Below are positions 1 to 64,000 of a stretch of DNA of 64,000 nt, piece by piece. Each line of letters starts with the position of its first letter. Within the stretch, counting starts at the first letter, position 1. The notes beneath the pieces are model-generated. The model worked only from the letters and a program-made list of their open reading frames with translations. It made no database searches and was not told where the DNA came from. This DNA is from Serripes groenlandicus (lineage: Eukaryota > Mollusca > Bivalvia > Cardiida > Cardiidae): positions 1,715,333 to 1,779,332 of the forward strand of contig JASEVX010000032.1 of NCBI GenBank assembly GCA_031761405.1. The letters are read 5' to 3'. A program made the translations under genes and the position numbers.

Positions 1-2130
1 TCAAGATATATCATGCTTTCTTACGATGTTTTTAAAGCAAGCGAATCGGAAAAGCTTGTGATCCGGTAAACGATCTAAGAAAATGTATGAACAACGTATA
101 AAACTCACTAGTTGTATTAATGTGTAAAATAAGGGTCGAAAATACTTGAGGTTACGATAACCCATATATGTCCGATAAGGCAGAACATGTCAAATCACAT
201 GTGCAAGTTTTTCCGCTTTCAGTGCATAACAGGTCCGACAGATTGCGATGGATATTTCAACACTACACCAGTCGGGTATCTCGGCTAAACTCTTAAGGGA
301 CAGATAACACTAAATATATCAATTCCACGTATCTCTTTCTTCCTTTTTCTTTAATATGTACATTTAGATTTACAGCTTTGTAAATATTATTTGATAACAT
401 GAGGGACATATAACACTAAATGCACCCACCGTCAGGCTAATCAAGTCAAATACCCGAACTAAAACCAGTTCGTGTCTTGAAATGCATGTCCGTTTCTAAG
501 TGACATCATAGAGTATGTACTGTTGAGTTTACAGGCTGTGTAGATGTCGTTCTGGTATTGGTAAAGAATAAGGGATATTTGAGGTATTTATTTTACATGA
601 TAGGTTTAAAGGGATTCAGTAGGGGTATCAAAATTGTCATATTTCGGACGGATAGCTACATGTATATCAACGTACCAATTTTGAGCAACAAGATTGATCT
701 TCGAAGGTCTAACATTCACTTTAATCAAAGCGCCAATGGCACTGTAGTGGCGATCGTATGGAAAATCCTGCAAAGTAACAAGCAGTATATCGGTGTAGGG
801 CTTGCGATGACTCTGGTGCGGGTATATTTGAGAATGTATCAACCCTGCATCTTTTGACAGTAGAACAATGTTAGTTTGCCAGAATGTTGTCTTGGTGATT
901 ATTTAGTTACGTTCTGAAATTGGTCATGATGTGTTCAAAATTAGGCCATTCCAAAGTTATGAAAAATCTAGTTGGTATTCGATAGACTACCGTTTTAGCT
1001 CATTAGAATGACTATTTGTAATCTAAATTGTTTGGGTAATCACATGTTTATCACCAGGTCGTTAGGCCATATTAAGATAAAATATATTTTACACTTTAGA
1101 AATGACTAAAGAAAGGAGAGAAAACAGTATCCATTAGTTTGGTGTTTGTTTCAATTATGTCCGATATTAAACAGGTCTGTTCAATTTAGTCCCTTCACAT
1201 TGCATGATTGAGGGTTGTCACAGTGTATTTATATGTCTCTGAGGTTGTTAAACTGCTTCGAATAATGTGAGTGCAAAAACAAACACAAAACATGCTCCAA
1301 AAGCACAATTTCACTATTTGCCAAACTGTTTAATTTATGAAAATATAGGCATATATTATAATGCTAGATCTTCAAACTCAATTAGGCTACACTGTCAGCA
1401 TTGATTGCTAATTGACTCTAGAACGTGCAGACGTGTATACATAACGTGTGTACACACTGCCATCGTGTGTCCTTTAAACCTTTGTAAACCAGTCTTATTA
1501 TCTAGACGCTTTCATATATTTAAACAAGTACAAAATAAAGCGTTTATAATATTGAGATTTACAAGCTTTTCTGGTTTTTGGTCTCGCGAGCTATTTATAG
1601 AACCTTTTGGAATTTCCAGATTTGAGTATCACCAGAGTTGTCGTTATTTGCAAGGCAGAACGCGCAATGATATTTATTATCTGCCAAATCATGACGAAGA
1701 TAATCAGAGTACAACCAACTCCTGCCGAATCAGGTTAAAGGTCAAAAGGTTACGGTTGACTACAGTAAAAATAAAACGAGGCACAGGAGTATCATGATAC
1801 TCTGCATAGCGTACCCAAGACGCCCGATGATATTTATTATCTGCCCAAACATGAAGAAAGATAATATGTAAATAGTTTAACTCTATTTAGATATTTTCTC
1901 GATAAATCTCAAATATTAGTACCAATCCGGTATCAAAGTAGCACTAACATTATCATTATTAATCGTGTGCCTGCATCACTGATGGAACTATATATATATA
2001 TGGGGTTTAACGGAAGTGAGTAAATTGCCTTTGCAGAAATATCCAACCGATTGTTCAAATACGACTATATAATTTTTTTTTCGTTGTTGTTGTTTTGGTA
2101 GCACTGTGGCGATTGTCAACCAATCGCCAC
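1..2130. other. Non-coding stretch, no supportable gene
   Basis: I see no gene here. Small open frames (558-857, 1405-1797) have no recognisable motif, low-complexity-free but random-looking composition, and no partner frame. Bases 124-215 resemble 8970-9060 (shared words such as 'gataaggcagaac'), so part of this stretch is a diverged duplicate of sequence about 8.8 kb downstream. Confidence 0.5.
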
Positions 2131-2132
2131 AA

Positions 2133-2230
2133 AAATGGTAGTAAACTTCCTCCGTTTGGTCTCATTGTTGTTGGGCATAACGTAAGACCATTAGACGGTG
2201 TAAGATAACACTATCGGATCGTAATTTACC
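2133..2230 (+). mobile_element. SINE body fragment (headless)
   Basis: The words 'aaaatggtagtaa', 'cttcctcc' and 'ttgttgggcataacg' follow the order seen in the body of the better preserved SINEs at 22665, 48098 and 51163. The tRNA-like head and the 3' tail are missing. The fragment is diverged, so family assignment is by eye only. Confidence 0.4.
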
Positions 2231-2361
2231 CATAACACGCAATGACATTACTGAACTATTTTACCGTAAAAGCCTAGTGAGGCCCAATTGATTCAACGTA
2301 GTGTGCATACAATTAGGATTTGCTTTACGCGGCTTACAAAATTTGTTATATCAAGACGTTT

Positions 2362-2492
2362 CCTGTGTTAGTTACCAGTACTGGTTTATTTATTCCTACA
2401 AAAACGAGTAAGTGGCAATGCTTACCCAACCATTCTGAGCACCAAGGAGGGAAATCCATTACTACCATTTTAAAGTATTAAACATGACAGGC
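2362..2492 (-). mobile_element. SINE body fragment, reverse orientation
   Basis: Read on the minus strand the segment runs 'actttaaaatggtagtaatg', then 'ccctccttggtgctcag', then a 'gggtaagcatt' block and 'aaccagtactggtaact'. This is the same order as the body of the SINEs at 9604, 22665 and 48098. No tRNA head or (aatc)n tail is present. Confidence 0.5.
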
Positions 2493-2994
2493 CGAAGAAC
2501 GGAGCACCGACCACGCACACCTTGGTTTTGATATTGTATGATGTTTCCAGTCAGCAATCTGATCCACTTATATTTCTGACTAGTAGTTAGGAACAAAAGA
2601 ATGTAAACTGTATTAGCTCATTTAGCATGTCTAAGTTTAAAAGGAAGTTAAAGTCACTTGGCCTTACCCGGAGAAAGACTCATTCGGATTGACTTGACGT
2701 TGCTAGATTCATTCTTTTTCAGCTTGAAACATCGGGAGGCTCTGCACGGTTATCGCTGGATGGATTTAAAGTGTAAACAATTCGGATGCAATGTTTCCAG
2801 GAATACTACATAGTATTTACCAATTGATGAAACTGATTTACTTGAAAGGGATGGACAACGGGAAAAGAAGGTGATTAGGGAGGCGGCAATGTTAGAGTCC
2901 ATGACCCCATTTTGTTTAGCATATGGAATCTCAGGGTTGAAAAAGAGTCTTTAAAGAATTAATCGATTTATATATACATAACAAGACATTCTAT

Positions 2995-3300
2995 CGCGTA
3001 AGTACAATGTACGCCTTTTCTTAGCGTTAATACGCATTTGCCAGCGTTACTACACATTTCTGTCACGTAATAACGCATTTGTGTAATGTTAATACGCCTT
3101 TAAATCGCGCTACTACGCCTTTCGTTCTCAAAATAATGCCTGGTATTAGCGTTAATAAGCCTATCCTTCGCATTTTGTTTGCATTATAACGCATTTATTA
3201 TACGTTACTACGCATTTCTTCGCATTATACCGCATTTACTTTGCCTTAGTATGCATTGTTACGCGTTACTACGCATATTTTCATAGTATTAAGCTTTTTT
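2995..3300. repeat. Degenerate short tandem repeat built on 'gttactacgcattt'
   Basis: About 300 bases contain roughly twenty diverged copies of a 14-16 base motif, with variants such as 'gttaatacgcattt', 'gttactacgcattt' and 'attataacgcattt'. There is no long open frame. It looks like an old simple minisatellite. Confidence 0.6.
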
Positions 3301-4610
3301 CGAGTTATTACGACTTAACAATATATTTTGCTCTCAGATAGCCCAAATATATTTTTGTAATATCGTGTGAGTATTTAAATACATCAACTTTGTTAAATGT
3401 TACCTTGCGCAAAAAGTCATAGTGATAATAGAGATATCAAACTGGGCCGAGTTATAATGAGTTACTAAAGAGTGTACACATTCTTTTAGCGAAATATTAA
3501 TTTTCAAATGACACATGCTTCCACACCCAGCCCCCTATGTTGCTATCTCGAAAACTAGTGTGACAATAATGGATTGATATTTAATTAAAAAACATAGGAC
3601 GAAATTCATTTAGTGGCCCCAAACCTAAATCACTGATAAGACACATACACCAGACATAGGTCAAACGAATAGAGGAAGTTAAAAATGTTATCACTCTGGG
3701 TGTTAAAAGCATTGAACCTGTTTAAACCAAGGACAGCTGTGTTACCATTTTATGTGTTGAACTGTTTCTAAGGTAAGCAAAAATATATTTTGTGTTCACT
3801 CTAATCTTATTCAATGTCTCTGACGTTGGCAGATTAATAGGGTAGGATCAGTCGTTTAATAATAGACTGTCAGTAATGCCAACTACAGACCCCTGACGAG
3901 CCAAACGCATTTAAATGATGCTCCTCGAGAGACTATGCGAGCAAAGGAGAACATCTATTTGCTGCGATGCAGAGACAATCGGTTTAACAGCTGAATGGCA
4001 ACGGGACCGAGGCGCTGACCATATATTAACATTCAAACTACTCGAAGTCTGTGGTTTTGATTTAATATCGGCATCTGATTCCCAGTTGTACCTCAATATT
4101 TGATAGTTTGGTTTGGGTAAAATGCCCTACACAGATAATCGTGTTTGACCTTCAATACATACTTGGTGGTATAGCTCTTACAAATTTGACTTTCACAATA
4201 GTTCATATAGATGTAATAATCTAAAATAGCATGCCAGATGAACAAATAAATTGAGTTAACCATGTCTCATGTCTGTTCATTGGGATTAATATTGTGTGAA
4301 AGGAACCGACATATAATACCATTAACGGAGAGCACATTTCAAAATCAGTGCCGAGTCTGCTCTTGATCTTGTCTATTTCTTATCTATGTCTTTATGTGTT
4401 ATCAACCTCAACCTTACTATCATGTTTATCATGTATCATAATACAAGATCAGCACTTCAAACGAAATGTATAGAACATGCTTTAATTATGAATATTTATA
4501 TTATTCCAATATTTTTCATAGTCTGAAATTTCAGGCGTTTAGAATAATACAGATATGGTAAACAATAAGATTTAAAACATAAATTATCTTGAGAAAAAGA
4601 CAAATGGCGT
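3300..4610. other. Non-coding stretch, nothing recognised
   Basis: No long open frame, tRNA-like box or clear repeat was found. The overlapping ~60-codon frames near 3911-4103 on both strands show no family motif. Confidence 0.5.
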
Positions 4611-4611
4611 A

Positions 4612-7150
4612 AATGATGGTGTTTACATTATGTTAAAATAGGCATAACCTGAACACTACTTAACGTTACCTGTCTACCCTTGTACTCGAATGATGATTAC
4701 ATTATGTTGACATAGTAATAAACTGAACACGACAAAACTTTTATGATCTACCCTTAAACTCGAAAGGTGTTTACATTATGTTGAAATGGTAATAAACTGA
4801 CACGACGAAACATTTCTGATCTACCCTTAAACTACACTGGTGTTTACATTATGTTGAAATGGTAATAAACTGAACACTACGAAACGTTTCGGATCTACCC
4901 TTAAACTCGAAAAGTGTTTACGTTATGTTGAAATGGTAATAAACTGAACACGACTTAACGTTTCGTGTCTACCCTTAAACTCAAATGGTGTTTACATTAT
5001 TTTGAAATATTAATAAACTGAACACGACGAAACGTTTCTGATCTACCCTTAAACTCGAAAAGTGTTTGCATGATGTTGAAATAGTAATAAACTGAACACT
5101 ACTTAACGTTTCCTGTCTACCCTTAAACTCAAATGGTGTTTACATTATGTTAAAATAGTAATACACTGAACACGACGAAACGTTTCTGATCTACCCTTAA
5201 ACTCGAAAAGTGTTTAAATTATGTTGAAATAGTAATAAACTGTAAACTACTAAACGTTTCTGATCTACTCTTGAACTTGAATGGTATTTACATTATGTTT
5301 AAACTGCAAAAACCTGAACACGACGAATCGTTTCTGATCTACTCTTAAACTCAAATGGTGTTTACATTATGTTGAAATAGTAATAAACTGAACACGACGA
5401 AACGTTTCTGATCTACCCTTAAACTCGAAAAGTGTTTACATTATGTTGAAATGGTAATAAACTGACACGACGAAACATTTCTGATCTACCCTTAAACTAC
5501 AATGGTGTTTACATTATGTTGAAATGGTAATAAACTGAACACGACGTAACGTTTCTGATCTACCGTTAAACTCAAAAAGTGTTTACATTATGTTGAAATG
5601 GTAATAAACTGATAACGACGAAACATTTCTGATCTGCCCTTAAATTCAATGGTGTTTACATTATGTTGAAATGGTAATAAACTGAACACGACGAAACGTT
5701 TCTGATCTACTCTTAAACTCGAAAAGTGTTTACATTATGTTGAAATGGTAATAAACTGAGCATGAAGTAACGTTTCTGATCTACCCTTAAACTAGAAAAG
5801 TGTTTACATTATGTTGAAATAGTAATAAACTGATAACGACGAAACATTTCTGATCTACCCTTAAACTACAATGGTGTTTACATTATGTTGAAATGGTAAT
5901 AAACTGAACACGACGAAACGTTTCTGATCTACCCTTAAACTCGAAAAGTGTTTACATTATGTTGAAATGGTAATAAACTGAACACGACGAAATGTTTCTG
6001 ATCTACCCTTAAACTCAAATGGTGTTTACATTATGTTGAAATGGTAATAAACTGAACACGACGAAACGTTTCTGATCTTCCATTAAACTACCATGGTGTT
6101 TACATTATGTTTAAATAGTAATGAACTGAACACGACGAAACGTTTCTGATCTACCCTTAAACTCGAAAAGTGTTTACATTATGTTGAACTAGTAATAAAC
6201 TGTAAACTACTAAACGTTTCTGATCTACTCTTGAACTGAATGGTATTTACATTATGTTTAAACTGTAAAAAACTGAACACGGCGAATCGTTTCTGATCTA
6301 CTCTTAAACACAAATGGTGTTTACATTATGTTAAAATAGTAATAAACTGAACACAACGAAACGTTTCTGATCTACCCTTAAACTCGAAAAGTGTTTACAT
6401 TATGTTGAAATGGTAATAAACTGACACGACAAAACATTTCTGATCTACCCTTAAACGACAATGGTGTTTACATTATGTTGAAATGGTAATAAACTGTAAA
6501 CTACTAAACGTTTCTGATCTAATCTTGTACTGGAATGGTGTTTACATTATGTTAAAAAAGTCATAAACAAAAAATTACTTAACGTTTCCTGTCTACCCTC
6601 GTACTCGAATGGTGATTACATTATGTTGAAATAGTAATAAACTAAACAACGAAACGTTTCTTATCTACTCTCGAACATTCTCGTACTCTCGTATTTACAT
6701 TATGTTAAAATATGCATAACCTGAAAACTACTTAACGTTTCCTGTCTTCTCTCGTACTCGAATGGTGTCTAAATTATGTTGACATAGTAATACACTGAAC
6801 ACGACGAAACGTTTCTGATCTACCCTCGTACTCAAATGATTACATTAGGTTGAAATAGCAATAAACTGAACCCGACGAAACGTTTCTGATCTACCCTTAA
6901 ACTCGAATGGTGTTTACATTATGTTACAATAGTCATAAACTGTAAATTTCTAAACGTTTCCTATCTAGCCATGTAAACGATTGGTGTTTATATAATGTTA
7001 AAAAAGTCATAAACAGCAACTTACTAAGTTTTCCTGATCTATCCTCGCATCCAAATGGTGTTAACATTATATTTAAATAGTCATAAACTAAAACTACTAA
7101 ATGTTTCTGATCTTCCCTCGCACTCGAATAGTGTTAATATTATGTTGTTG
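4612..7150. repeat. Tandem array, 74-bp unit, about 34 copies
   Basis: The unit begins 'gtgtttacattatgttgaaa', continues 'tggtaataaactgaacacga', then 'cgaaacgtttctgatctacc' and 'cttaaactcgaaaa'. The distance between successive 'gtgtttaca' words at 5948 and 6022 is exactly 74. Copies in the centre (about 5340-6180) are most alike, and those at both edges are the most diverged, as expected for an array maintained by unequal exchange. Alternating variants (ctcgaaaa or ctacaatg before gtgtttac) hint at a two- or three-unit higher-order pattern. It has no coding capacity. Confidence 0.95.
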
Positions 7151-8027
7151 TTTTTTAAATATATAACTTTATTAGCCACGTGCATAGAAATACAATTTCT
7201 AAGGTTTTTCCTGTGGTAAATTATTTTAATCCTGTTTGACATCGTTATCAACATTATATTCAGCTATATCACTTATTCATGCTCCCTGTGTAAACAAACC
7301 AGTCCTAGGCTATGAACGTGTTTTGCCGAAAATCAATCAACCCTGACCGCTAAACCTGGAATCGAACCTATAAAGGTTTTATAGGTTTCACAACTGTTAA
7401 TAAAGTTATACATGTATATGGTGAGAAAATGAATCTAAAAACAACCCGCAAACAAACAAACACAAAGAGAAGAAAAAAACAACAACAAAAACATGCATTT
7501 ATCTGTTTGTAATACGTGTATAAATATATATCAGAATTTAAGAGTGGCTTTGTAACACGTATCTTACAATTGTCCAGCTTTCTTTATTTGATTCGGCTTG
7601 TCTTGTGGAATTGTAAATGTTCGAGGCTAAACGTAGTCGAGTTATTAAGCCATTATTAGAAGGGGTAATTAATTTTGTCTAACAGTAATATATATATAAC
7701 CTTTTATTTCTAAAAATAAAATGTCTAATTTAATGTTGTTTATACAAAATCCTAAGAGTATGTCTGAGCTAGTTATTTGTATAGTTGGATCTACTTCTCT
7801 AATCTTATGTAATTTCATATTTTCAAACTTGTATTAATATTGTCAGCCACACCAGAATGTCTAATATTTGAAGTATAATAACAATGTTAATAATGCCATT
7901 GACTGGAACTGTTTAACAATGTTTATAACAGATAGATGGATATATTAATTGATGATTTTAGTTTCATGCCGTTTTAATGGTCTCTCAGTGTTATCACTGT
8001 AGTGAATTCTCCTACCCATGAGTTTCC
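7150..8027. other. Non-coding A/T-rich stretch
   Basis: Nothing coding is seen. A segment near 7340-7400 has a weak box-B-like word (rev. 'aggttcgatt') but no matching box A, so no tRNA-like element is claimed. Confidence 0.45.
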
Positions 8028-8110
8028 TACCTCTCTCTCTTTCTCTGTCTCTGTCTCTATATCTCTGTCTTTCTGTGTCACTGCGTCTCTATGTCTCTCT
8101 ATATATATTT
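8028..8110. repeat. Impure (CT)n microsatellite
   Basis: An imperfect run of 'ctctctctct', 'ctgtctctgtct' and 'atctctgtct' words covers about 80 bases. Confidence 0.8.
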
Positions 8111-8117
8111 AGAGTTC

Positions 8118-8312
8118 GCAATACAACAAATATGCAGTAGACGACATTGGACATATCCAGGCAAATATATGGAATCTCTTTATAAATAAAAGTATGATAT
8201 TGAAAAGGGCTGGCACATATTGTGAGAAAAAAGAAATTTGCTCATTAGATGCAGTTTCTGCTGTTGACTCATTGTTTCCAAAACTCTTCTGCTAAAGACG
8301 CGCCAAATGGTC
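8118..8312. mobile_element. MITE-like element with 'cagcagacgac' inverted ends (copy 1)
   Basis: The left end is 'atacaacaaatatgcagtag' followed by 'acgac'. The right end carries 'cttctgctaaagacgcg', its approximate inverse. The interior keeps the 'aaatttgctcatta' centre found in the other copies. The same left-end/centre/right-end order recurs at 22825, 34975, 35545, 37425, 37790, 38448, 44655 and 57870. It has no coding capacity. Confidence 0.55.
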
Positions 8313-8488
8313 CTTCATTTGGGAAAAGCTACATTTGAGATCACGTTTAAATGTAGCATAAATAATAAGTCACAGTTACTTCATTTATCAACAAAGATTA
8401 CGGTTACGCTATAATGGTATAGGTGTATGTTTATAAACAATGGTAATACTTTGTGTGCCAAACTATTGTAGCACATCTATAGTCACAT

Positions 8489-8648
8489 GCTTTTATAAAG
8501 ACTATGGGAATATGAGTGCATACTGCACTGATATAGGACTAGTCATATAAAGTCGTAGGGTAGTCATGGGACTTTATAAAGATTATGGGAATATGATCGC
8601 GCACGGCACTAATATAGGACTAGTCACATAATAGTGCAGGGTGGGCAT
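8489..8648. repeat. 81-bp direct duplication
   Basis: The word 'tttataaaga(c/t)tatggga' occurs at 8491 and 8572, followed in both by 'atatag gactagtcac/tata' at matching distances. It is two diverged tandem copies. Confidence 0.65.
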
Positions 8649-8649
8649 T

Positions 8650-9116
8650 ATACCATTTTTAAGTAACTATATTACTTATCAATGTTCTTATAAAGCCTAC
8701 ATCGACCTTACGAATCATTCATTTCCTGATACAGACGACTGTTATCTCTTCTGAAGTAGACACTATATGAAAACTGAACTATTTATCCTTTTCCCGCAAT
8801 GTTTTCTATTATAACTAGTGCATAGGCTCAAATGTTCAAGATCTTCCATGCTCTTCCTAAGATCTGTCTGAACCAGACGAATTTGAAAAAAGGCGTTATA
8901 ATGTACACAGCCAATAATAATGTATGATCAAAGTTTAAAACTAGAGTTTTTCTCTATCGATGTATAACTGTGTACAACAAGGGTCTCAAGTACATGGTAT
9001 TACGGTAACCCGTATCTTTCTGATAAGGCAGAACGTGTCACAGCACATGTCCTAGGCTCAAGTTCATTCCCATTATCACTATCATAGGAAGTCGGCAACC
9101 AGACTATGTGTTTACA
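8650..9116. other. Non-coding stretch
   Basis: There is no gene. Bases 8970-9060 are the partner of 124-215. Confidence 0.4.
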
Positions 9117-9603
9117 TGAAAGATAATCAATTTTCTTTCCAAAGTAATTATTTAGCTGAGTTTAAGCTCTCGGATTTAGATCAGCCTTTCTTGTAAGTTA
9201 TTTTATTATGCTACGGCTGCCTTTCTATGAGCTACATGTTATACTTTAAATTGGGTTAACAGTCTAAAAGAGTTGTGCTAACAGACAGGAGAAAAATTGT
9301 GACGTCATTGCTAAATAAAGGAGAATGTAAAATTGAGATATAGCTTCAATACTGATAAAAGAGCCCATTTTTGCATTTTCCCAGTTCAGTACCTTAATTA
9401 GAGTATGAACACAGTGTAATTTGAAAACAACAATTTTAAAAATATATAAATAGATGTATAAAGTCGATTTGAGTGAGGGAAACGGTCTCGACGTTCGGCA
9501 AGCTCCGTGGCAAAAGAATGTGTCCGGACCATCCCGAAGTCTATTTAAGGTTTTCTGGCTTTTATGTTTAGGTTGTCGGTTAGTGGAATGTAAACATGGC
9601 CTA

Positions 9604-9862
9604 TTCGGTTGTGTAGTGGTAGATCGCCCGCCTCGGGTGTGGGAATTCGCGGGTTTGATCCCCGGTCAGGTCATACCAACTACTTAGAATAGATGGTGAT
9701 GGTAACCTTCCTTGGAGCTCAGATTTGCTTGGTTAGCATAACGACTGACTTTCCGGTTTCAGGGTAACTGGACCAGTAGTACTGGTAACTTACCAAGGAA
9801 GCTCCGTGATATAACAGAAGACATGTTGAAGGCGGCGTTTAAACACCAATTAATTGTTGTGA
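9604..9862 (+). mobile_element. tRNA-headed SINE present in both duplication copies
   Basis: Head: 'gtagtggtagatcg' is a good polymerase III box A and 'gggtttgatccc' a good box B, spaced as in a tRNA. Body: 'ccttccttggagctcag', 'ggttagcataacgactgact', 'ggaccagtagtactggtaac'. Tail: 'ctccgtgatataac' and 'ggcgtttaaacaccaatt'. The cognate SINE at 48098 lies at the same place in copy B (after 'gtggaatgtaaacatg'). This insertion therefore predates the segmental duplication. Confidence 0.75.
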
Positions 9863-9889
9863 AGGCTACTTACTGTGCAAGCTCAATCA

Positions 9890-10160
9890 AGTATATGCAA
9901 AAACAAACGCATAGGGGAATATTTCTAGAAGTCATCAGTATGCTAGCTACAGTAATTGCATTATTTCGGAAAGTTATTTTTAAAGGCACGAACGAGCCTA
10001 AATGGTGTGGGTTCATATCAGCACGTGCATATACTCCGTCTAATCATAATACAGTATATGTATAGGTTGATCTGGATCTGTATGGTTCACGAACGTGATT
10101 GTGTGACTTTTCTCATAGATGAGATCAAATTTAAAATTGGAGATAAAACATGCAGCAAGT
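9890..10160. repeat. Non-coding segment with a diverged third copy at 61690-62095
   Basis: Shared words in order include 'acgcatagggg', 'tatgctagct', 'gttatttttaaa', 'gcatatactccgtct', 'gaacgtgattgtgtg' and 'gataaaacatg'. The 61.7-kb copy carries an extra ~120 bases in the middle. Confidence 0.6.
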
Positions 10161-10222
10161 TATTGGATCGAACCTGGGATCTCTCGCTTTCGTGGCTGGT
10201 ACTCTACCGACTAGGTTAACAG
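10160..10222 (-). mobile_element. tRNA-like sequence (SINE head or tRNA pseudogene)
   Basis: On the minus strand 'tagtcggtagagt' is a box A and 'caggttcgatcc' a box B. No convincing acceptor stem or anticodon stem can be folded, so I do not call it a tRNA gene. The paralogous segment at 62.1 kb lacks it, which suggests an insertion. Confidence 0.45.
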
Positions 10223-11439
10223 GTTCGCTAACACGTAATGTGTGTACAAGTTCGTAACGTGACACAAACAGCTAGCAGTGAGATCCCGTAGAGTAACTAT
10301 TAGGAATTATTGTATTTAGCGATGCCACGAAGATAATACGATGAACAAGTTTGACATTTAAGCGTGTAACAGTTTGACATTCCTTTTAAACGAGGCGAGA
10401 TTCGTACCGCCTACCTTATTAATATTCTATAGTAATAAAGTCCCCTTTAAATAGTGCAAACAGGGTCGGCACGCGATACTATTCAGCGATAACCCGAGAT
10501 CGAAAGAAGAAGTTAATCAAATCGGTAGCCTTGTGAAAATGTTTGAATACAAAGATATTCATGCAATACTTCGATGGTTTAAACAGCTAACAAGTCAATC
10601 ATAAACACCAGTCATTATACAAATGAAATATATTTTTGATAATTGTTCTCTCGAATCATTTTAAGTTACCTATAACTCACATGGGTTTTTTAGGGGGGTG
10701 AGGGATTGTCGGTGGGGTACGGGGGCTGGCATTTCTGTACTATTTTGACTATTCGCATTTAGTTCTGACTCCGTTGAAATGTTACACCAGGGTTCGTTTT
10801 TCATCGTTGAAAAAAGACCCCTCACAATATTTCAACATAACATTTTGATAAAATTGACCAGTGTTAAATTATAATCAGTCATAGGGTCATTTTTAATGGT
10901 TAGTACAATTTGAGATAAACCTCAGACACCGAGTGTCCGCTGTAGAGATCATGAAAAGAACCGGTGCCTTCCGCATGCTTTAAAAACCCTTTGGCAATGT
11001 CACTCCCGGGCTCGAACCTAATACTTCATTTGTAGGAGACACCATCTAAGGATACACTTTTGATATTTACGGACTTTGTTGTAGCTAGGCCTATGATTCA
11101 ATTAAGACCAAGTACGAGGTCCATACTTGTCAGAATTAATGTTGCGTACATTTATGTCTGTCCGTGCGTCAGAGTGAACGATTTGGTCTTAAGAGGTTAG
11201 AGGCATGAACCAAGACAAAGGCAACACAAGATTTATGAAAGACATAATAGTAAGATTGAGGTTGACGTCCGTCGTCAATATTGATATCTATACTTTGAAC
11301 TCGTTAGCAGCCATAAGCCTCACACTTTCTTCACTTAGCTACCATCATATCTCGGTCAAATTAGAAGCTTGGTCAGATTGTGTCAAACACTATGACACTA
11401 AGTCAAAATTTAGAAAATCCGTCTGAAAATCTAGGGGCT

Positions 11440-12860
11440 TCAGTTTTCACTTAATCACAAAAATGCATCAGAACATTCGTTGACATTAAATATCGGTCAA
11501 CTTCGAAAGTGTGATATCAGTAGAATTCAAAACTTGTTCACGAGGGGTGGAAACCTAGATCACTAGCTCAAATTAAATAACAACCTTTGAACTCTCTAGA
11601 GGCCAGATTTCTCATCCGATATATATGACAGTACATAAGAACATGCATTTACATCACATCTGTGTTAAGTTTGAAACTGGGTAACGTGGGTTCAGCAACT
11701 AAAGCCGAGGTCACATCTAAGGGTCACGCACGTAGTTGACCGTAGTGGACCATAGTTAAGCGTATTAAACGTAGTAAAACGTAGTAAACTGTAGTTCAAC
11801 GTAGTTATAAACGTAGTTCGAACTTCGAGAAGTCCATGATTTGCCCGTGGTTAGCACAACTTTTTGTCAACATGAATATATCTATACGGTGAGCTTGGAT
11901 GCCAAGACCCTACTGTGACAGTAGTTTGAAAGTAGTTGACCCTATTTGACAGTTTTTTACCCTACATGACCGTATTGTTTACCGTAGTTTCCCGTAGTAA
12001 CATGGCACTACGATTAACTCTTACGGTCAAGTATGGTCAACTAGAGCGACTAGGGACAAATACCAGGGTTGAACTACGTTTGAAATACGTTCACAGTACT
12101 ATAAAGTACGGTCAACTAGGGTGAAGTAGTGACCTCAAACGTACTTCACCCTACTTATACCTAGTTTACCCTAGTGGCACTACGGTGAACTACGTTCAAA
12201 TGTACTACGGTCAACTACGTGTGTGACCGTAAGATGTGAGCGCGGCTTACGTCACTAGGACAAATTGAAGAAAATCTTGTGAACACTCGATAGGTCACAT
12301 TTTACTTTCAATCTACATGGCATTTTATCAGAACATTCATGGCTATTAAATCTCAGTCATGGGTTATGGCGAATTAGAAACGAAGTTAATAGAACTTTGT
12401 GAGTTCTCTGGATACCTCATTTTTTTAAAACAATCATGTAGGTTCCTAACAACATATAACTTCACAAAGTCTCGGACGTTTAAAAATTGGGTGCCAATTA
12501 GTCAAAAACAAGGTCACTAGTTACAAACCTTGTGAAGACTCTGGGACCAAATTGATTTCCATTTGATCTTTATGAAAGTTGATCAGAATACTCGCCGATC
12601 TCAGTCACGTTCGAAACTTGGTCACGTGGGGTCCAAAACAATGTCACTAGTTCAAATTTAGGGTAAAACATTGTGAAAACTCTAGATACTCTCTTCCCTT
12701 TTCATACAATTTTAATGGAAATTAGTCAGAATATACTTCTACAACAAATACCAGTCAAGTGAGAACCTGGGTCATGATGGGCTAAAACAATGTTACTTGT
12801 TCAAAATTTAACCAATCTTTTTTAAACTTCTATAGACCACATTATTCACCCATTCACCAT
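11440..12860. repeat. Degenerate ~150-bp tandem repeat
   Basis: Recurring phrase order 'gaaa(c)ctgggtca(c)gtggg', 'caaaa(c)a(a)tgtcactagttca', 'cttgtgaa(c)actct', 'cat...cagaacattcat' is seen at about 11528, 11680, 12350, 12480, 12630 and 12770. The partner stretch 50520-51050 in copy B carries the same units. The array is interrupted by the element at 11703-12247. Confidence 0.55.
11703..12247. mobile_element. 545-bp element with inverted ends, built from 'cgtagtt' motifs
   Basis: The left end reads 'agccgaggtcacatct', then 'gggtcacgcacgtagttgac'. The inverse of the right end reads 'agccgcgctcacatct', then 'cggtcacacacgtagttgac'. These are inverted repeats of at least 50 bases with few mismatches. 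The interior contains about twenty copies of 'cgtagttnac/cgtagta' or their inverse. Copy B of the segmental duplication continues without it ('acgtgggttaaaaaccaa' to 'gtctagtttaagaaaat'), which gives an empty site. No coding capacity; probably a non-autonomous DNA element (MITE). No clear target duplication. Confidence 0.7.
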
Positions 12861-13184
12861 GAAAGATCATCAGAACACTCGTCACCATCAAATCTTTGTC
12901 AAATGTGCCCGTCCGTGGGAAAAGATACAAGCGGACATTTTTGAACAGTGTAAGTTCAGATCATACTCTATATATGTTCCGTCGAATCATAATCTACACA
13001 AATGGAACAAGCGTCGTTAAGAAATATTTGAACAGTGAATATCTTGATTAGATTGTGCACTGGCTGATCTGGAACTTCACTATTTACCAAAGTCACCCTT
13101 ATCCCCATAAAGCGCTTGTATAATACTTATACTTGGGATAAAATCACAGAATGAACAATCTACATGGTTTGCATTGTTATTAAA

Positions 13185-13210
13185 CTTTCGTTAATAACTT
13201 CCATTTCAGG
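13185..13210 (+). other. Probable 3' splice acceptor before the B-box coding exon
   Basis: 'ctttcgttaataacttcc' followed by 'atttcag|gg' is a plausible pyrimidine tract and AG 37 bases before the ATG at 13247. The copy at 51.6 kb keeps it as 'cttccattctag|gg'. This suggests a 5' untranslated exon upstream joined to a single coding exon. It is inferred from consensus only. Confidence 0.45.
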
Positions 13211-13246
13211 GAGAAGTAGCAAACTACGCATGCGTACTACATAATC

Positions 13247-14236
13247 ATGGCCTCTGGATCCCAATCTCTGTATAAAGGATCTGACGAGATATACAACCAA
13301 GATTGTGACGTTTGTCTGTCGACTGGTAAAACATCGGAAGCCATATCCTTCTGTAACATATGTTGTGAGTATCTCTGTCAGTTTTGTGATATCGCGCACA
13401 GAGGGTCTAAGGCGACGAGAAACCATACCATTCTGAAAGGGAATAACATACCATCAGTATCTACGAGGAAACAGCCAACACTACCAGTTATGTTCTGTGA
13501 TACACACAGAAGATCGTTACTCGATACCTACTGCTCCACACACGATGAGGTCACGTGTCCCACCTGTAAAATGAAGAACCATGCAACATGTAGTACAAGC
13601 ACTGTCTGCAAACACAGTGCTAAAATTGATGTTGAAAAGGAGTTTAAAAAAGTCGCTAATCGTCTGATAGACTTGACAAATAAATATGACAACCTTACAA
13701 AGGACAGACACACTGATAAATCAACCGTGATGTCTCAGATACAGAAAAGCTTCAGCGACATGCAACAATTCCGCAAGAATATTAATGACCAGCTGGATAA
13801 ACTTGAAAATAAAATGACTTCCGAAATCCGACAAATTGAAGAAACGTTGAAAAGAGAGATCGACGGTCACGTCACGTTAGCCGATGACATTTTACACCAA
13901 ATCGGGGATCTGGATAAATCTTTGTCGGAATGTGAGAAATCGCGGGAAAATGACGTCATGTTTGTCGGGTTGAAGAAAGCGTCTTCACGTGCAGATGAAT
14001 ATGGGGTTATCATTGATGAAATCCAGAAAGAAATTTACCCAATAAAGATTCGTTTTCAACCCAATGGAGTCTTATCTGACCTGATCCAGCAGTCACAATC
14101 ACTGGGCACTGTCGCTAACAACCGACCAATTGATTCCGGCCCAAATGAGACATCTATACTGAACATGTCTGTGAAGAAAAAATTGGGTCAAAAATGTGAC
14201 GTCAGATGCAGTTTATGGATGCACATTTATGTCTGA
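13247..14236 (+). CDS. B-box/coiled-coil protein, N-terminal part (TRIM-like, RING-less)
   Basis: 329 codons from an ATG with a favourable context (A at -3, G at +4). Residues 20-60 form a B-box-1-like zinc finger (C20, C23, C36, C39, C44, C47, H51, H60). Residues 84-115 form a B-box 2 (C84, H87, C96, H99, C104, C107, H112, C115). Residues about 125-265 are rich in K/E/L/I heptads and look like a coiled coil. There is no RING finger, so ubiquitin-ligase activity should not be assumed. In TRIM-type proteins the B-boxes and coiled coil drive oligomerisation and partner binding in the cytoplasm. After about residue 317 the frame loses family-like sequence and stops at 14236. The expected C-terminal propeller lies in the next frame (14175-14954), so this is one gene with a frameshift. 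It may be a genuine lesion, an assembly base error, or (less likely) programmed shifting. Confidence 0.8.
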   Translation: MASGSQSLYKGSDEIYNQDCDVCLSTGKTSEAISFCNICCEYLCQFCDIAHRGSKATRNHTILKGNNIPSVSTRKQPTLPVMFCDTHRRSLLDTYCSTHDEVTCPTCKMKNHATCSTSTVCKHSAKIDVEKEFKKVANRLIDLTNKYDNLTKDRHTDKSTVMSQIQKSFSDMQQFRKNINDQLDKLENKMTSEIRQIEETLKREIDGHVTLADDILHQIGDLDKSLSECEKSRENDVMFVGLKKASSRADEYGVIIDEIQKEIYPIKIRFQPNGVLSDLIQQSQSLGTVANNRPIDSGPNETSILNMSVKKKLGQKCDVRCSLWMHIYV

Positions 14237-14954
14237 CGGTCTTGTTGTATTCGCATGTGGTGACAATGGTCTGAAATTGTTTGATGAAAACTTCCTTTTC
14301 AAGACCCAGTTACCCGTTACATCATTCGACGTGTCTACTATCAATGACACTGACGTCATAGTTACACAAGGTAGACACAAACAACTACAGCGGGTTAGAA
14401 TGTTCCCGGGGATGGAGGTGAAGAATACATTGAAGATGGATAGATACTGTTTCGGTGTAGATGTTTATGGTGACCAGATCTACGTTACCTGTCATGATTG
14501 TCCCGGTAATGGTGAAGTACAAGTACTCAACATGGACGGTATAGTACGGAGAAGGTTGGGCGTGGAGAACGGTAAATATATATTTACACGTCCTAGTCGT
14601 GTTAAAGTTATCTGTGACGGCAGTCAAATATTTGTCTCTGATAGGGAAACTAACACGGTAACATGTTTGAACAATCAAGGTCACGTGATATATCGGTACT
14701 CTGATAGAGATTTGAAGGCACCCGCCGGAATGTATGTGGATGGAGAAGATAACCTGTTAGTGTGTGGATTACACTCTCACAATGTACATATGATCCGACA
14801 TGATGGTAGAAAAGAGAAGATATTGTTGTCAGAGAAGGACGGGATACACTTGCCACGGTGTATATCGTTCAGACCCAGTGATGGTTGCCTAATGGTGAGT
14901 GTATCCAGGAACGCTAAAACTGATCAAACGTTGATCCTATTCGGTACTAGATAA
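14175..14954 (+). CDS. NHL/beta-propeller-like C-terminal part of the same B-box gene (shifted frame)
   Basis: This frame is open from just after a TGA at 14172 to TAA at 14952-14954, and it has no ATG at its start (first usable codon near 14196 is GTG). That argues it is the continuation of the 13247 frame rather than a separate gene. It shows repeating beta-strand blocks such as 'GCTFMSDG', 'FGVDVYGDQIYVTC', 'VKVICDGSQIFVSDRETN' and 'GMYVDGEDNLLVCG'. Each has a hydrophobic-D/G-x-hydrophobic pattern, as in NHL-type six-bladed propellers at the C-terminus of invertebrate TRIM-like proteins. Moving from the first frame to this one needs one extra base removed near 14196-14205, beside the homopolymer runs 'gaaaaaatt' and 'caaaaatg'. 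Expected intact protein about 570 residues. Confidence 0.75.
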   Translation, partial: RKNWVKNVTSDAVYGCTFMSDGLVVFACGDNGLKLFDENFLFKTQLPVTSFDVSTINDTDVIVTQGRHKQLQRVRMFPGMEVKNTLKMDRYCFGVDVYGDQIYVTCHDCPGNGEVQVLNMDGIVRRRLGVENGKYIFTRPSRVKVICDGSQIFVSDRETNTVTCLNNQGHVIYRYSDRDLKAPAGMYVDGEDNLLVCGLHSHNVHMIRHDGRKEKILLSEKDGIHLPRCISFRPSDGCLMVSVSRNAKTDQTLILFGTR

Positions 14955-15800
14955 ACTCATGAGTGTCCCGGATAGACATTGTATAATGTATTATAACATG
15001 CCGAGGATTTCGCAGAAAAGTCGTATCCTTTTTGCCTATGTACTAAGTACAAAGCTTAGAAAATTAAAAACAAAAGTGTTTTCAGTACAATTGAAATAAT
15101 TACGGAAAAGTAGAAATTGACTATAATTTAAATAGCCATCATTGCGCTTGGAAGATAAGCTAGATAATAGCAGGCCTCGTAATAATGTCTAAATTGTGTA
15201 ATAGAGCAAGTCAAAATCTTAGACGCGTGACACGAAAGTCGGTATTCATTCGTTTTGAAAAATATTGGTAGTTAAGATCAAAGTATGTATACTTCTTGTA
15301 TTTGTATATTCGGCGTCATTTGTTCTCTTAGTTAAAATGTAATGGAACATTTTGTTCATGGGACCTTTTTTCCGGTTTTTCCTTCTTCTGACGTGATTTT
15401 GGCAGTGAGTACGACTAGATAGTCGATGGGGAAGATCCTGATCAGACTGTTTATAAGTTAACTTATCACAACTTGCATTTCTTTTTACAATCTAGAAAAT
15501 ACTCCGGTAGACTATTTGTATTATCTGTTTAGACGTAAAACAATATATCGTGGTAAAACGAGATAACTCTGCACATAAATTCTGTAAATTACATCTTATT
15601 CTTTTTAAATGAAATTACTTAAAATATTTATATTTAACAATATCCATGTGTACATGCAATTATGTAGTTAATACTGTAAAATAAGCTTTGTATAATAAAA
15701 ACTGTCTTTTTGATTGCAATTGCTTGAAATTTTCATTTTACTAAATTTTTATTAATAAATATCTTTTAATTTTATATTTAGAGTATATTGTTACAGATTT
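14955..15800. other. A/T-rich 3' flank of the B-box gene
   Basis: No further coding sequence is seen. From about 15500 to 15800 the sequence is collinear with 51930-52230 in copy B. Several AATAAA-like words occur (for example near 15692 and 15750) but none can be assigned as the poly(A) signal. Confidence 0.45.
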
Positions 15801-16007
15801 GTGCCACTTCAGCCAAACGTTGGTTGTGTCGCACATAAAAACAGTGAAGATTTGGATGAGCCTTATCGTACCGTAGTCTCATCACACACCAACCACGACA
15901 TTCTCTGCAAGCGTACAAATAGACGTGTAAAATTTCGAATTTCGATCAGTCTGATCAAGATCTATACACTTTGCCATCTAATCAATAGATCATTGCAGTT
16001 GCATCAC

Positions 16008-16056
16008 AGGCGTCCGAATTTCCATTACAGCAAAAAATGCGGAAAATCACACAATA
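16008..16056. repeat. DIRS left inverted terminal repeat (49 bp)
   Basis: Begins 'aggcgtccgaatttccatta' and ends 'ggaaaatcacacaata'. It is the exact reverse complement of 20066-20114 by base-by-base comparison. Confidence 0.85.
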
Positions 16057-16263
16057 GCCCGAATCGAGCGAGGGGGTAAAACGCCGTTGCACACCTTGCC
16101 ATTATTAGTCTTAGCTACACTTCTTTCATACCCCTATAAACAACAACAACAACATTGTTAGCATGTACCAGGCAGGCTTTATAGACACCCAAAGTAAGGG
16201 CGGAAATAACAGATAAAGATGCGATTATAGATTAAGGCTTTTTGTCACTTCAAGTCTTTTAAC

Positions 16264-17239
16264 TTATGAATCTGCGACATACGCATCTTTGCTACCGTCG
16301 GACTTCCACCGACCGTGCCTTTTCCAACATCTATCGTTAACCCCTGAATTTGCTGCTGCAGTAGCACCTCCTGCTCTCAATGAATGCAAACCCAATGTTC
16401 AAATCGCCTGTAAAGGGACGAAATCTACCTATCATAGTCTCCCTAGGCCTAGTGTAACCAAGTGATTTATTTTTAGAAATCAATCTGCATGTATTTCCAG
16501 ACCTATAACAAGGTCTAAACAGATAATTGAGATCAGTAACAATCTGACTAGTAATTGACATGTAACGCTTTAACATATTGTAGGGACAAGCTACCGAGTC
16601 TCCTTTTCATATGACAACAGTATTACCGGAGCGGTACTGATCATTCTTGCCTTTTCTAATAACTAATGTGAAATAATCATCATAAAATGCCACGTCATTA
16701 CATCGTTATGAACTTATCTCGTCAAAACCTTAAAAACCCGGCATAACCGAGCAATAAAAAGTACAAATCTCTAACAACCATTACATCTACGGAATATGAG
16801 TATTCGGAACAAACTTTCTTCGAAATATCCGCGTCTATAGGGTATTTTTTATTTACTGGTTTCTATAAAGTTCGTACTGGTACTGATCGGTCATGCTAAC
16901 CAATGTGAAATAATCATCATGCATTGCCACGTCATTACATCTCAATGAACTGATCTAGCCAAACCTTTCTGTGTAACATGAATTTCTTCTAAATATCCGC
17001 TTCTATATGATCCTTTTTATTTAGTGCTTCGATAAAGCTCTTTTAACCGATTCTAACAAGCTTTTGACGAAATTGTTTTCCGTTGGAATGGGAAGTCCCT
17101 TTAAACAATGTGCCCACTTAATACTGTATACATTTGCATATATCACATTGAATGAACGTTGTTTGTCAATTTGTTCTGTGAGATATAATAAAACGAGTAT
17201 CGAAGATACAGGAATTGCACTTCCACCCTTTCGACACAA
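16264..17239 (-). pseudogene. Tyrosine recombinase of the DIRS-type element (broken)
   Basis: The N-terminal SAM-like/core-binding domain is in the frame at 17239-17021 (key stretch 'FNVIYANVYSIKWAHCLKGL' and 'FVKSLLESVKRALSKH'). The middle is recognisable near 16710-16580 ('KGKNDQYRSGNTVVI'). The C-terminal catalytic part lies at about 16400-16264 in a different frame. It contains 'GLHSLRAGGATAAANSGV' (H-x-x-R) and then 'HGRWKSDGSKDAYV', giving the H, R, H/W and tyrosine nucleophile of the family. At least two frameshifts and a ~250-bp internal duplication (16640-16740 against 16890-16990) break it. In active elements this enzyme inserts the circular DNA form. Confidence 0.8.
16640..16990. 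repeat. Internal duplication in the DIRS recombinase
   Basis: The words 'aatgtgaaataatcatcat' and 'gccacgtcattacatc' occur at about 16663-16700 and 16912-16940, about 250 bases apart, with similar flanks. Confidence 0.7.
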
Positions 17240-17439
17240 TAAAACGCCTCCACTTGTCGAGGTTCAGTATGTACTGTTTTTGTCTGCCGCGTCACTTTTT
17301 GAGTAAACTAGTTCTGCCATTTTCTATGTACATGACCAAATTGTTCCGCTGGTATACAACTCGGTATTTACTAACTCATTCACAGTGCCCTCTAAACATA
17401 AACCTGAAATAAATAACTGTTATATTAACAATTAGCAAT

Positions 17440-17660
17440 TACTTTTATTGCTAATAGCCCAAATTTAACAGGCCGTCCGTTGATAATGCAGTTACTATTG
17501 TAATCAGTAACAACTCTATCGACCGTGCGTGGGCCCCATCGTTTGTCTAAATATCTAAACAACCAGTCAACAACAGACCAATCATCACTATCGTGACATC
17601 TGCTTAGTAAATCTGCCTCAGAATTCGAGCTTCTAGGAATCCATCAATAATCTACATATA
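17440..17660 (-). pseudogene. RNase H C-terminal part of the DIRS-type element
   Basis: The minus strand reads 'WIPRSSNSEADLLSR', then 'HDSDDWSVVDWLFRYLDKRW', then 'GPRTVDRVVTDYNSN'. This is the conserved end of the RNase H domain in DIRS-type and related recombinase retroelements (the EADxLSR block with the last catalytic aspartate). About 70 codons are open. Linking sequence to the RT on one side and the recombinase on the other is broken. Confidence 0.75.
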
Positions 17661-18326
17661 TCATTGGCGCTCCTAGCTATTACCTGTAAACAAGGTTGTC
17701 TACTACAAGTACTGAAAATACTAAAAACATTTTTATTGTCACTGTTTACCAAAATATGACGTTCTTCCAGACGTTCACTTCTAAGAATTCATCCATAATC
17801 GACAGAAATAATACTGTTTCTATTTATATCATTGGCGCTTCTAGCTATTACCAATAAACAAGGTGTTCTACTACATGTACTCGAAATACTCAAAACTAAA
17901 ATATGACGTCCTTCCCGACTTTCACTGTAAGATAACAAATATCTATGTACAGCTTCTAGCTCTCTCCAAGTACAGCTTTTAGGCTCTCCTCTAGAGACCA
18001 ACTTCCTATAAGTGAAATGTCCAATTGACTATGTATGTAACCTCCAAAACAAAACAGTGGTAAATATAACAGTATCTTGCTCCTTTAAGCAACAGACAAT
18101 ATCTGCCTTATTCATAGATCGGACATGTTCCTTCCAGAACAGCATCTCCGACAGTGCCTCTGCACTAACCCTCACAGGTGTATTCCAGCTTACTTGCTGA
18201 CTCAGGTACTTAAATAGCGCGCGTTCTAAGCCGAATGACTGGACCAATCGTGTCGAAATCAGTTATCCTACTACTCGCGCGAGATCGCGTGCGTATATGA
18301 AATATGTTCCATTTGAAACCTTCTTG

Positions 18327-18760
18327 ATAATAGACCCATTGCTGATTTAAGAACCAGATATCCTTTCTTCTGTGACTGATAAAGTAAACGTTAATCGTAT
18401 TCTATAAGTAACCTAACCATACAATTATTTATTTAACTAAATACATGTGTCGTCTGCTAAAAGAAATTCGAACTTTTCAATGTCCTTTTTTAACAGATAT
18501 TCCCAGTTCATATGATTGCAAATATGTACTGCTACTGCCTAAAACGTCATCTAGAAATGATAATAGACCCATTGCTGATTTAAGAACCAGATATCCTTTC
18601 TTCTGTGACTGATAAAGTAAACGTTACTCGTATTCCATAAGTACATTTGTCGTCTGCTAAAAGAAATTCGAACTTTCCAATGTCCTTTTTTAACAGATAT
18701 TCCCAGTTCATATGTTTGCAAATATGTACTGCTACCGCCTAAATCGTCATCTAACAACAT
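18327..18760. repeat. 231-bp tandem duplication inside the decayed DIRS RT
   Basis: 'gataatagacccattgctga' starts at 18327 and again at 18558. Both copies continue through 'cagatatcctttcttctgtg', 'ttcgaac' and 'acagatattcccagttcata'. The second copy is about 30 bases shorter. A T20 run lies nearby at about 18875-18894. Confidence 0.85.
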
Positions 18761-19110
18761 GACTTTCTCATGACTCAGCGACCTCCATCGTTTTACCACA
18801 AAACGAAGTACTTTGGTAAATATCGCCCCTGCTACTGAGATCCCGAACGGAAGAACGTTGGAAATATAGTATGATTTTTTTTTTTTTTTTTTTTCTCTCT
18901 CGAATCTATGAAAATCCGAAAGCTGTTCGATGCGGCTCGAACATTTCAATGTGGAAGTACTACGCTGTACTGGACAGATCTCGTGCAGCACTGATATTCA
19001 AACTTTACCTTATATTTAAATAAGTTCTTATTCATATGTCAACAGTCTAAAACAAGACGAGGCTTATTCGATTCATTAAACAATACTGCCAATAGATTTA
19101 CCCAATACTC
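18551..19110 (-). pseudogene. Reverse transcriptase of the DIRS-type element (broken)
   Basis: RT blocks in minus-strand order but in different frames: 'NESNKPRLVLDC' (RT block 1, near 19070-19030), 'YFHIEMFEPHRTAFGFS' (near 18960-18910), 'LPFGISVAGAIFTKVLR' (near 18865-18815) and 'VMLLDDDLGG' (near 18765-18735, the catalytic LDD block). The order and wording match DIRS-type RTs. A poly-lysine insert in the open frame comes from a T20 microsatellite (about 18875-18894). Stops, frameshifts and the 231-bp duplication make it non-functional. Confidence 0.8.
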
Positions 19111-19115
19111 AAGTT

Positions 19116-19400
19116 TACGTTTTAAACATCCCACTGGTGAAATAATATCTCTATTATACCGTCTCTTTTTATGATGCCTTCTGAAGCCAAATTAGCTTTA
19201 CTACTGGGCAAACAAAAGGAGCAATTCAAAATTGTACATAGACAATTGAAGATTATACCCTCTGGTACAAAATTACTTTTATTTTCCCAATACTCAATAT
19301 TACGTTTTAAACATTCCACTGGTGAAATAATATATCTTTATTATACCGTCTCTTTTTATGATGCTTTCTGAAGACAAAGTAGCCTTACTATTGGGCCTAC
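19116..19400. repeat. 185-bp direct duplication in the decayed DIRS element
   Basis: 'ttttaaacat(c/t)ccactggtg' at 19116 and 19301 is followed in both by 'tataccgtctctttttatga' and 'ttctgaag'. It is a diverged tandem pair. Confidence 0.75.
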
Positions 19401-19469
19401 AAAAGGAACAATCTAAAATTGTACTTATCTGACAAATGTATCTCTCTCGAGGCTGAAAACCTTTGGCTC

Positions 19470-19873
19470 TTACTCTAGAGTCCGATGTCCGAACTTTCCA
19501 CAGTTGAAACAAACCCCCGGCTTTCGACTACTATGTTGGTTTTTCCCTGTGGCTGCGGGTTTGTTGATGTGTAGTCTGTGTGCTGCACCATACGTGACAT
19601 ATTGGCGTGTTTTGGGTTGCTTTGCTTCATCTTCCGGTGAGTGTGTAATAGCTTCAACCACGCGCGTCTCAACCCTCTAAGGCGGCTGGTAATTAAAGTT
19701 GACAGCCTTAGAGTTTCCATCTGCGAAAGCAAATTGTTCTGCTCATCCATGATAACACGTGATCCTCTTCTACGAAATTGAACACGTCTTGCCTGTACGT
19801 GACTGACTGGTAGAATGATTTGCTTACACGAACTGCGCACGGGTTCACCCGTGCGTAAATAACATACCCACAA
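19470..19873 (-). pseudogene. Gag-like zinc-knuckle remnant of the DIRS-type element
   Basis: The minus-strand reading ends with 'GVCFNCGKFGHRTLE', a CCHC zinc knuckle (C-x2-C-x4-H) that loses its last cysteine and runs into a stop. The upstream part ('MDEQNNLLSQMETLR...') lies in a second overlapping frame, so at least one frameshift is present. In living elements this protein binds the RNA template in particles. Confidence 0.6.
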
Positions 19874-20065
19874 TTCAAATCACATGTCGCTAAGACAACA
19901 TTTTCTCTCTATACTTCGCACCGCGAGAAAATACTATTACACTATATGGACGTATAGAGGGGCTATTTATAGTAACACGTGTGGGATTCCCCAAATTACC
20001 ATTACGATCATTTTTATCAAAGCGTATAGACAATATAGAGAGACTTTTTGAGTATTTTAAGGAGG

Positions 20066-20114
20066 TATTGTGTGATTTTCCGCATTTTTTGCTGTAATGG
20101 AAATTCGGACGCCT
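20066..20114. repeat. DIRS right inverted terminal repeat (49 bp)
   Basis: Begins 'tattgtgtgattttccgcat' and ends 'aaattcggacgcct'. It is the exact inverse of 16008-16056. Outward similarity weakens at once ('atggttgcat' against the inverse of 'gttgcatcac'). Confidence 0.85.
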
Positions 20115-20249
20115 ATGGTTGCATATGGTATGAAATAAAAAAAAAAACGTGCTGTATAAATGTGCGGTTTGATCTGAAACAAAACTTGCCGCACATGTCA
20201 GAAGGCTTACTCTCCTGTGTTGGGAATCTTATTAGTTGGTGTATCAAGA

Positions 20250-20760
20250 CATAACGTAAGTGGAAATGATACCTTCATAAATATATATTCAGTGTGTGTC
20301 AAGAAGGACATGCTTTCTCGATTGTATACGACCGTAAACAGTCATAAGACTATAAATAATAACATGCTCTTCTAAACCCACACTGAAATCTTCAAATAAC
20401 ATGCTCGTCTAAGCCCTCACTGAAGGCTTGAAAATCAAATTGGTTAGTTCATTTCAAAGATGTTAACCCCCATACCATATACAAATACAGGAAGAACAAT
20501 AATTAGGCTTGTCTGGCTCCTCATTGTTCGCTTTTAAGTTTTTAGGTGTTTAAGATTGTATTTGTTCATTATATAGAAACCAACACCACAAGACATATGT
20601 TTGCATATGTATACCCACAGTACGAACAATTTGGACTTAAGCAAACATTAACAGGCCCATCTGAATCCTTACTGGTCGCTTTTAAAACTCTAGTTGTTTG
20701 TTAGTTCATTACACATAAACTTACCCCGTTAAACCTATATATAGGAGTATAAATGTTTTT
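20250..20760. repeat. Degenerate ~120-bp repeat, related to 49380-49700 and 53300-54000
   Basis: Phrases such as 'ttagttcatt', 'aac(a)ttaccccgt', 'acaatt(a)ggactt' and 'ctcattgttcgcttttaag' recur here and in the two other stretches. It has no coding capacity. It is part of the duplicated landscape around the two gene copies. Confidence 0.55.
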
Positions 20761-20868
20761 ATTGTCTGTGTTTTGTTATATCCCTCCCTTATAGAATTTG
20801 TGTTGTGTTATATCCCTTACAGAGTTTGTGTTTTGTTATATCCCTTATATAGTTTGTGTTATATAATT

Positions 20869-21525
20869 GTGTATATTTGTGTGTTATATTTTAGATATAT
20901 GTGCTATTGAACGATGCTTAATACACAGTGTATGCTTACAGTTTTGATATACTTTTTTTTCGAATGTACTTTCTTTAAGACATGACATGTCTCTGGTTGT
21001 ATTTACACAATTCCCATAAAACCCTGTCGTCGTATACTTTAAATAAGGGTAGTTGATTACAACAACGTTGTGTCCATATACCTTATTAAGGCAATGTACC
21101 AATCCTAGTGTGGGTAATGGACAGCTCGTTCCCCGAGTTATAACCGCTAACAAAAACCCAAGGCTGACACTTCTCTAATACTGATTCGCATCAGGATGTT
21201 TTATTTAATTGTGTATATGTTCCTGTTAGATTTGAGATACATGTACTACTGAATAATGCTTAATAAACAGTGTATGCTTACAATTTTGATATATTCTATT
21301 GTTCAAATGTACTGTCTTGAATACATGACATGTCTTAACACAACTCCCGTAAAAGCCTGTCGTCGTATACTCTAAATAAGAAGTAGTTGATTACAACAAC
21401 GTTGTGTCCATATTCTTTATTACTAATACTAGTGGGGGAAAATGGACAACTCGTTACCCGAGTTATAACCGCTAACAAAAACTAACGGCTGACACTACTG
21501 TAATACTGATTCGCATCAGGAACAG
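20869..21525. repeat. 342-bp tandem duplication
   Basis: Unit starts at about 20869 and 21211 ('gtgtatat'). Shared order: 'aatgcttaata', 'cagtgtatgcttac', 'acatgacatgtct', 'cctgtcgtcgtatact', 'gttgattacaacaacgttgt', 'cccgagttataaccgctaac' and 'actgattcgcatcagga'. A partial third copy lies at 49715-49870. Confidence 0.85.
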
Positions 21526-21544
21526 TTTGAATTAGAGACTAGGG

Positions 21545-22440
21545 TTCATCACTACATATATACTCTGATGGTTCTCGAGGTGGGTACTCTAGCCCGTGAC
21601 TACCCCACCGATATAGAACAAGAGGTCCGAACTTTACCCATCACATACTTTATGTCTCGAGGTGGGTACTCTAACCACTACCCCACGATATAGAACAAGA
21701 GGTCCGAACTTTACCCTTCACATACTTTATGTCTCGAGGTGGGTACTCTAACAACTACCTCACCGATATTGAACAAGAGGTCCGAACTTTACCCATCACA
21801 TACTTTATGTCGTTGACATCATTCTCGAGGCGGTCACTCTAACAACTACCACATCGAGATAGTTCTTATTTCACAAACTGATTCAAACCAGGAACCATTT
21901 GTACAAGAGGTCCGAACTTTACCCATCACATACTTCATGTCGTTGTCATCGTTCTCGAGGCGGTCACTCTAACAACTACCTCATCGAGATAGTACTTATT
22001 TCACAAACTGATTCAAACCAGGAACCATTTGAACAAGAGGTCCGAACTTTACCCATCACATACTTTATGTCGTTGACATCATTCTCGAGGCGGTCACTCT
22101 AACAACTACCACATTGAGATAGTACTTATTTCACAAACTGATTCAAACCAGGAACCATTTGAACAAGAGGTCCGAACTTTATCCATCACATACTTTATGT
22201 CGTTGACATCATTACCGAGGCGTTCACTCTAACAACTACCACATCGAGATAGTTCTTATTTCACAAACTGATTCAAACCAGGAACCATTTGAACAAGAGG
22301 TCCGAACTTTACCCATCACATACTTTATGTCGTTGACATCATTCTCGAGGCGGTCACTCTAACAACTACCCCATGGAGATAGTACTTATTTCACAAACTG
22401 ATTCAAACCAGGAACCATTTAAACAAGAGGTCTGAAATCA
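21545..22440. repeat. Tandem array: ~70-bp units passing into a 130-bp unit
   Basis: From 21560 to about 21800 a shorter unit repeats ('gaggtccgaactttaccc', 'acatactttatgtctcgagg', 'tgggtactctaac'). From about 21800 the unit lengthens to 130 bp by adding 'cacaaactgattcaaaccag' and 'gaaccattt'. 'gaacaagaggtcc' starts at 22031, 22161 and 22291, exactly 130 apart. There are about five copies of the long unit. The short unit looks ancestral to the long one. Confidence 0.9.
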
Positions 22441-22664
22441 CAAACTTAGCTGAAACAAATATTCAATTACACGAATTACATACGATTTACATACGATTGT
22501 ATTCAAGGTCAGTATCATTGATGCCATACGTAAACAGTTATTGTATAGAAATAAGCTATTCGTGAATATAATAAAAGGTTAAATACCCAAGACAGGGGAG
22601 GTTAAGATGACTGGATTCTGGAAAAGAAAGATCTGTTGGCGCGGATTAGTTTTGTTTTGTTTGA
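22440..22664. other. Non-coding spacer
   Basis: Nothing recognised. Confidence 0.4.
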
Positions 22665-22815
22665 AATACTTTAAAAACGGTAGTGATGGCTTTCCCTCCT
22701 TGGCACTCCGGATTGTGCGATTAGCATTACGTCTGACTAACCGGTATCAGGATAAATAGACCAGAAGTACTTGTAACTAAAGTTACACAGAAACGCCAGG
22801 ATATACCTGAAAAAT
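22665..22815 (+). mobile_element. SINE body fragment
   Basis: 'tactttaaaaacggtagtga', 'ctttccctccttggcactcc', 'gattagcattacgtctgact' and 'gaccagaagtacttgtaac' follow the SINE body order. The tRNA head is missing and the tail is replaced by the adjoining MITE-like element. Confidence 0.6.
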
Positions 22816-22824
22816 ATGCAGCAG

Positions 22825-22996
22825 ACGTCGAAAACATCTACGCCATACTGTTGAAACTTTCAGTCAATTGAAGTATTATTATTAAATGAAAATGAAAACA
22901 ATGTTGCAAAAGGAGAAATTGCTCATTAATGACAGTTCCTCTTTTTTCTCACAACGTTTCAAAAGTCATCTGCTACAGATGCGTCTACATGAGTCT
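22825..22996. mobile_element. MITE-like element (copy 2)
   Basis: Left end 'atgcagcagacgtcgaaaac', centre 'gagaaattgctcattaatga', right end 'aaaagtcatctgctacagat' then 'gcgtct'. Same structure as at 8118 and elsewhere. Confidence 0.65.
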
Positions 22997-23282
22997 AGAA
23001 GATGCGTTTGCATCTGATAGTTATACGTACAAATCTATAATTTAATACAAAATAGAAAAAATAAGTAAAAGTGTCTACAGTTTCAGTTATGTTTTGATCG
23101 TTATTAACATATTGATGGTCTTTATTCTCGGAGGTTTGCGTTCTTGTTCCACGCTGTATCCAGTTTTAAATAATAAGATTGTCAAACACCTTTTTCTTGA
23201 CCGCATAATGATCACTAAGAAAGATAACGATGTACGTTTAGTTTATGCAAAGTAACACTGTATTACCTCCCTTTAAGTGTTT

Positions 23283-23477
23283 GACAGCTAGATAGTCTTG
23301 CGGATGCGTATATAGGTTACTCTGGATCTTCACTGGTCGTATATTCCCGAAGATCGGTTAATGTGTGACGTGGCTCTCTGTTATGTTTTACAACTAGATC
23401 GTCTTGGTCATATAGGTTACTCTGGATCTTCACTGGTCGTATATTCCCGAAGGTCGGTTAATGTGTGACGCGGCTCT
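23283..23477. repeat. ~100-bp minisatellite, first segment (before the LINE)
   Basis: Two units with 'ctagat(a/c)gtctt', 'ataggttactctggatcttc', 'actggtcgtatattcccgaa' and 'ggttaatgtgtgacg(t/c)ggctct'. The array resumes at 28328 and again at 34684, so it was split twice by retroelements. Confidence 0.85.
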
Positions 23478-23509
23478 AGTCCGTTTTCATAGGCTACCCT
23501 GCTAAATTA

Positions 23510-23863
23510 GTGGTAAAGGGAAAAGTGATTCATGATGAATTTCCCGATTGGAACCAAATGCTCAAGGAATCTCGAATTCAAAACCATAAACCGAACACCG
23601 ACAACCTATCTATTGACCCAATACCAACAACTTCACATACTGGTACAGGCCCCGTTCCCAGCAATCGAGATGAAATGGACTCTTCCACGGTGACACACTC
23701 ACAAAGCAAAGTGCCGGTCATTGAATCGGAATCCGAAAGTGACAGTGACTCTGAGATGTCAAACTACAACCAGGCAATGCAGCTTTTGGATTCATCCCAA
23801 AAACAAAAGCCAAACCCTAAAACAACAAATGAACTCTCCCAAGCTGGTACAGTGCAACCATAG
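23510..23863 (+). pseudogene. C-terminal end of LINE ORF1 (truncated)
   Basis: About 117 codons are open to a TAG at 23861-23863. The apparent start is GTG, and the reading is cut by the 5' truncation of the element, so the real start is lost. The sequence is polar with a serine/acid run ('ESESESDSDSEM') and no visible zinc knuckle. ORF2 follows in the same frame after this single stop, so the stop is either the natural ORF1 end or a nonsense change in a fused frame. Function inferred from position: ORF1 proteins bind element RNA. Confidence 0.55.
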
Positions 23864-26800
23864 GAACTCGGGGGAGGTGTTAACAATATAACCCCCAAAA
23901 ACATTTCCACTTCAATAGGAAAGGACAATATCATTTCAAATAACTGTTTGAACCAATTAAGTATTGCTTCTTTGAATGTTTGTGGTTTAAAGCGTAAGCA
24001 ACATATCCAGAATGTATTGAGCTTGTACAAAAATTTGACGTCTTGTGTGTAAACGAGTCCAAATTAGATAAATATGACCATATTAAAGCCCCAGGCTATA
24101 CTTTTATAAATGTTCCCAGGAAACAGAAGTTCAAAAGAAAATCTGGTGGCCTTGGAGCATTTATAAAAGATGACATCTTTCAATATTTTAAAATAATTGA
24201 GTCAAAAAGTGACTACTTGTTTTGGTTGAAGTTCACTGGAAGTGAAATTGTTCATGACCCAGTTATTATAGGTATTGTATATGTACCACCTTTACATTCA
24301 CGTTTCTATAGCAATGACATGTTTGAGGTGTTTGACAATGAAATATCAGAGATGAGTTCTAAATTTGAATATCTCTACCTATGTGGTGATTTCAATGCAC
24401 ATACTGGTGAATTAGTAGACTATACTACAAATGATGACTTTATCTCAGAGTACTTTCAATTCAATGAAGATTTAACTTCTTTTGTTAATCAAAAAGCACT
24501 TCTACTTGAAAATGGCATTAAACTTAAAAGGTGCTCACCTGACAGTAAAAGAAATAATCATGGTTATAAACTTATAGGTACTTGTAAGAACAATAACCTT
24601 ATAATTGTCAATGGGCGAACCACAGGTGATATCCCTGGAAGGATGACTTTCAGGAACATCTCAGTAATTGACTACTTTATTTCTTCTGTCAAAGGCTATG
24701 ATCTTATAGATGCATTTGAAATACAAGAACTAGACCCACTGTTTTCTGATGGGCATTTTATTCTCCAATGTAAAATCAATATAAAAATAAAAACTTCTGC
24801 CAAAAATAAAAAAAAAATGCAATGCAAAAAATGGAACAAAAACCTTAAATATAATTTCACAAATAGCATATGTGAAAACGAGGTAGCCACTATCTTGAAA
24901 GACTTATTTAGTATCACAAATACAACTTTTGAGCAAGATAAACTGGATAAAATTGTTGAAAAACTAACAGGCATTTATATTAACAGTGCTGAAAAGACAT
25001 TTCCAGGAAAAAAATCATTTAACATTACCAACAACCCACAAAAACCATGGTTTGGCCCTGATTGTAAAAAGGCTAGAAAGTTGTACAGTAAATCCAGGAA
25101 AAAATATTGCAAATACCCCACATTAGAAAACAGAAATGTATATTATTCTAAGAGTAAAATATACAAAAAAACTATGAATAAATATAAAAACTACTATAAT
25201 AAAATAAATGAAAACAAATTAAGATTACTAAATAGCAAAAACCCCAGAGACTATTGGAAATACCTTAACTCCATAAATGCTAAGGATAAAGGGGAAATGC
25301 CACCCCTTGAATCATTATACAAACATTTCAGGGAAGTAAATAATGATTTATCTCATGAACATGATGATCAATCTATATTAAGCCAAATTAATCTAAATGT
25401 GGATAATATGCTGAATTCTCCATTTACTCCAGAAGAAATATCCAAATGTATAAAAAACTTACAGAATAATAAAGCCCCAGGAATAGATGGAGTTATAAAT
25501 GAATACATAAAATGCTCTCAAGAGAAGCTTTTACCTGTTTATGTGTCACTATTCAACATTATACTAAATCATGGGGCCTTCCCTTCACAATGGTCTTTAG
25601 GAACCATAATACCTATTTATAAAAACAAAGGGGATAGAACAAACCCTGAGTGTTATCGCCCCATCACACTACTAAGCTGTGTTAGTAAATTATTCACTTC
25701 TGTACTAAATACAAGACTAAGCACCTTTTTAGACAGAAATAATATGTTGTCAGAGAATCAAGCTGGATTCAGATCAGGTTACTCAACTACTGACCATGTA
25801 TTTACAATTAACTCATTAATTGAACTTTTTAAATTTCATAAACAAAAATTATTTTGCTGCTTTATTGACTTTTCCAAAGCATTTGACTCTGTCTGGCGAA
25901 TAGGATTATGGTCTAAGTTACTAGAAACTAACATAAATGGTAAATTCCTCCTATTAATTAGAAATATGTACAAAGATATAAAGTCTTGTATCTCATCTGA
26001 AAATGACATGTCTGACTTTTTCTCCTGTAACTGCGGGGTCCGCCAGGGCGAAAACTTATCGCCGATCCTCTTCTCCCTATTCCTGAATGATCTTGAAGAT
26101 TTTTTAAACAAACAGGGAAACGAAGGACTTAAGTTTGAAAACCCTGACTTGAACATCATTTTAAAAATACTTGTCTTACTCTATGCAGACGATACAGTTT
26201 TGATAGCTGATCAACCCCAAAAATTGCAATTATGTCTAAATAGTTTCGACAATTATTGTAAAACATGGAAATTACATATTAATTTAGAAAAAACAAAGGT
26301 AATGATTTTCGGGAGCAGGAGTAAATCTAGGCACACATTCCATATCAACAATAGCCAAATTGAAATTGTGAAATCATATAAATACCTTGGCACTTACTTC
26401 ACCAACTCTGGAAATTTCCTAGTAAATAGAAAACATTTAGCAGAGCAAGCCAAGAAAGCTCTGTTTTATTTTTACAAAAGAATCAATAACCTAAACTTGC
26501 CACCTGACCTGATCTTTAAACTGTTTGACAATACTATATCTCCAATACTGCTGTATAATTCAGAGATCTGGGGTTATGAAGATAAAAAATTGCTAGAAAG
26601 AATACTTTGTACTTTTATTAAAAAGTATTTACATCTGAAAGCCAGTACACCTAATTACATGGTATATGCAGAAACCGGGAGATACCCACTAGAAATTAGT
26701 ATTAAAACAAGAATGATAGGCTATTGGATCAGACTTATTACTGGAAAAGAAAGTAAAATAGCACACAAAATCTACAAAATTCTTCTTAACACACAAAACT

Positions 26801-27378
26801 TTAAATCAAAATGGATCACTGAAATTAAAAGCATTCTAACTGAAATAGGTCGACAGGATATTTGGCTAAACCAAAATACATATTTACATAATAACACAAA
26901 ATCTTTGGTGAATAAAATCCTGATTGACCAATACCAACAACAATGGCATAGCAATCTTGAAATTTCTTCTAAGGGTAAAATATATGGTATGTTCAAGGAA
27001 AATATAAATTTGGAACACTATTTTACACAAATTCCGAAAAAGGACTATTTAACCTTAGTAAAATTCAGAACATCAAATCATTACTTACCAATTGAAACAG
27101 GGAGATGGAATAATATACATGTTGAGGCAAGGAAATGTAAACTCTGCAACCTTAATGACACTGGTGATGAAATGCACTACCTGTTAATCTGCCCTTATTT
27201 TCACTGCCAACGCAAACTCAATTTAAAACCATATTACTATACCAAACCTAATGTGTTAAAATTTAAACAAATTATGAATGTAAGATCTGTGAAACAATTA
27301 CACAAATTAAGTACATATATTTTACTAATCAGTAACTTTTTCAAAAACAATTGGCAAGCACCAAATGAAACTAGATAA
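23864..27378 (+). CDS. LINE ORF2: AP-type endonuclease and reverse transcriptase
   Basis: Numbering from base 24043. The first endonuclease block ('IASLNVCGLK', about 23960-23995) lies in the frame of 23510. One base is missing near 24030 ('tacaaaaattt'), after which the 1111-codon frame runs unbroken to TAG... the stop at 27376-27378. Endonuclease blocks: 'NESKL' just after the shift, 'GDFNAH' at 115-120, 'SDGH' at 235-238 in place of the usual SDH. RT: 'FIDFSKAFDS' with D609, 'GVRQGENLSPILF', and YADD at 714-717. A C-terminal zinc finger C1032-x2-C1035-x9-H1045-x4-C1050 closes the protein. There is no RNase H. The protein nicks target DNA and copies its own RNA there. Apart from the one-base lesion the enzyme core looks intact, so insertion is recent. 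It is of the jockey/CR1/L2 sort; exact clade not decided. Confidence 0.85.
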
Positions 27379-28147
27379 AGTATTTATACACACAGTACTT
27401 TTGAATGGCATTCTGTTACATAAGCAGCAACAAATATGTTTATAAAATATAAATAAGCAATTATAACTTACTCATTTTCCTGTCAGTAACACAGCACTAT
27501 CCAAATGTACAATTGACACTGGTAAATAACTAAACCGTTTTATCCTCACTATTATATATAGAATTAAAACTGAAAACGATTACTTAATGGCACTCTCTAC
27601 AGATTATATCACATCACAACTTGCAAGTTAGCATTTAAATCCATTTCTAACACACTAAAATCAACACAATTCCTAAAACATCACATGACGGAACGGGTTT
27701 TACCCCTATTGTTTACACATATTGAGTTATGCATTATGTTTGACTTCCCAAAATGTTGCGATTGTAAAATAACCTTTCCCTAATTCTGTCATTAGAGACT
27801 TGTATTAGTATACAAAGAGAACATTGTGAAAATTGGTGCGATGGCTTATTATGCCTGATCGCATCACTGAACACAATGTTACTACTTTTCCTTAAAATAA
27901 CAATCATTATTGTTTTTCCACATCTGAAAACACTTAGTAAAAGTTTAACAAAGTCCATATGAGGGAAATGTTACGCATTGTGTTTGTCTTACTCGGAATT
28001 CCATGTAAACTATAGTCTATTTCTACTATTGGACTCTCTCTTACTCCAATAAAACTAAAATCTACTAGACTATTCACAAAATAAAACTTTTGGCTCAGAA
28101 ACTCGGAAACTCCATGCACCCATTTCCCTCTAACCTCCCCTAGAATA

Positions 28148-28151
<4 letters not shown>

Positions 28152-28227
<76 letters not shown>
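28152..28227. repeat. (CT)n microsatellite in the LINE 3' region
   Basis: A nearly pure dinucleotide run of about 75 bases. Confidence 0.97.
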
Positions 28228-28231
<4 letters not shown>

Positions 28232-28327
28232 GTGACTTAATAATTGATATATTGTGAATTTGTAAATTTATATCTCTTGTATCTTGTATTTAGATTAGAG
28301 AAATAAAACGAGTATGTATGTATGTAT

Positions 28328-28664
28328 GTTATATTTAACAACTAGATCGTCTTGGGCATATAGGTTACTCTGGATCTTCACTGGTCGTATATTCCAGAAG
28401 GTCGGTTAATGTGTGACGTGGCTCTCTGTTATGTTTTACAACTAGATCGTCTTGCGGATGCGTATATAGGTTACTCTGGATCTTCACTGGTCGTATATTC
28501 CAGAAGGGAGGTTAATGTGTGACGTGGTTCTCTTATGTTTTACAGCTAGATCGTATTGCGTATATAGGTTACTGTGGATCTTTACTGGTCGTATATTGCA
28601 GAAGGGAGGATAATGTTTGGCGTGGCTCTCTGTTATGTTTACAGCTAGATCGTCTAGCGTATAT
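28328..28664. repeat. ~100-bp minisatellite, second segment (between LINE and Ngaro-like element)
   Basis: Just over three units. Some copies carry an extra 'cggatg' after 'cttg', making 106 instead of about 97 bases. The last unit has private variants ('tattgcag', 'ggataatgtttgg') that reappear at 34684-34755. Confidence 0.9.
28593..28664. repeat. Left copy of the 72-bp duplication flanking the Ngaro-like element
   Basis: Runs from 'atattgcagaagggaggata' to 'ctagcgtatat' and abuts the element. It is identical to 34684-34755, including changes not seen in other array units. Confidence 0.85.
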
Positions 28665-28893
28665 TTTTACCAATAGATGAAAGAATTTCCATCAAATTCA
28701 AAGAGAATTGATTTTCGCCTGTCTCGCCCTTCAGTCAAATAAATGAAAAGGAAAATTGCCTACACGTGTTTAATTAACCACAAGGAATAATATTATAAAT
28801 GAACGACAATGAATAGCACTGAAGGGAACAAGATAGGTTCTCGGTTCTGCACAGTCCCTGTAAACGGTTTTGACCCTTAATGTTCAAAACTTA
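28664..28893. repeat. Terminal direct repeat of the Ngaro-like element, 3' end
   Basis: 230 bp beginning 'tttttaccaatagatgaaag' and ending 'gttcaaaactta'. It matches 34454-34683 at a constant offset of 5790. I find no further copy of a 'B' segment, so the split A1-B1A2B2 pattern typical of Ngaro is not confirmed. The first T may belong to the flank. Confidence 0.9.
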
Positions 28894-29182
28894 TTACAGA
28901 GGACAACTGCAGATAATTTAAAATTACACACATTTAATAAAATATTTGACAATGTAAATTCAAAACAATACATTTCTTCTTAGTTGTTGGCGGAATCTGG
29001 CCACAGCTTCCCAAAAGCTTATAACATGTAAACAACAGATGAGCCCTGGTGACAGAGACCCACACTGCTTATTTAAAGTCCAATTACTTCACACAATAAT
29101 TCAGATTGACAACAACTACTGGTGGAGGTATTCCCCGCCACATGGCGAAGCCATACCGCCACCAGCAAAACACAACATTGTT
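28894..29182 (-). other. 3' untranslated part of the Ngaro-like element
   Basis: Non-coding, between the hydrolase stop and the terminal repeat. The sequence at 29122-29376 also reads open on the plus strand, but this is a shadow of the hydrolase gene and flank. Confidence 0.5.
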
Positions 29183-29830
29183 TTATGAAAGATGGCCAGA
29201 TTTCCCACTGTCTGGAAATACCTTATTATCAGAAAAAAGGAACTGATCTAACCCTTTTTTTAACGTCTTTAAAAACATTTCATGACCTGTTGCCGACAAA
29301 TGCACCCCATCACAAAAAAGGAGGTGGTCATTCTCAACTATGTCAGGGTAACGTAAATACTTGCCTCCCTTATTAAGAATAAAGGATGCTATACCATTGT
29401 TTACCCTTTTTCTAGACCTTTCCAAAGCTTTATGATTTTGTTCTCCCCTCCAATGAAGTCTTGGAAGAATTTGCGACCACACCATAGTTGCCTGTGGGAG
29501 AATAACTGAAAGTTTCAAGAAATCTTGTTTAATTAAATGTAAGAGTGCAGCAGTTGTTTTTTGACCAATATCATTTCCACCACAGTGAATGACTAGCAAA
29601 TCTGGCGATTCTTGCACTGTTAATAGATGCCTGATTAAAGGAATACACTTATTCCATACCAGTCCACTTCTACCCTGCCAAAATATTTCCACTAGTCCTG
29701 CCATGCCAAGCTGCGAACCGTTTTCACCACAGCTCCTTGCATAACAAAAGGCTCGTTTTATAATTGATGACCCAATAATCCATATCAGCTTATGGGCATC
29801 TGAAAAAGACTTAATACCTCGGTCAGTCAT
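29183..29830 (-). CDS. SGNH/GDSL-type hydrolase encoded by the Ngaro-like element
   Basis: 215 codons from a true ATG. Block I is 'IWIIGSSIIK' (residues 16-25) with the likely nucleophile serine at 22. Block III is 'HCGGNDIG' (82-89), where N86 would serve the oxyanion hole. Block V is 'DGVHLSATGHEMF' (174-186) with D174 and H177 completing the triad. This is the esterase/lipase-like SGNH fold. Genes of this sort are known as an extra frame at the 3' end of some Ngaro and related retroelements, where their role is not settled. It lies 42 bases downstream of the recombinase stop on the same strand, so it probably shares the element transcript. No signal peptide or membrane segment is evident. 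Confidence 0.8.
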   Translation of the reverse strand: MTDRGIKSFSDAHKLIWIIGSSIIKRAFCYARSCGENGSQLGMAGLVEIFWQGRSGLVWNKCIPLIRHLLTVQESPDLLVIHCGGNDIGQKTTAALLHLIKQDFLKLSVILPQATMVWSQILPRLHWRGEQNHKALERSRKRVNNGIASFILNKGGKYLRYPDIVENDHLLFCDGVHLSATGHEMFLKTLKKGLDQFLFSDNKVFPDSGKSGHLS

Positions 29831-29872
29831 GAGATCACTGAACTCCGAGGCTGAAAGGTTGTGAAATCAAAT

Positions 29873-30874
29873 TCACTGACTCAATGTAAGGACGTCAGAC
29901 GGAATTCTGATGTATGATTTAAATGCACAAGATTTCCATCTGCCGTAGGATTGAATCTTTTCATCGGATAACCCATTTCTTGAAGCAGTTGTAGCTGCTC
30001 CAATCCGAAAGGAATGACATTTGTAGTTAGCGTTTTGCAACCCCAACATATTAAGTGATTTCTTTAATACAGCTGCAAACTGATAACGTGTAACTGGTAG
30101 GCTATTTAAATGACAAAAAAGATAAATGCAATTCAATGATTTTCTCATTTTTAAATAAAGTAACATATGTCTTACAGGGCAAGTCACTTTTCCTGTGTTT
30201 GGTATAATTAAAACGACTCCATGACCTTGCTGATCAGTTTTTGAAGACCTTAGAAACACTTTTATGGCTGAATTTCCATTTTCTAAATGTAGATCATTGA
30301 CTCGAAGAGCATGGCCTTCATTATTTAAACTTGAAATAACAAGTTCTCCAACTCGAAAAAACCCAAAAAATGCCAAAGAGAAAACTGCACTAAAAAGCTC
30401 TGCTTCATAGCTAGTGTAGCAAACTGTTGGTAAGGTTCGCAAAATTCGCTCAAGCAATTCATGAGTTATTGGTAGCCTTGTATCAACTCTTCTATGCATT
30501 TTTTTAAACCCATTTAACATTTTAGAAATGATGAAATTACCTGTTGGGTCTGATAAATCCTTTACTTTACAAGCAAATGCAATACCCGATATGTAACACC
30601 TAGCAGTACTTGGAGACATACCCTTTAATGACATAAATGCAATGAAATCGATGACAACCCCCAGAGGCGGTGGCCAAATATCTGCATGATCATTAATTAA
30701 CCTGAATTCAGAGAAAAGCTTAAGAGCCGATTCATATGAAGCTTTAGTATTCACCGCAATACTATTACTAATTAAGAGATCGACTTGAGATTGAATAGCC
30801 AGTGGTGAAACATATCCGGAATTGGCTCCCCTGCTGTACTGGCTTCTGGAGCTACCTCTCTGAAACGCTGCCAC
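29873..30874 (-). CDS. Tyrosine recombinase of the Ngaro-like element
   Basis: 333 codons are open, and the apparent first codon is GTG rather than ATG. The frame overlaps the RT/RNase H frame by 103 bases in another frame, which suggests translation by frameshifting or from a spliced or alternative message. Residues about 25-125 form the N-terminal core-binding domain. Catalytic residues of the family are all visible: R174 in 'GFFRVGEL', K212 in 'RSSKTDQ', H287 and R290 in 'CHSFRIG', W313 in 'GRWKS' (the H/W position), and nucleophile Y321 in 'KSYIR'. The enzyme would insert the DNA copy by site-specific recombination, in place of a DDE integrase. Length is normal for the family. Confidence 0.9.
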   Translation of the reverse strand: MAAFQRGSSRSQYSRGANSGYVSPLAIQSQVDLLISNSIAVNTKASYESALKLFSEFRLINDHADIWPPPLGVVIDFIAFMSLKGMSPSTARCYISGIAFACKVKDLSDPTGNFIISKMLNGFKKMHRRVDTRLPITHELLERILRTLPTVCYTSYEAELFSAVFSLAFFGFFRVGELVISSLNNEGHALRVNDLHLENGNSAIKVFLRSSKTDQQGHGVVLIIPNTGKVTCPVRHMLLYLKMRKSLNCIYLFCHLNSLPVTRYQFAAVLKKSLNMLGLQNANYKCHSFRIGAATTASRNGLSDEKIQSYGRWKSCAFKSYIRIPSDVLTLSQ

Positions 30875-32472
30875 TGACGACGAGAAAGAGAGTCAGCTTT
30901 AACATTGGAAATACCCTCAACATGCACTGCCTTATACTTAATACTGAAGCGCATGCATATCAGTATTAACGGACGTAAAAGCTGCATAACAAGCTTAGAC
31001 TTTGAAGATTTCTTGTTAAGGATGCTTACCAGGGACTGATTATCAACATACAAAAATATTTTCTTTTTCTGTAAGTATTCAGACCAAACACAAAAGGCTA
31101 AGAGGATAGGCACCAATTCTAAGAAAGTTATGTCATCAAACATATTAGACCCTCTCCAGTTCACTGGCCAAGGGTAAAATACCCAGCTACTACCAAATAC
31201 AGCAGCACAACCTAAATTTGGTGAACCAGCACTATCTGTGTATAGCTCAAGAGTTTCATTATCTGACCAATCCAACTCAGGAAAGCTGCAGTAACCATTA
31301 AAGTTTTTCAAAAAAGAAAGCCATAAACAAATATCTTCCTTCATAGGCAAAGTTACTCTAACATGGTGAAACGGCTTAAATAAGCCACACATCGCATCAT
31401 AGAAACGCCTGTTAAAAGCCCGAGCTACAGGAATGGCCCGAGTACAAAAATTGAGAAGTCCAACAAGGGACTGCAATTCTTTAAGAGTAACCTTTTTCTT
31501 TTGAAGAAGAGAAACGAGACTGGACTTCAATTTGTGAAGTTTATCCTCAGGCACTTGAATTTGAAAAAGTATTGAATTCAATTCTAGACCAAGAAAGACA
31601 AGTATTAAAGTTGGTCCTACAGTTTTACCTTCTGCTAAAGGGACCCCTATTGATGCACACATCTTTTCAAAGTTTGACATAGTCTGAACACATAAGGTGG
31701 ACCGAGATTTACCTAAAAATATGAAATCATCCAGATAGTGATGCAAATAGCTAGCTGGATGTAGGTACTTAAAAAGCCATTCCAAAAATGTTGCAAATTT
31801 CTCCCAAAGAGCACAAGAGATAGCGCAGCCCATAGGCAGCATTTTATCTACAAAGTAATAACCTTGCAAACGAAAACCGAGCAAGCAGAAATCATCAATA
31901 TGTACTGGCAAAAGCCGAAAAGCACTTTTAATATCCATTTTACCCATTAAACATTTATTTCCAAGATAAACAATGGAATTAATTACCTCATCCATTGAAG
32001 TATAATTGACAGAACATAAATCTTGATCAATATAGTCATTTACACTAGATCCTGTTGGGTATGATAAATGGTGAATTAATCTCCAAGTTCCATCTTTTTT
32101 AGGAACAAGCCCTATTGGGGAACACTTAAGATTACCAAAAGGACAAGTCTTGAATGGACCTGCAATTCTACCCAAAGACACCTCCTTCGTTACTTTTTCA
32201 AGAGCAATATCTGGGTTCTGTTTCACTGACAAAAGATTTTCACATTCAGTACTCATTCTAGGACCATCAAAATGTAAAAGAAAACCCTTTGTAAACCCTT
32301 CAGCCAAGATCAATGCATCCTCAGAAACAGGATATTCTTTCAAATATTTTAACAAAGGGCCAACCCTAATTGGGGTTGGAGCAATAGAAAGCAAATCAGT
32401 GGTGCAGCATGAAAGGCCTTTGCGCTGTTGAGGGTCTTGGTCGAGATGGAACAATTCCCCCAGGGGCTGCAA
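30772..32472 (-). CDS. Reverse transcriptase / RNase H of the Ngaro-like element
   Basis: 566 codons are open and the apparent first codon is TTG. The frame overlaps the gag-like frame by 77 bases (+1 relative to it). RT blocks: 'GLVPKKDGTWRLIHHL' (121-136), 'GKMDIKSAFRLLPV' with D180, 'LPMGCAISCALWEKF' (212-226), and the catalytic YLDD at 246-249. The connection domain has 'LKELQSLVGLLNFC', typical of DIRS-order RTs. RNase H residues D413 ('YTDSAG'), E452 ('FLELV'), D477 ('YVDNQS') and D527 ('KADSLS') are all present. It copies element RNA and removes the template strand. The frame is intact and the catalytic residues complete, so the element may be capable of autonomous movement. Confidence 0.92.
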   Translation of the reverse strand: MQPLGELFHLDQDPQQRKGLSCCTTDLLSIAPTPIRVGPLLKYLKEYPVSEDALILAEGFTKGFLLHFDGPRMSTECENLLSVKQNPDIALEKVTKEVSLGRIAGPFKTCPFGNLKCSPIGLVPKKDGTWRLIHHLSYPTGSSVNDYIDQDLCSVNYTSMDEVINSIVYLGNKCLMGKMDIKSAFRLLPVHIDDFCLLGFRLQGYYFVDKMLPMGCAISCALWEKFATFLEWLFKYLHPASYLHHYLDDFIFLGKSRSTLCVQTMSNFEKMCASIGVPLAEGKTVGPTLILVFLGLELNSILFQIQVPEDKLHKLKSSLVSLLQKKKVTLKELQSLVGLLNFCTRAIPVARAFNRRFYDAMCGLFKPFHHVRVTLPMKEDICLWLSFLKNFNGYCSFPELDWSDNETLELYTDSAGSPNLGCAAVFGSSWVFYPWPVNWRGSNMFDDITFLELVPILLAFCVWSEYLQKKKIFLYVDNQSLVSILNKKSSKSKLVMQLLRPLILICMRFSIKYKAVHVEGISNVKADSLSRRQWQRFREVAPEASTAGEPIPDMFHHWLFNLKSIS

Positions 32473-33286
32473 ACCTAAAATTAGACCTCATGTTATTATT
32501 ATTACCAGTACTTGTACATACTTTAAAAGAATGACTCCCACCACATTTAATGCACTTGTGTGTAAATGTGCAAACCGATCTTTGACAGATACCCTTGTAA
32601 TTGAAATCATAGCACTTAAACTTAACTTGTTCATTAGCCACTTGTGGCTTAGGTCGACACATAAACAGCATCCACAATTCCTGATCGACCACTGCCCATG
32701 ACATTTCTAAGGACTGAGCCATTTTTAGCCTGAACGGCTCATCATAAGATATCCAGCCATTTACAGTATATTGCTTGGCCCCAAATCTCACAGTATGGAG
32801 GTATTTGAGCATGTCGGCATACTGATCACTGTGCACTTGGCAGTAAACGTCCATATACACTATGAAAGCATCCGTCCATGCCTCTATACTAGATATACGT
32901 CTTATGGTTTTTGGCATAAGATTGATGCTTCCATTTGAGTCTAACGTGAGCACTTGTCCCATGCTATTTTCAGGCGTTAACAGAATTGATAAGTTTACAT
33001 ACTCCCTGTTACAAATTTTTTGTTTCAATCCTAGGGAAACTTGGCTAGAAATTCCATTACTAACTAGCCCCACCTGGACCTCACCTGAATCTTTTGGTTC
33101 TGGTTCAATCCTAGGTGGCAGCAAGGGCAACAACTTTTCAGCTACCTTCTCAACCACCATATTCAGCTGCGAATCGGACAGAGCGGTAGGCGCATCCGTC
33201 ACCAGCGTTGGTGGAACCTCTGGTGCCTGGTCATCCACGACTGCAGCCTCATGACGCCTACTAGTTTTTCGTCTTGCCTTAGGCAT
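32396..33286 (-). CDS. Gag-like protein of the Ngaro-like element (CCCH finger and zinc knuckle)
   Basis: 296 codons from a true ATG. A basic N-terminus ('MPKARRKTSRRHE') is followed by a proline/valine-rich linker and a helical central region with 'IEAWTDAFIVYMDVY', a wording common to DIRS/Ngaro gag-like proteins. Near the C-terminus is C-x8-C-x4-C-x3-H ('CYDFNYKGIC' to 'CTFTH'), a CCCH finger. Directly after it comes a C-x2-C-x3-H-x4-C knuckle ('CIKCGGSHSFKVC'). It probably binds the element RNA. The following RT frame begins before this one ends, suggesting a +1 shift for the fusion protein. Confidence 0.75.
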   Translation of the reverse strand: MPKARRKTSRRHEAAVVDDQAPEVPPTLVTDAPTALSDSQLNMVVEKVAEKLLPLLPPRIEPEPKDSGEVQVGLVSNGISSQVSLGLKQKICNREYVNLSILLTPENSMGQVLTLDSNGSINLMPKTIRRISSIEAWTDAFIVYMDVYCQVHSDQYADMLKYLHTVRFGAKQYTVNGWISYDEPFRLKMAQSLEMSWAVVDQELWMLFMCRPKPQVANEQVKFKCYDFNYKGICQRSVCTFTHKCIKCGGSHSFKVCTSTGNNNNMRSNFRFAAPGGIVPSRPRPSTAQRPFMLHH

Positions 33287-34453
33287 AATCAGCGAAACAA
33301 AACAATATTTCTGAAAAAGTGTTTAGGCACTTTAGCAATTGTTTTTCAGAAGAAATAGATATATAACTTGGGTCAATACTTGACCTTTAGGCTTTAGCTA
33401 AAATAAATAAATGTTAACAGACAATCCAGTGCCAAGCTAATTTCTCTAGGGCAGCCAGCAATATACCCAATGGGTTATGAAATAAATTTAATAAAGCGGA
33501 TAACAATAAGAATATATTTCGCCAATTTCGATGTCGGTCAATTACAAACAATCTGGTGCCGAGTCAATAACTCTTGGGCAGCCAGCAATATATCTTTTTT
33601 ATAAAAATTGAAGCAAAAACAATAATAAACAAATATTGCGCCAATATCGCTGTCAATGAAGTACAAACAACCTGGTGCCGAGTCAATTACTCTTGGGCAG
33701 CCATCAATATAACATGAAAATCATGAAGAGAACAACAATAAACAAATATTTCCCCAATGTTGCTGTGATGCGAACATGTCATACCAATTTAGACTTATAT
33801 ATTCCAAAACTCCTTTTTCCAATATAAAAATTCAATGCAATGCACTTATCGGTGAGTGTCAATCTATCAGGCTGTCAACAATCTAAGTAACCATTCAAAA
33901 CAAAATATTCAAATGTGTAAAGATCTAAGCAACAAATAAAAAGTGTACAGGGCTACTTTTCCAGTGTTATGCTAAATACGTCCTTGTTTAACCATAAAAA
34001 TGACCTAGCAATCTGGCACTGAGCCAATTTCTCCTATGCAGCCAGATGCCTCTAGGATTTGTGTATGTAGGATTCAACAACACAGAAACATACACTGTAT
34101 CATGCAAATAATCGATACACCTTAATTCCTTTTCGCTACAATGATTTAAGCGTTTCCAGCTAGATCACAAATCGAGGCAGTAAGCCACCAATAACAACAA
34201 CAAAACATAGACCACGAACAGGGGATGGGGTGCCTTAAAAGTAAATTATAGTGCTCAGCGAGGGAATATAATTGTCACTGAAACGATAATTCGAGAGTTC
34301 ACATTTCCTTTCAAGGTCAACCAATATTGAAAACGGCACCCCACCCACCATCATTGCATCAGTCAATACATGATCAAGCTAATATTAAACAAAGCTACAT
34401 TGCATGTAGGTTGAACACTAACATAGGGTTATACCAAGCCCCATTACACCAAT
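33287..34453 (-). other. 5' leader of the Ngaro-like element with ~122-bp internal repeats
   Basis: A non-coding leader of about 1.17 kb. The phrase 'aatctggtgccgagtcaat', then 'ctcttgggcagccagcaata', occurs near 33423, 33547 and 33667 and in a diverged form near 34009. The first three are spaced by about 122 bases. This resembles promoter or packaging repeats found in some retroelement leaders, but no function is shown by the sequence. Confidence 0.65.
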
Positions 34454-34683
34454 TTTTTACCAATAGATGAAAGAATTTCCATCAAATTCAAAGAGAATTG
34501 ATTTTCGCCTGTCTCGCCCTTCAGTCAAATAAATGAAAAGGAAAATTGCCTACACGTGTTTAATTAACCACAAGGAATAATATTATAAATGAACGACAAT
34601 GAATAGCACTGAAGGGAACAAGATAGGTTCTCGGTTCTGCACAGTCCCTGTAAACGGTTTTGACCCTTAATGTTCAAAACTTA
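34454..34683. repeat. Terminal direct repeat of the Ngaro-like element, 5' end
   Basis: Identical by eye to 28664-28893. It is immediately followed by the right copy of the 72-bp duplication. Confidence 0.9.
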
Positions 34684-34925
34684 ATATTGCAGAAGGGAGG
34701 ATAATGTTTGGCGTGGCTCTCTGTTATGTTTACAGCTAGATCGTCTAGCGTATATAGGTTACTCTGGATCTTCACTGGTCGTATATTCCATAAGGGAGGT
34801 TAATGTGTGGCGTGGCTCTCTGTTATGTTTTACAGCTAGATCGTCTAGCGTATATAGGTTACTCTGGATCTTAACTAATCGCATATCCTGGAAGGTCGAT
34901 TAACGTGTGACGTGGCTTTCTGTTT
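34684..34925. repeat. ~100-bp minisatellite, third segment, starting with the right 72-bp duplicate
   Basis: 34684-34755 repeats 28593-28664 exactly. The array then carries on with 'aggttactctggatcttcac', and about 1.7 more units follow, the last diverged ('ttaactaatcgcatatcctg'). Confidence 0.9.
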
Positions 34926-34974
34926 GTAACTGTATGCCTTATACACGGTTCTTATTCCTTTACTCTAACACACA

Positions 34975-35180
34975 TACAGATGCTTTCTGACGCATTATGA
35001 AACTTTGTTTCAAATGGAAAGATTCATAATGAGCAATTTCGCATATTGCTACATTGTTTTCAACTATATTCAGTAATTACAGTCAAGAAAAATTTAAAAC
35101 AGATATTTGTCAATTTTGATGAAACATGTTCATAGTTATTTGCTGCAGATTTGTGTTATGAGGGAAAGGGTTACCCACAA
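34975..35180. mobile_element. MITE-like element (copy 3)
   Basis: Contains 'agattcataatgagcaattt' near the left and 'tgctgcagatttgtgttatg' with 'agggaaagggtta' at the right end. The left 'cagcagacgac' end is degraded. Confidence 0.5.
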
Positions 35181-35337
35181 AAGTCGAAATTTCTGCAGAG
35201 GTTTCCATCACAGTTAGTATGGAAGTTGCTGGAAGCCACAGGAGTTAACCCCTGTCATGTTTTACGGTGCAAACTATCTGATGAAGTTTAAGAGTCGACT
35301 GTACCATCTGCAGTATTCTTTATTATTTCTGAAAGAC

Positions 35338-35515
35338 TTTAAACGTGGAAGTAATGGCCTTTCATTCCTTTACGCTCTTAATTGTATGGATTAGCATTTT
35401 TACTGACTCGCTGGTATCATGGATCAATATCTCTAGAAAATAACACTGGTTACAGATTCATATAACTGAAAAAGGGCTGAAACCAGCGTGAAACACCAAT
35501 CAAACATTGAAATGT
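35338..35515 (+). mobile_element. SINE body and tail fragment
   Basis: 'ctttaaacgtggaagtaatg', 'cctttcattcctttacgctc', 'ggattagcatttttactgac', 'cgctggtatcatgg' and the tail 'gtgaaacaccaatcaaac'. The head is missing. Confidence 0.55.
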
Positions 35516-35544
35516 TTTATGCATATAGACGTATTTTGTCAATT

Positions 35545-35738
35545 TTCCTAGAGACGACTTTTGAAGACATTGCTTATTATGGAAACATTGCTCATAATGA
35601 GCAATTTCTCAATTTGCTTTCAATTGTTTTCAATTCTATTCAGTTATTACACTCATTAAAACGGATTATGAACATCTTTAATTAAATGTTTTCAAAGTAG
35701 TCTGCTGCAGATTTGCTGTATGAGGGAAAGGTTAAATG
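35545..35738. mobile_element. MITE-like element (copy 4)
   Basis: Left 'gagacgacttttgaagacat', centre 'attgctcataatgagcaatt', right 'gtagtctgctgcagatttgc' and 'tgtatgagggaaagg'. Confidence 0.65.
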
Positions 35739-35930
35739 AGCTCCCGTAGATCCAATATGCGCGCGCAGCCTTCCAAAATGAGCTCTCGGAGCTCCTATAT
35801 GCGCTTGCGTCGTTCCGAAATAAGCTCCCGAAGATCTTAGATACGCGTGCGGAGCTACTTAACGAGTTCCCGGAGCTCCTAAATGCGCTAGCGGCTCTCT
35901 AATTGAGCTCTTTGGGTGTGGTCAGGTACC
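35733..35930. repeat. ~45-bp tandem repeat, four diverged units
   Basis: The pattern 'gagctcccggagctcc(t)a', 'atgcgc(t)agcg' recurs about every 45 bases. G/C content is higher than in the surroundings. Confidence 0.65.
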
Positions 35931-35989
35931 CGGCGTACTTAAGTAAATAAATACGCATTGCATTTGTTTGTTACCAGGATTGCCTTAGT

Positions 35990-36645
35990 AAATATTCACG
36001 TTTTGCATCAGTCTGGTACCCGGCCTACACGTGTAAGTAAGTACGTCTTGCATCAGTCTGGTACCCGGCCTACACCTGTAAAAAAGTACGTCTGGTTCCC
36101 GGCCTACACGTATAAATGAGCGTTTCGACTTCTTTACTCGCGTAACGAGAGTAACTGGAGTTGAAAGTCGAAAGTATCGAGTAAGCGAACTGCGCATGCG
36201 CTTAATCTCTAATCTACACGACTAGAACGACCCCCTACACTATTTGACGGGTAACACGAGATCAAAGATGGCAACGGCTGATGCACAGAAGGTCGCCATT
36301 TTGTAAACAACACACGACTGGGGTTAGGCGTTTGTGAATGGTTACTCGTGTCGTGTACTGCGCATGTCTAGATTTTATACTCGAGTAACTGGATTGCAAA
36401 AGCCGAAAACGCTCAATTAAGAACATAAGACTGATAAGCCTACAAGTGTAAATAAGTACGTCTTACATCAGTCTGGTACCCGGCCTACACGTGTAAATAG
36501 GTGCGTCTTACATCAGTCTGGTACCCGGCCTACAAGTGTAAATAAGTCTTCTTAAATCAGTCTGGTACCCGGCCTACAAGTATAAATAAGTACTTCTTAC
36601 ACCAGTCTGGTACCAAACCTACAAGTGTAAATAAGTACTTCTGAT
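35990..36645. repeat. ~45-bp tandem repeat split by a transposable element
   Basis: The unit 'cagtctggtacccggcctac', 'a(c/a)gtgtaaataagtacgtct' recurs three times before 36118 and about six times after 36420. The 297-bp element at 36118-36414 interrupts it. Confidence 0.85.
36118..36414. mobile_element. 297-bp element with imperfect inverted ends
   Basis: Left 'gagcgtttcgacttctttac'. The inverse of the right end is 'gagcgttttcggcttttgca', followed by 'tccagttactcg'. Inverted similarity extends inwards with 'gcgcatg' in both arms. It lies inside a tandem array. 'aat' flanks both sides but is too short to prove a target duplication. It has no coding capacity. Confidence 0.65.
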
Positions 36646-37424
36646 CAGCCATCGCATCCGTGTAATCTTATCTGGTTTTGCTCTATTCCCAACTAATCAT
36701 AGAAGGTTCCAAGAAACTTCTGAAACATCAACATGGAAGTGATAATAACGCATCAGTTTAGTTATGGGAGAACATCTGTCATTTGTTGAATCACGACACG
36801 TTCCCTTGGCTTTAAATATAATCTCAATAATCAACATTCTTCTCATTCTACATCCCGCTTACACCTAATATTTGAAGACATCTAGGCAACGTATGCAACA
36901 TTTCTGTAATTGAGCGAATAATTATTGAACAAAGTTGAAAATATCATGTAAACAGAAGTAATTTCTAAATTTGGAAAATGCGTCTAATGCAGGTGCATCG
37001 ACTTATGACTGCATGTTGGAAAAATGTTAATTAAAAAAATATCAACAATTGCGTCTTGTATAAATATCTTCTTGATAAAAATTCGCACGCAGATATCTTT
37101 GTTCAGAATTGGCTATAGACGGAACTTGATTGCATTTTACTCGGAGAAGAAAGAATATATTATTCATATCACTTCCGTTGGTTTTTATATTTGACTCTCT
37201 CGTGGCAGAGATTTATAGTTGCCATTCATTGTGCGTGAAAGAGCGCTCTGTAGTAAATCATTCAAATCCTGTTTATGTAAAATGGTCGACTTCCGGTACG
37301 CGTCTCACAAGCGTAATACGTGTTCCATAACATCATATTGATCTGGCTGTTTAATTGGACCAAAGGACTATTCAATTTGCTTAACCCATTTCCCATTGGC
37401 AAACGTAGTTTGACGTATTTATAG
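36645..37424. other. Non-coding stretch
   Basis: Nothing is supported. Short frames at 37130-37468 on both strands lack motifs. Confidence 0.45.
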
Positions 37425-37625
37425 TAGACGGCTTTTAAAACGTCTAGGCAAAAGAAATAATTGCTCATAATGAGCGATATTTCTTTTTTGCCACAATGTT
37501 ATCACCTTTTTGTCAATTGATATAATTTAATTTATATTTCGATAATTTTATTTAGATTTGCAAAAAAATTCATATGTTGTCTGATTCGTCTGCTGCAGGT
37601 TTATAGTTCGTAGGTAAAAGCGTGA
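37425..37625. mobile_element. MITE-like element (copy 5)
   Basis: Left 'agacggcttttaaaacgtct', centre 'aattgctcataatgagcgat', right 'attcgtctgctgcaggttta'. Confidence 0.6.
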
Positions 37626-37789
37626 CAAAATGCAATACCACGTCTTTTGATACGAACTTAGGTTTTAATTAATCAAACGTATTGTCGAATGTGTATGTCA
37701 ACAAACTCTGTGAATTGCAATGAGTCATCATTGGACAACTTCCGGCCATTGACACGAATTTACTGACATGGGTAATTAATTCTTTCCTA

Positions 37790-38015
37790 CATACAACCAA
37801 TCTGCAGCAGACGACTTTGAAAACAACTAGTAAGAAAAGTAAAACACACTATAAATTGAAATATGTTTTTTTAAAAGAGTTGAAAAGAGTTGAAAACATT
37901 GTAACAAAAGGGAAAATTGCTCATAATGAGCAATTTCTCCTTTTGTCACAATGATTCCAAAAGTCGTCTGTTGCAGAGACGTCAGAAATCATCTCTATGT
38001 GTGGAAGGGTTAAAT
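37790..38015. mobile_element. MITE-like element, best preserved copy (copy 6)
   Basis: Left end 'acatacaaccaatctgcagc' then 'agacgactttgaaaacaac'. Centre 'aaattgctcataatgagcaa', a 10-bp-arm palindrome around one base. Right end 'ccaaaagtcgtctgttgcag' then 'agacgtc'. The ends are inverted repeats of 20 or more bases. Confidence 0.75.
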
Positions 38016-38093
38016 TCAATATATGAAAACAATGTCGTCAGTACCTTGATCTTCAGTTATGTAAGAGTTATTCTCAGGAGCTAGAGTTAAAAG

Positions 38094-38394
38094 GCCGAGC
38101 CGCGGTAGCTCAGTCGGTAGCGACGCGGGCTGTCAATACAAGGGTTGTGAGTTCGACTCCCGGCTCGGCCAACTTTCTTTCCGACGATTGACAAAAGTCA
38201 ATGCGACATGCGTCATTCGTCTTCCACCAATGGGCTAAGTCTATGTGGAAAAGCAGCCAGTTGCTTGGGAAGATTGTTGTGTGGAGTACTGGTGTGAGAA
38301 AACCAGGAAATGCATGAGTAGGTGAACTGGCCGCCGTGATATAACTGAGAAATTGTTAAAAACGGCGTTAAACCCCAATCAATCAATCAAGCAA
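38094..38394 (+). mobile_element. Complete tRNA-derived SINE with 12-bp target-site duplication
   Basis: Head 38094-38169 has acceptor arms gccgagc/gctcggc, box A 'tagctcagtcggtag' and box B 'gagttcgactcc'. D and anticodon stems pair poorly, so it is a SINE head and not a tRNA gene. The body follows, then 'gccgtgatataactg', 'aacggcgttaaaccc' and an (aatc)n tail. It is flanked by 'tagagttaaaag' at 38082-38093 and 38395-38406. The body differs from the SINEs at 9604 and 51163 while the 3' part is shared, so it is a second subfamily using the same tail (and presumably the same LINE). Confidence 0.85.
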
Positions 38395-38447
38395 TAGAGT
38401 TAAAAGACCATGTGTTCGATCCAGAGACGGATCCTACTTATTAAGAC

Positions 38448-38627
38448 TTTCCCACATACAACACATCTGAAGCAGACGACTCTCTCCATAAAAGAAGATA
38501 TATTTACTTTAAAAGGTTAAAAACTGTATGACACAATGAGTCATTTCTTCTTTTTGTCGTAAAGTTTTCAAAAATCTTCTGCTGCAGATGGAGCAAAAAT
38601 GCGTCTTTATGCCGGAAAGAATTAAGG
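38448..38627. mobile_element. MITE-like element (copy 7)
   Basis: Left 'cacatacaacacatctgaag' then 'cagacgac', centre 'gacacaatgagtcatttctt', right 'aaaatcttctgctgcagatg' and 'aatgcgtc'. Confidence 0.65.
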
Positions 38628-38768
38628 ACTGGACTATGATAGTAGAGGATGATGTCCGGCTATTATTTGTCTCTTCCCGGTATTTTCTTATAGGGCAAGA
38701 CATCCCAATGTTCGTTGAGCATTTTAACAGAAAAGAGAATGCCATCTCTTCAGCAAACCATAATCAAG

Positions 38769-41700
38769 TATTGTTAGTCACTACCGCAAGAGTGTCAGGG
38801 GACATTGTTGGTCACTACCGCTAAAGTGTCAGGGGATATTGTTGGTCACTACCGCTAGGGTGTCAGGGGACATTGTTGGTCACTACCGCTAGAGTGTCAG
38901 GGGACATTGTTGGTCACTACCTCTAGAGTGTCAGGGGACATTGTTGGTCACTACCGCTAGGGTGTCAGGGGACATTGTTGGTCAATACCGCTAGAGTGTC
39001 AGGGGACATTGTTGGTCACTACCGCTAGGGTGTCAGGGGACATTGTTGGTCACTACCGCTAGAGTGTCAGGGGACACTGTTAGTCACTACCGCTAGAGTG
39101 TCAGGGGACATTGTTGGTCACTACCGCTAGAGTGTCAGGGGACATTATTGGTCACTACCTCTAGGGTGTCAGAGGACATTGTTGGTCACTACTGATAGAG
39201 TGTCAGGGAACATTGTTGGTCACTACCGCTAGGGTGTCAGGGGATATTGTTGGTCACTACCGCTAGAGTGTCAGGGGACATTGTTGGTCACTACCGCTAG
39301 AGTGTCAGGGGACAGTGTTGGTCACTACCGCTAGGGTATCAGGGGACATTGTTGGTCACTACCGCTAGAGTGTCAGGGGACATTGTTGGTCACTACCGCT
39401 AGGGTGTCAGGGGACATTGTTGGTCACTATCGCTAGAGTGTCAGGGGACATTGTTGGTCACTACCGCTATAGTATCAGGGGACAGTGTTGGTCACTACCG
39501 CTAGAGTGTCAGGGGACATTGTTGGTCACTACCCATAGATTGTCAGGGGACATCGTTGGTCACTACCGCTAGAGTGTCAGAGGATATCGTTGGTCATTAC
39601 CCATAGATTGTCAGAGGACATTGTTTGTCACTACCGCTAGAGTGTCAGGGGACGTTGTTGGTCACTACCGCTAGAGTGTCAGTGGAAATTGTTGGTCACT
39701 ACCGCTAGAGTGTCACGGGACATTGTTGGTCACTACAGCTAGAGTGTCAGAGTACAATGTTGGTCACTTCCGCTAGAGTATCAGGGGAAATTGGTGGTCA
39801 CTACCGCTAAAATGTCAGGGGACATTGTTGGTCACTACCGCTAGAGTGTCAGCGGACATTGTTGGTCACTTACGCTAGAGTGTCAGGCGAAATTGTTGGT
39901 AAATACCGCTAGAGTGTCAGCGGACAGTATTGGTCATTACCGCTAGAGTGTCAGGGGACATTGTTGGTCACTACAGCTAGAGTGTCAGGGGACATTGTTG
40001 GTCACTACTGCTAGAGTGTCAGAGGACATAAGTATTGCAGGTCACTACCGCTTGAGTGTCAGGGGACATTGTTGGTCACTACCGCTAGAGTGTCAGGGGA
40101 CATTGTTGGTCACTACCGCTAGAGTGTCAAGGGACATTGTTAGTCACTACCGCTAGAGTGTCAGCGTACATTGTTGGTCACTACCGCTAGAGTGTCAGGG
40201 GTCATCGTTGGTCACCACCGCTGGAGTGTCACGGGACATTGTTGGTCACTACTGATAGAGTGTCAGAGGACATAGGTATTGCTGGTCACTACCGCTTGAG
40301 TGTCATGGGACATTGTTGGTCACTACCGCTAGAGTGCCAGGGGACATTGTTGGTCACTATCGCTAGAGTGTCAGGGGACATTGTTGGTCACTACCATTAG
40401 AGTTTCAGTGGATATTGTTCGTCACTACCGCTAGAGTGTTAGGGACATTGTTGGTCACTACTGCTAGAGTGTCAGAGGACAAAAGTATTGCTGGTCACTA
40501 CCGCTTGAGTGTCAGGGGACATTGTTGGTCACTAACGCTAGAGTGTCAGGGGACATTGATGGTCACTACAGCTAGAGTGTCAGGGGACATTGTTGGTCAC
40601 TACTGCTAGAGTGTCAGTGGATATTATTGGCATTGTTGGTCACTACCGCTAGAGTGTCAGGGAACATTGTTTTGCACTCTCGCAAGAGTGTCAGGGGACA
40701 TTGTTGGTCACTATCGCTAGACTTTCAGGGGACATTGTTGGTCACTACCGCTAGAATGGACATAATTATAATTATTGCTGGTCACTACCGCTTGAGTGTC
40801 AATGGACATTGTTAGTCACTATCGCTAGATTGTCAGGGGGCATTGTTGGTCACTACCGCTAGAGTGTCAGGGGACATTGTTGGTCACTATTGCTGGAGTG
40901 TCAGTGGATATTGTTGGCATTGTTGGTCACTTCCGCTAAAGTGTCAGGGGACATTGTTGGTCACTACCGCTATAGTGTCAGGGGACATTGTTGGCATTGT
41001 TGGTCACTACCGCTAGAGTGTCAGGGAACATTGTTGATCACTCTCGCAAGAGTGTCAGGGGACATTGTTGGTCACTGTCGCTAGACTTTCAGGGGACATT
41101 GTTGGTCACTACCGCTAGAATGGAATGTCAGGGGACATTGTTAGTCACTACCGCTAGAGTGTCAGAGAACATTGTTAGTCACTACTGCTAGAGTGTCAGA
41201 GGACATAAGTATTGCAATAAACTACCGTTTGAGTGTCAGGGGACATTGTTGGTTACTACCGCTAGAGTGTCAGGGGACATTGTTGGTCACTACCGCTAGA
41301 GTGTCAGCGGACATTGTTGGTCACTACTGCTCGAGTGTCAGGGGTCATTATTGGTCACTACCGCTAGAGTGTCAGGGGACATTGTTGGTCACTACTGCTA
41401 GATTGTCAGAGGACATAAGTATTTCTGGTCACTACCACTTGAGTGTCAGCGGACATTGTTGGTCACTACCGCTAGAGTGTCTGGGGACATTGTTGGTCAC
41501 TACCGCTAGAGTGTCAGGGGTCATTTTTGGCCACTACCGCTAGAGTGTCAAGGGACATTGTTTGTCACTACCGCTAAACAGTCAGGGGACATTGTTAGTC
41601 ACTACCGCTAGAGTGTCAGAGGATATTGTTTGTCACTACCGCTAGAGAGTCAGGGGACATTGTTGGTCACTACTGCTAGTGTGTCAGAGGACATAACTAT

Positions 41701-43880
41701 TGCTGGTCACTCCCGCTTGAGTGTCAGGGAACATTGTGGATCACTACCGCTAAAGTGTCAGAAGACATTGATGGTCACTACTGCTAGGGTGTCGGGGGAC
41801 ATTGTTGGTCACTACAGCTAGAGTGTCAGTGGACATTGTTTGTCACTACAGCTAGAGTGTCAGAGGACATAAGTATTGCTGGTCAATACCGCTTGAGTGT
41901 CATGGGACATTGTTGTTCATTACCGCTAGATTGTCAGGGGACATTGTTGGTCACTACCGCTAGAGTGTCAGGGGACATTGTTTCTCACTACCGCTAAAGT
42001 GTCACGGGACATTGTTGGTCACTACCGCTAGAGTGTCAGGGATCATTATTGGTCACTACCGCTAGAGTTTCAGGGGACATTGTTGGTCACTACCGCTAAA
42101 GTGTCATGGGACATCGTTTGGTCACTACTGCTAGAGTGTCAGAGGACATAAGTATTGCTGGTCACTACCGCTTGAGTGTCAGGGTATATTGTTGGTCACT
42201 ACCGCTAGAGTGTCAGGGGACATTGTTGTTCATTACCGCTAGAGTGTCAGGGGGCATTATTGGTCACTACCGCTAGAGTGTCAGTGGATATTGTTGGCAT
42301 TGTTGGTCACTTCCGCTAGAGTGTAATGGGACATTGTTGGTCACTACCACTAGAGTGTCAGGGAACATTGTTGGCATTGTTGGTCACTACCGCTAGAGTG
42401 TCAGGGGACATTGTTGATCACTCTCGCTAGAGTGTCAGAGGACATTGTTGGTCACTACCTCTAGAGTGTCAGGGGACATTGTTTGTCACTACCGCCAGAG
42501 TGTCAGGGGACATTGTTGGTCACTACCGCTAGAGTGTCAGAGTACATAGGTATTGCTTGTCATTACCGCTAGCGTGTCAGGGGACATTGTTGGTCACTAC
42601 CGCTAGAGTGTCAGGGGACATTTTTTGTCACTACCGCTCTAGTGTCAGGGGACATTGTTTGTCACTTCCGCTAGAGTGTCAGGGGACATTGTTGGTCACT
42701 ACCGCTAGAAGGTCAGATAACATAAGTATTGTTGGTCGCCACCACTAGAGTGTCAGTGGACAGTGTTGGTCTCTACCGCTAAAGTGTCATAGGACATAAG
42801 TATTGCTGGTCACTACCGCTAGAGTGTCAGGGGACATTGTTGGTACCTACCGCCAGAGTGTTAGTGGACATTGTTGGTATTGCTGGTCACTACCGATAGA
42901 GTGTCAGGGGACATTGTTGGTCACTACTGCTAGAGTGTCAGGGGACATTGTTGGTCACTACCGCTAGAGTGTCAGTGGACATTGTGGGTCACTATCGCAA
43001 GAGTGTCAGGGGACATTGATGGTATTGCTGGTCACTACCGCTAGAGTGTCAGGGGACATTGTTGGTATTGCTGGTCATTACCGCTAGAGTGTCAGGGGAC
43101 ATTGTTAATATTGATGGTCACTACCGCTAGAGTGTCAGGAGACATTGTTGGTCACTACCGCTTGAGTGTCAGAGGACATAGGTAGTGCTGGTCACTACCG
43201 CTAGAGTGTCAGGGGACATTGTTGGTCACTACCGCTAGAGTGTCAAAGGACATTGTTAGTCACTACTGATAGAGTGTCATTGAACATTGTTGGTCACTAC
43301 CGCTTGAGTGTCAGGGGACATTGTTGTTCTCTACTGCTATTGTTTCAGGGGACATTGTTGGTCACTACCGCTAGAGTGTCAGGGGACATTGTTGGTCACT
43401 ACCGCTGGATTGTCAGGGGACATTGTTGGTCAATATCCCCTGGAGTGTCAGAGGACAGTGATGGTCACTACCGCTAGAGTGTCAGGGGACATTGTTTGTC
43501 ACTACCGCTAGAGTGTCAGGGGACATTGTTTGCATTGTTGGTCACTACCGCTAGAGTGTCAGGGGACATTGGTGGTCACTACCGCTAGACTGTCAGGGGA
43601 CATTGTTGGTCACTACCGCTAGAGTGTCAGGAGACAATGTTGGTCTCTACCGCTAGAGTGTCAGGAGACATTCTTGGTCACTACCGCTATAATGTCAGGG
43701 AACATTGTTGGTCACTACCGGTAGAGTGTCAGGGGACATTGTTGGTCACTACCGCTAGAGTGTCAGAGGACATTGTCGGTCTCTTCCGCTTGAGTGTCAG
43801 GGGACATTGTTTTTCACTATCGCAAGAGTGTCAGGGGACATTGTTGGTCACTACCCCTAGAGTGTCAGGGGACACTTTTT
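38769..43880. repeat. 5.1-kb minisatellite, 34-bp unit, about 150 copies
   Basis: Unit 'ggtcactaccgctagagtgt', then 'caggggacattgtt' (34 bases). Most units differ by 0-4 bases. A longer variant with 'cataagtattgctggtcact' and 'cttgag' in place of 'ctagag' recurs irregularly from about 40030 to 43170 (spacing roughly 170-450), as does 'ttgttggcattgttgg'. These mark higher-order blocks. Because 34 is not a multiple of three, a plus-strand reading passes through all three frames and meets the 'tag' once per three units. The many 60-120 codon frames here are therefore artefacts of the repeat, not genes. Confidence 0.97.
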
Positions 43881-44654
43881 TATCATTTCCCTGGCATAGG
43901 ACGACCTTCTAGCGTTTCTCCAACAGGTTATTTTGAAAATATTGTGTATACAATAAGTGCTTTTGTACTGGCAGCAGTCAGAACTTAATACACTTATTAA
44001 GCGTCGAGTAACCCAGATGAAACGAAAATCGAACATAAACCCAGCAGTGCCTTCCGGTCACAAATAGATATACTTCCGGTTACATGTAAATAGGCCATGG
44101 TAGAGTGCGACAGAACGCATCGATGAACTCAGTATAACTACTCGTGGCATTATCCTTTAACTAGCTTCATCTCGTTTCTTACTTTCAGAAGACTAGATAA
44201 TGAGTAGTAAACAGGTCTTTATTCCATGATATCTATGTTAGCACCCATTAAGACATATATCACTGAGACGATTAATTTGAGTACTCACAACATAGGTTTT
44301 GGAGGTCAAACAAGGAGTTTAGAGCATAAAAACGCTCCTTATCTAGAGCTCTATTACTTTGTTTTGTTTGTAGGAGGTGTGCTTAACGCCACTTTCAACA
44401 ATTGTTCAGTTATACCTTGGCGTGCCCAGGGTAAGCTACCAGTTCTACTGATCCATTTACCATGACACCAGCGAGTCCCCAGTAATACTTACCCCACACT
44501 CCTAAGTTGATCAGTTGGTAATACGTAGCAACATAAAAAGATTGATAAAAAAAAAACTCAAATTACCAATGGTGATTTCAAATATAAATTCGATTTTTGA
44601 AATACCTGTTATACCGGTTTTAGTCTCACCCTAATATAAGCCTCTCCGACATCT
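43881..44654. other. Non-coding stretch
   Basis: No gene, tRNA-like box or repeat is supported. Confidence 0.45.
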
Positions 44655-44945
44655 ACAACAGACGAATTTGAAAACATCTGGAAAAAAAACCATGGAATTC
44701 TTTATAATTATATAAGATTTTAAAACATAATCAGGAATTTCTTCCTCAATAACAAAATGTAAACCATTTCCCACATTCAACAAATCTGCAGCAGACAACT
44801 TTAAAATCATATGGGGGAAAATATGGATAATCTCTATTTATGAAGGTTTAATTCTCGTTTTGAGCAATTTCTCCTTTTGTCACACTATGTTCAACAGTCA
44901 TCTGCTGTAGAGGCATCACAAAGCGTCTATATGTGGGAAATGGTT
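44655..44945. mobile_element. MITE-like element(s), possibly two nested (copy 8)
   Basis: Two left ends are present: 'acaacagacgaatttgaaaa' near 44656 and 'aacaaatctgcagcagacaa' near 44778. There is one right end, 'cagtcatctgctgtagaggc' near 44895. The centre 'gagcaatttctccttttgtc' is near 44860. Probably one copy beside or inside another. Confidence 0.6.
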
Positions 44946-45145
44946 AAGAAAGTCTACAGACTTGTTTAACTAGATGTGCTTAGTGTCGTCTGCATCAACG
45001 TATAAGAAGGTTGTCTTAAATTAGGCACTAGACAGCAGACGAACGCAAGAAAGAAAGACAAAGGCGCTGAGAGACCCATATAAAGAAGAAGGTAATTTGA
45101 TTCATGTACAATTTAACAAGACTTATGCAAACATAGCATACACGG

Positions 45146-45291
45146 CACTGCTCGGATAGTGCTGACTTATGTATATATACTTGAGACCCCTGTGGTCGAA
45201 TGCAAAGAGAATGGACTAACTGCTCGGATAGTGCTGACTTATGTATATATACTTGAGACCCCTGTGGTCGAATGCAAAGAGAATGGACTAG
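45146..45291. repeat. 72-bp perfect tandem duplication
   Basis: 'ctgctcggatagtgctgact' starts at 45148 and 45220. The two copies appear identical, so it is young. Confidence 0.9.
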
Positions 45292-45317
45292 TTGAATAAA
45301 GACCTATTCATTTGAAA

Positions 45318-45925
45318 CAGTTAAATGAAAACGAATAGCAATGATGAACATCACTACGTTTAATAAGTGAATATTAATATCATCTATGTTGCAGACTTTC
45401 ATACGCGTTTAAAGGCCCAAAACAAACAGTTAAATGAAAACGAATAGCAATGATAAACAACACTTTGTTTAATAAGTGAATATTAATATCATCTATGTTG
45501 CAGACTTTCATACGCTTTTAAAGACCCAAAACAAACAGTTAAATGAAAACGAATAGCAATAATAAACAACACTCCGTTTAATAAGTGAATATTAATATCA
45601 TTTATGTTGCAGACTTTCATACGCTTTTAAAGGCCCAAAACAAACAGGTAAATGAAAACGAATAGCTATGATAAACAACACTACGTTTAATAAGTGAATA
45701 TTAATATCATCTATGTTGCAGACTTGCATACGCTTTTAAAGGCCCAAAACAAACAGTCAAATGAAAACGAATAGCATTGATAAACAACAATACGTTTAAT
45801 AAGTGAATATTGATATCATCTATGTTGCAAGATTTCATACGCTTTTAAAGGCCCAAAACAAACAGTTAAATGAAAACGAATAGCAATGATAAACACCACT
45901 TCGTTTAATAAGTGAATATTTTTAT
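45318..45925. repeat. Tandem array, 109-bp unit, about 5.6 copies
   Basis: 'ttaaatgaaaacgaatagca' starts at 45321, 45430 and 45539, exactly 109 apart. Other shared blocks are 'gtttaataagtgaatattaa' and 'catacgcttttaaaggccca'. Copies are over 90 percent alike by eye. Confidence 0.95.
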
Positions 45926-47572
45926 CTTTAGTGAAAATAAGAAATCAATAATAAGAAATGCTTTCAGTTTTTAAATTAACCGTTTTCCGTAATGATTACA
46001 TCGCTACCTGTTTGTCACGATGTTTTTCATTGATTCGTGATTGCATTCAAGTCGCAAATTGAAATGGATTAAGTTCCATCTTCAGACGAAAAGATGTTAT
46101 CCCGTTTGTTCAATGCATTAACTGCCGTTTTACCGACGTGTTTTGTAATTCCATGATTTTATTCTTGAACACAGATTCATTTACTTTTAACAGATGAAAA
46201 ACCAAAGAATGGTGGAATTATAATCGAATACTCGAATACTCATTGTGATAACAGATACTCAGACGTCCGATCGAGTAGTCGGGTACTCGGGTACTCGGTC
46301 TCATCCCTACTCTTCAGACATTTCACGTAATAATCGTATATATATGGTTGCAGATATCGAGGATCTTACACGTCTATCTATATACAGATCATTTATTGTC
46401 TTCACACATGTAAACAACAACCAAACTTTTTCTGCTTTATTGGAAAAGTCTTTCGACCTATGCAGATACACGGTAACCAAGAACGTTCAGAGGCAATTAA
46501 TAGTGTGCTACTTTTTCACATCCATGTCGAAGTATGAAAGCTTTATTCATTTGGCGAGATTATGATTTTTATAAAAACTATTTTGACAGTGTTGTTTATT
46601 TGATAGATAAATATATATTTCCATTTCTATTGTATTGCAATTATAGAGACCATTTAATCTTAATGCTATTTTACATCTTGTAATGTCATCAAAGAGACCA
46701 ATTTCGCATAAGCTATTTAGATTTTATAGGTCCATTTAATAGTGTACACTATAATATGAACAAGCATCTGACAGGTACAGATAACTGCACGAGTTGGATA
46801 CAAGGGAGTCCGGGTGCGATACCCTAGCCGTCTCAGAAAAGACCCCATGGTTCTTGAAGGTGCTCAGTGTATATCACCGATACACTTGAGGCACATCTTT
46901 AAATGGACGGAGACAAAAAAATAACATATATGCTCCCTGTCCTAGTAAAAAGGATAATATACAACAATACAAAAAGGAAAACCTGTGTTATACTAGATGA
47001 GTGCTTCGGAGATGATGTATCAAAAACAAACAGAAATAAAACGACAAAAAATCACCGACATTAAAACAAAATTAAAAGCAGCTAAACAAAAACAATGATA
47101 TCCCTGAATGCTCCACTAACAATAATGGTATACAAAAAGTGCTATAGAAGGTTTATTAAACATTGAGTTTAGAAAAACACTAACACAAAATTGCAACAAG
47201 CTTAAAAATGGGTCAAAATATGTAGCCTGAACTAGATCAGATCTCGATCGGTTGATATAGCACAGGATTTCCGTCATAATAAGGGATTTGTACTTCTTCC
47301 CTTCATTTAAACCATGGACACATACTAGATGAAAATGACGTCGCTGTTACGACAATATGTCCCTCCTCGGTTGTAAAACCACGGCAGTCCATCTATTTGA
47401 ATGATCGTGTTTCGCATTCGAGGAATGACACCTAAACTTAATTTTAGAAATATTTATATTCTACCTCTTTATTATAGAATATGTAAACGGGAGACAACCG
47501 TTTTGAAAAAGGTAAAAGATAAGTTTAAAAAAGATAGGCTTATCTCCCTTTTGTTGAGTGACTTTATATTTA
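45926..47572. other. Non-coding stretch
   Basis: Nothing is supported. 46789-46840 has a weak box-B-like 'gggtgcgataccc' but no paired box A. The frame at 46245-46565 has no motif. Confidence 0.4.
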
Positions 47573-48097
47573 AATGAAAGACAATCAGTTTTCTTTCCAA
47601 AGTAAGAATTTAGCTGCGTTTAAGCTATCGGATTTGGAGCAGCCTTTCTGGTAAGTTATTTTGTTATGCTCTGGCTATCTTTCTATTAGCTACATGCTAT
47701 TTAAATAAGGTAAAACATCTAAAAGAGTTGTGCTAGCAGACAGGAGAAAAGTTGTGACGTCATTACAAAATGAAGGGGCATGTAACATTGAAATATAGCT
47801 TAGATAATTCTAAGAGAGACCATTTTTGTTATTTTGTCCCCTTCAGTACCTTAACTAGGGTATGAAAACAGCTTAATTTGAAAAAATATTTTTAAAAATA
47901 TATAAAAGTAAGATGTATGAAACCTGTTTGAGTGAGGGAAACAGTCTCTACGTTCGGCAAGCTCCGGAGCAAAACAATGTGTCCGGACCATTCCGAAGTC
48001 TATTTATACGTTGCCTGGCTTTTATTTTTAGGTTGTTTGATAGTGGAATGTAAACATGACCTAGATATGCGCGTTGGAGAGCTGCGATTGATTGATT

Positions 48098-48335
48098 TCG
48101 GTGATTTAGTGGTAGAGGGCTCGCCTCGGGTGTGAGAAGTGGGTTCGATCTCCGGCCTTGTCATTCCAAAGACTGAAAACAAACGGAAATATTGGCTGCC
48201 CTTCTTGGCGCTCAGGGTTGCGGGGTAAGCATTAAGACTGACTTGCTGGTTTCAGCATAAATGGACCAAGGAAATGCCGTGATATTACTGAAGAAATGTT
48301 GACAGCGGCCTAAAACTCTAATTCATCAATACATC
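48098..48335 (+). mobile_element. SINE in copy B, orthologous to 9604-9862
   Basis: Box A 'ttagtggtagagg', box B 'gggttcgatctcc', body 'cccttcttggcgctcag' and 'gactgacttgctggtttcag', tail 'gccgtgatattactg'. It sits in the same flank as the SINE at 9604 but is preceded by ~30 extra bases ('gcgcgttggagagctgcg'). Confidence 0.7.
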
Positions 48336-48689
48336 GTTTAATAATTAATGTATCCCTAAGCAGAATACAATCTTTTTTTTATCTCAAATGAAGTTAAACA
48401 GAGTAATACATATAGAGACAAAAAAGTAAATTACACTGTTTTCATTCTTATAAAAATAAACAAAAATGTTGTAGGTCTAGAAGATAACAGCTATATCTTG
48501 TATGTCATCTGACAGTCCACCAGGTAGCTTTACAATGCCATACGTGTACAGCCTGTGGTGCTTTAGATGGAAATAGTATGTCATGTATAGACATTTGACC
48601 TCCAGTACTCTGTATGATAGTGGAAAGTCTTGCCTTTTACCTCCTTAGAATCCTGCAATGCAGTGGAAATTGCTTTTTCCCCCCTAATC

Positions 48690-49240
48690 AAGGAGTATAT
48701 TCCAGATGTTGCCAAGGGGAACTTTGTCACAGACAGAGCACCAGTCCATCCTTTGCGGCCATATCATTTCCTGGAAAGTCGACATGTGCTGGTACCACAC
48801 AAACATAACACGTATCTTATTTATTTGGCACTGATCCTGAAGGGAGATGCTATTTTCTATAAGATCAGTCCTTGGGTTGCTGTTTCTAAGGTTAATAGAT
48901 TGTAAACCGATCATATAACAGAAAGTATAGCAACTACGTGTGGTCTGTTAACAATTGTCCAATTTAGGGAATAATGTATTGCTGTCAGTTCGGCAGCATA
49001 AATAGATAACTTGTAGCTGAGTCTTTTTGAGATTTTAACATTTTTGGATGGTATCACCATTGCAGCCTCAACTGTCTGATTTGGGTCCTTACTACCATCT
49101 GTGTAGATTTTTAGACGCTCAGAAAATTTGAGGAGATATGATAATTTGTTATCTCTAACATTCTGGGTGGATGATCATTCATCACACTATTAAACATCAA
49201 ACTGAGGGGCCTGTCGGCTTCAGGAAGGGGGGTAGCATCC
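48690..49240 (-). pseudogene. RNase H fragment of a LINE
   Basis: The minus-strand frame open from about 49165 to a TGA at 48911-48913 contains 'RLKIYTDGSKDPNQTVEAAM' (first catalytic D in TDGS) and 'LSYKLSIYAAELTAIHYSL' (catalytic E in AAEL). Further downstream, in shifted frames, come 'QSINLRNSNPRTDLIENS' and 'VVPAHVDFPGNDMAAKDG', the last block with the conserved PAHV-GN-A order. This is the RNase H domain found at the end of I-like LINEs. It is broken by at least two frameshifts and no RT remains. Confidence 0.75.
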
Positions 49241-49379
49241 AGGTCGACTCCAGACAAGATCTAAAATCTGCTACATTGCATTCTTGAATCCGATATTCTT
49301 CGGCCAGCTGTGGTACAGCAGCTCCATATGGACGTTTTGGTTGCTTGTATTTGTATAAAACAAGGAATCCGGTTCCAAT

Positions 49380-49700
49380 GAAAACGCCATTATATGAATA
49401 AATAAAGTACGGACAATTAGGACTTTAAAAGGTCGACTCCTATTAACATTTACAGGCTTTACTGTTCTCTTTAAAGCCTAGACGTGTTTGTTTGTTCATT
49501 ATACAGAAATTAATATCAATAAGACATTTGCATATATACATGCAGTATGAATATTGTTTGGACTTTGACTCGTTTGGTTTCTTCCTGTTCGCTTTTAAGT
49601 TTCTAGGTGCTTGTTTGTTCATTACACGGAAACTAACCCCGTAAAACCCCAATATAAAGTACAGATGTTTTTATTGTCGGTTTTGTGTATTATCTTTTAC
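49380..49700. repeat. Degenerate ~120-bp repeat segment, shared with 20250-20760 and 53300-54000
   Basis: 'gacgtgtttgtttgttcatt', 'cagaaa(t/c)taa' and 'ttggactttgactcgttt' recur within it and in the two related stretches. Confidence 0.55.
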
Positions 49701-49944
49701 ATATCTTGTCATATAATATTGTGTATTTTTTTTCTTAGATTTAATATACATGTGCTACTGATTAATGCTTAATAACTAATGAGTGCTTACCATTTTGATA
49801 AAATTGCTTTTTATAATTACCCCTTGATGATATTGACATTTCTCTGGTTGGGTTTGCTACACAATTCCCGTATAAGCATGTCGTAATATACTTTCCATAA
49901 TACTTAAGTGAGACTGTGCGTTCGCATGTAATATCCGCTTGCAT

Positions 49945-50200
49945 GGAGTGTGTTTGCTGTTGTGTATTGTGTTTACGCCCCTTTTAACAATTTTAAGTCC
50001 TGAGTAAGATACCAATAATATTGGTCTAATTATCCTGACACCAGCGAATCGTGAGTCGTTAAGCTGAACCCACAACCACGAGCATCAACGAGGGAAAGCA
50101 TTGACTACCATTAGTTTTTAAATACTTGATATGACCCGGCCGTGGATCGAACCCATGACCTGCTGCACCCTAGGCGGACGATCTATGACTACATCAAGGA
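49945..50200 (-). mobile_element. tRNA-headed SINE, reverse orientation
   Basis: On the minus strand, box A 'tagtcatagatcg' and box B 'gggttcgatcc' are followed by 'actaatggtagtcaatgctt', 'tccctcgttgatgctcg', 'gattcgctggtgtcaggata' and a tail with 'ggggcgtaaacacaat'. The head and body order is the same as in the SINE at 51163. Confidence 0.7.
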
Positions 50201-50299
50201 GGCGGTTCTTACATGTAGTACATATCTAGATATACTTTTTTACAACAAATAGTATTGTACTTTCCACAATATATACAACATACTACAACTCATATTCCT

Positions 50300-50460
50300 T
50301 TTACCGGGTTCGACCCCCAGTCGCAGCTCAACCGTTATGGTGGATTTCCCTTGGGCAATGCACATTTCCTACATGTAATCTAGTACTGGGTTATCTAGGG
50401 ACCATGCATAAGTGAACTGTATTACTGTACTCAATACTTCCCACATCCCGTAAGGTGAAC
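50300..50460. mobile_element. Possible fragment of another tRNA-related SINE
   Basis: Starts with 'ccgggttcgacccccag' (a strong box B) and continues 'ggatttcccttgggcaatgc'. There is no box A upstream and the body is not that of the other SINEs here. Confidence 0.3.
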
Positions 50461-50486
50461 CCATGATCGAGATACATTAATCGTTT

Positions 50487-50530
50487 TCCACATACAACAG
50501 CAGACAATTTTGAAAACCACTAAGTCATCA
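50487..50530. mobile_element. MITE-like left-end fragment (copy 9)
   Basis: 'ccacatacaacagcagacaa' then 'ttttgaaaac' is a left terminus only. Confidence 0.5.
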
Positions 50531-51162
50531 AAGTATTAGATTTCTCATCCGATCTTCATGACAGTACAACTGAAAACGTATATCCATTTAATCTTAGTTA
50601 AGTTTGAAACTGGGTCACGTGGGTTAAAAACCAAATTCACTATGTCTAGTTTAAGAAAATCTTGTGAACACTAGGTACGTCACATTTCTCTTTCGATCTA
50701 CATGACATTTTATCATAATATTCATCACTATAAATTCTCAGTCATGGTGTATGTCGAAATTAAACCAAGTCATTAAAATATTGTGAATACTCTAAGAGAG
50801 GTCATTGTTTTATTCAACCATCATGTAAGTTCCCAATAACGTTTAACTTCACCAAACTCGGACAGGACATTGTGAATACTCGAGATACTCCCTTTTCATA
50901 CAATCTGGAAGTTCATAAGACTATTCATTTACACCAAATATCGGTCAAGTGAGAACCTGGGTCATGATGGTCAAACACTATGCTACTAGTTCAAAATTTA
51001 ACCTAACCATGTGAACACTCTACAGACCTCATTATTCATAGATTCTTCATGACATTTAATTAGATGATATGTCAATATCAACTGTTGTCAAGTGAACACG
51101 TCCGTGGGAAATGTTACAGGTTGGCATTTATTGAACAGTGTACGGTTCAGATCACCCTATAC

Positions 51163-51359
51163 CGGCTCGGTGGTGTAGTTGTAGAGCGTCCGCCTCGGGT
51201 GCAGGATGTCGCGGGTTCGACCCCCGGCCGGATCATACCGAAGACTTTAAAAATGGTAGTAATGGACAAGAAGTACAGGTCACTTACCGAGGAAACGCCG
51301 TGATATAACTGGAAAATTGTTGAAACCACGTTAAACACCAAACAATCAATCAGATCAAT
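51163..51359 (+). mobile_element. SINE with target-site duplication and empty site in copy A
   Basis: Box A 'gtagttgtagagcg', box B 'gggttcgacccc', short body 'aaaaatggtagtaatgg', then 'gccgtgatataactgg' and an (aatc)n/(gatca)n tail. It is flanked by 'cagatcaccctatac' (51148-51162) and 'cagatcaacctgtac' (51360-51374). Copy A at about 12955 has the uninterrupted site, 'cagatcatactctat'. This insertion therefore happened after the segmental duplication, or copy A never had it. Confidence 0.85.
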
Positions 51360-51632
51360 CAGATCAACCTGTACATCTGCTCCGTCTTATAAAATATACA
51401 CACACTGAAAACACTTATGTCAGTAATATTTTAACACTGTATATCTTGATGCAAAGGCTGATCTTGAACCAGCCAGAGTAACGCATTTCCAATTGATCGG
51501 CTCATTTAATTTTTATATTTCAAAAATAATCACAGAATGAACAATCTGAATGATATACGTGTGTATTAAGCTTAACTAATTAACTTCCATTCTAGGGGGA
51601 GGTATCAAACTACGAATGTGTAGAACATAACC

Positions 51633-51926
51633 ATGGGTTCTGGATCCTAATCTGTGTATGAAAGATCTGACGAGATATACAACCAAGGCTGTGACGTTTG
51701 TCTGTCGAATGATAAAACATCGGAGGCCATATTCTACTGTAACATATGTTGTGAGCACCTCTGTCAGTCATTTGATATGGCACACAGAGTGTGTAAGGCG
51801 ACGAAAGAACGTACACTACTGACAGGGAGTAAGGTACAATCAGGATCTACGAGGATAAAGCCAACGTTACCATTTATGTTCTGTGATAAGCACAACACAA
51901 CGTTACTTGAAAAGATCCCGTACTAA
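51633..51926 (+). pseudogene. Truncated copy of the B-box gene
   Basis: Corresponds to codons 1 to about 97 of the gene at 13247. The ATG at 51633 is followed after five codons by a TAA where copy A has CAA. Two zinc ligands of B-box 1 are lost (C47 to F, H60 to R). After the equivalent of residue 93 the sequence runs into 3'-flank sequence and stops at 51926. The rest of B-box 2, the coiled coil and the propeller are deleted. The 5' acceptor-like site is kept. Clearly non-functional as a B-box protein. Confidence 0.85.
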
Positions 51927-52299
51927 TATTTGTATTATCTGTCAAGGTGTCACAACATATCTATGTAAAACGACTAGGATCAAGCTAACTTTGCAAGCTA
52001 ATTCTGTTTTCTGATTTTTAATAATAAAAAAAAAAACACTTTAAAATACATATACTTGAAATATTTTATGTTTAAAAATATCCATTTGTACAGGTAATTA
52101 TCTTGTTAATCAAATACTATCATTTTGACTGCAACTACCTGAAATGTTCATTTTACTAAACTGTTAAAAACCATTATTTATTAACTTTATATTTCAATAA
52201 GTATAATTAATTGTTCAAATTGTTAAAGAAGTGTGCCGCTTCAGCCAAAATTGGGTTGTGTCGCACATAAAAACAGTGAAGATTTGGGTGAGTCTGTGT

Positions 52300-52950
52300 G
52301 TACCCTTAGTCTCACCACACACCATGGCCTTCTCTGTTTGCGTACATTTAGACAAATCTGTAGTCTCATCATACACCACGGTCTTCTCTGTTTGCGTACA
52401 TTTAGACTAACCCCTAGCCTCGCCACACAACACGGCTTTCTCTGTTTGCGTACATTTAGACAAACCTGTAGTCTCACCACACACCATGGCCTTCTTTGTT
52501 TGAGTTTATTTAGACAAACCCCTAGCCTCGCCACACAACACGGCCTTCTCTGTTTGCGTACATTTAGACAAACCTGTAGTCTCACCACACACCATTGCCT
52601 TATCTGTGTGCGTACATTTAGACAAACCTGTAGTCACAGCACACACAATGGCCTTCTTTGTTTGTGTACATTTAGACAAACCCGTAGTCTCACCACACAC
52701 CACGAACTTTTCTGTTTGCGTACATTTAGACAAACCCGTAATCTCATCACACAATACGGCCTTCTTTGTTTGTGTACATTTAGACAAACCCGTAGTCTCA
52801 CCACACACCACGATCTTCTCTGTTTGCGTACATTAAGACAAACCCGTAGTCTCATCACACAATATGGCCTTCTCTGTTTGTATATGTTTAGACAAACCCG
52901 TAGTCTCACCACAGACCACAGCCTTATCTGGTTGCATACATTTAGACAAA
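52300..52950. repeat. 54-bp minisatellite, about 12 copies, open in several frames on both strands
   Basis: Unit about 'gcgtacatttagacaaaccc', 'gtagtctcaccacacaccac', 'ggccttctctgttt' (54 bases; successive 'gcgtac' at 52340 and 52394). Copy A holds one diverged unit at about 15870-15925. Since 54 = 18 codons, reading frames persist through the array. They give open frames of 280 codons on the plus strand and 92-115 codons on the minus strand, all made of one 18-residue motif. No start context, signal or flanking coding sequence supports a gene. Confidence 0.92.
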
Positions 52951-53299
52951 TCCAGGATATAATTCCGAAAAAAGCTAGAGATGTAGCTTACTTTGTAACT
53001 TACATGATAACTCGTCATGCAAAACATTTATGTAAAAAGTCTGATCAGGATCTAATCAATAGACCATTGAAGTAGCTTTTAGTAGGGAATAAAATACTGA
53101 TAACTCTGTATGAATCTAAGGGCTGATCTTAATCTAAACGAGTCGCAAAATGTTGAAGACCTTATATCCTGAGTCGAGGACCTTATTAATTTCCGTAATT
53201 ATAATGTTAAGGAGGTTGGTCGTGAAGGACCATTCTTTGTCGATTGTATACAGCCATTACGAACAACAGTGTTTAGACTATATATATGAGCCCTCGCTT

Positions 53300-54000
53300 T
53301 AGGCTTTAAGAAAGAAATAGAGCACGGACAATTAGAACTGTTATAAGTATCTTAGTAGTATCAGCACTTAGCACTCACTGTTCGTCTTTAAGTCAATACA
53401 TTTTTGTTAATTCCATTTAAGACGAGTTTGTTAGTTCATTGTAAAGATATTCAACCCATTTCACAAATACATACAGTACTTACAATTAGGACTTGAACAT
53501 GTCTACAAGTATTAACATTCTGAATCATCACTGCTCACTGTTAAGCCAAGACATGTTTGTTGGTTCATTTTACAGAAATTAACCCCATACCACGCATAAA
53601 AACATAAAGAACAATTACGACTTTACCAAGTTTACAAGCATTCACAATCTCATCTGAGTCCTCATTGTGCAAGATGGATATCCCCGTTCATTGTACTGAA
53701 ACTAATGCCATAGTTCATGTATATATGCAGTACGGACAATATGGACTTTAACCAGTCGACACTTAACAGGCTCGTCTGAGTCTTTACTGTTCACTTTAAA
53801 GCCCGAACGTGTTTGTTTGTTACTTATACATAAATTAATAGCATAAGACATATGCATATATACATACAGTATGAACCATATGAACTTTGGCTCGTTTGAG
53901 TCCTCCCTGTTCACTAATTAAGTATGTAGGTGTTTGTTTGTTCATTATACAGAAACTAACCCCGTAAACCCATACAGAAAGTATAGATGTTTTTAGCAAG
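53300..54000. repeat. Degenerate ~120-bp tandem repeat
   Basis: Recurring 'catgtttgttggttcatt', 'cagaaa(c/t)taaccccat' and 'acatacagta(c/t)' words every 110-130 bases. Related stretches lie at 20250-20760 and 49380-49700. Confidence 0.6.
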
Positions 54001-54039
54001 GGTCTCTCTCGAGCCAACTGCTATGGATTGCGAATTCTG

Positions 54040-54240
54040 AAAACATTTATCGAAATCTAAACTGGATCAGTCCTTATTGTTAAAGTATTATTATAAAATT
54101 GGCAATGAATCAATTCAAATATCTATTTCTACAGCTCTCCATTGCTGAACATCATTTCGGGTTCAGAGAGATGTCTTGATATTCTTATATTGTATATGAT
54201 GTCAATAAAAGCACTTGCATCTATGGAACATTTTTTAAAA
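54040..54240 (-). mobile_element. LINE 3'-part fragment, related to 60290-60450
   Basis: 'ccttattgttaaagtattat', 'catttcgggttcagagagat' and 'tgtatatgatgtcaataa' match the order at 60290-60450. That stretch adjoins a recognisable LINE C-terminus. No clear peptide remains here. Confidence 0.4.
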
Positions 54241-54649
54241 AATGAATGGACTATAACCAGCATACAAATCCCTACAATATCGCAACACCAATAAGTCCGA
54301 AACTAAATCAAAGCACTGAAAGCGCTGACAGCAAGAGGCTAACTTTCGATTTCATTTGGACATGGATTTATTGATCCCAAAAAAATCTAACACAGTATGA
54401 GGGTCTACCGATATACTACTAGCATTTTACTCAAATTACTTCCGTTAAATTTACGCATTTGCTAACTAGGTAGTTCCTGTTTACCACTTTTAGAATGATT
54501 TTAGCCGTTATGTGTTCATACAATTGAGACAAATACATGTCGTATCAAAATCAAATGAAATTCTCTGCCAAACAATAAGAAATATATTGAGAGTCCAATT
54601 CTAATATCAAAGCAGAAATAAAATCCTTTGAAATCTATACTTTCCAAGG

Positions 54650-55300
54650 CGGATTGGTAATTGTGAGCTACCAAACTGTATCACTGAGCGCAGAGCTTTA
54701 AGTAGCTGTTATTTGACATTGGATTGGTAATTGTGAGCTACCGAATTATTTCACTGAACACAGAGCTTTTAGTAGCTTTTATTTGATTGGTGGATTGGTA
54801 ATCGTGAGCTACCACCTGTTTCACTGAGCGCAGATATTTTAGTAGCTGTGATTTGATTGGTGGATTGGTAATCGTGGGCTACCAAATTGTTTCACTGAAT
54901 GTAGGGCTTACGGTAGTTTAAATTTGATAGGTGGTTTAGCAACATCGGCTACCAAACTGTTTCACTGAATGCAGAGCTTACGACAGCTACCAAACTGTTT
55001 CATTGTACGCAGGGCGTTTAGTTGCTGTTATTTGATTGATGGATTGGTAACCGTCAGCTTCCGAATTGTTTCATTGAACTCAGGGCTTTTAGTAGCTGTA
55101 ATTTGATTGGTGGAATGGCAACTTCGAGCTGCTAACAAACTGATTCACTGAACTCGAGGATTTTAGTAGCTGTTATTTGATAAATGGATTGGTAACCGTG
55201 AGCTTCCGAACAGTTTCATTGAACGCAGGCCGATTAGTAGCTGTAATTTGAATAGTGGATTAGCAACCGTGAGCTACTAAACTGTTTCACTGAACGCAAT
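54650..55300. repeat. Tandem array, ~71-bp unit, about nine diverged copies
   Basis: 'ggattggtaa' starts at 54651, 54721 and 54792. The unit continues 'tgtgagctaccaaactgttt', 'cactgaacgcagagctttta' and 'gtagctgttatttgattg'. Confidence 0.9.
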
Positions 55301-55429
55301 ACAGATATAAATATTTACCCTGGCATGTTAAATGTCAGATTATGAAGTTTGTTAAATATTCACTGTTCCTCAGAGGATTTCACAGCAAACGACTAAACAC
55401 TCATTATTTTGTATACAATGATTAAGAGC

Positions 55430-56065
55430 TGTCAGTATAGCCAAATCATGTCAGGATAGGTCAATAGACTACCCATGTGGATGAGAGTTATCTCAAGACC
55501 ATATATGTGAGTGAGTGCTATCAAGATAACTAAATGATTTTACCCGTGGCTAAGAGCTATATATACAGTTCAAACAATTGCATCATGTGGATAAGATTTC
55601 TCAGGATAACCCAACGATGTCAATGTCATCCAATGGATGAGCAATCGTGATAGCCCAATGATGTCACCATTTGGTTGAGTGCTATAATAATATTCACATC
55701 GTTTAACCCATTAGCTAGGAGCTATTAGGATAACCCAATAGTAACATCGCACGGATGAAAGCTATCAGGATAGCTAAATCAGTTACTCCGTAGATGAAAG
55801 CTATCAGGATAGCTAAATCAGTTCAAACCATGACTGAGAGTTATCAAGACAGCTCAATTATTTCACCCGGTGGCTGAGAGCTATTAAGATAGATCAATGA
55901 TATTACTCCGTGACGTAAAGTTTTTAACATAGCTAAATTTTATCCCGTCGATGAGAGCTATCAAGATACTGAGAATGATTTCATCCGTAGGTGAGAACAA
56001 CTAGGATAACCCAAAGATTTAACGATCTATATGGATAGCCCAGTCATTTCATCCTGAGGGGAGCT
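55430..56065. repeat. Degenerate ~40-bp minisatellite, same family as 62095-64000
   Basis: The pattern 'gagagctatcaggatagc(t)', 'aaatgatttcacccgtggat' recurs about every 40-45 bases. It is older and more diverged than the array at 62-64 kb. Confidence 0.75.
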
Positions 56066-56069
56066 ATAC

Positions 56070-56490
56070 TTTCAAAGTTTATTGTTCAAAGGCCTCGCCC
56101 ATACACACAATCAAAAATACATACATTTATAGTATATAACATGACAGAAGGTGACATAGACATGTGTATATGAATCAATAATTTCAGCTTAAGCTTTCTA
56201 TAAGGCATTTTGTTTCTTCGAATGCATAATAAATACATTGCTAAATTTTGTATAACAGTAGTACTGGACATTAAACAATAAAATAATTATATCGTAGGGT
56301 GTTATTTGTACTATCTTGGAATATAAACAATCCTTAAATCAGTATACAGAGGACAAATTAGCACAAATGGAAATCATCCTCAATATAACAATCACAGTAT
56401 TGACAAATGCGTTCTTCCCTCTGTATCCCATAATATCTACCAGTTTCAATAAGAAGACTATGCAGAGAACATCTTAATGGTGCAAACCAT
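56070..56490 (-). pseudogene. LINE ORF2 C-terminal fragment
   Basis: The minus-strand reading at about 56490-56375 is 'CSLHSLLIETGRYYGIQREE', then 'RICQYCDCYIEDDFHLC'. It carries the ETGR block and the C-x2-C...H-x-C zinc motif that end many LINE ORF2 proteins; the intact LINE here has 'IETGRW' and 'CKLCNL...DEMHYLLIC'. Stops follow at once. The rest is 3' untranslated or decayed. Confidence 0.65.
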
Positions 56491-56499
56491 TTTCAACAA

Positions 56500-57850
56500 T
56501 TTAGCTTCATCTAAGAGGAACTCTTACATTAGGCTGAATATGTCAAACTTTGACCTAAAAGGATACCCAAAATCAAAAAGATATATGGCAAGATAAACCC
56601 GGAAATATCGTCATTTATCCTGCAGAAACTGGCTTTAGCAGGCCTGCAAGACGAATTCATTTTGCGAAAAAATACATCAAAGATGGTCAGAAACTCGGTG
56701 GTACAAACGAGCATCTCATTCGTTAATTTCTGGTGGAGGCTAAACCCATTACGGAAACATCACGCAGAGCTACTGCGGAGAGGTTTCGTTTAAGGGGTCT
56801 TGACATAAATGTTGACAGGTCTAAAAGTCCCAATCAATTTAGATTAGATGCAATCTCGACGGAACTGCTGCATCAAAATGCCCTAAGTCACCACATAATG
56901 ACGTATTGTCTAATACAAAAGAAGAACAATGATACGTTATGGACACAGAACCGAAGACCTAGCTGTTCTCAAAAAAAGCGTCACTAAACATAATATGGCC
57001 CGTGAAATCCCGAAATTTTGTGATTTGACATTGCAGGAACTATTTCCGATTAAACAGGACATTTTGTTTGAAGGCAACACGTTCAATATCAATGATGCGG
57101 TAAGACAATCTGCTCACTATAAGATGTTCTTGATTCGATGATAAGTCCTCCATACATTGGTAGAGGAGATACAGATGTTTTTCAGGAAGGGCGGACCTCC
57201 ATTCAGAGTTGTAAATGCAAGCTTTGATAAAAGTGTTAACGTCAGTTCCCAGAGTACTTACAAGTTTTAACTCGGCGAAGATCTAACGCAAGTTACACTG
57301 GACAAAGTTGAAGACAAACTGACTAGAGTAATCAATCGTGTTTAGCCATCAAACGGAGCAAATATCAATTTCTGGAACCGTTTCAAGTCATCCGTTGATC
57401 AGATCGACAATCTATAACTGATGTCACCTTTATACGTCGGATCTGAACTTCTCACCTGTGCTAAAAAGGTGGCGGACTGTCTCAAAAAAGACACGGTATT
57501 TATATCCGTAGGGCAATTTACGCGATTGCTGTCTCCATATATATGGTTACCGATGAAAGATACTGATTTTATCCTGACACACAGGTGGCATAGTCCAACA
57601 ACGAGAAAGTGGGTACTTTGTTAATCTTCAACAATGAGGTGCCCATGAATATGTGTATTAAAGGGGAACTGCATACCGTAGAAAATATTTTGGACAACAG
57701 CCTTCACTCAGGTTTGCCAGACTTGAAGCGAACCATCGATGACATGAAAACAACTGGAGCTGATGGAGTCGTTATCGTTTCACAACAGTTCATAAAATGG
57801 CCGAAAAACAAACAGCGGAGAGGGTGCTTTTGGTGAAAGTGGAGAAAACA
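56500..57850 (+). pseudogene. Decayed, unrecognised coding block
   Basis: Several open pieces on the plus strand follow one another in different frames: 56620-56710, 56733-56930, 56930-57141, 57160-57240, 57421-57600 and 57609-57836. Composition is protein-like, e.g. 'DLTLQELFPIKQDILFEGN', 'MSPLYVGSELLTCAKKVADC' and 'LHTVENILDNSLHSGLPDLK'. Joins between pieces look like single-base shifts, as in a single-exon gene broken after insertion or retroposition. I cannot name the family; no RT, transposase, zinc-finger or recombinase motif is visible. It lies between a LINE fragment and a MITE-like element, so an origin in a mobile or virus-like element is possible but unproven. Confidence 0.45.
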
Positions 57851-57869
57851 GAAACCCTTTTCTTGCAAA

Positions 57870-58290
57870 TGACGAATTCACAGCTAACGACTTTGAAAAC
57901 ATTCAGACAAATAATCATTGAAAATATTAATTGATAGAGATAAACGCGAAATGATTTGTATGAACCATAGTTAAAACAGTGTGGAAAATGAATGAATTGC
58001 ACGTAGAAAAGGGTTGATTCAAAATATAGTTAAAAAATAAGTATGTATCACATTTGGAATCATTTGACGTAAAGACTAACGAGGCTATAGTTCTTATATT
58101 TTGTAAAATGATAACTGTATGCCTAATTACTTTTTTTTACAGACAATACAGGCTCTAGTGAGACTGTGTGAATGAGAAGGCTCATCGGAGTCTTTTTTGT
58201 ACGGAAAAATGGTATAACCATTAAATCACTTGTAGCGGTATGTTCATAGAGTCTGCTACTGCAGATTTCTTATATGTGGGAAATGGTTAA
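57870..58290. mobile_element. MITE-like element (copy 10), enlarged
   Basis: Left 'acagctaacgactttgaaaa', right 'agtctgctactgcagatttc' and 'ttatatgtgggaaatggtta'. The interior is about twice the usual length and lacks the usual palindromic centre, so it may contain another insertion. Confidence 0.5.
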
Positions 58291-59334
58291 CTCGATACTA
58301 AGGCCTGTTTGTGACAGGTTTATAAGTATTAACTTTATCTAACCACAACAGTGTGTGCTAGATAAGTGTGAAAACAAACGGAGATGTGATTCCTACATGC
58401 GCAGAATCTACAGCATGATGTTTTGAAACAGAATTAGGGAATTATGTAAAACAGAATAAATTATGTACTGAAACGGGTTGAAGACATTGTGCCAAAAGAA
58501 GTAATTGTTTCACGAAGCAAAGGGTTAGTTGACATAGTGCTGTTTTGGTAAATATCGAAGTATTTCTCATAACTACTTAAAGAACTTAGTTTTAAACCCT
58601 TTCACACATCAGTTGAAGTCGAATTGTGAGAGTCACAATAACGTTTGTTAAGAATTAATGATCGAGACTAAATTCGAACTGATAGGCCCTTGATGGATAA
58701 TACGCATGTAAGGTCCCAGAATCGGTTATTAAAAAGAGAAGACAGTGCAATATTAGCATCTGAATAGTCGAATAAACTTTAAAAGTTTTATAATATTAGA
58801 TAATTTCATACGAATAAATTGTACATACTGTTGATGATCTAGGGCAAAAGAGTACTACTCTTAAAACTTAAGTGCATGGATATTGTTGCTAAAACACTTG
58901 TCTATTGTTTATTAAAACATTACCGGAAGATAATTGAATCATTAGTCACCAAGTATTATCATGTATATTTAATTGTCAGTCACGTGACATTTAGGTCAGT
59001 GAACTTGTTGCAATATCTGTTATTTAACAGAATCTTACGAACAAAAACTAATGATCTAGGCACACAGTGGTAATGGGATATAAGTTGTCCCAATCCAAAT
59101 ATTAGTACATGTATATTAATGTCATACGCTCTTTGTATTGTTTCTGCATATAAAAAGTATATTTCCTTAGTGACAGCAGAACAAACCGTATGACATATAT
59201 AGACTTTTTAAACAAGAATTTATCTATTTTTGGAAAGTGACCGAAAACAAACCAATTAAAGACTATTTTCTCACCATGTCTCACGACAACCTTTAATCGT
59301 GCAAAACATAGCATCGGTTAAGTGTATTAATACA
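58291..59334. other. Non-coding stretch
   Basis: Nothing recognised. Short frames at 58876-59314 have no motif. Confidence 0.45.
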
Positions 59335-59392
59335 AACACTCACTCTCTCACAACTCACTCACTCACTCACTCACTCACTCACTCACTCACTG
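59335..59392. repeat. (ACTC)n microsatellite
   Basis: About twelve tetranucleotide units. Confidence 0.95.
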
Positions 59393-59549
59393 ATTCACCT
59401 AATCAAATTGATTCACCAACGAGGTTTATTTTTGGTGTATAATTTAAGATTGGTAAATACATCATATGCAGAGCATTACATCGTATATTGCCCATTATAG
59501 CTTTCTAGAGGTTTTTCGCTTTTCCCCCCACAATACTGATAGAAAATTG

Positions 59550-59553
59550 ATAC

Positions 59554-59587
<34 letters not shown>

Positions 59588-59588
59588 A
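59550..59588. repeat. (TGTC)n microsatellite
   Basis: About nine tetranucleotide units. Confidence 0.95.
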
Positions 59589-59974
59589 TTTAACCTTTGA
59601 GTTTGTTATTTGGTGGTTGAATTACTAGATAGTCAAGTTATAAAGCGTTCAATGTTAAACAAATGACACAAATATATGTACGATCGATGAATATTCATGA
59701 AATTGTTAGATACTGACGTAGTATTTTGATAAAAGTAAAGTTCTGTGTTTATGTCGCTTTCAAATACAGAATAGAGATAAGTTAATTAGACTTTAGCATA
59801 CTATTGCTAATCGTCAAACAAGCACAGTTATCGCATGCATATACAAAAATACGATTGATAAAAAAATATATCATATACGCTCGCACGCACAAACGCATAC
59901 ACTCACTTACGCGCAATTCCGACAACAATATTATCAACGTATCAATGTTAAAATGAGAGTGGTTATTTAAGAGT

Positions 59975-60480
59975 GTCTATGTTCTTATGTTCTTTTGTTC
60001 TGAGCACATATCTCATTTATTTGCTAAAGTATTTAAAGTTTTAACAATCTCACATTGGATAGGCCTAATAAATGTATATATGCTTGGTCTCGTATAGTAA
60101 AATAGCGATATATACTGGTGACTTAATGCCTTGTATTCATCACATATTATAACGAAATGGTATTCGTCTTCATTGTCTTCACTTGTACACATTTCACATA
60201 TTTGTTCACAACTCAGAATGCTTACGTGCCTTCCAGTCTCTGTATATAAATGATGTGATGATACGCGTAGCTTTGATAAAACATCTCAGTCCCTATTGTT
60301 AAAGTATTATTACAATATCAATGGAATACTTCAAATATCTCTTTTTGCAATACTATCCATTAATGAATACCATTTCGGGTCCAGAGAGATAACTTGACAG
60401 TTGTAGATTGTATATAATGTCAATAATGAACAAGGATCTATGGACTATTTTTTAAATGATTTGACAGTTTCCATCTTAGT
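59975..60480 (-). pseudogene. LINE ORF2 C-terminal fragment
   Basis: The minus-strand reading from about 60285 to 60110 is 'VLSKLRVSSHHLYTETGRHV', then 'SILSCEQICEMC' and 'DEYHFVIICDEY'. It shows the L(S/T)K(L/F)RxSxH...ETGR block and the C-x2-C...H-x4-C finger, as at the end of the intact LINE ORF2 at 27060-27200. Downstream 'ILLYETKHIYTFIRP' parallels 'YYYTKPNVLKFKQ' in that LINE. The 3' end has an (aagaacat)-like short repeat near 59978-60000. Confidence 0.75.
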
Positions 60481-61689
60481 TTACAACCCTCTCATATAGC
60501 CCGTCACTAAAAACTTGCGGTAACTTTTCGGGATATCAACCGGAAAATGAATTTGATTCGACATCACTTTCGCAATAAAAAATACTCCAAATGAATGTGA
60601 TGTTGAAATATAGAAATGACATAATTGAAAATGAAAAAAGATGCATTTCTACTCTATAAACAGACGAATTCATGATAGTACATGTGCGTGTCGGTGAATC
60701 GAGAGGAAACAGGTTCAAACTTTTTTTCTATTGATAGTGAAGTCCCAGTGATGATAATATACCAAAAGAGAATCCAATTATTGAAAAAAATAGAAAACAT
60801 AAAGTTGATATAAAAGGAAATAACATACACGGCACATATGTTTTTCAGTCAAGGTGGCCGAATTTCAAAAAATCCTTTCAAATAGTCTATATCTACTAGA
60901 CGCTTTCAGCGGTATCAAATTGCATGAGTGGTATGAATATATCTATAACTTCAAAAGATACAAAAGCGGATGTGGTATATTGGAATCGAAGATCATCTAT
61001 CACGCGAGAGACCCAACTTCAAACCCTGGTCAAGGTAATTAATTTTAATAGGCCATCGTTATTGTTTTCATTTTTGTCAAATGTGTTCATCATATGAGTG
61101 ATTCACCTCTTGAAACTACTCATTTTTACATATTGTTGAAAATTCACAAAAATTAAAAACTCTGTTATTGTTCCTTTGTAAAAAAAAAAATGTGTTAATT
61201 CAATTAATTCAAAACCAATTATATAATATATTTCAAACAAGGCAAGACAATTATGCCACTTGTTTGTATTATTATTTAAAATAACCACAACATGTTGATA
61301 CAGTTGTTGGTTTTTGCTTTGATGTAAGAGTTGGACTCTCAATATAGTTTGCATTGGTATACTGTGGCCTTCTTTTGACTTTAATGTGACATGCAACAAG
61401 GAGTCTGTTCACTATTCCACGACCTCTTGGTAAATAAAGTATTTGCGATTAACCGCTATTCTGTAAATACAATATTGTGCTTTAAAGTCCAATATTATTC
61501 GAAATAATGACATAACAAAGTGCTATTGTGAAGTTTATTTGATTATTTTTTGGGATCGGTAAATCATTGTCAAAATTTAACCTGTGATCTGCAGTTAGCC
61601 CGTTGCTGGCAGTATTACCAGTACTTTGATTTATCATTATTATTGTACATGTGAAGACTACTTTCTTTAAAACCTCAAAGAAGTATATG
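60481..61689. other. Non-coding A/T-rich stretch
   Basis: No gene, repeat or element could be supported. Confidence 0.45.
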
Positions 61690-62095
61690 CATCAACCAAC
61701 GCATAGGGGGACATTTCTGGATGTCAAACATTATGCTAGCTTCAGTTATTGCTCCATTGTGAGATGTTATTTTTAAAAGCACAGGTGCGATCAGGTTACC
61801 TTTATCTTTCTTGATGAATGGACATTGATGAAAATGAGCCCGTGTACATGTTCTAATCAGTTGTCACTAATTACATTGCTATAAACATATAATAACCTGA
61901 CATGGCTTAAACTAATTAAATGAACCCGTCCATTTTACACCTTGGCATTTCTAAACGGTGTGGGTTCAGATCAGCACGTACATATACTCCGTCTTATCAT
62001 AATATATGCACAGGTTAATTTCTTGAACGTGATTGTGTGTATTATATCATTGATTGGGTCACATGTAAAAGTGGGGATAAAACATGGTGTTACCT
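61690..62095. repeat. Third, diverged copy of 9890-10160
   Basis: See 9890-10160 for the shared words. An extra segment of about 120 bases (61800-61950) is absent from the copy at 9.9 kb, and the tRNA-like sequence found there is absent here. Confidence 0.6.
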
Positions 62096-64000
62096 TCTGA
62101 ATGAACGATTTGGGATAACTCAATCGATTCACCATCTGGCTAAGATCTATCAGGAGTAGCTATCGGGATAGTCCGATAATATCATCCCGTTGCTGATATA
62201 TATCGATATAGCTAAACGATGACACATGTGGAGGAGAGCTATTATGATAGTTAAATGATGTCAGACCGTTGATGAGAGCTATCTAGATAGTTAAACGATG
62301 TCACCCCGTGGATGAGAGATAGTAGGATAGCTAAATGATGTCACCCTTTGGAAGAGAGCTATCAAGAAAGTTAAACAATCTCACCCCGTGGATGAGATAT
62401 ATCAAGATGGTTAAACGATGTCAGGCCATAGATGAGATATATCAAGAGAGTTAAATGATGTCACCCTTTGGATGAGAGATAGTAGGATAGCTAAATGATG
62501 TCACCCTTTGGAAGAGAGCTATCAAGAAAGTTAAACAATCTCACCCCGTGGATGAGATATATCAAGATGGTTAAACGATGTCAGGCCATAGATGAGATAT
62601 ATCAAGAGAGTTAAATGATGTCACCCTTTGGAAGAGAGCTATCAAGATAGTTAAACAATATCACCCCGTGGATGAGATATATCAAGATAGTTAAACGGTG
62701 TCAGCCCATGGATGAGAGCTATCAACATAGTTAAACGATGTCAGCCCATGGATGAGAGCTACCCCAATGTAACCCCGAGGACGAGTTCTATCAAGATAGT
62801 TAAACGATGTAACCCCGTGGACGAGTTCTATCAATATAGCTAAACGATGTCAGCCCATGGATGAGAGCTATCAATATAGTTAAACGGTGTCAGCCCATGG
62901 ATGACAGCTACCTTGATGTAACCCCGAGGACGAGTTCTATCAAGATAGTTAAACGACGTCACCCCGAGGACGAGAGCTATCAAGATAGTTAAACGATCTC
63001 ACCCCGTGGATGAGATATTATATAAACATCACATGCACTTGAGGGTGATAGCAGATATGTGAACCCGAGAAAAGTAATGTCAACTGAGGAGAAGTGCATG
63101 TGATATTTATTTTATTATACCGAAAAACTACGAATTAAGAAATTGACAATATTAATATAGACAATTGTAACAAATGTTTACATATTTATAAAATGACGTC
63201 ATCAGAACGTGCATGACGTAATATAAGGATATGACAAAAGTGACGTAGTGATTGACGAGACTAAAATACAAAAGTCATGTGGTCTGTACCGACCAATGAA
63301 AATCGTGGTGCAAAGGAAAAGTGGTGCAAAAAGCAGAACCGTGCGCGCATCCAAGTTGCGCATGTGATATTATTTTACAGGGGTGTAACAGCATGATGTT
63401 ACATGGGTACATCATGATGTTACATGGGTAACATCATTTTTTGTTCACCGATGCGGTATAGGAATTTTATATAGGGAAAAGCACGTGAGATATACTAAAT
63501 CAAGATAGTAAACGATGTCACTCCGTGGATGAGAGCTATCAAGATAGTTAAACAATCTCACCCCGTGGACGAGAGCTATAAAGATAGTTAAATGATGTCA
63601 CCCCGTGTGTGAAAACTTTCAAGATAGTTAAACGATCTCACCCCATGGATGAGATATATCAAGATAGTTAAACGATGTCACCCCGTGGATGAGAGCTATC
63701 AAGATAGTTAAACAATCTCACCCCGTGGACGAGAGCTATAAAGATAGTTAAATGATGTCACCCCGTGTGTGAGAGCTATCAAGAAAGTTAAACGATCTCA
63801 CCCCGTGAATGAGAGCTATAAAGGTAGTTAAACGATGTCACCCCGTGGATGAGAGCTATCAAGATAGTTAAACAATGTCAACCCGTGGACGAAAGCTATC
63901 ACCATGTGCATGAGAGCTATCAAGATAGTTAATCGATGTCACCCCGTGGATGAGATTTATTAAGATAGTTAAACGATGTCAAACCGTGGATGAGAGTTGT
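62095..64000. repeat. 40-bp minisatellite running off the window end
   Basis: Unit 'gatgagagctatcaagatag', 'ttaaacgatgtcaccccgtg'. About 35-40 copies are visible, interrupted at 63019-63485. A 160-bp block of four units is duplicated at about 62330-62470 and 62490-62630 (shared private words 'ccctttggaagagagct' and 'tcaggccatagatgag'), a higher-order repeat. The array continues past base 64000. Confidence 0.93.
63019..63485. mobile_element. ~467-bp insertion inside the 40-bp array
   Basis: Array sequence is interrupted by unrelated sequence. 'tgagatat' occurs at both edges (63011-63018 and 63486-63493) and could be an 8-bp target duplication, but the word also occurs naturally in array units. 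Inside, 'atcacatgcactt' (about 63028) and its inverse 'aagtgcatgtgat' (about 63091) form an 80-bp hairpin-like unit. 'catgatgttacatgggta' is tandemly repeated at about 63391-63430. No coding capacity. Confidence 0.45.

Follow-up and report, generated by a model that had tools for sequence, protein, structure and literature searches.

The 72-base repeat that surrounds a retrotransposon in a minisatellite of Serripes groenlandicus is most likely the scar of a faulty DNA repair, and not a new insertion mode. The element lies in a window of 64,000 nucleotides (the whole stretch of DNA analysed, on contig C986 of the 1.76 Gb assembly) and is a tyrosine-recombinase (YR) retrotransposon of the Ngaro type. 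On the right it meets the minisatellite unit X in an ordinary YR junction, GGTCGT-ATA-TTGCAG. On the left side the copy departs from its family: 360 bp, the blocks B2 and C, are gone, and the array runs on for 72 bp beyond the insertion site before it meets the boundary of an inner repeat A. The parts of the copy are:

28327..28664, left minisatellite part (units of ~100 bp), continuous across unit X and ending 20 bp into unit Y
28593..28664, left 72-mer: last 52 bp of unit X and first 20 bp of unit Y, the overshoot beyond the point of insertion
28657..28671, aberrant left joint, GCGTATAT followed by TTTTACC: array to T-run at the inner boundary of repeat A (boundary taken from the 20-copy comparison)
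28664..28893, minus strand, repeat A2 (230 bp, identical to A1)
28894..29140, minus strand, repeat B1 (247 bp), here without its partner B2 and without the 113-bp C
29183..29866, minus strand, ORF with SGNH/GDSL hydrolase domain (PF13472, 33 bits, cut-off 32.9)
29873..30892, minus strand, tyrosine recombinase ORF (PF00589, 27.6 bits, cut-off 27.1)
30772..32487, minus strand, reverse transcriptase/RNase H ORF (PF00078, 49.3 bits; PF17917 under its cut-off)
32396..33322, minus strand, gag-like ORF (named from its position alone; without Pfam match)
34454..34683, minus strand, repeat A1, the true right (5') end of the element, ending in AACTTA
34684..34686, ATA, the target core at the canonical YR junction
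34684..34755, right 72-mer: the original array to the right of the insertion site
34684..34930, right minisatellite part: rest of unit X, then Y and Z

Class of the element

The preliminary description had recognised a tyrosine-recombinase retroelement, and this could be narrowed to Ngaro, a group of the order DIRS. The reverse transcriptase/RNase H and recombinase ORFs are on the same strand, with the reverse transcriptase and recombinase profiles above their cut-offs and RNase H below. LTR retrotransposons have a DDE integrase, terminal repeats at both outer ends and a target duplication of 4-6 bp. We rejected this class because a YR is encoded, the four ORFs gave no Pfam match to an integrase, and the outer ends are B2 and A1 rather than one repeat. 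Profile search alone, at E<=0.01, found no methyltransferase (MT) domain among the Pfam matches of the four ORFs. The reverse transcriptase ORF had 1892 homology matches; six of the best 120 carried an organism name and all six were bivalve, with identities of 56% to Pinctada imbricata, 52% to Pecten maximus, 50% to Saccostrea cucullata and 49% to Mercenaria mercenaria among these. Compared with the sequences of solved structures, the recombinase ORF gave zero matches at E<=1.

Passages of PMC9210276 describe Ngaro elements as having A1 and B1-A2-B2 repeats and no MT, and the amphibian ones as having an SGNH ORF after the YR. The present family resembles the SGNH-bearing Xenopus Ngaro elements of those passages in its gag-like, RT/RH, YR and downstream SGNH ORFs, in its split direct repeats A1 ... 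B1-A2-B2 and in that no MT was found. However, it differs from them in the 113-bp C between A2 and B2, which the window copy has lost together with B2.

Family architecture and true ends

For comparison we fetched 20 other copies of the element at length. In window orientation the blocks are ordered B2 (247 bp), C (113 bp), A2 (230 bp), B1 (247 bp), ORFs and A1 (230 bp). On the element strand this reads A1-ORFs-B1-A2-C-B2, the split direct repeats of Ngaro, which the family has and the window copy has without B2. All the blocks were present in 17 of the 20 copies, two of which (L031 and L042) carry internal deletions. As for the other three, L040 has a shortened B2, and A1 was absent from the fetched stretch of L034 and L050. 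The left (B2) end is complete in 19 of the 20, and A1 lies within the stretch in 18.

At the outer ends of the family, the left flank is followed by TTACAGAGG, and at the other side AACTTA is followed by NTA and the right flank. The left end was read at 27 other loci (L002-L027 and C875), and at 25 of them it is the canonical, full TTACAGAGG. The two exceptions are L011 (the same copy as L040), which lacks 144 bp of B2, and C875, which starts ~6 bp inside B2. Block C directly adjoins A2 in all the 28 other A2 loci read, that is, these 27 and L056, which was counted for this joint only, its outer left end being outside the reading; a divergent A2-B1 match at C113:15364293 (92%) was left out of the count.

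At the right end, A1 finishes with CTTA and the NTA core follows in all 18 copies with both ends read (TTA in 14, ATA in three and GTA in one). The window copy has ATA. None of these 18 copies has an exact flanking duplication, so that a short core without target site duplication, as in Ngaro, is the rule in the family. A suffix/prefix test of the flanks gave nothing in 17 of them; in L031 it gave multiples of the 37-bp period, none of them exact. The one fetched copy whose left end is likewise truncated, L040, was examined by BLAST of left against right flank and these had no common sequence. For DIRS1-like elements, the account of integration in PMC3266345 likewise gives a 3-bp junction sequence and no target duplication. 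Nevertheless, the elements of that account have inverted repeats, an MT domain and mostly NTT termini (commonly ATT), in contrast to the NTA core found here.

The window copy and its 72-mers

The identity of the two flanks had been correctly described: all 72 bases of 28593-28664 agree with 34684-34755, and on either side of these limits the sequences differ. It also holds that no other unit of the window array has the variants of the 72-mer (GCAG, GATAATGTTTGG and TTTACAG), and the end units of three element-free related arrays (L051-L053) lack them as well. We considered whether the 72-mer could be part of the element itself, which the preliminary description had named as grounds for abandoning its proposal, and rejected this, since the other copies, as far as their ends were read, are not flanked by it.

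The left flank boundary had been taken for the end of the element. Actually it coincides with the inner edge of repeat A, and only the window copy, of all A2 loci read, is without B2 and C. Its left end is therefore not the recombinase end, and what was called a 72-bp flanking duplication is one odd junction, the left one, and not a repeat between true ends. At this joint the microhomology is 0-2 nt, the T at 28664 being assignable to either side. As A1 and A2 are identical (230/230) and so are the 72-mers (72/72), the event is young.

Insertions in tandem arrays

Four of the 18 copies sit in tandem arrays (L031, L041, L048 and L049). In all four, the flanks joined with the core counted once give a continuous array across the junction, ungapped, the junction-spanning matches being 138 bp at 95.7%, 139 bp at 87.1%, 111 bp at 90.1% and 124 bp at 85.5% respectively. 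Another copy tested for array location, L033, had no junction-spanning matches and is not in an array. The joined flanks of the window copy, however, align to the array with gaps only (best 169 columns, 80.5%, two gap openings). It had been proposed to check if duplication is tied to tandem-repeat targets. Since the four other array insertions show neither duplication nor phase shift, an array target alone does not cause duplication, and we rejected it as a general result of such targets.

Regarding the array of the window, its left flank is intact, with the unit order W-X-Y. The element-free array L051 likewise finishes with unit Y followed by unit Z.

Joints at the A boundary

The start of A, allowing up to 2 mismatches, occurs at 79 places genome-wide. 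Sorted by eye from their coordinates, 33 of them adjoin C, 41 are INT/A1 joints (assigned with 100 of the 112 matches listed for the INT/A1 motif at up to 3 mismatches, or with the fetched copies) and two are exceptions; this sorting covers all the places but C963:99189830, C491:434389 and C852:15130353. One exception is the A2 of the window. The other, C113:46241402, has B2 joined directly to A, followed by TTA and flank, and is thus a B2-A1 mini-element (its outer left end is outside the reading). This novel joint at the same boundary makes a reverse-transcription origin of the window joint conceivable, although a plain internal deletion could also have produced it, because it shares CC with the INT/A1 side.

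The INT/A1 joint exists in five forms in 19 copies, whereas the C/A2 joint has T6 in 19 of 20. Elsewhere the internal region is nearly invariant: a minor allele in at least 5 of 19 copies occurs in 1 of 5569 internal columns, and the other A/T runs within the element, where the anchors matched, are nearly constant. The contrast between the variable INT/A1 and the stable C/A2 and other A/T runs suggests that the A boundary is a joint re-made during reverse transcription. The tree of the 19 internal regions is star-like, with 18 informative columns of 5569, and does not separate repeated from single origin of the INT/A1 variants.

Origin of the left junction

On balance, we favour an ordinary Ngaro insertion whose left end was later scarred by repair. 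The right end is that of the 18 other copies, none of these has an exact duplication and none of the four array copies is shifted, all of which argues for an ordinary insertion, in this case into unit X and without target duplication. A break at the left end of the element would have followed, either later or at a time when the sister or homolog did not yet carry the element. Having lost B2 and C, the array end would have invaded the same locus on an element-free copy, and synthesis would have run 72 bp beyond the insertion point (the rest of X and the first 20 bp of Y) before the end dropped off. At the A2 boundary the nascent end would finally have met the other broken end and been joined to it, with a T-rich microhomology of 0-2 nt. 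The overall route would be an aborted synthesis-dependent strand annealing (SDSA) plus end joining, and we count with it a variant in which a circle carrying 72 bp of flank re-enters by homologous recombination and gives the same product. The intact W-X-Y order on the left and the Y-Z order in an element-free array make an empty template the natural source, and this reading requires just one non-homologous joint. The structure, flank plus low-homology joint, fits aborted SDSA with end joining; a donor allele was not found in the three related arrays read.

As described in PMC2895639 for wild-type Drosophila, most of the products recovered on excision of P{wa} arise when repair synthesis stays incomplete and end joining follows. 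The window copy is like those products in that copying off a homologous template would have halted early and the nascent end would have been end-joined. The break reported there, however, was made by transposase excision and the template was the sister, while in the window the break is deduced and the template would be element-free.

Several observations count against the repair reading. The joint lies exactly on the A boundary, where a joint within 2 bp has a chance of ~0.8% over 590 bp, and near the end of a cgtatat, and random breakage predicts neither. The array has 9 copies of cgtatat in 585 bp, so that 4.6% of random breakpoints would lie no more than 1 bp from where a copy ends, and 12.3% within a copy or at its edge. 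The mini-element C113:46241402 is a second aberrant copy with a novel joint at that boundary. Finally, no empty site with unit X was found: of the units read in the related arrays L051-L053, 13 complete ones of 100 bp and 3 last ones, none is X.

A rival reading, which we hold unlikely, is that the joint arose in reverse transcription. The chromosomal 3' end (GCGTATAT-OH) would have been used at the A-boundary acceptor, and A1 would have recombined to an ATA 72 bp upstream on a sister or homologous array. This boundary (GGTAAAAAA on the element strand) would normally receive the T-ended growing cDNA, from the RNA 5' end to A2; a chromosomal 3' end there would tether the cDNA to the chromosome on the left. 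To our knowledge such chromosomal priming has no precedent in Ngaro, and a YR event on another chromatid would be required as well. The boundary does have four partners (INT at A1, C at A2, B2 in the mini-element and the array in the window), and the variability of INT/A1 points the same way, but target DNA is found at it in none of the 28 other A2 loci read, the mini-element may be a plain internal deletion, and part of the variability may be an old A/T variant in a star-like family. A Ngaro reverse-transcription model with annealing between repeat portions has been proposed, as mentioned in PMC6681497. It is rather unlikely that the A boundary is a promiscuous strand-transfer acceptor to which a broken chromosome end was joined, so that a target-primed, half-recombinase insertion resulted and the target was duplicated over a long stretch; if it were so, such promiscuity would also have produced the B2-A1 mini-element.

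The preliminary description had explained the repeat by a recombinase exchange between two different cgtatat sites on sister arrays, duplicating the DNA between them, and had taken cgtatat for the core of the target. Both edges do touch a cgtatat and the right one is a true YR junction (cgtATAt), but the core is NTA in the 18 other copies, and the left edge has neither a matching core nor the end TTACAGAGG present in 25 of 27 other loci. With the clean array insertions also against it, and the missing B2 end contradicting it unless B2 and C were lost afterwards, this exchange is very improbable. The idea that a second array copy took part survives in another form, an element-free copy being probably involved as template. 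It is quite improbable that slippage between two cgtatat, sites sharing the 7 bases CGTATAT, made a tandem duplication of ~68 bp before a normal insertion at the hybrid site and a later simple deletion of B2 and C. Both edges would then touch cgtatat without any special insertion event. Nevertheless, three events and a hit on the single hybrid site are needed, such a short unit is not among the units read in the three related arrays, and a clean deletion would leave GCGT at the A boundary, so that the full GCGTATAT observed would also demand a 2-nt filler or a substitution. We give equally little credence to an assembly artefact, a chimeric join of the empty and filled haplotypes of a repetitive locus. 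C986 is just 1.86 Mb long beside chromosome-size contigs, and such a join is conceivable because the contig lies in a region of segmental repeats, which C1:17.0-17.5 Mb and C833 match closely. Chimeric joins, however, usually pass through long identity, and this joint has 0-2 nt.

Implications for Ngaro elements

A search of titles and abstract openings in an open-access subset of the literature, which is a weak test, found no announcement of a long target duplication for a Ngaro or DIRS element. Reading the 72-base repeat as a repair scar removes an apparent exception to the insertion of YR retrotransposons without target duplication. The family of young copies fixes the real ends of the element and its NTA core. 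Furthermore, the A boundary is indicated as a recurrent joint, which makes the strand-transfer step of Ngaro directly testable.

Insertions and arrays in the window

The window minisatellite has been hit by two insertions around 340 bp apart, since, besides the Ngaro-type element, a non-LTR retrotransposon separates two pieces of the same array:

23278-23477, minisatellite, left piece
23478-28326, non-LTR retrotransposon, its 3' tail formed by GTAT repeats
23998-27378, ORF of this retrotransposon, with endonuclease/RT matches
28327-28664, same minisatellite, right piece

This 100-bp minisatellite and its right flank are included in a segmentally repeated region found in contigs C1 (12.7-17.5 Mb), C833, C948 and C986, the last being the one that holds the window, and the length of the array varies among these loci. 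Furthermore, a long GC-rich tandem array (34-bp unit, around 145 copies) occupies 38770-43874, the rest of the window being AT-rich.

Variation within the Ngaro family

In the leader of the window element (33380-33780) degenerate repeats with a GGCAGCCAGCAATATA motif were recognised by eye, and in the corresponding part of two other family copies, L041 and L048, Tandem Repeats Finder gave a period of 119 bp.

Regarding the 79 genome-wide places that match the start of repeat A with up to 2 mismatches, 12 are clustered in a stretch of around 1.1 Mb on a single chromosome-size contig (C852:28.4-29.5 Mb), and 7 of these 12 are A1-type places that have no partner A2.

The family copy at C875:163052-167528 (L028-L030) has a left end of three tandem 590-bp B-C-A units, which look as if they had been amplified through unequal exchange or circles. 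At C113:46241150-46241640 (L057, L058) we found a mini-element in which B2 is fused straight to A1 at the A boundary, the inner edge of the repeat. Its right end is canonical, and this mini-element is possibly a non-autonomous derivative.
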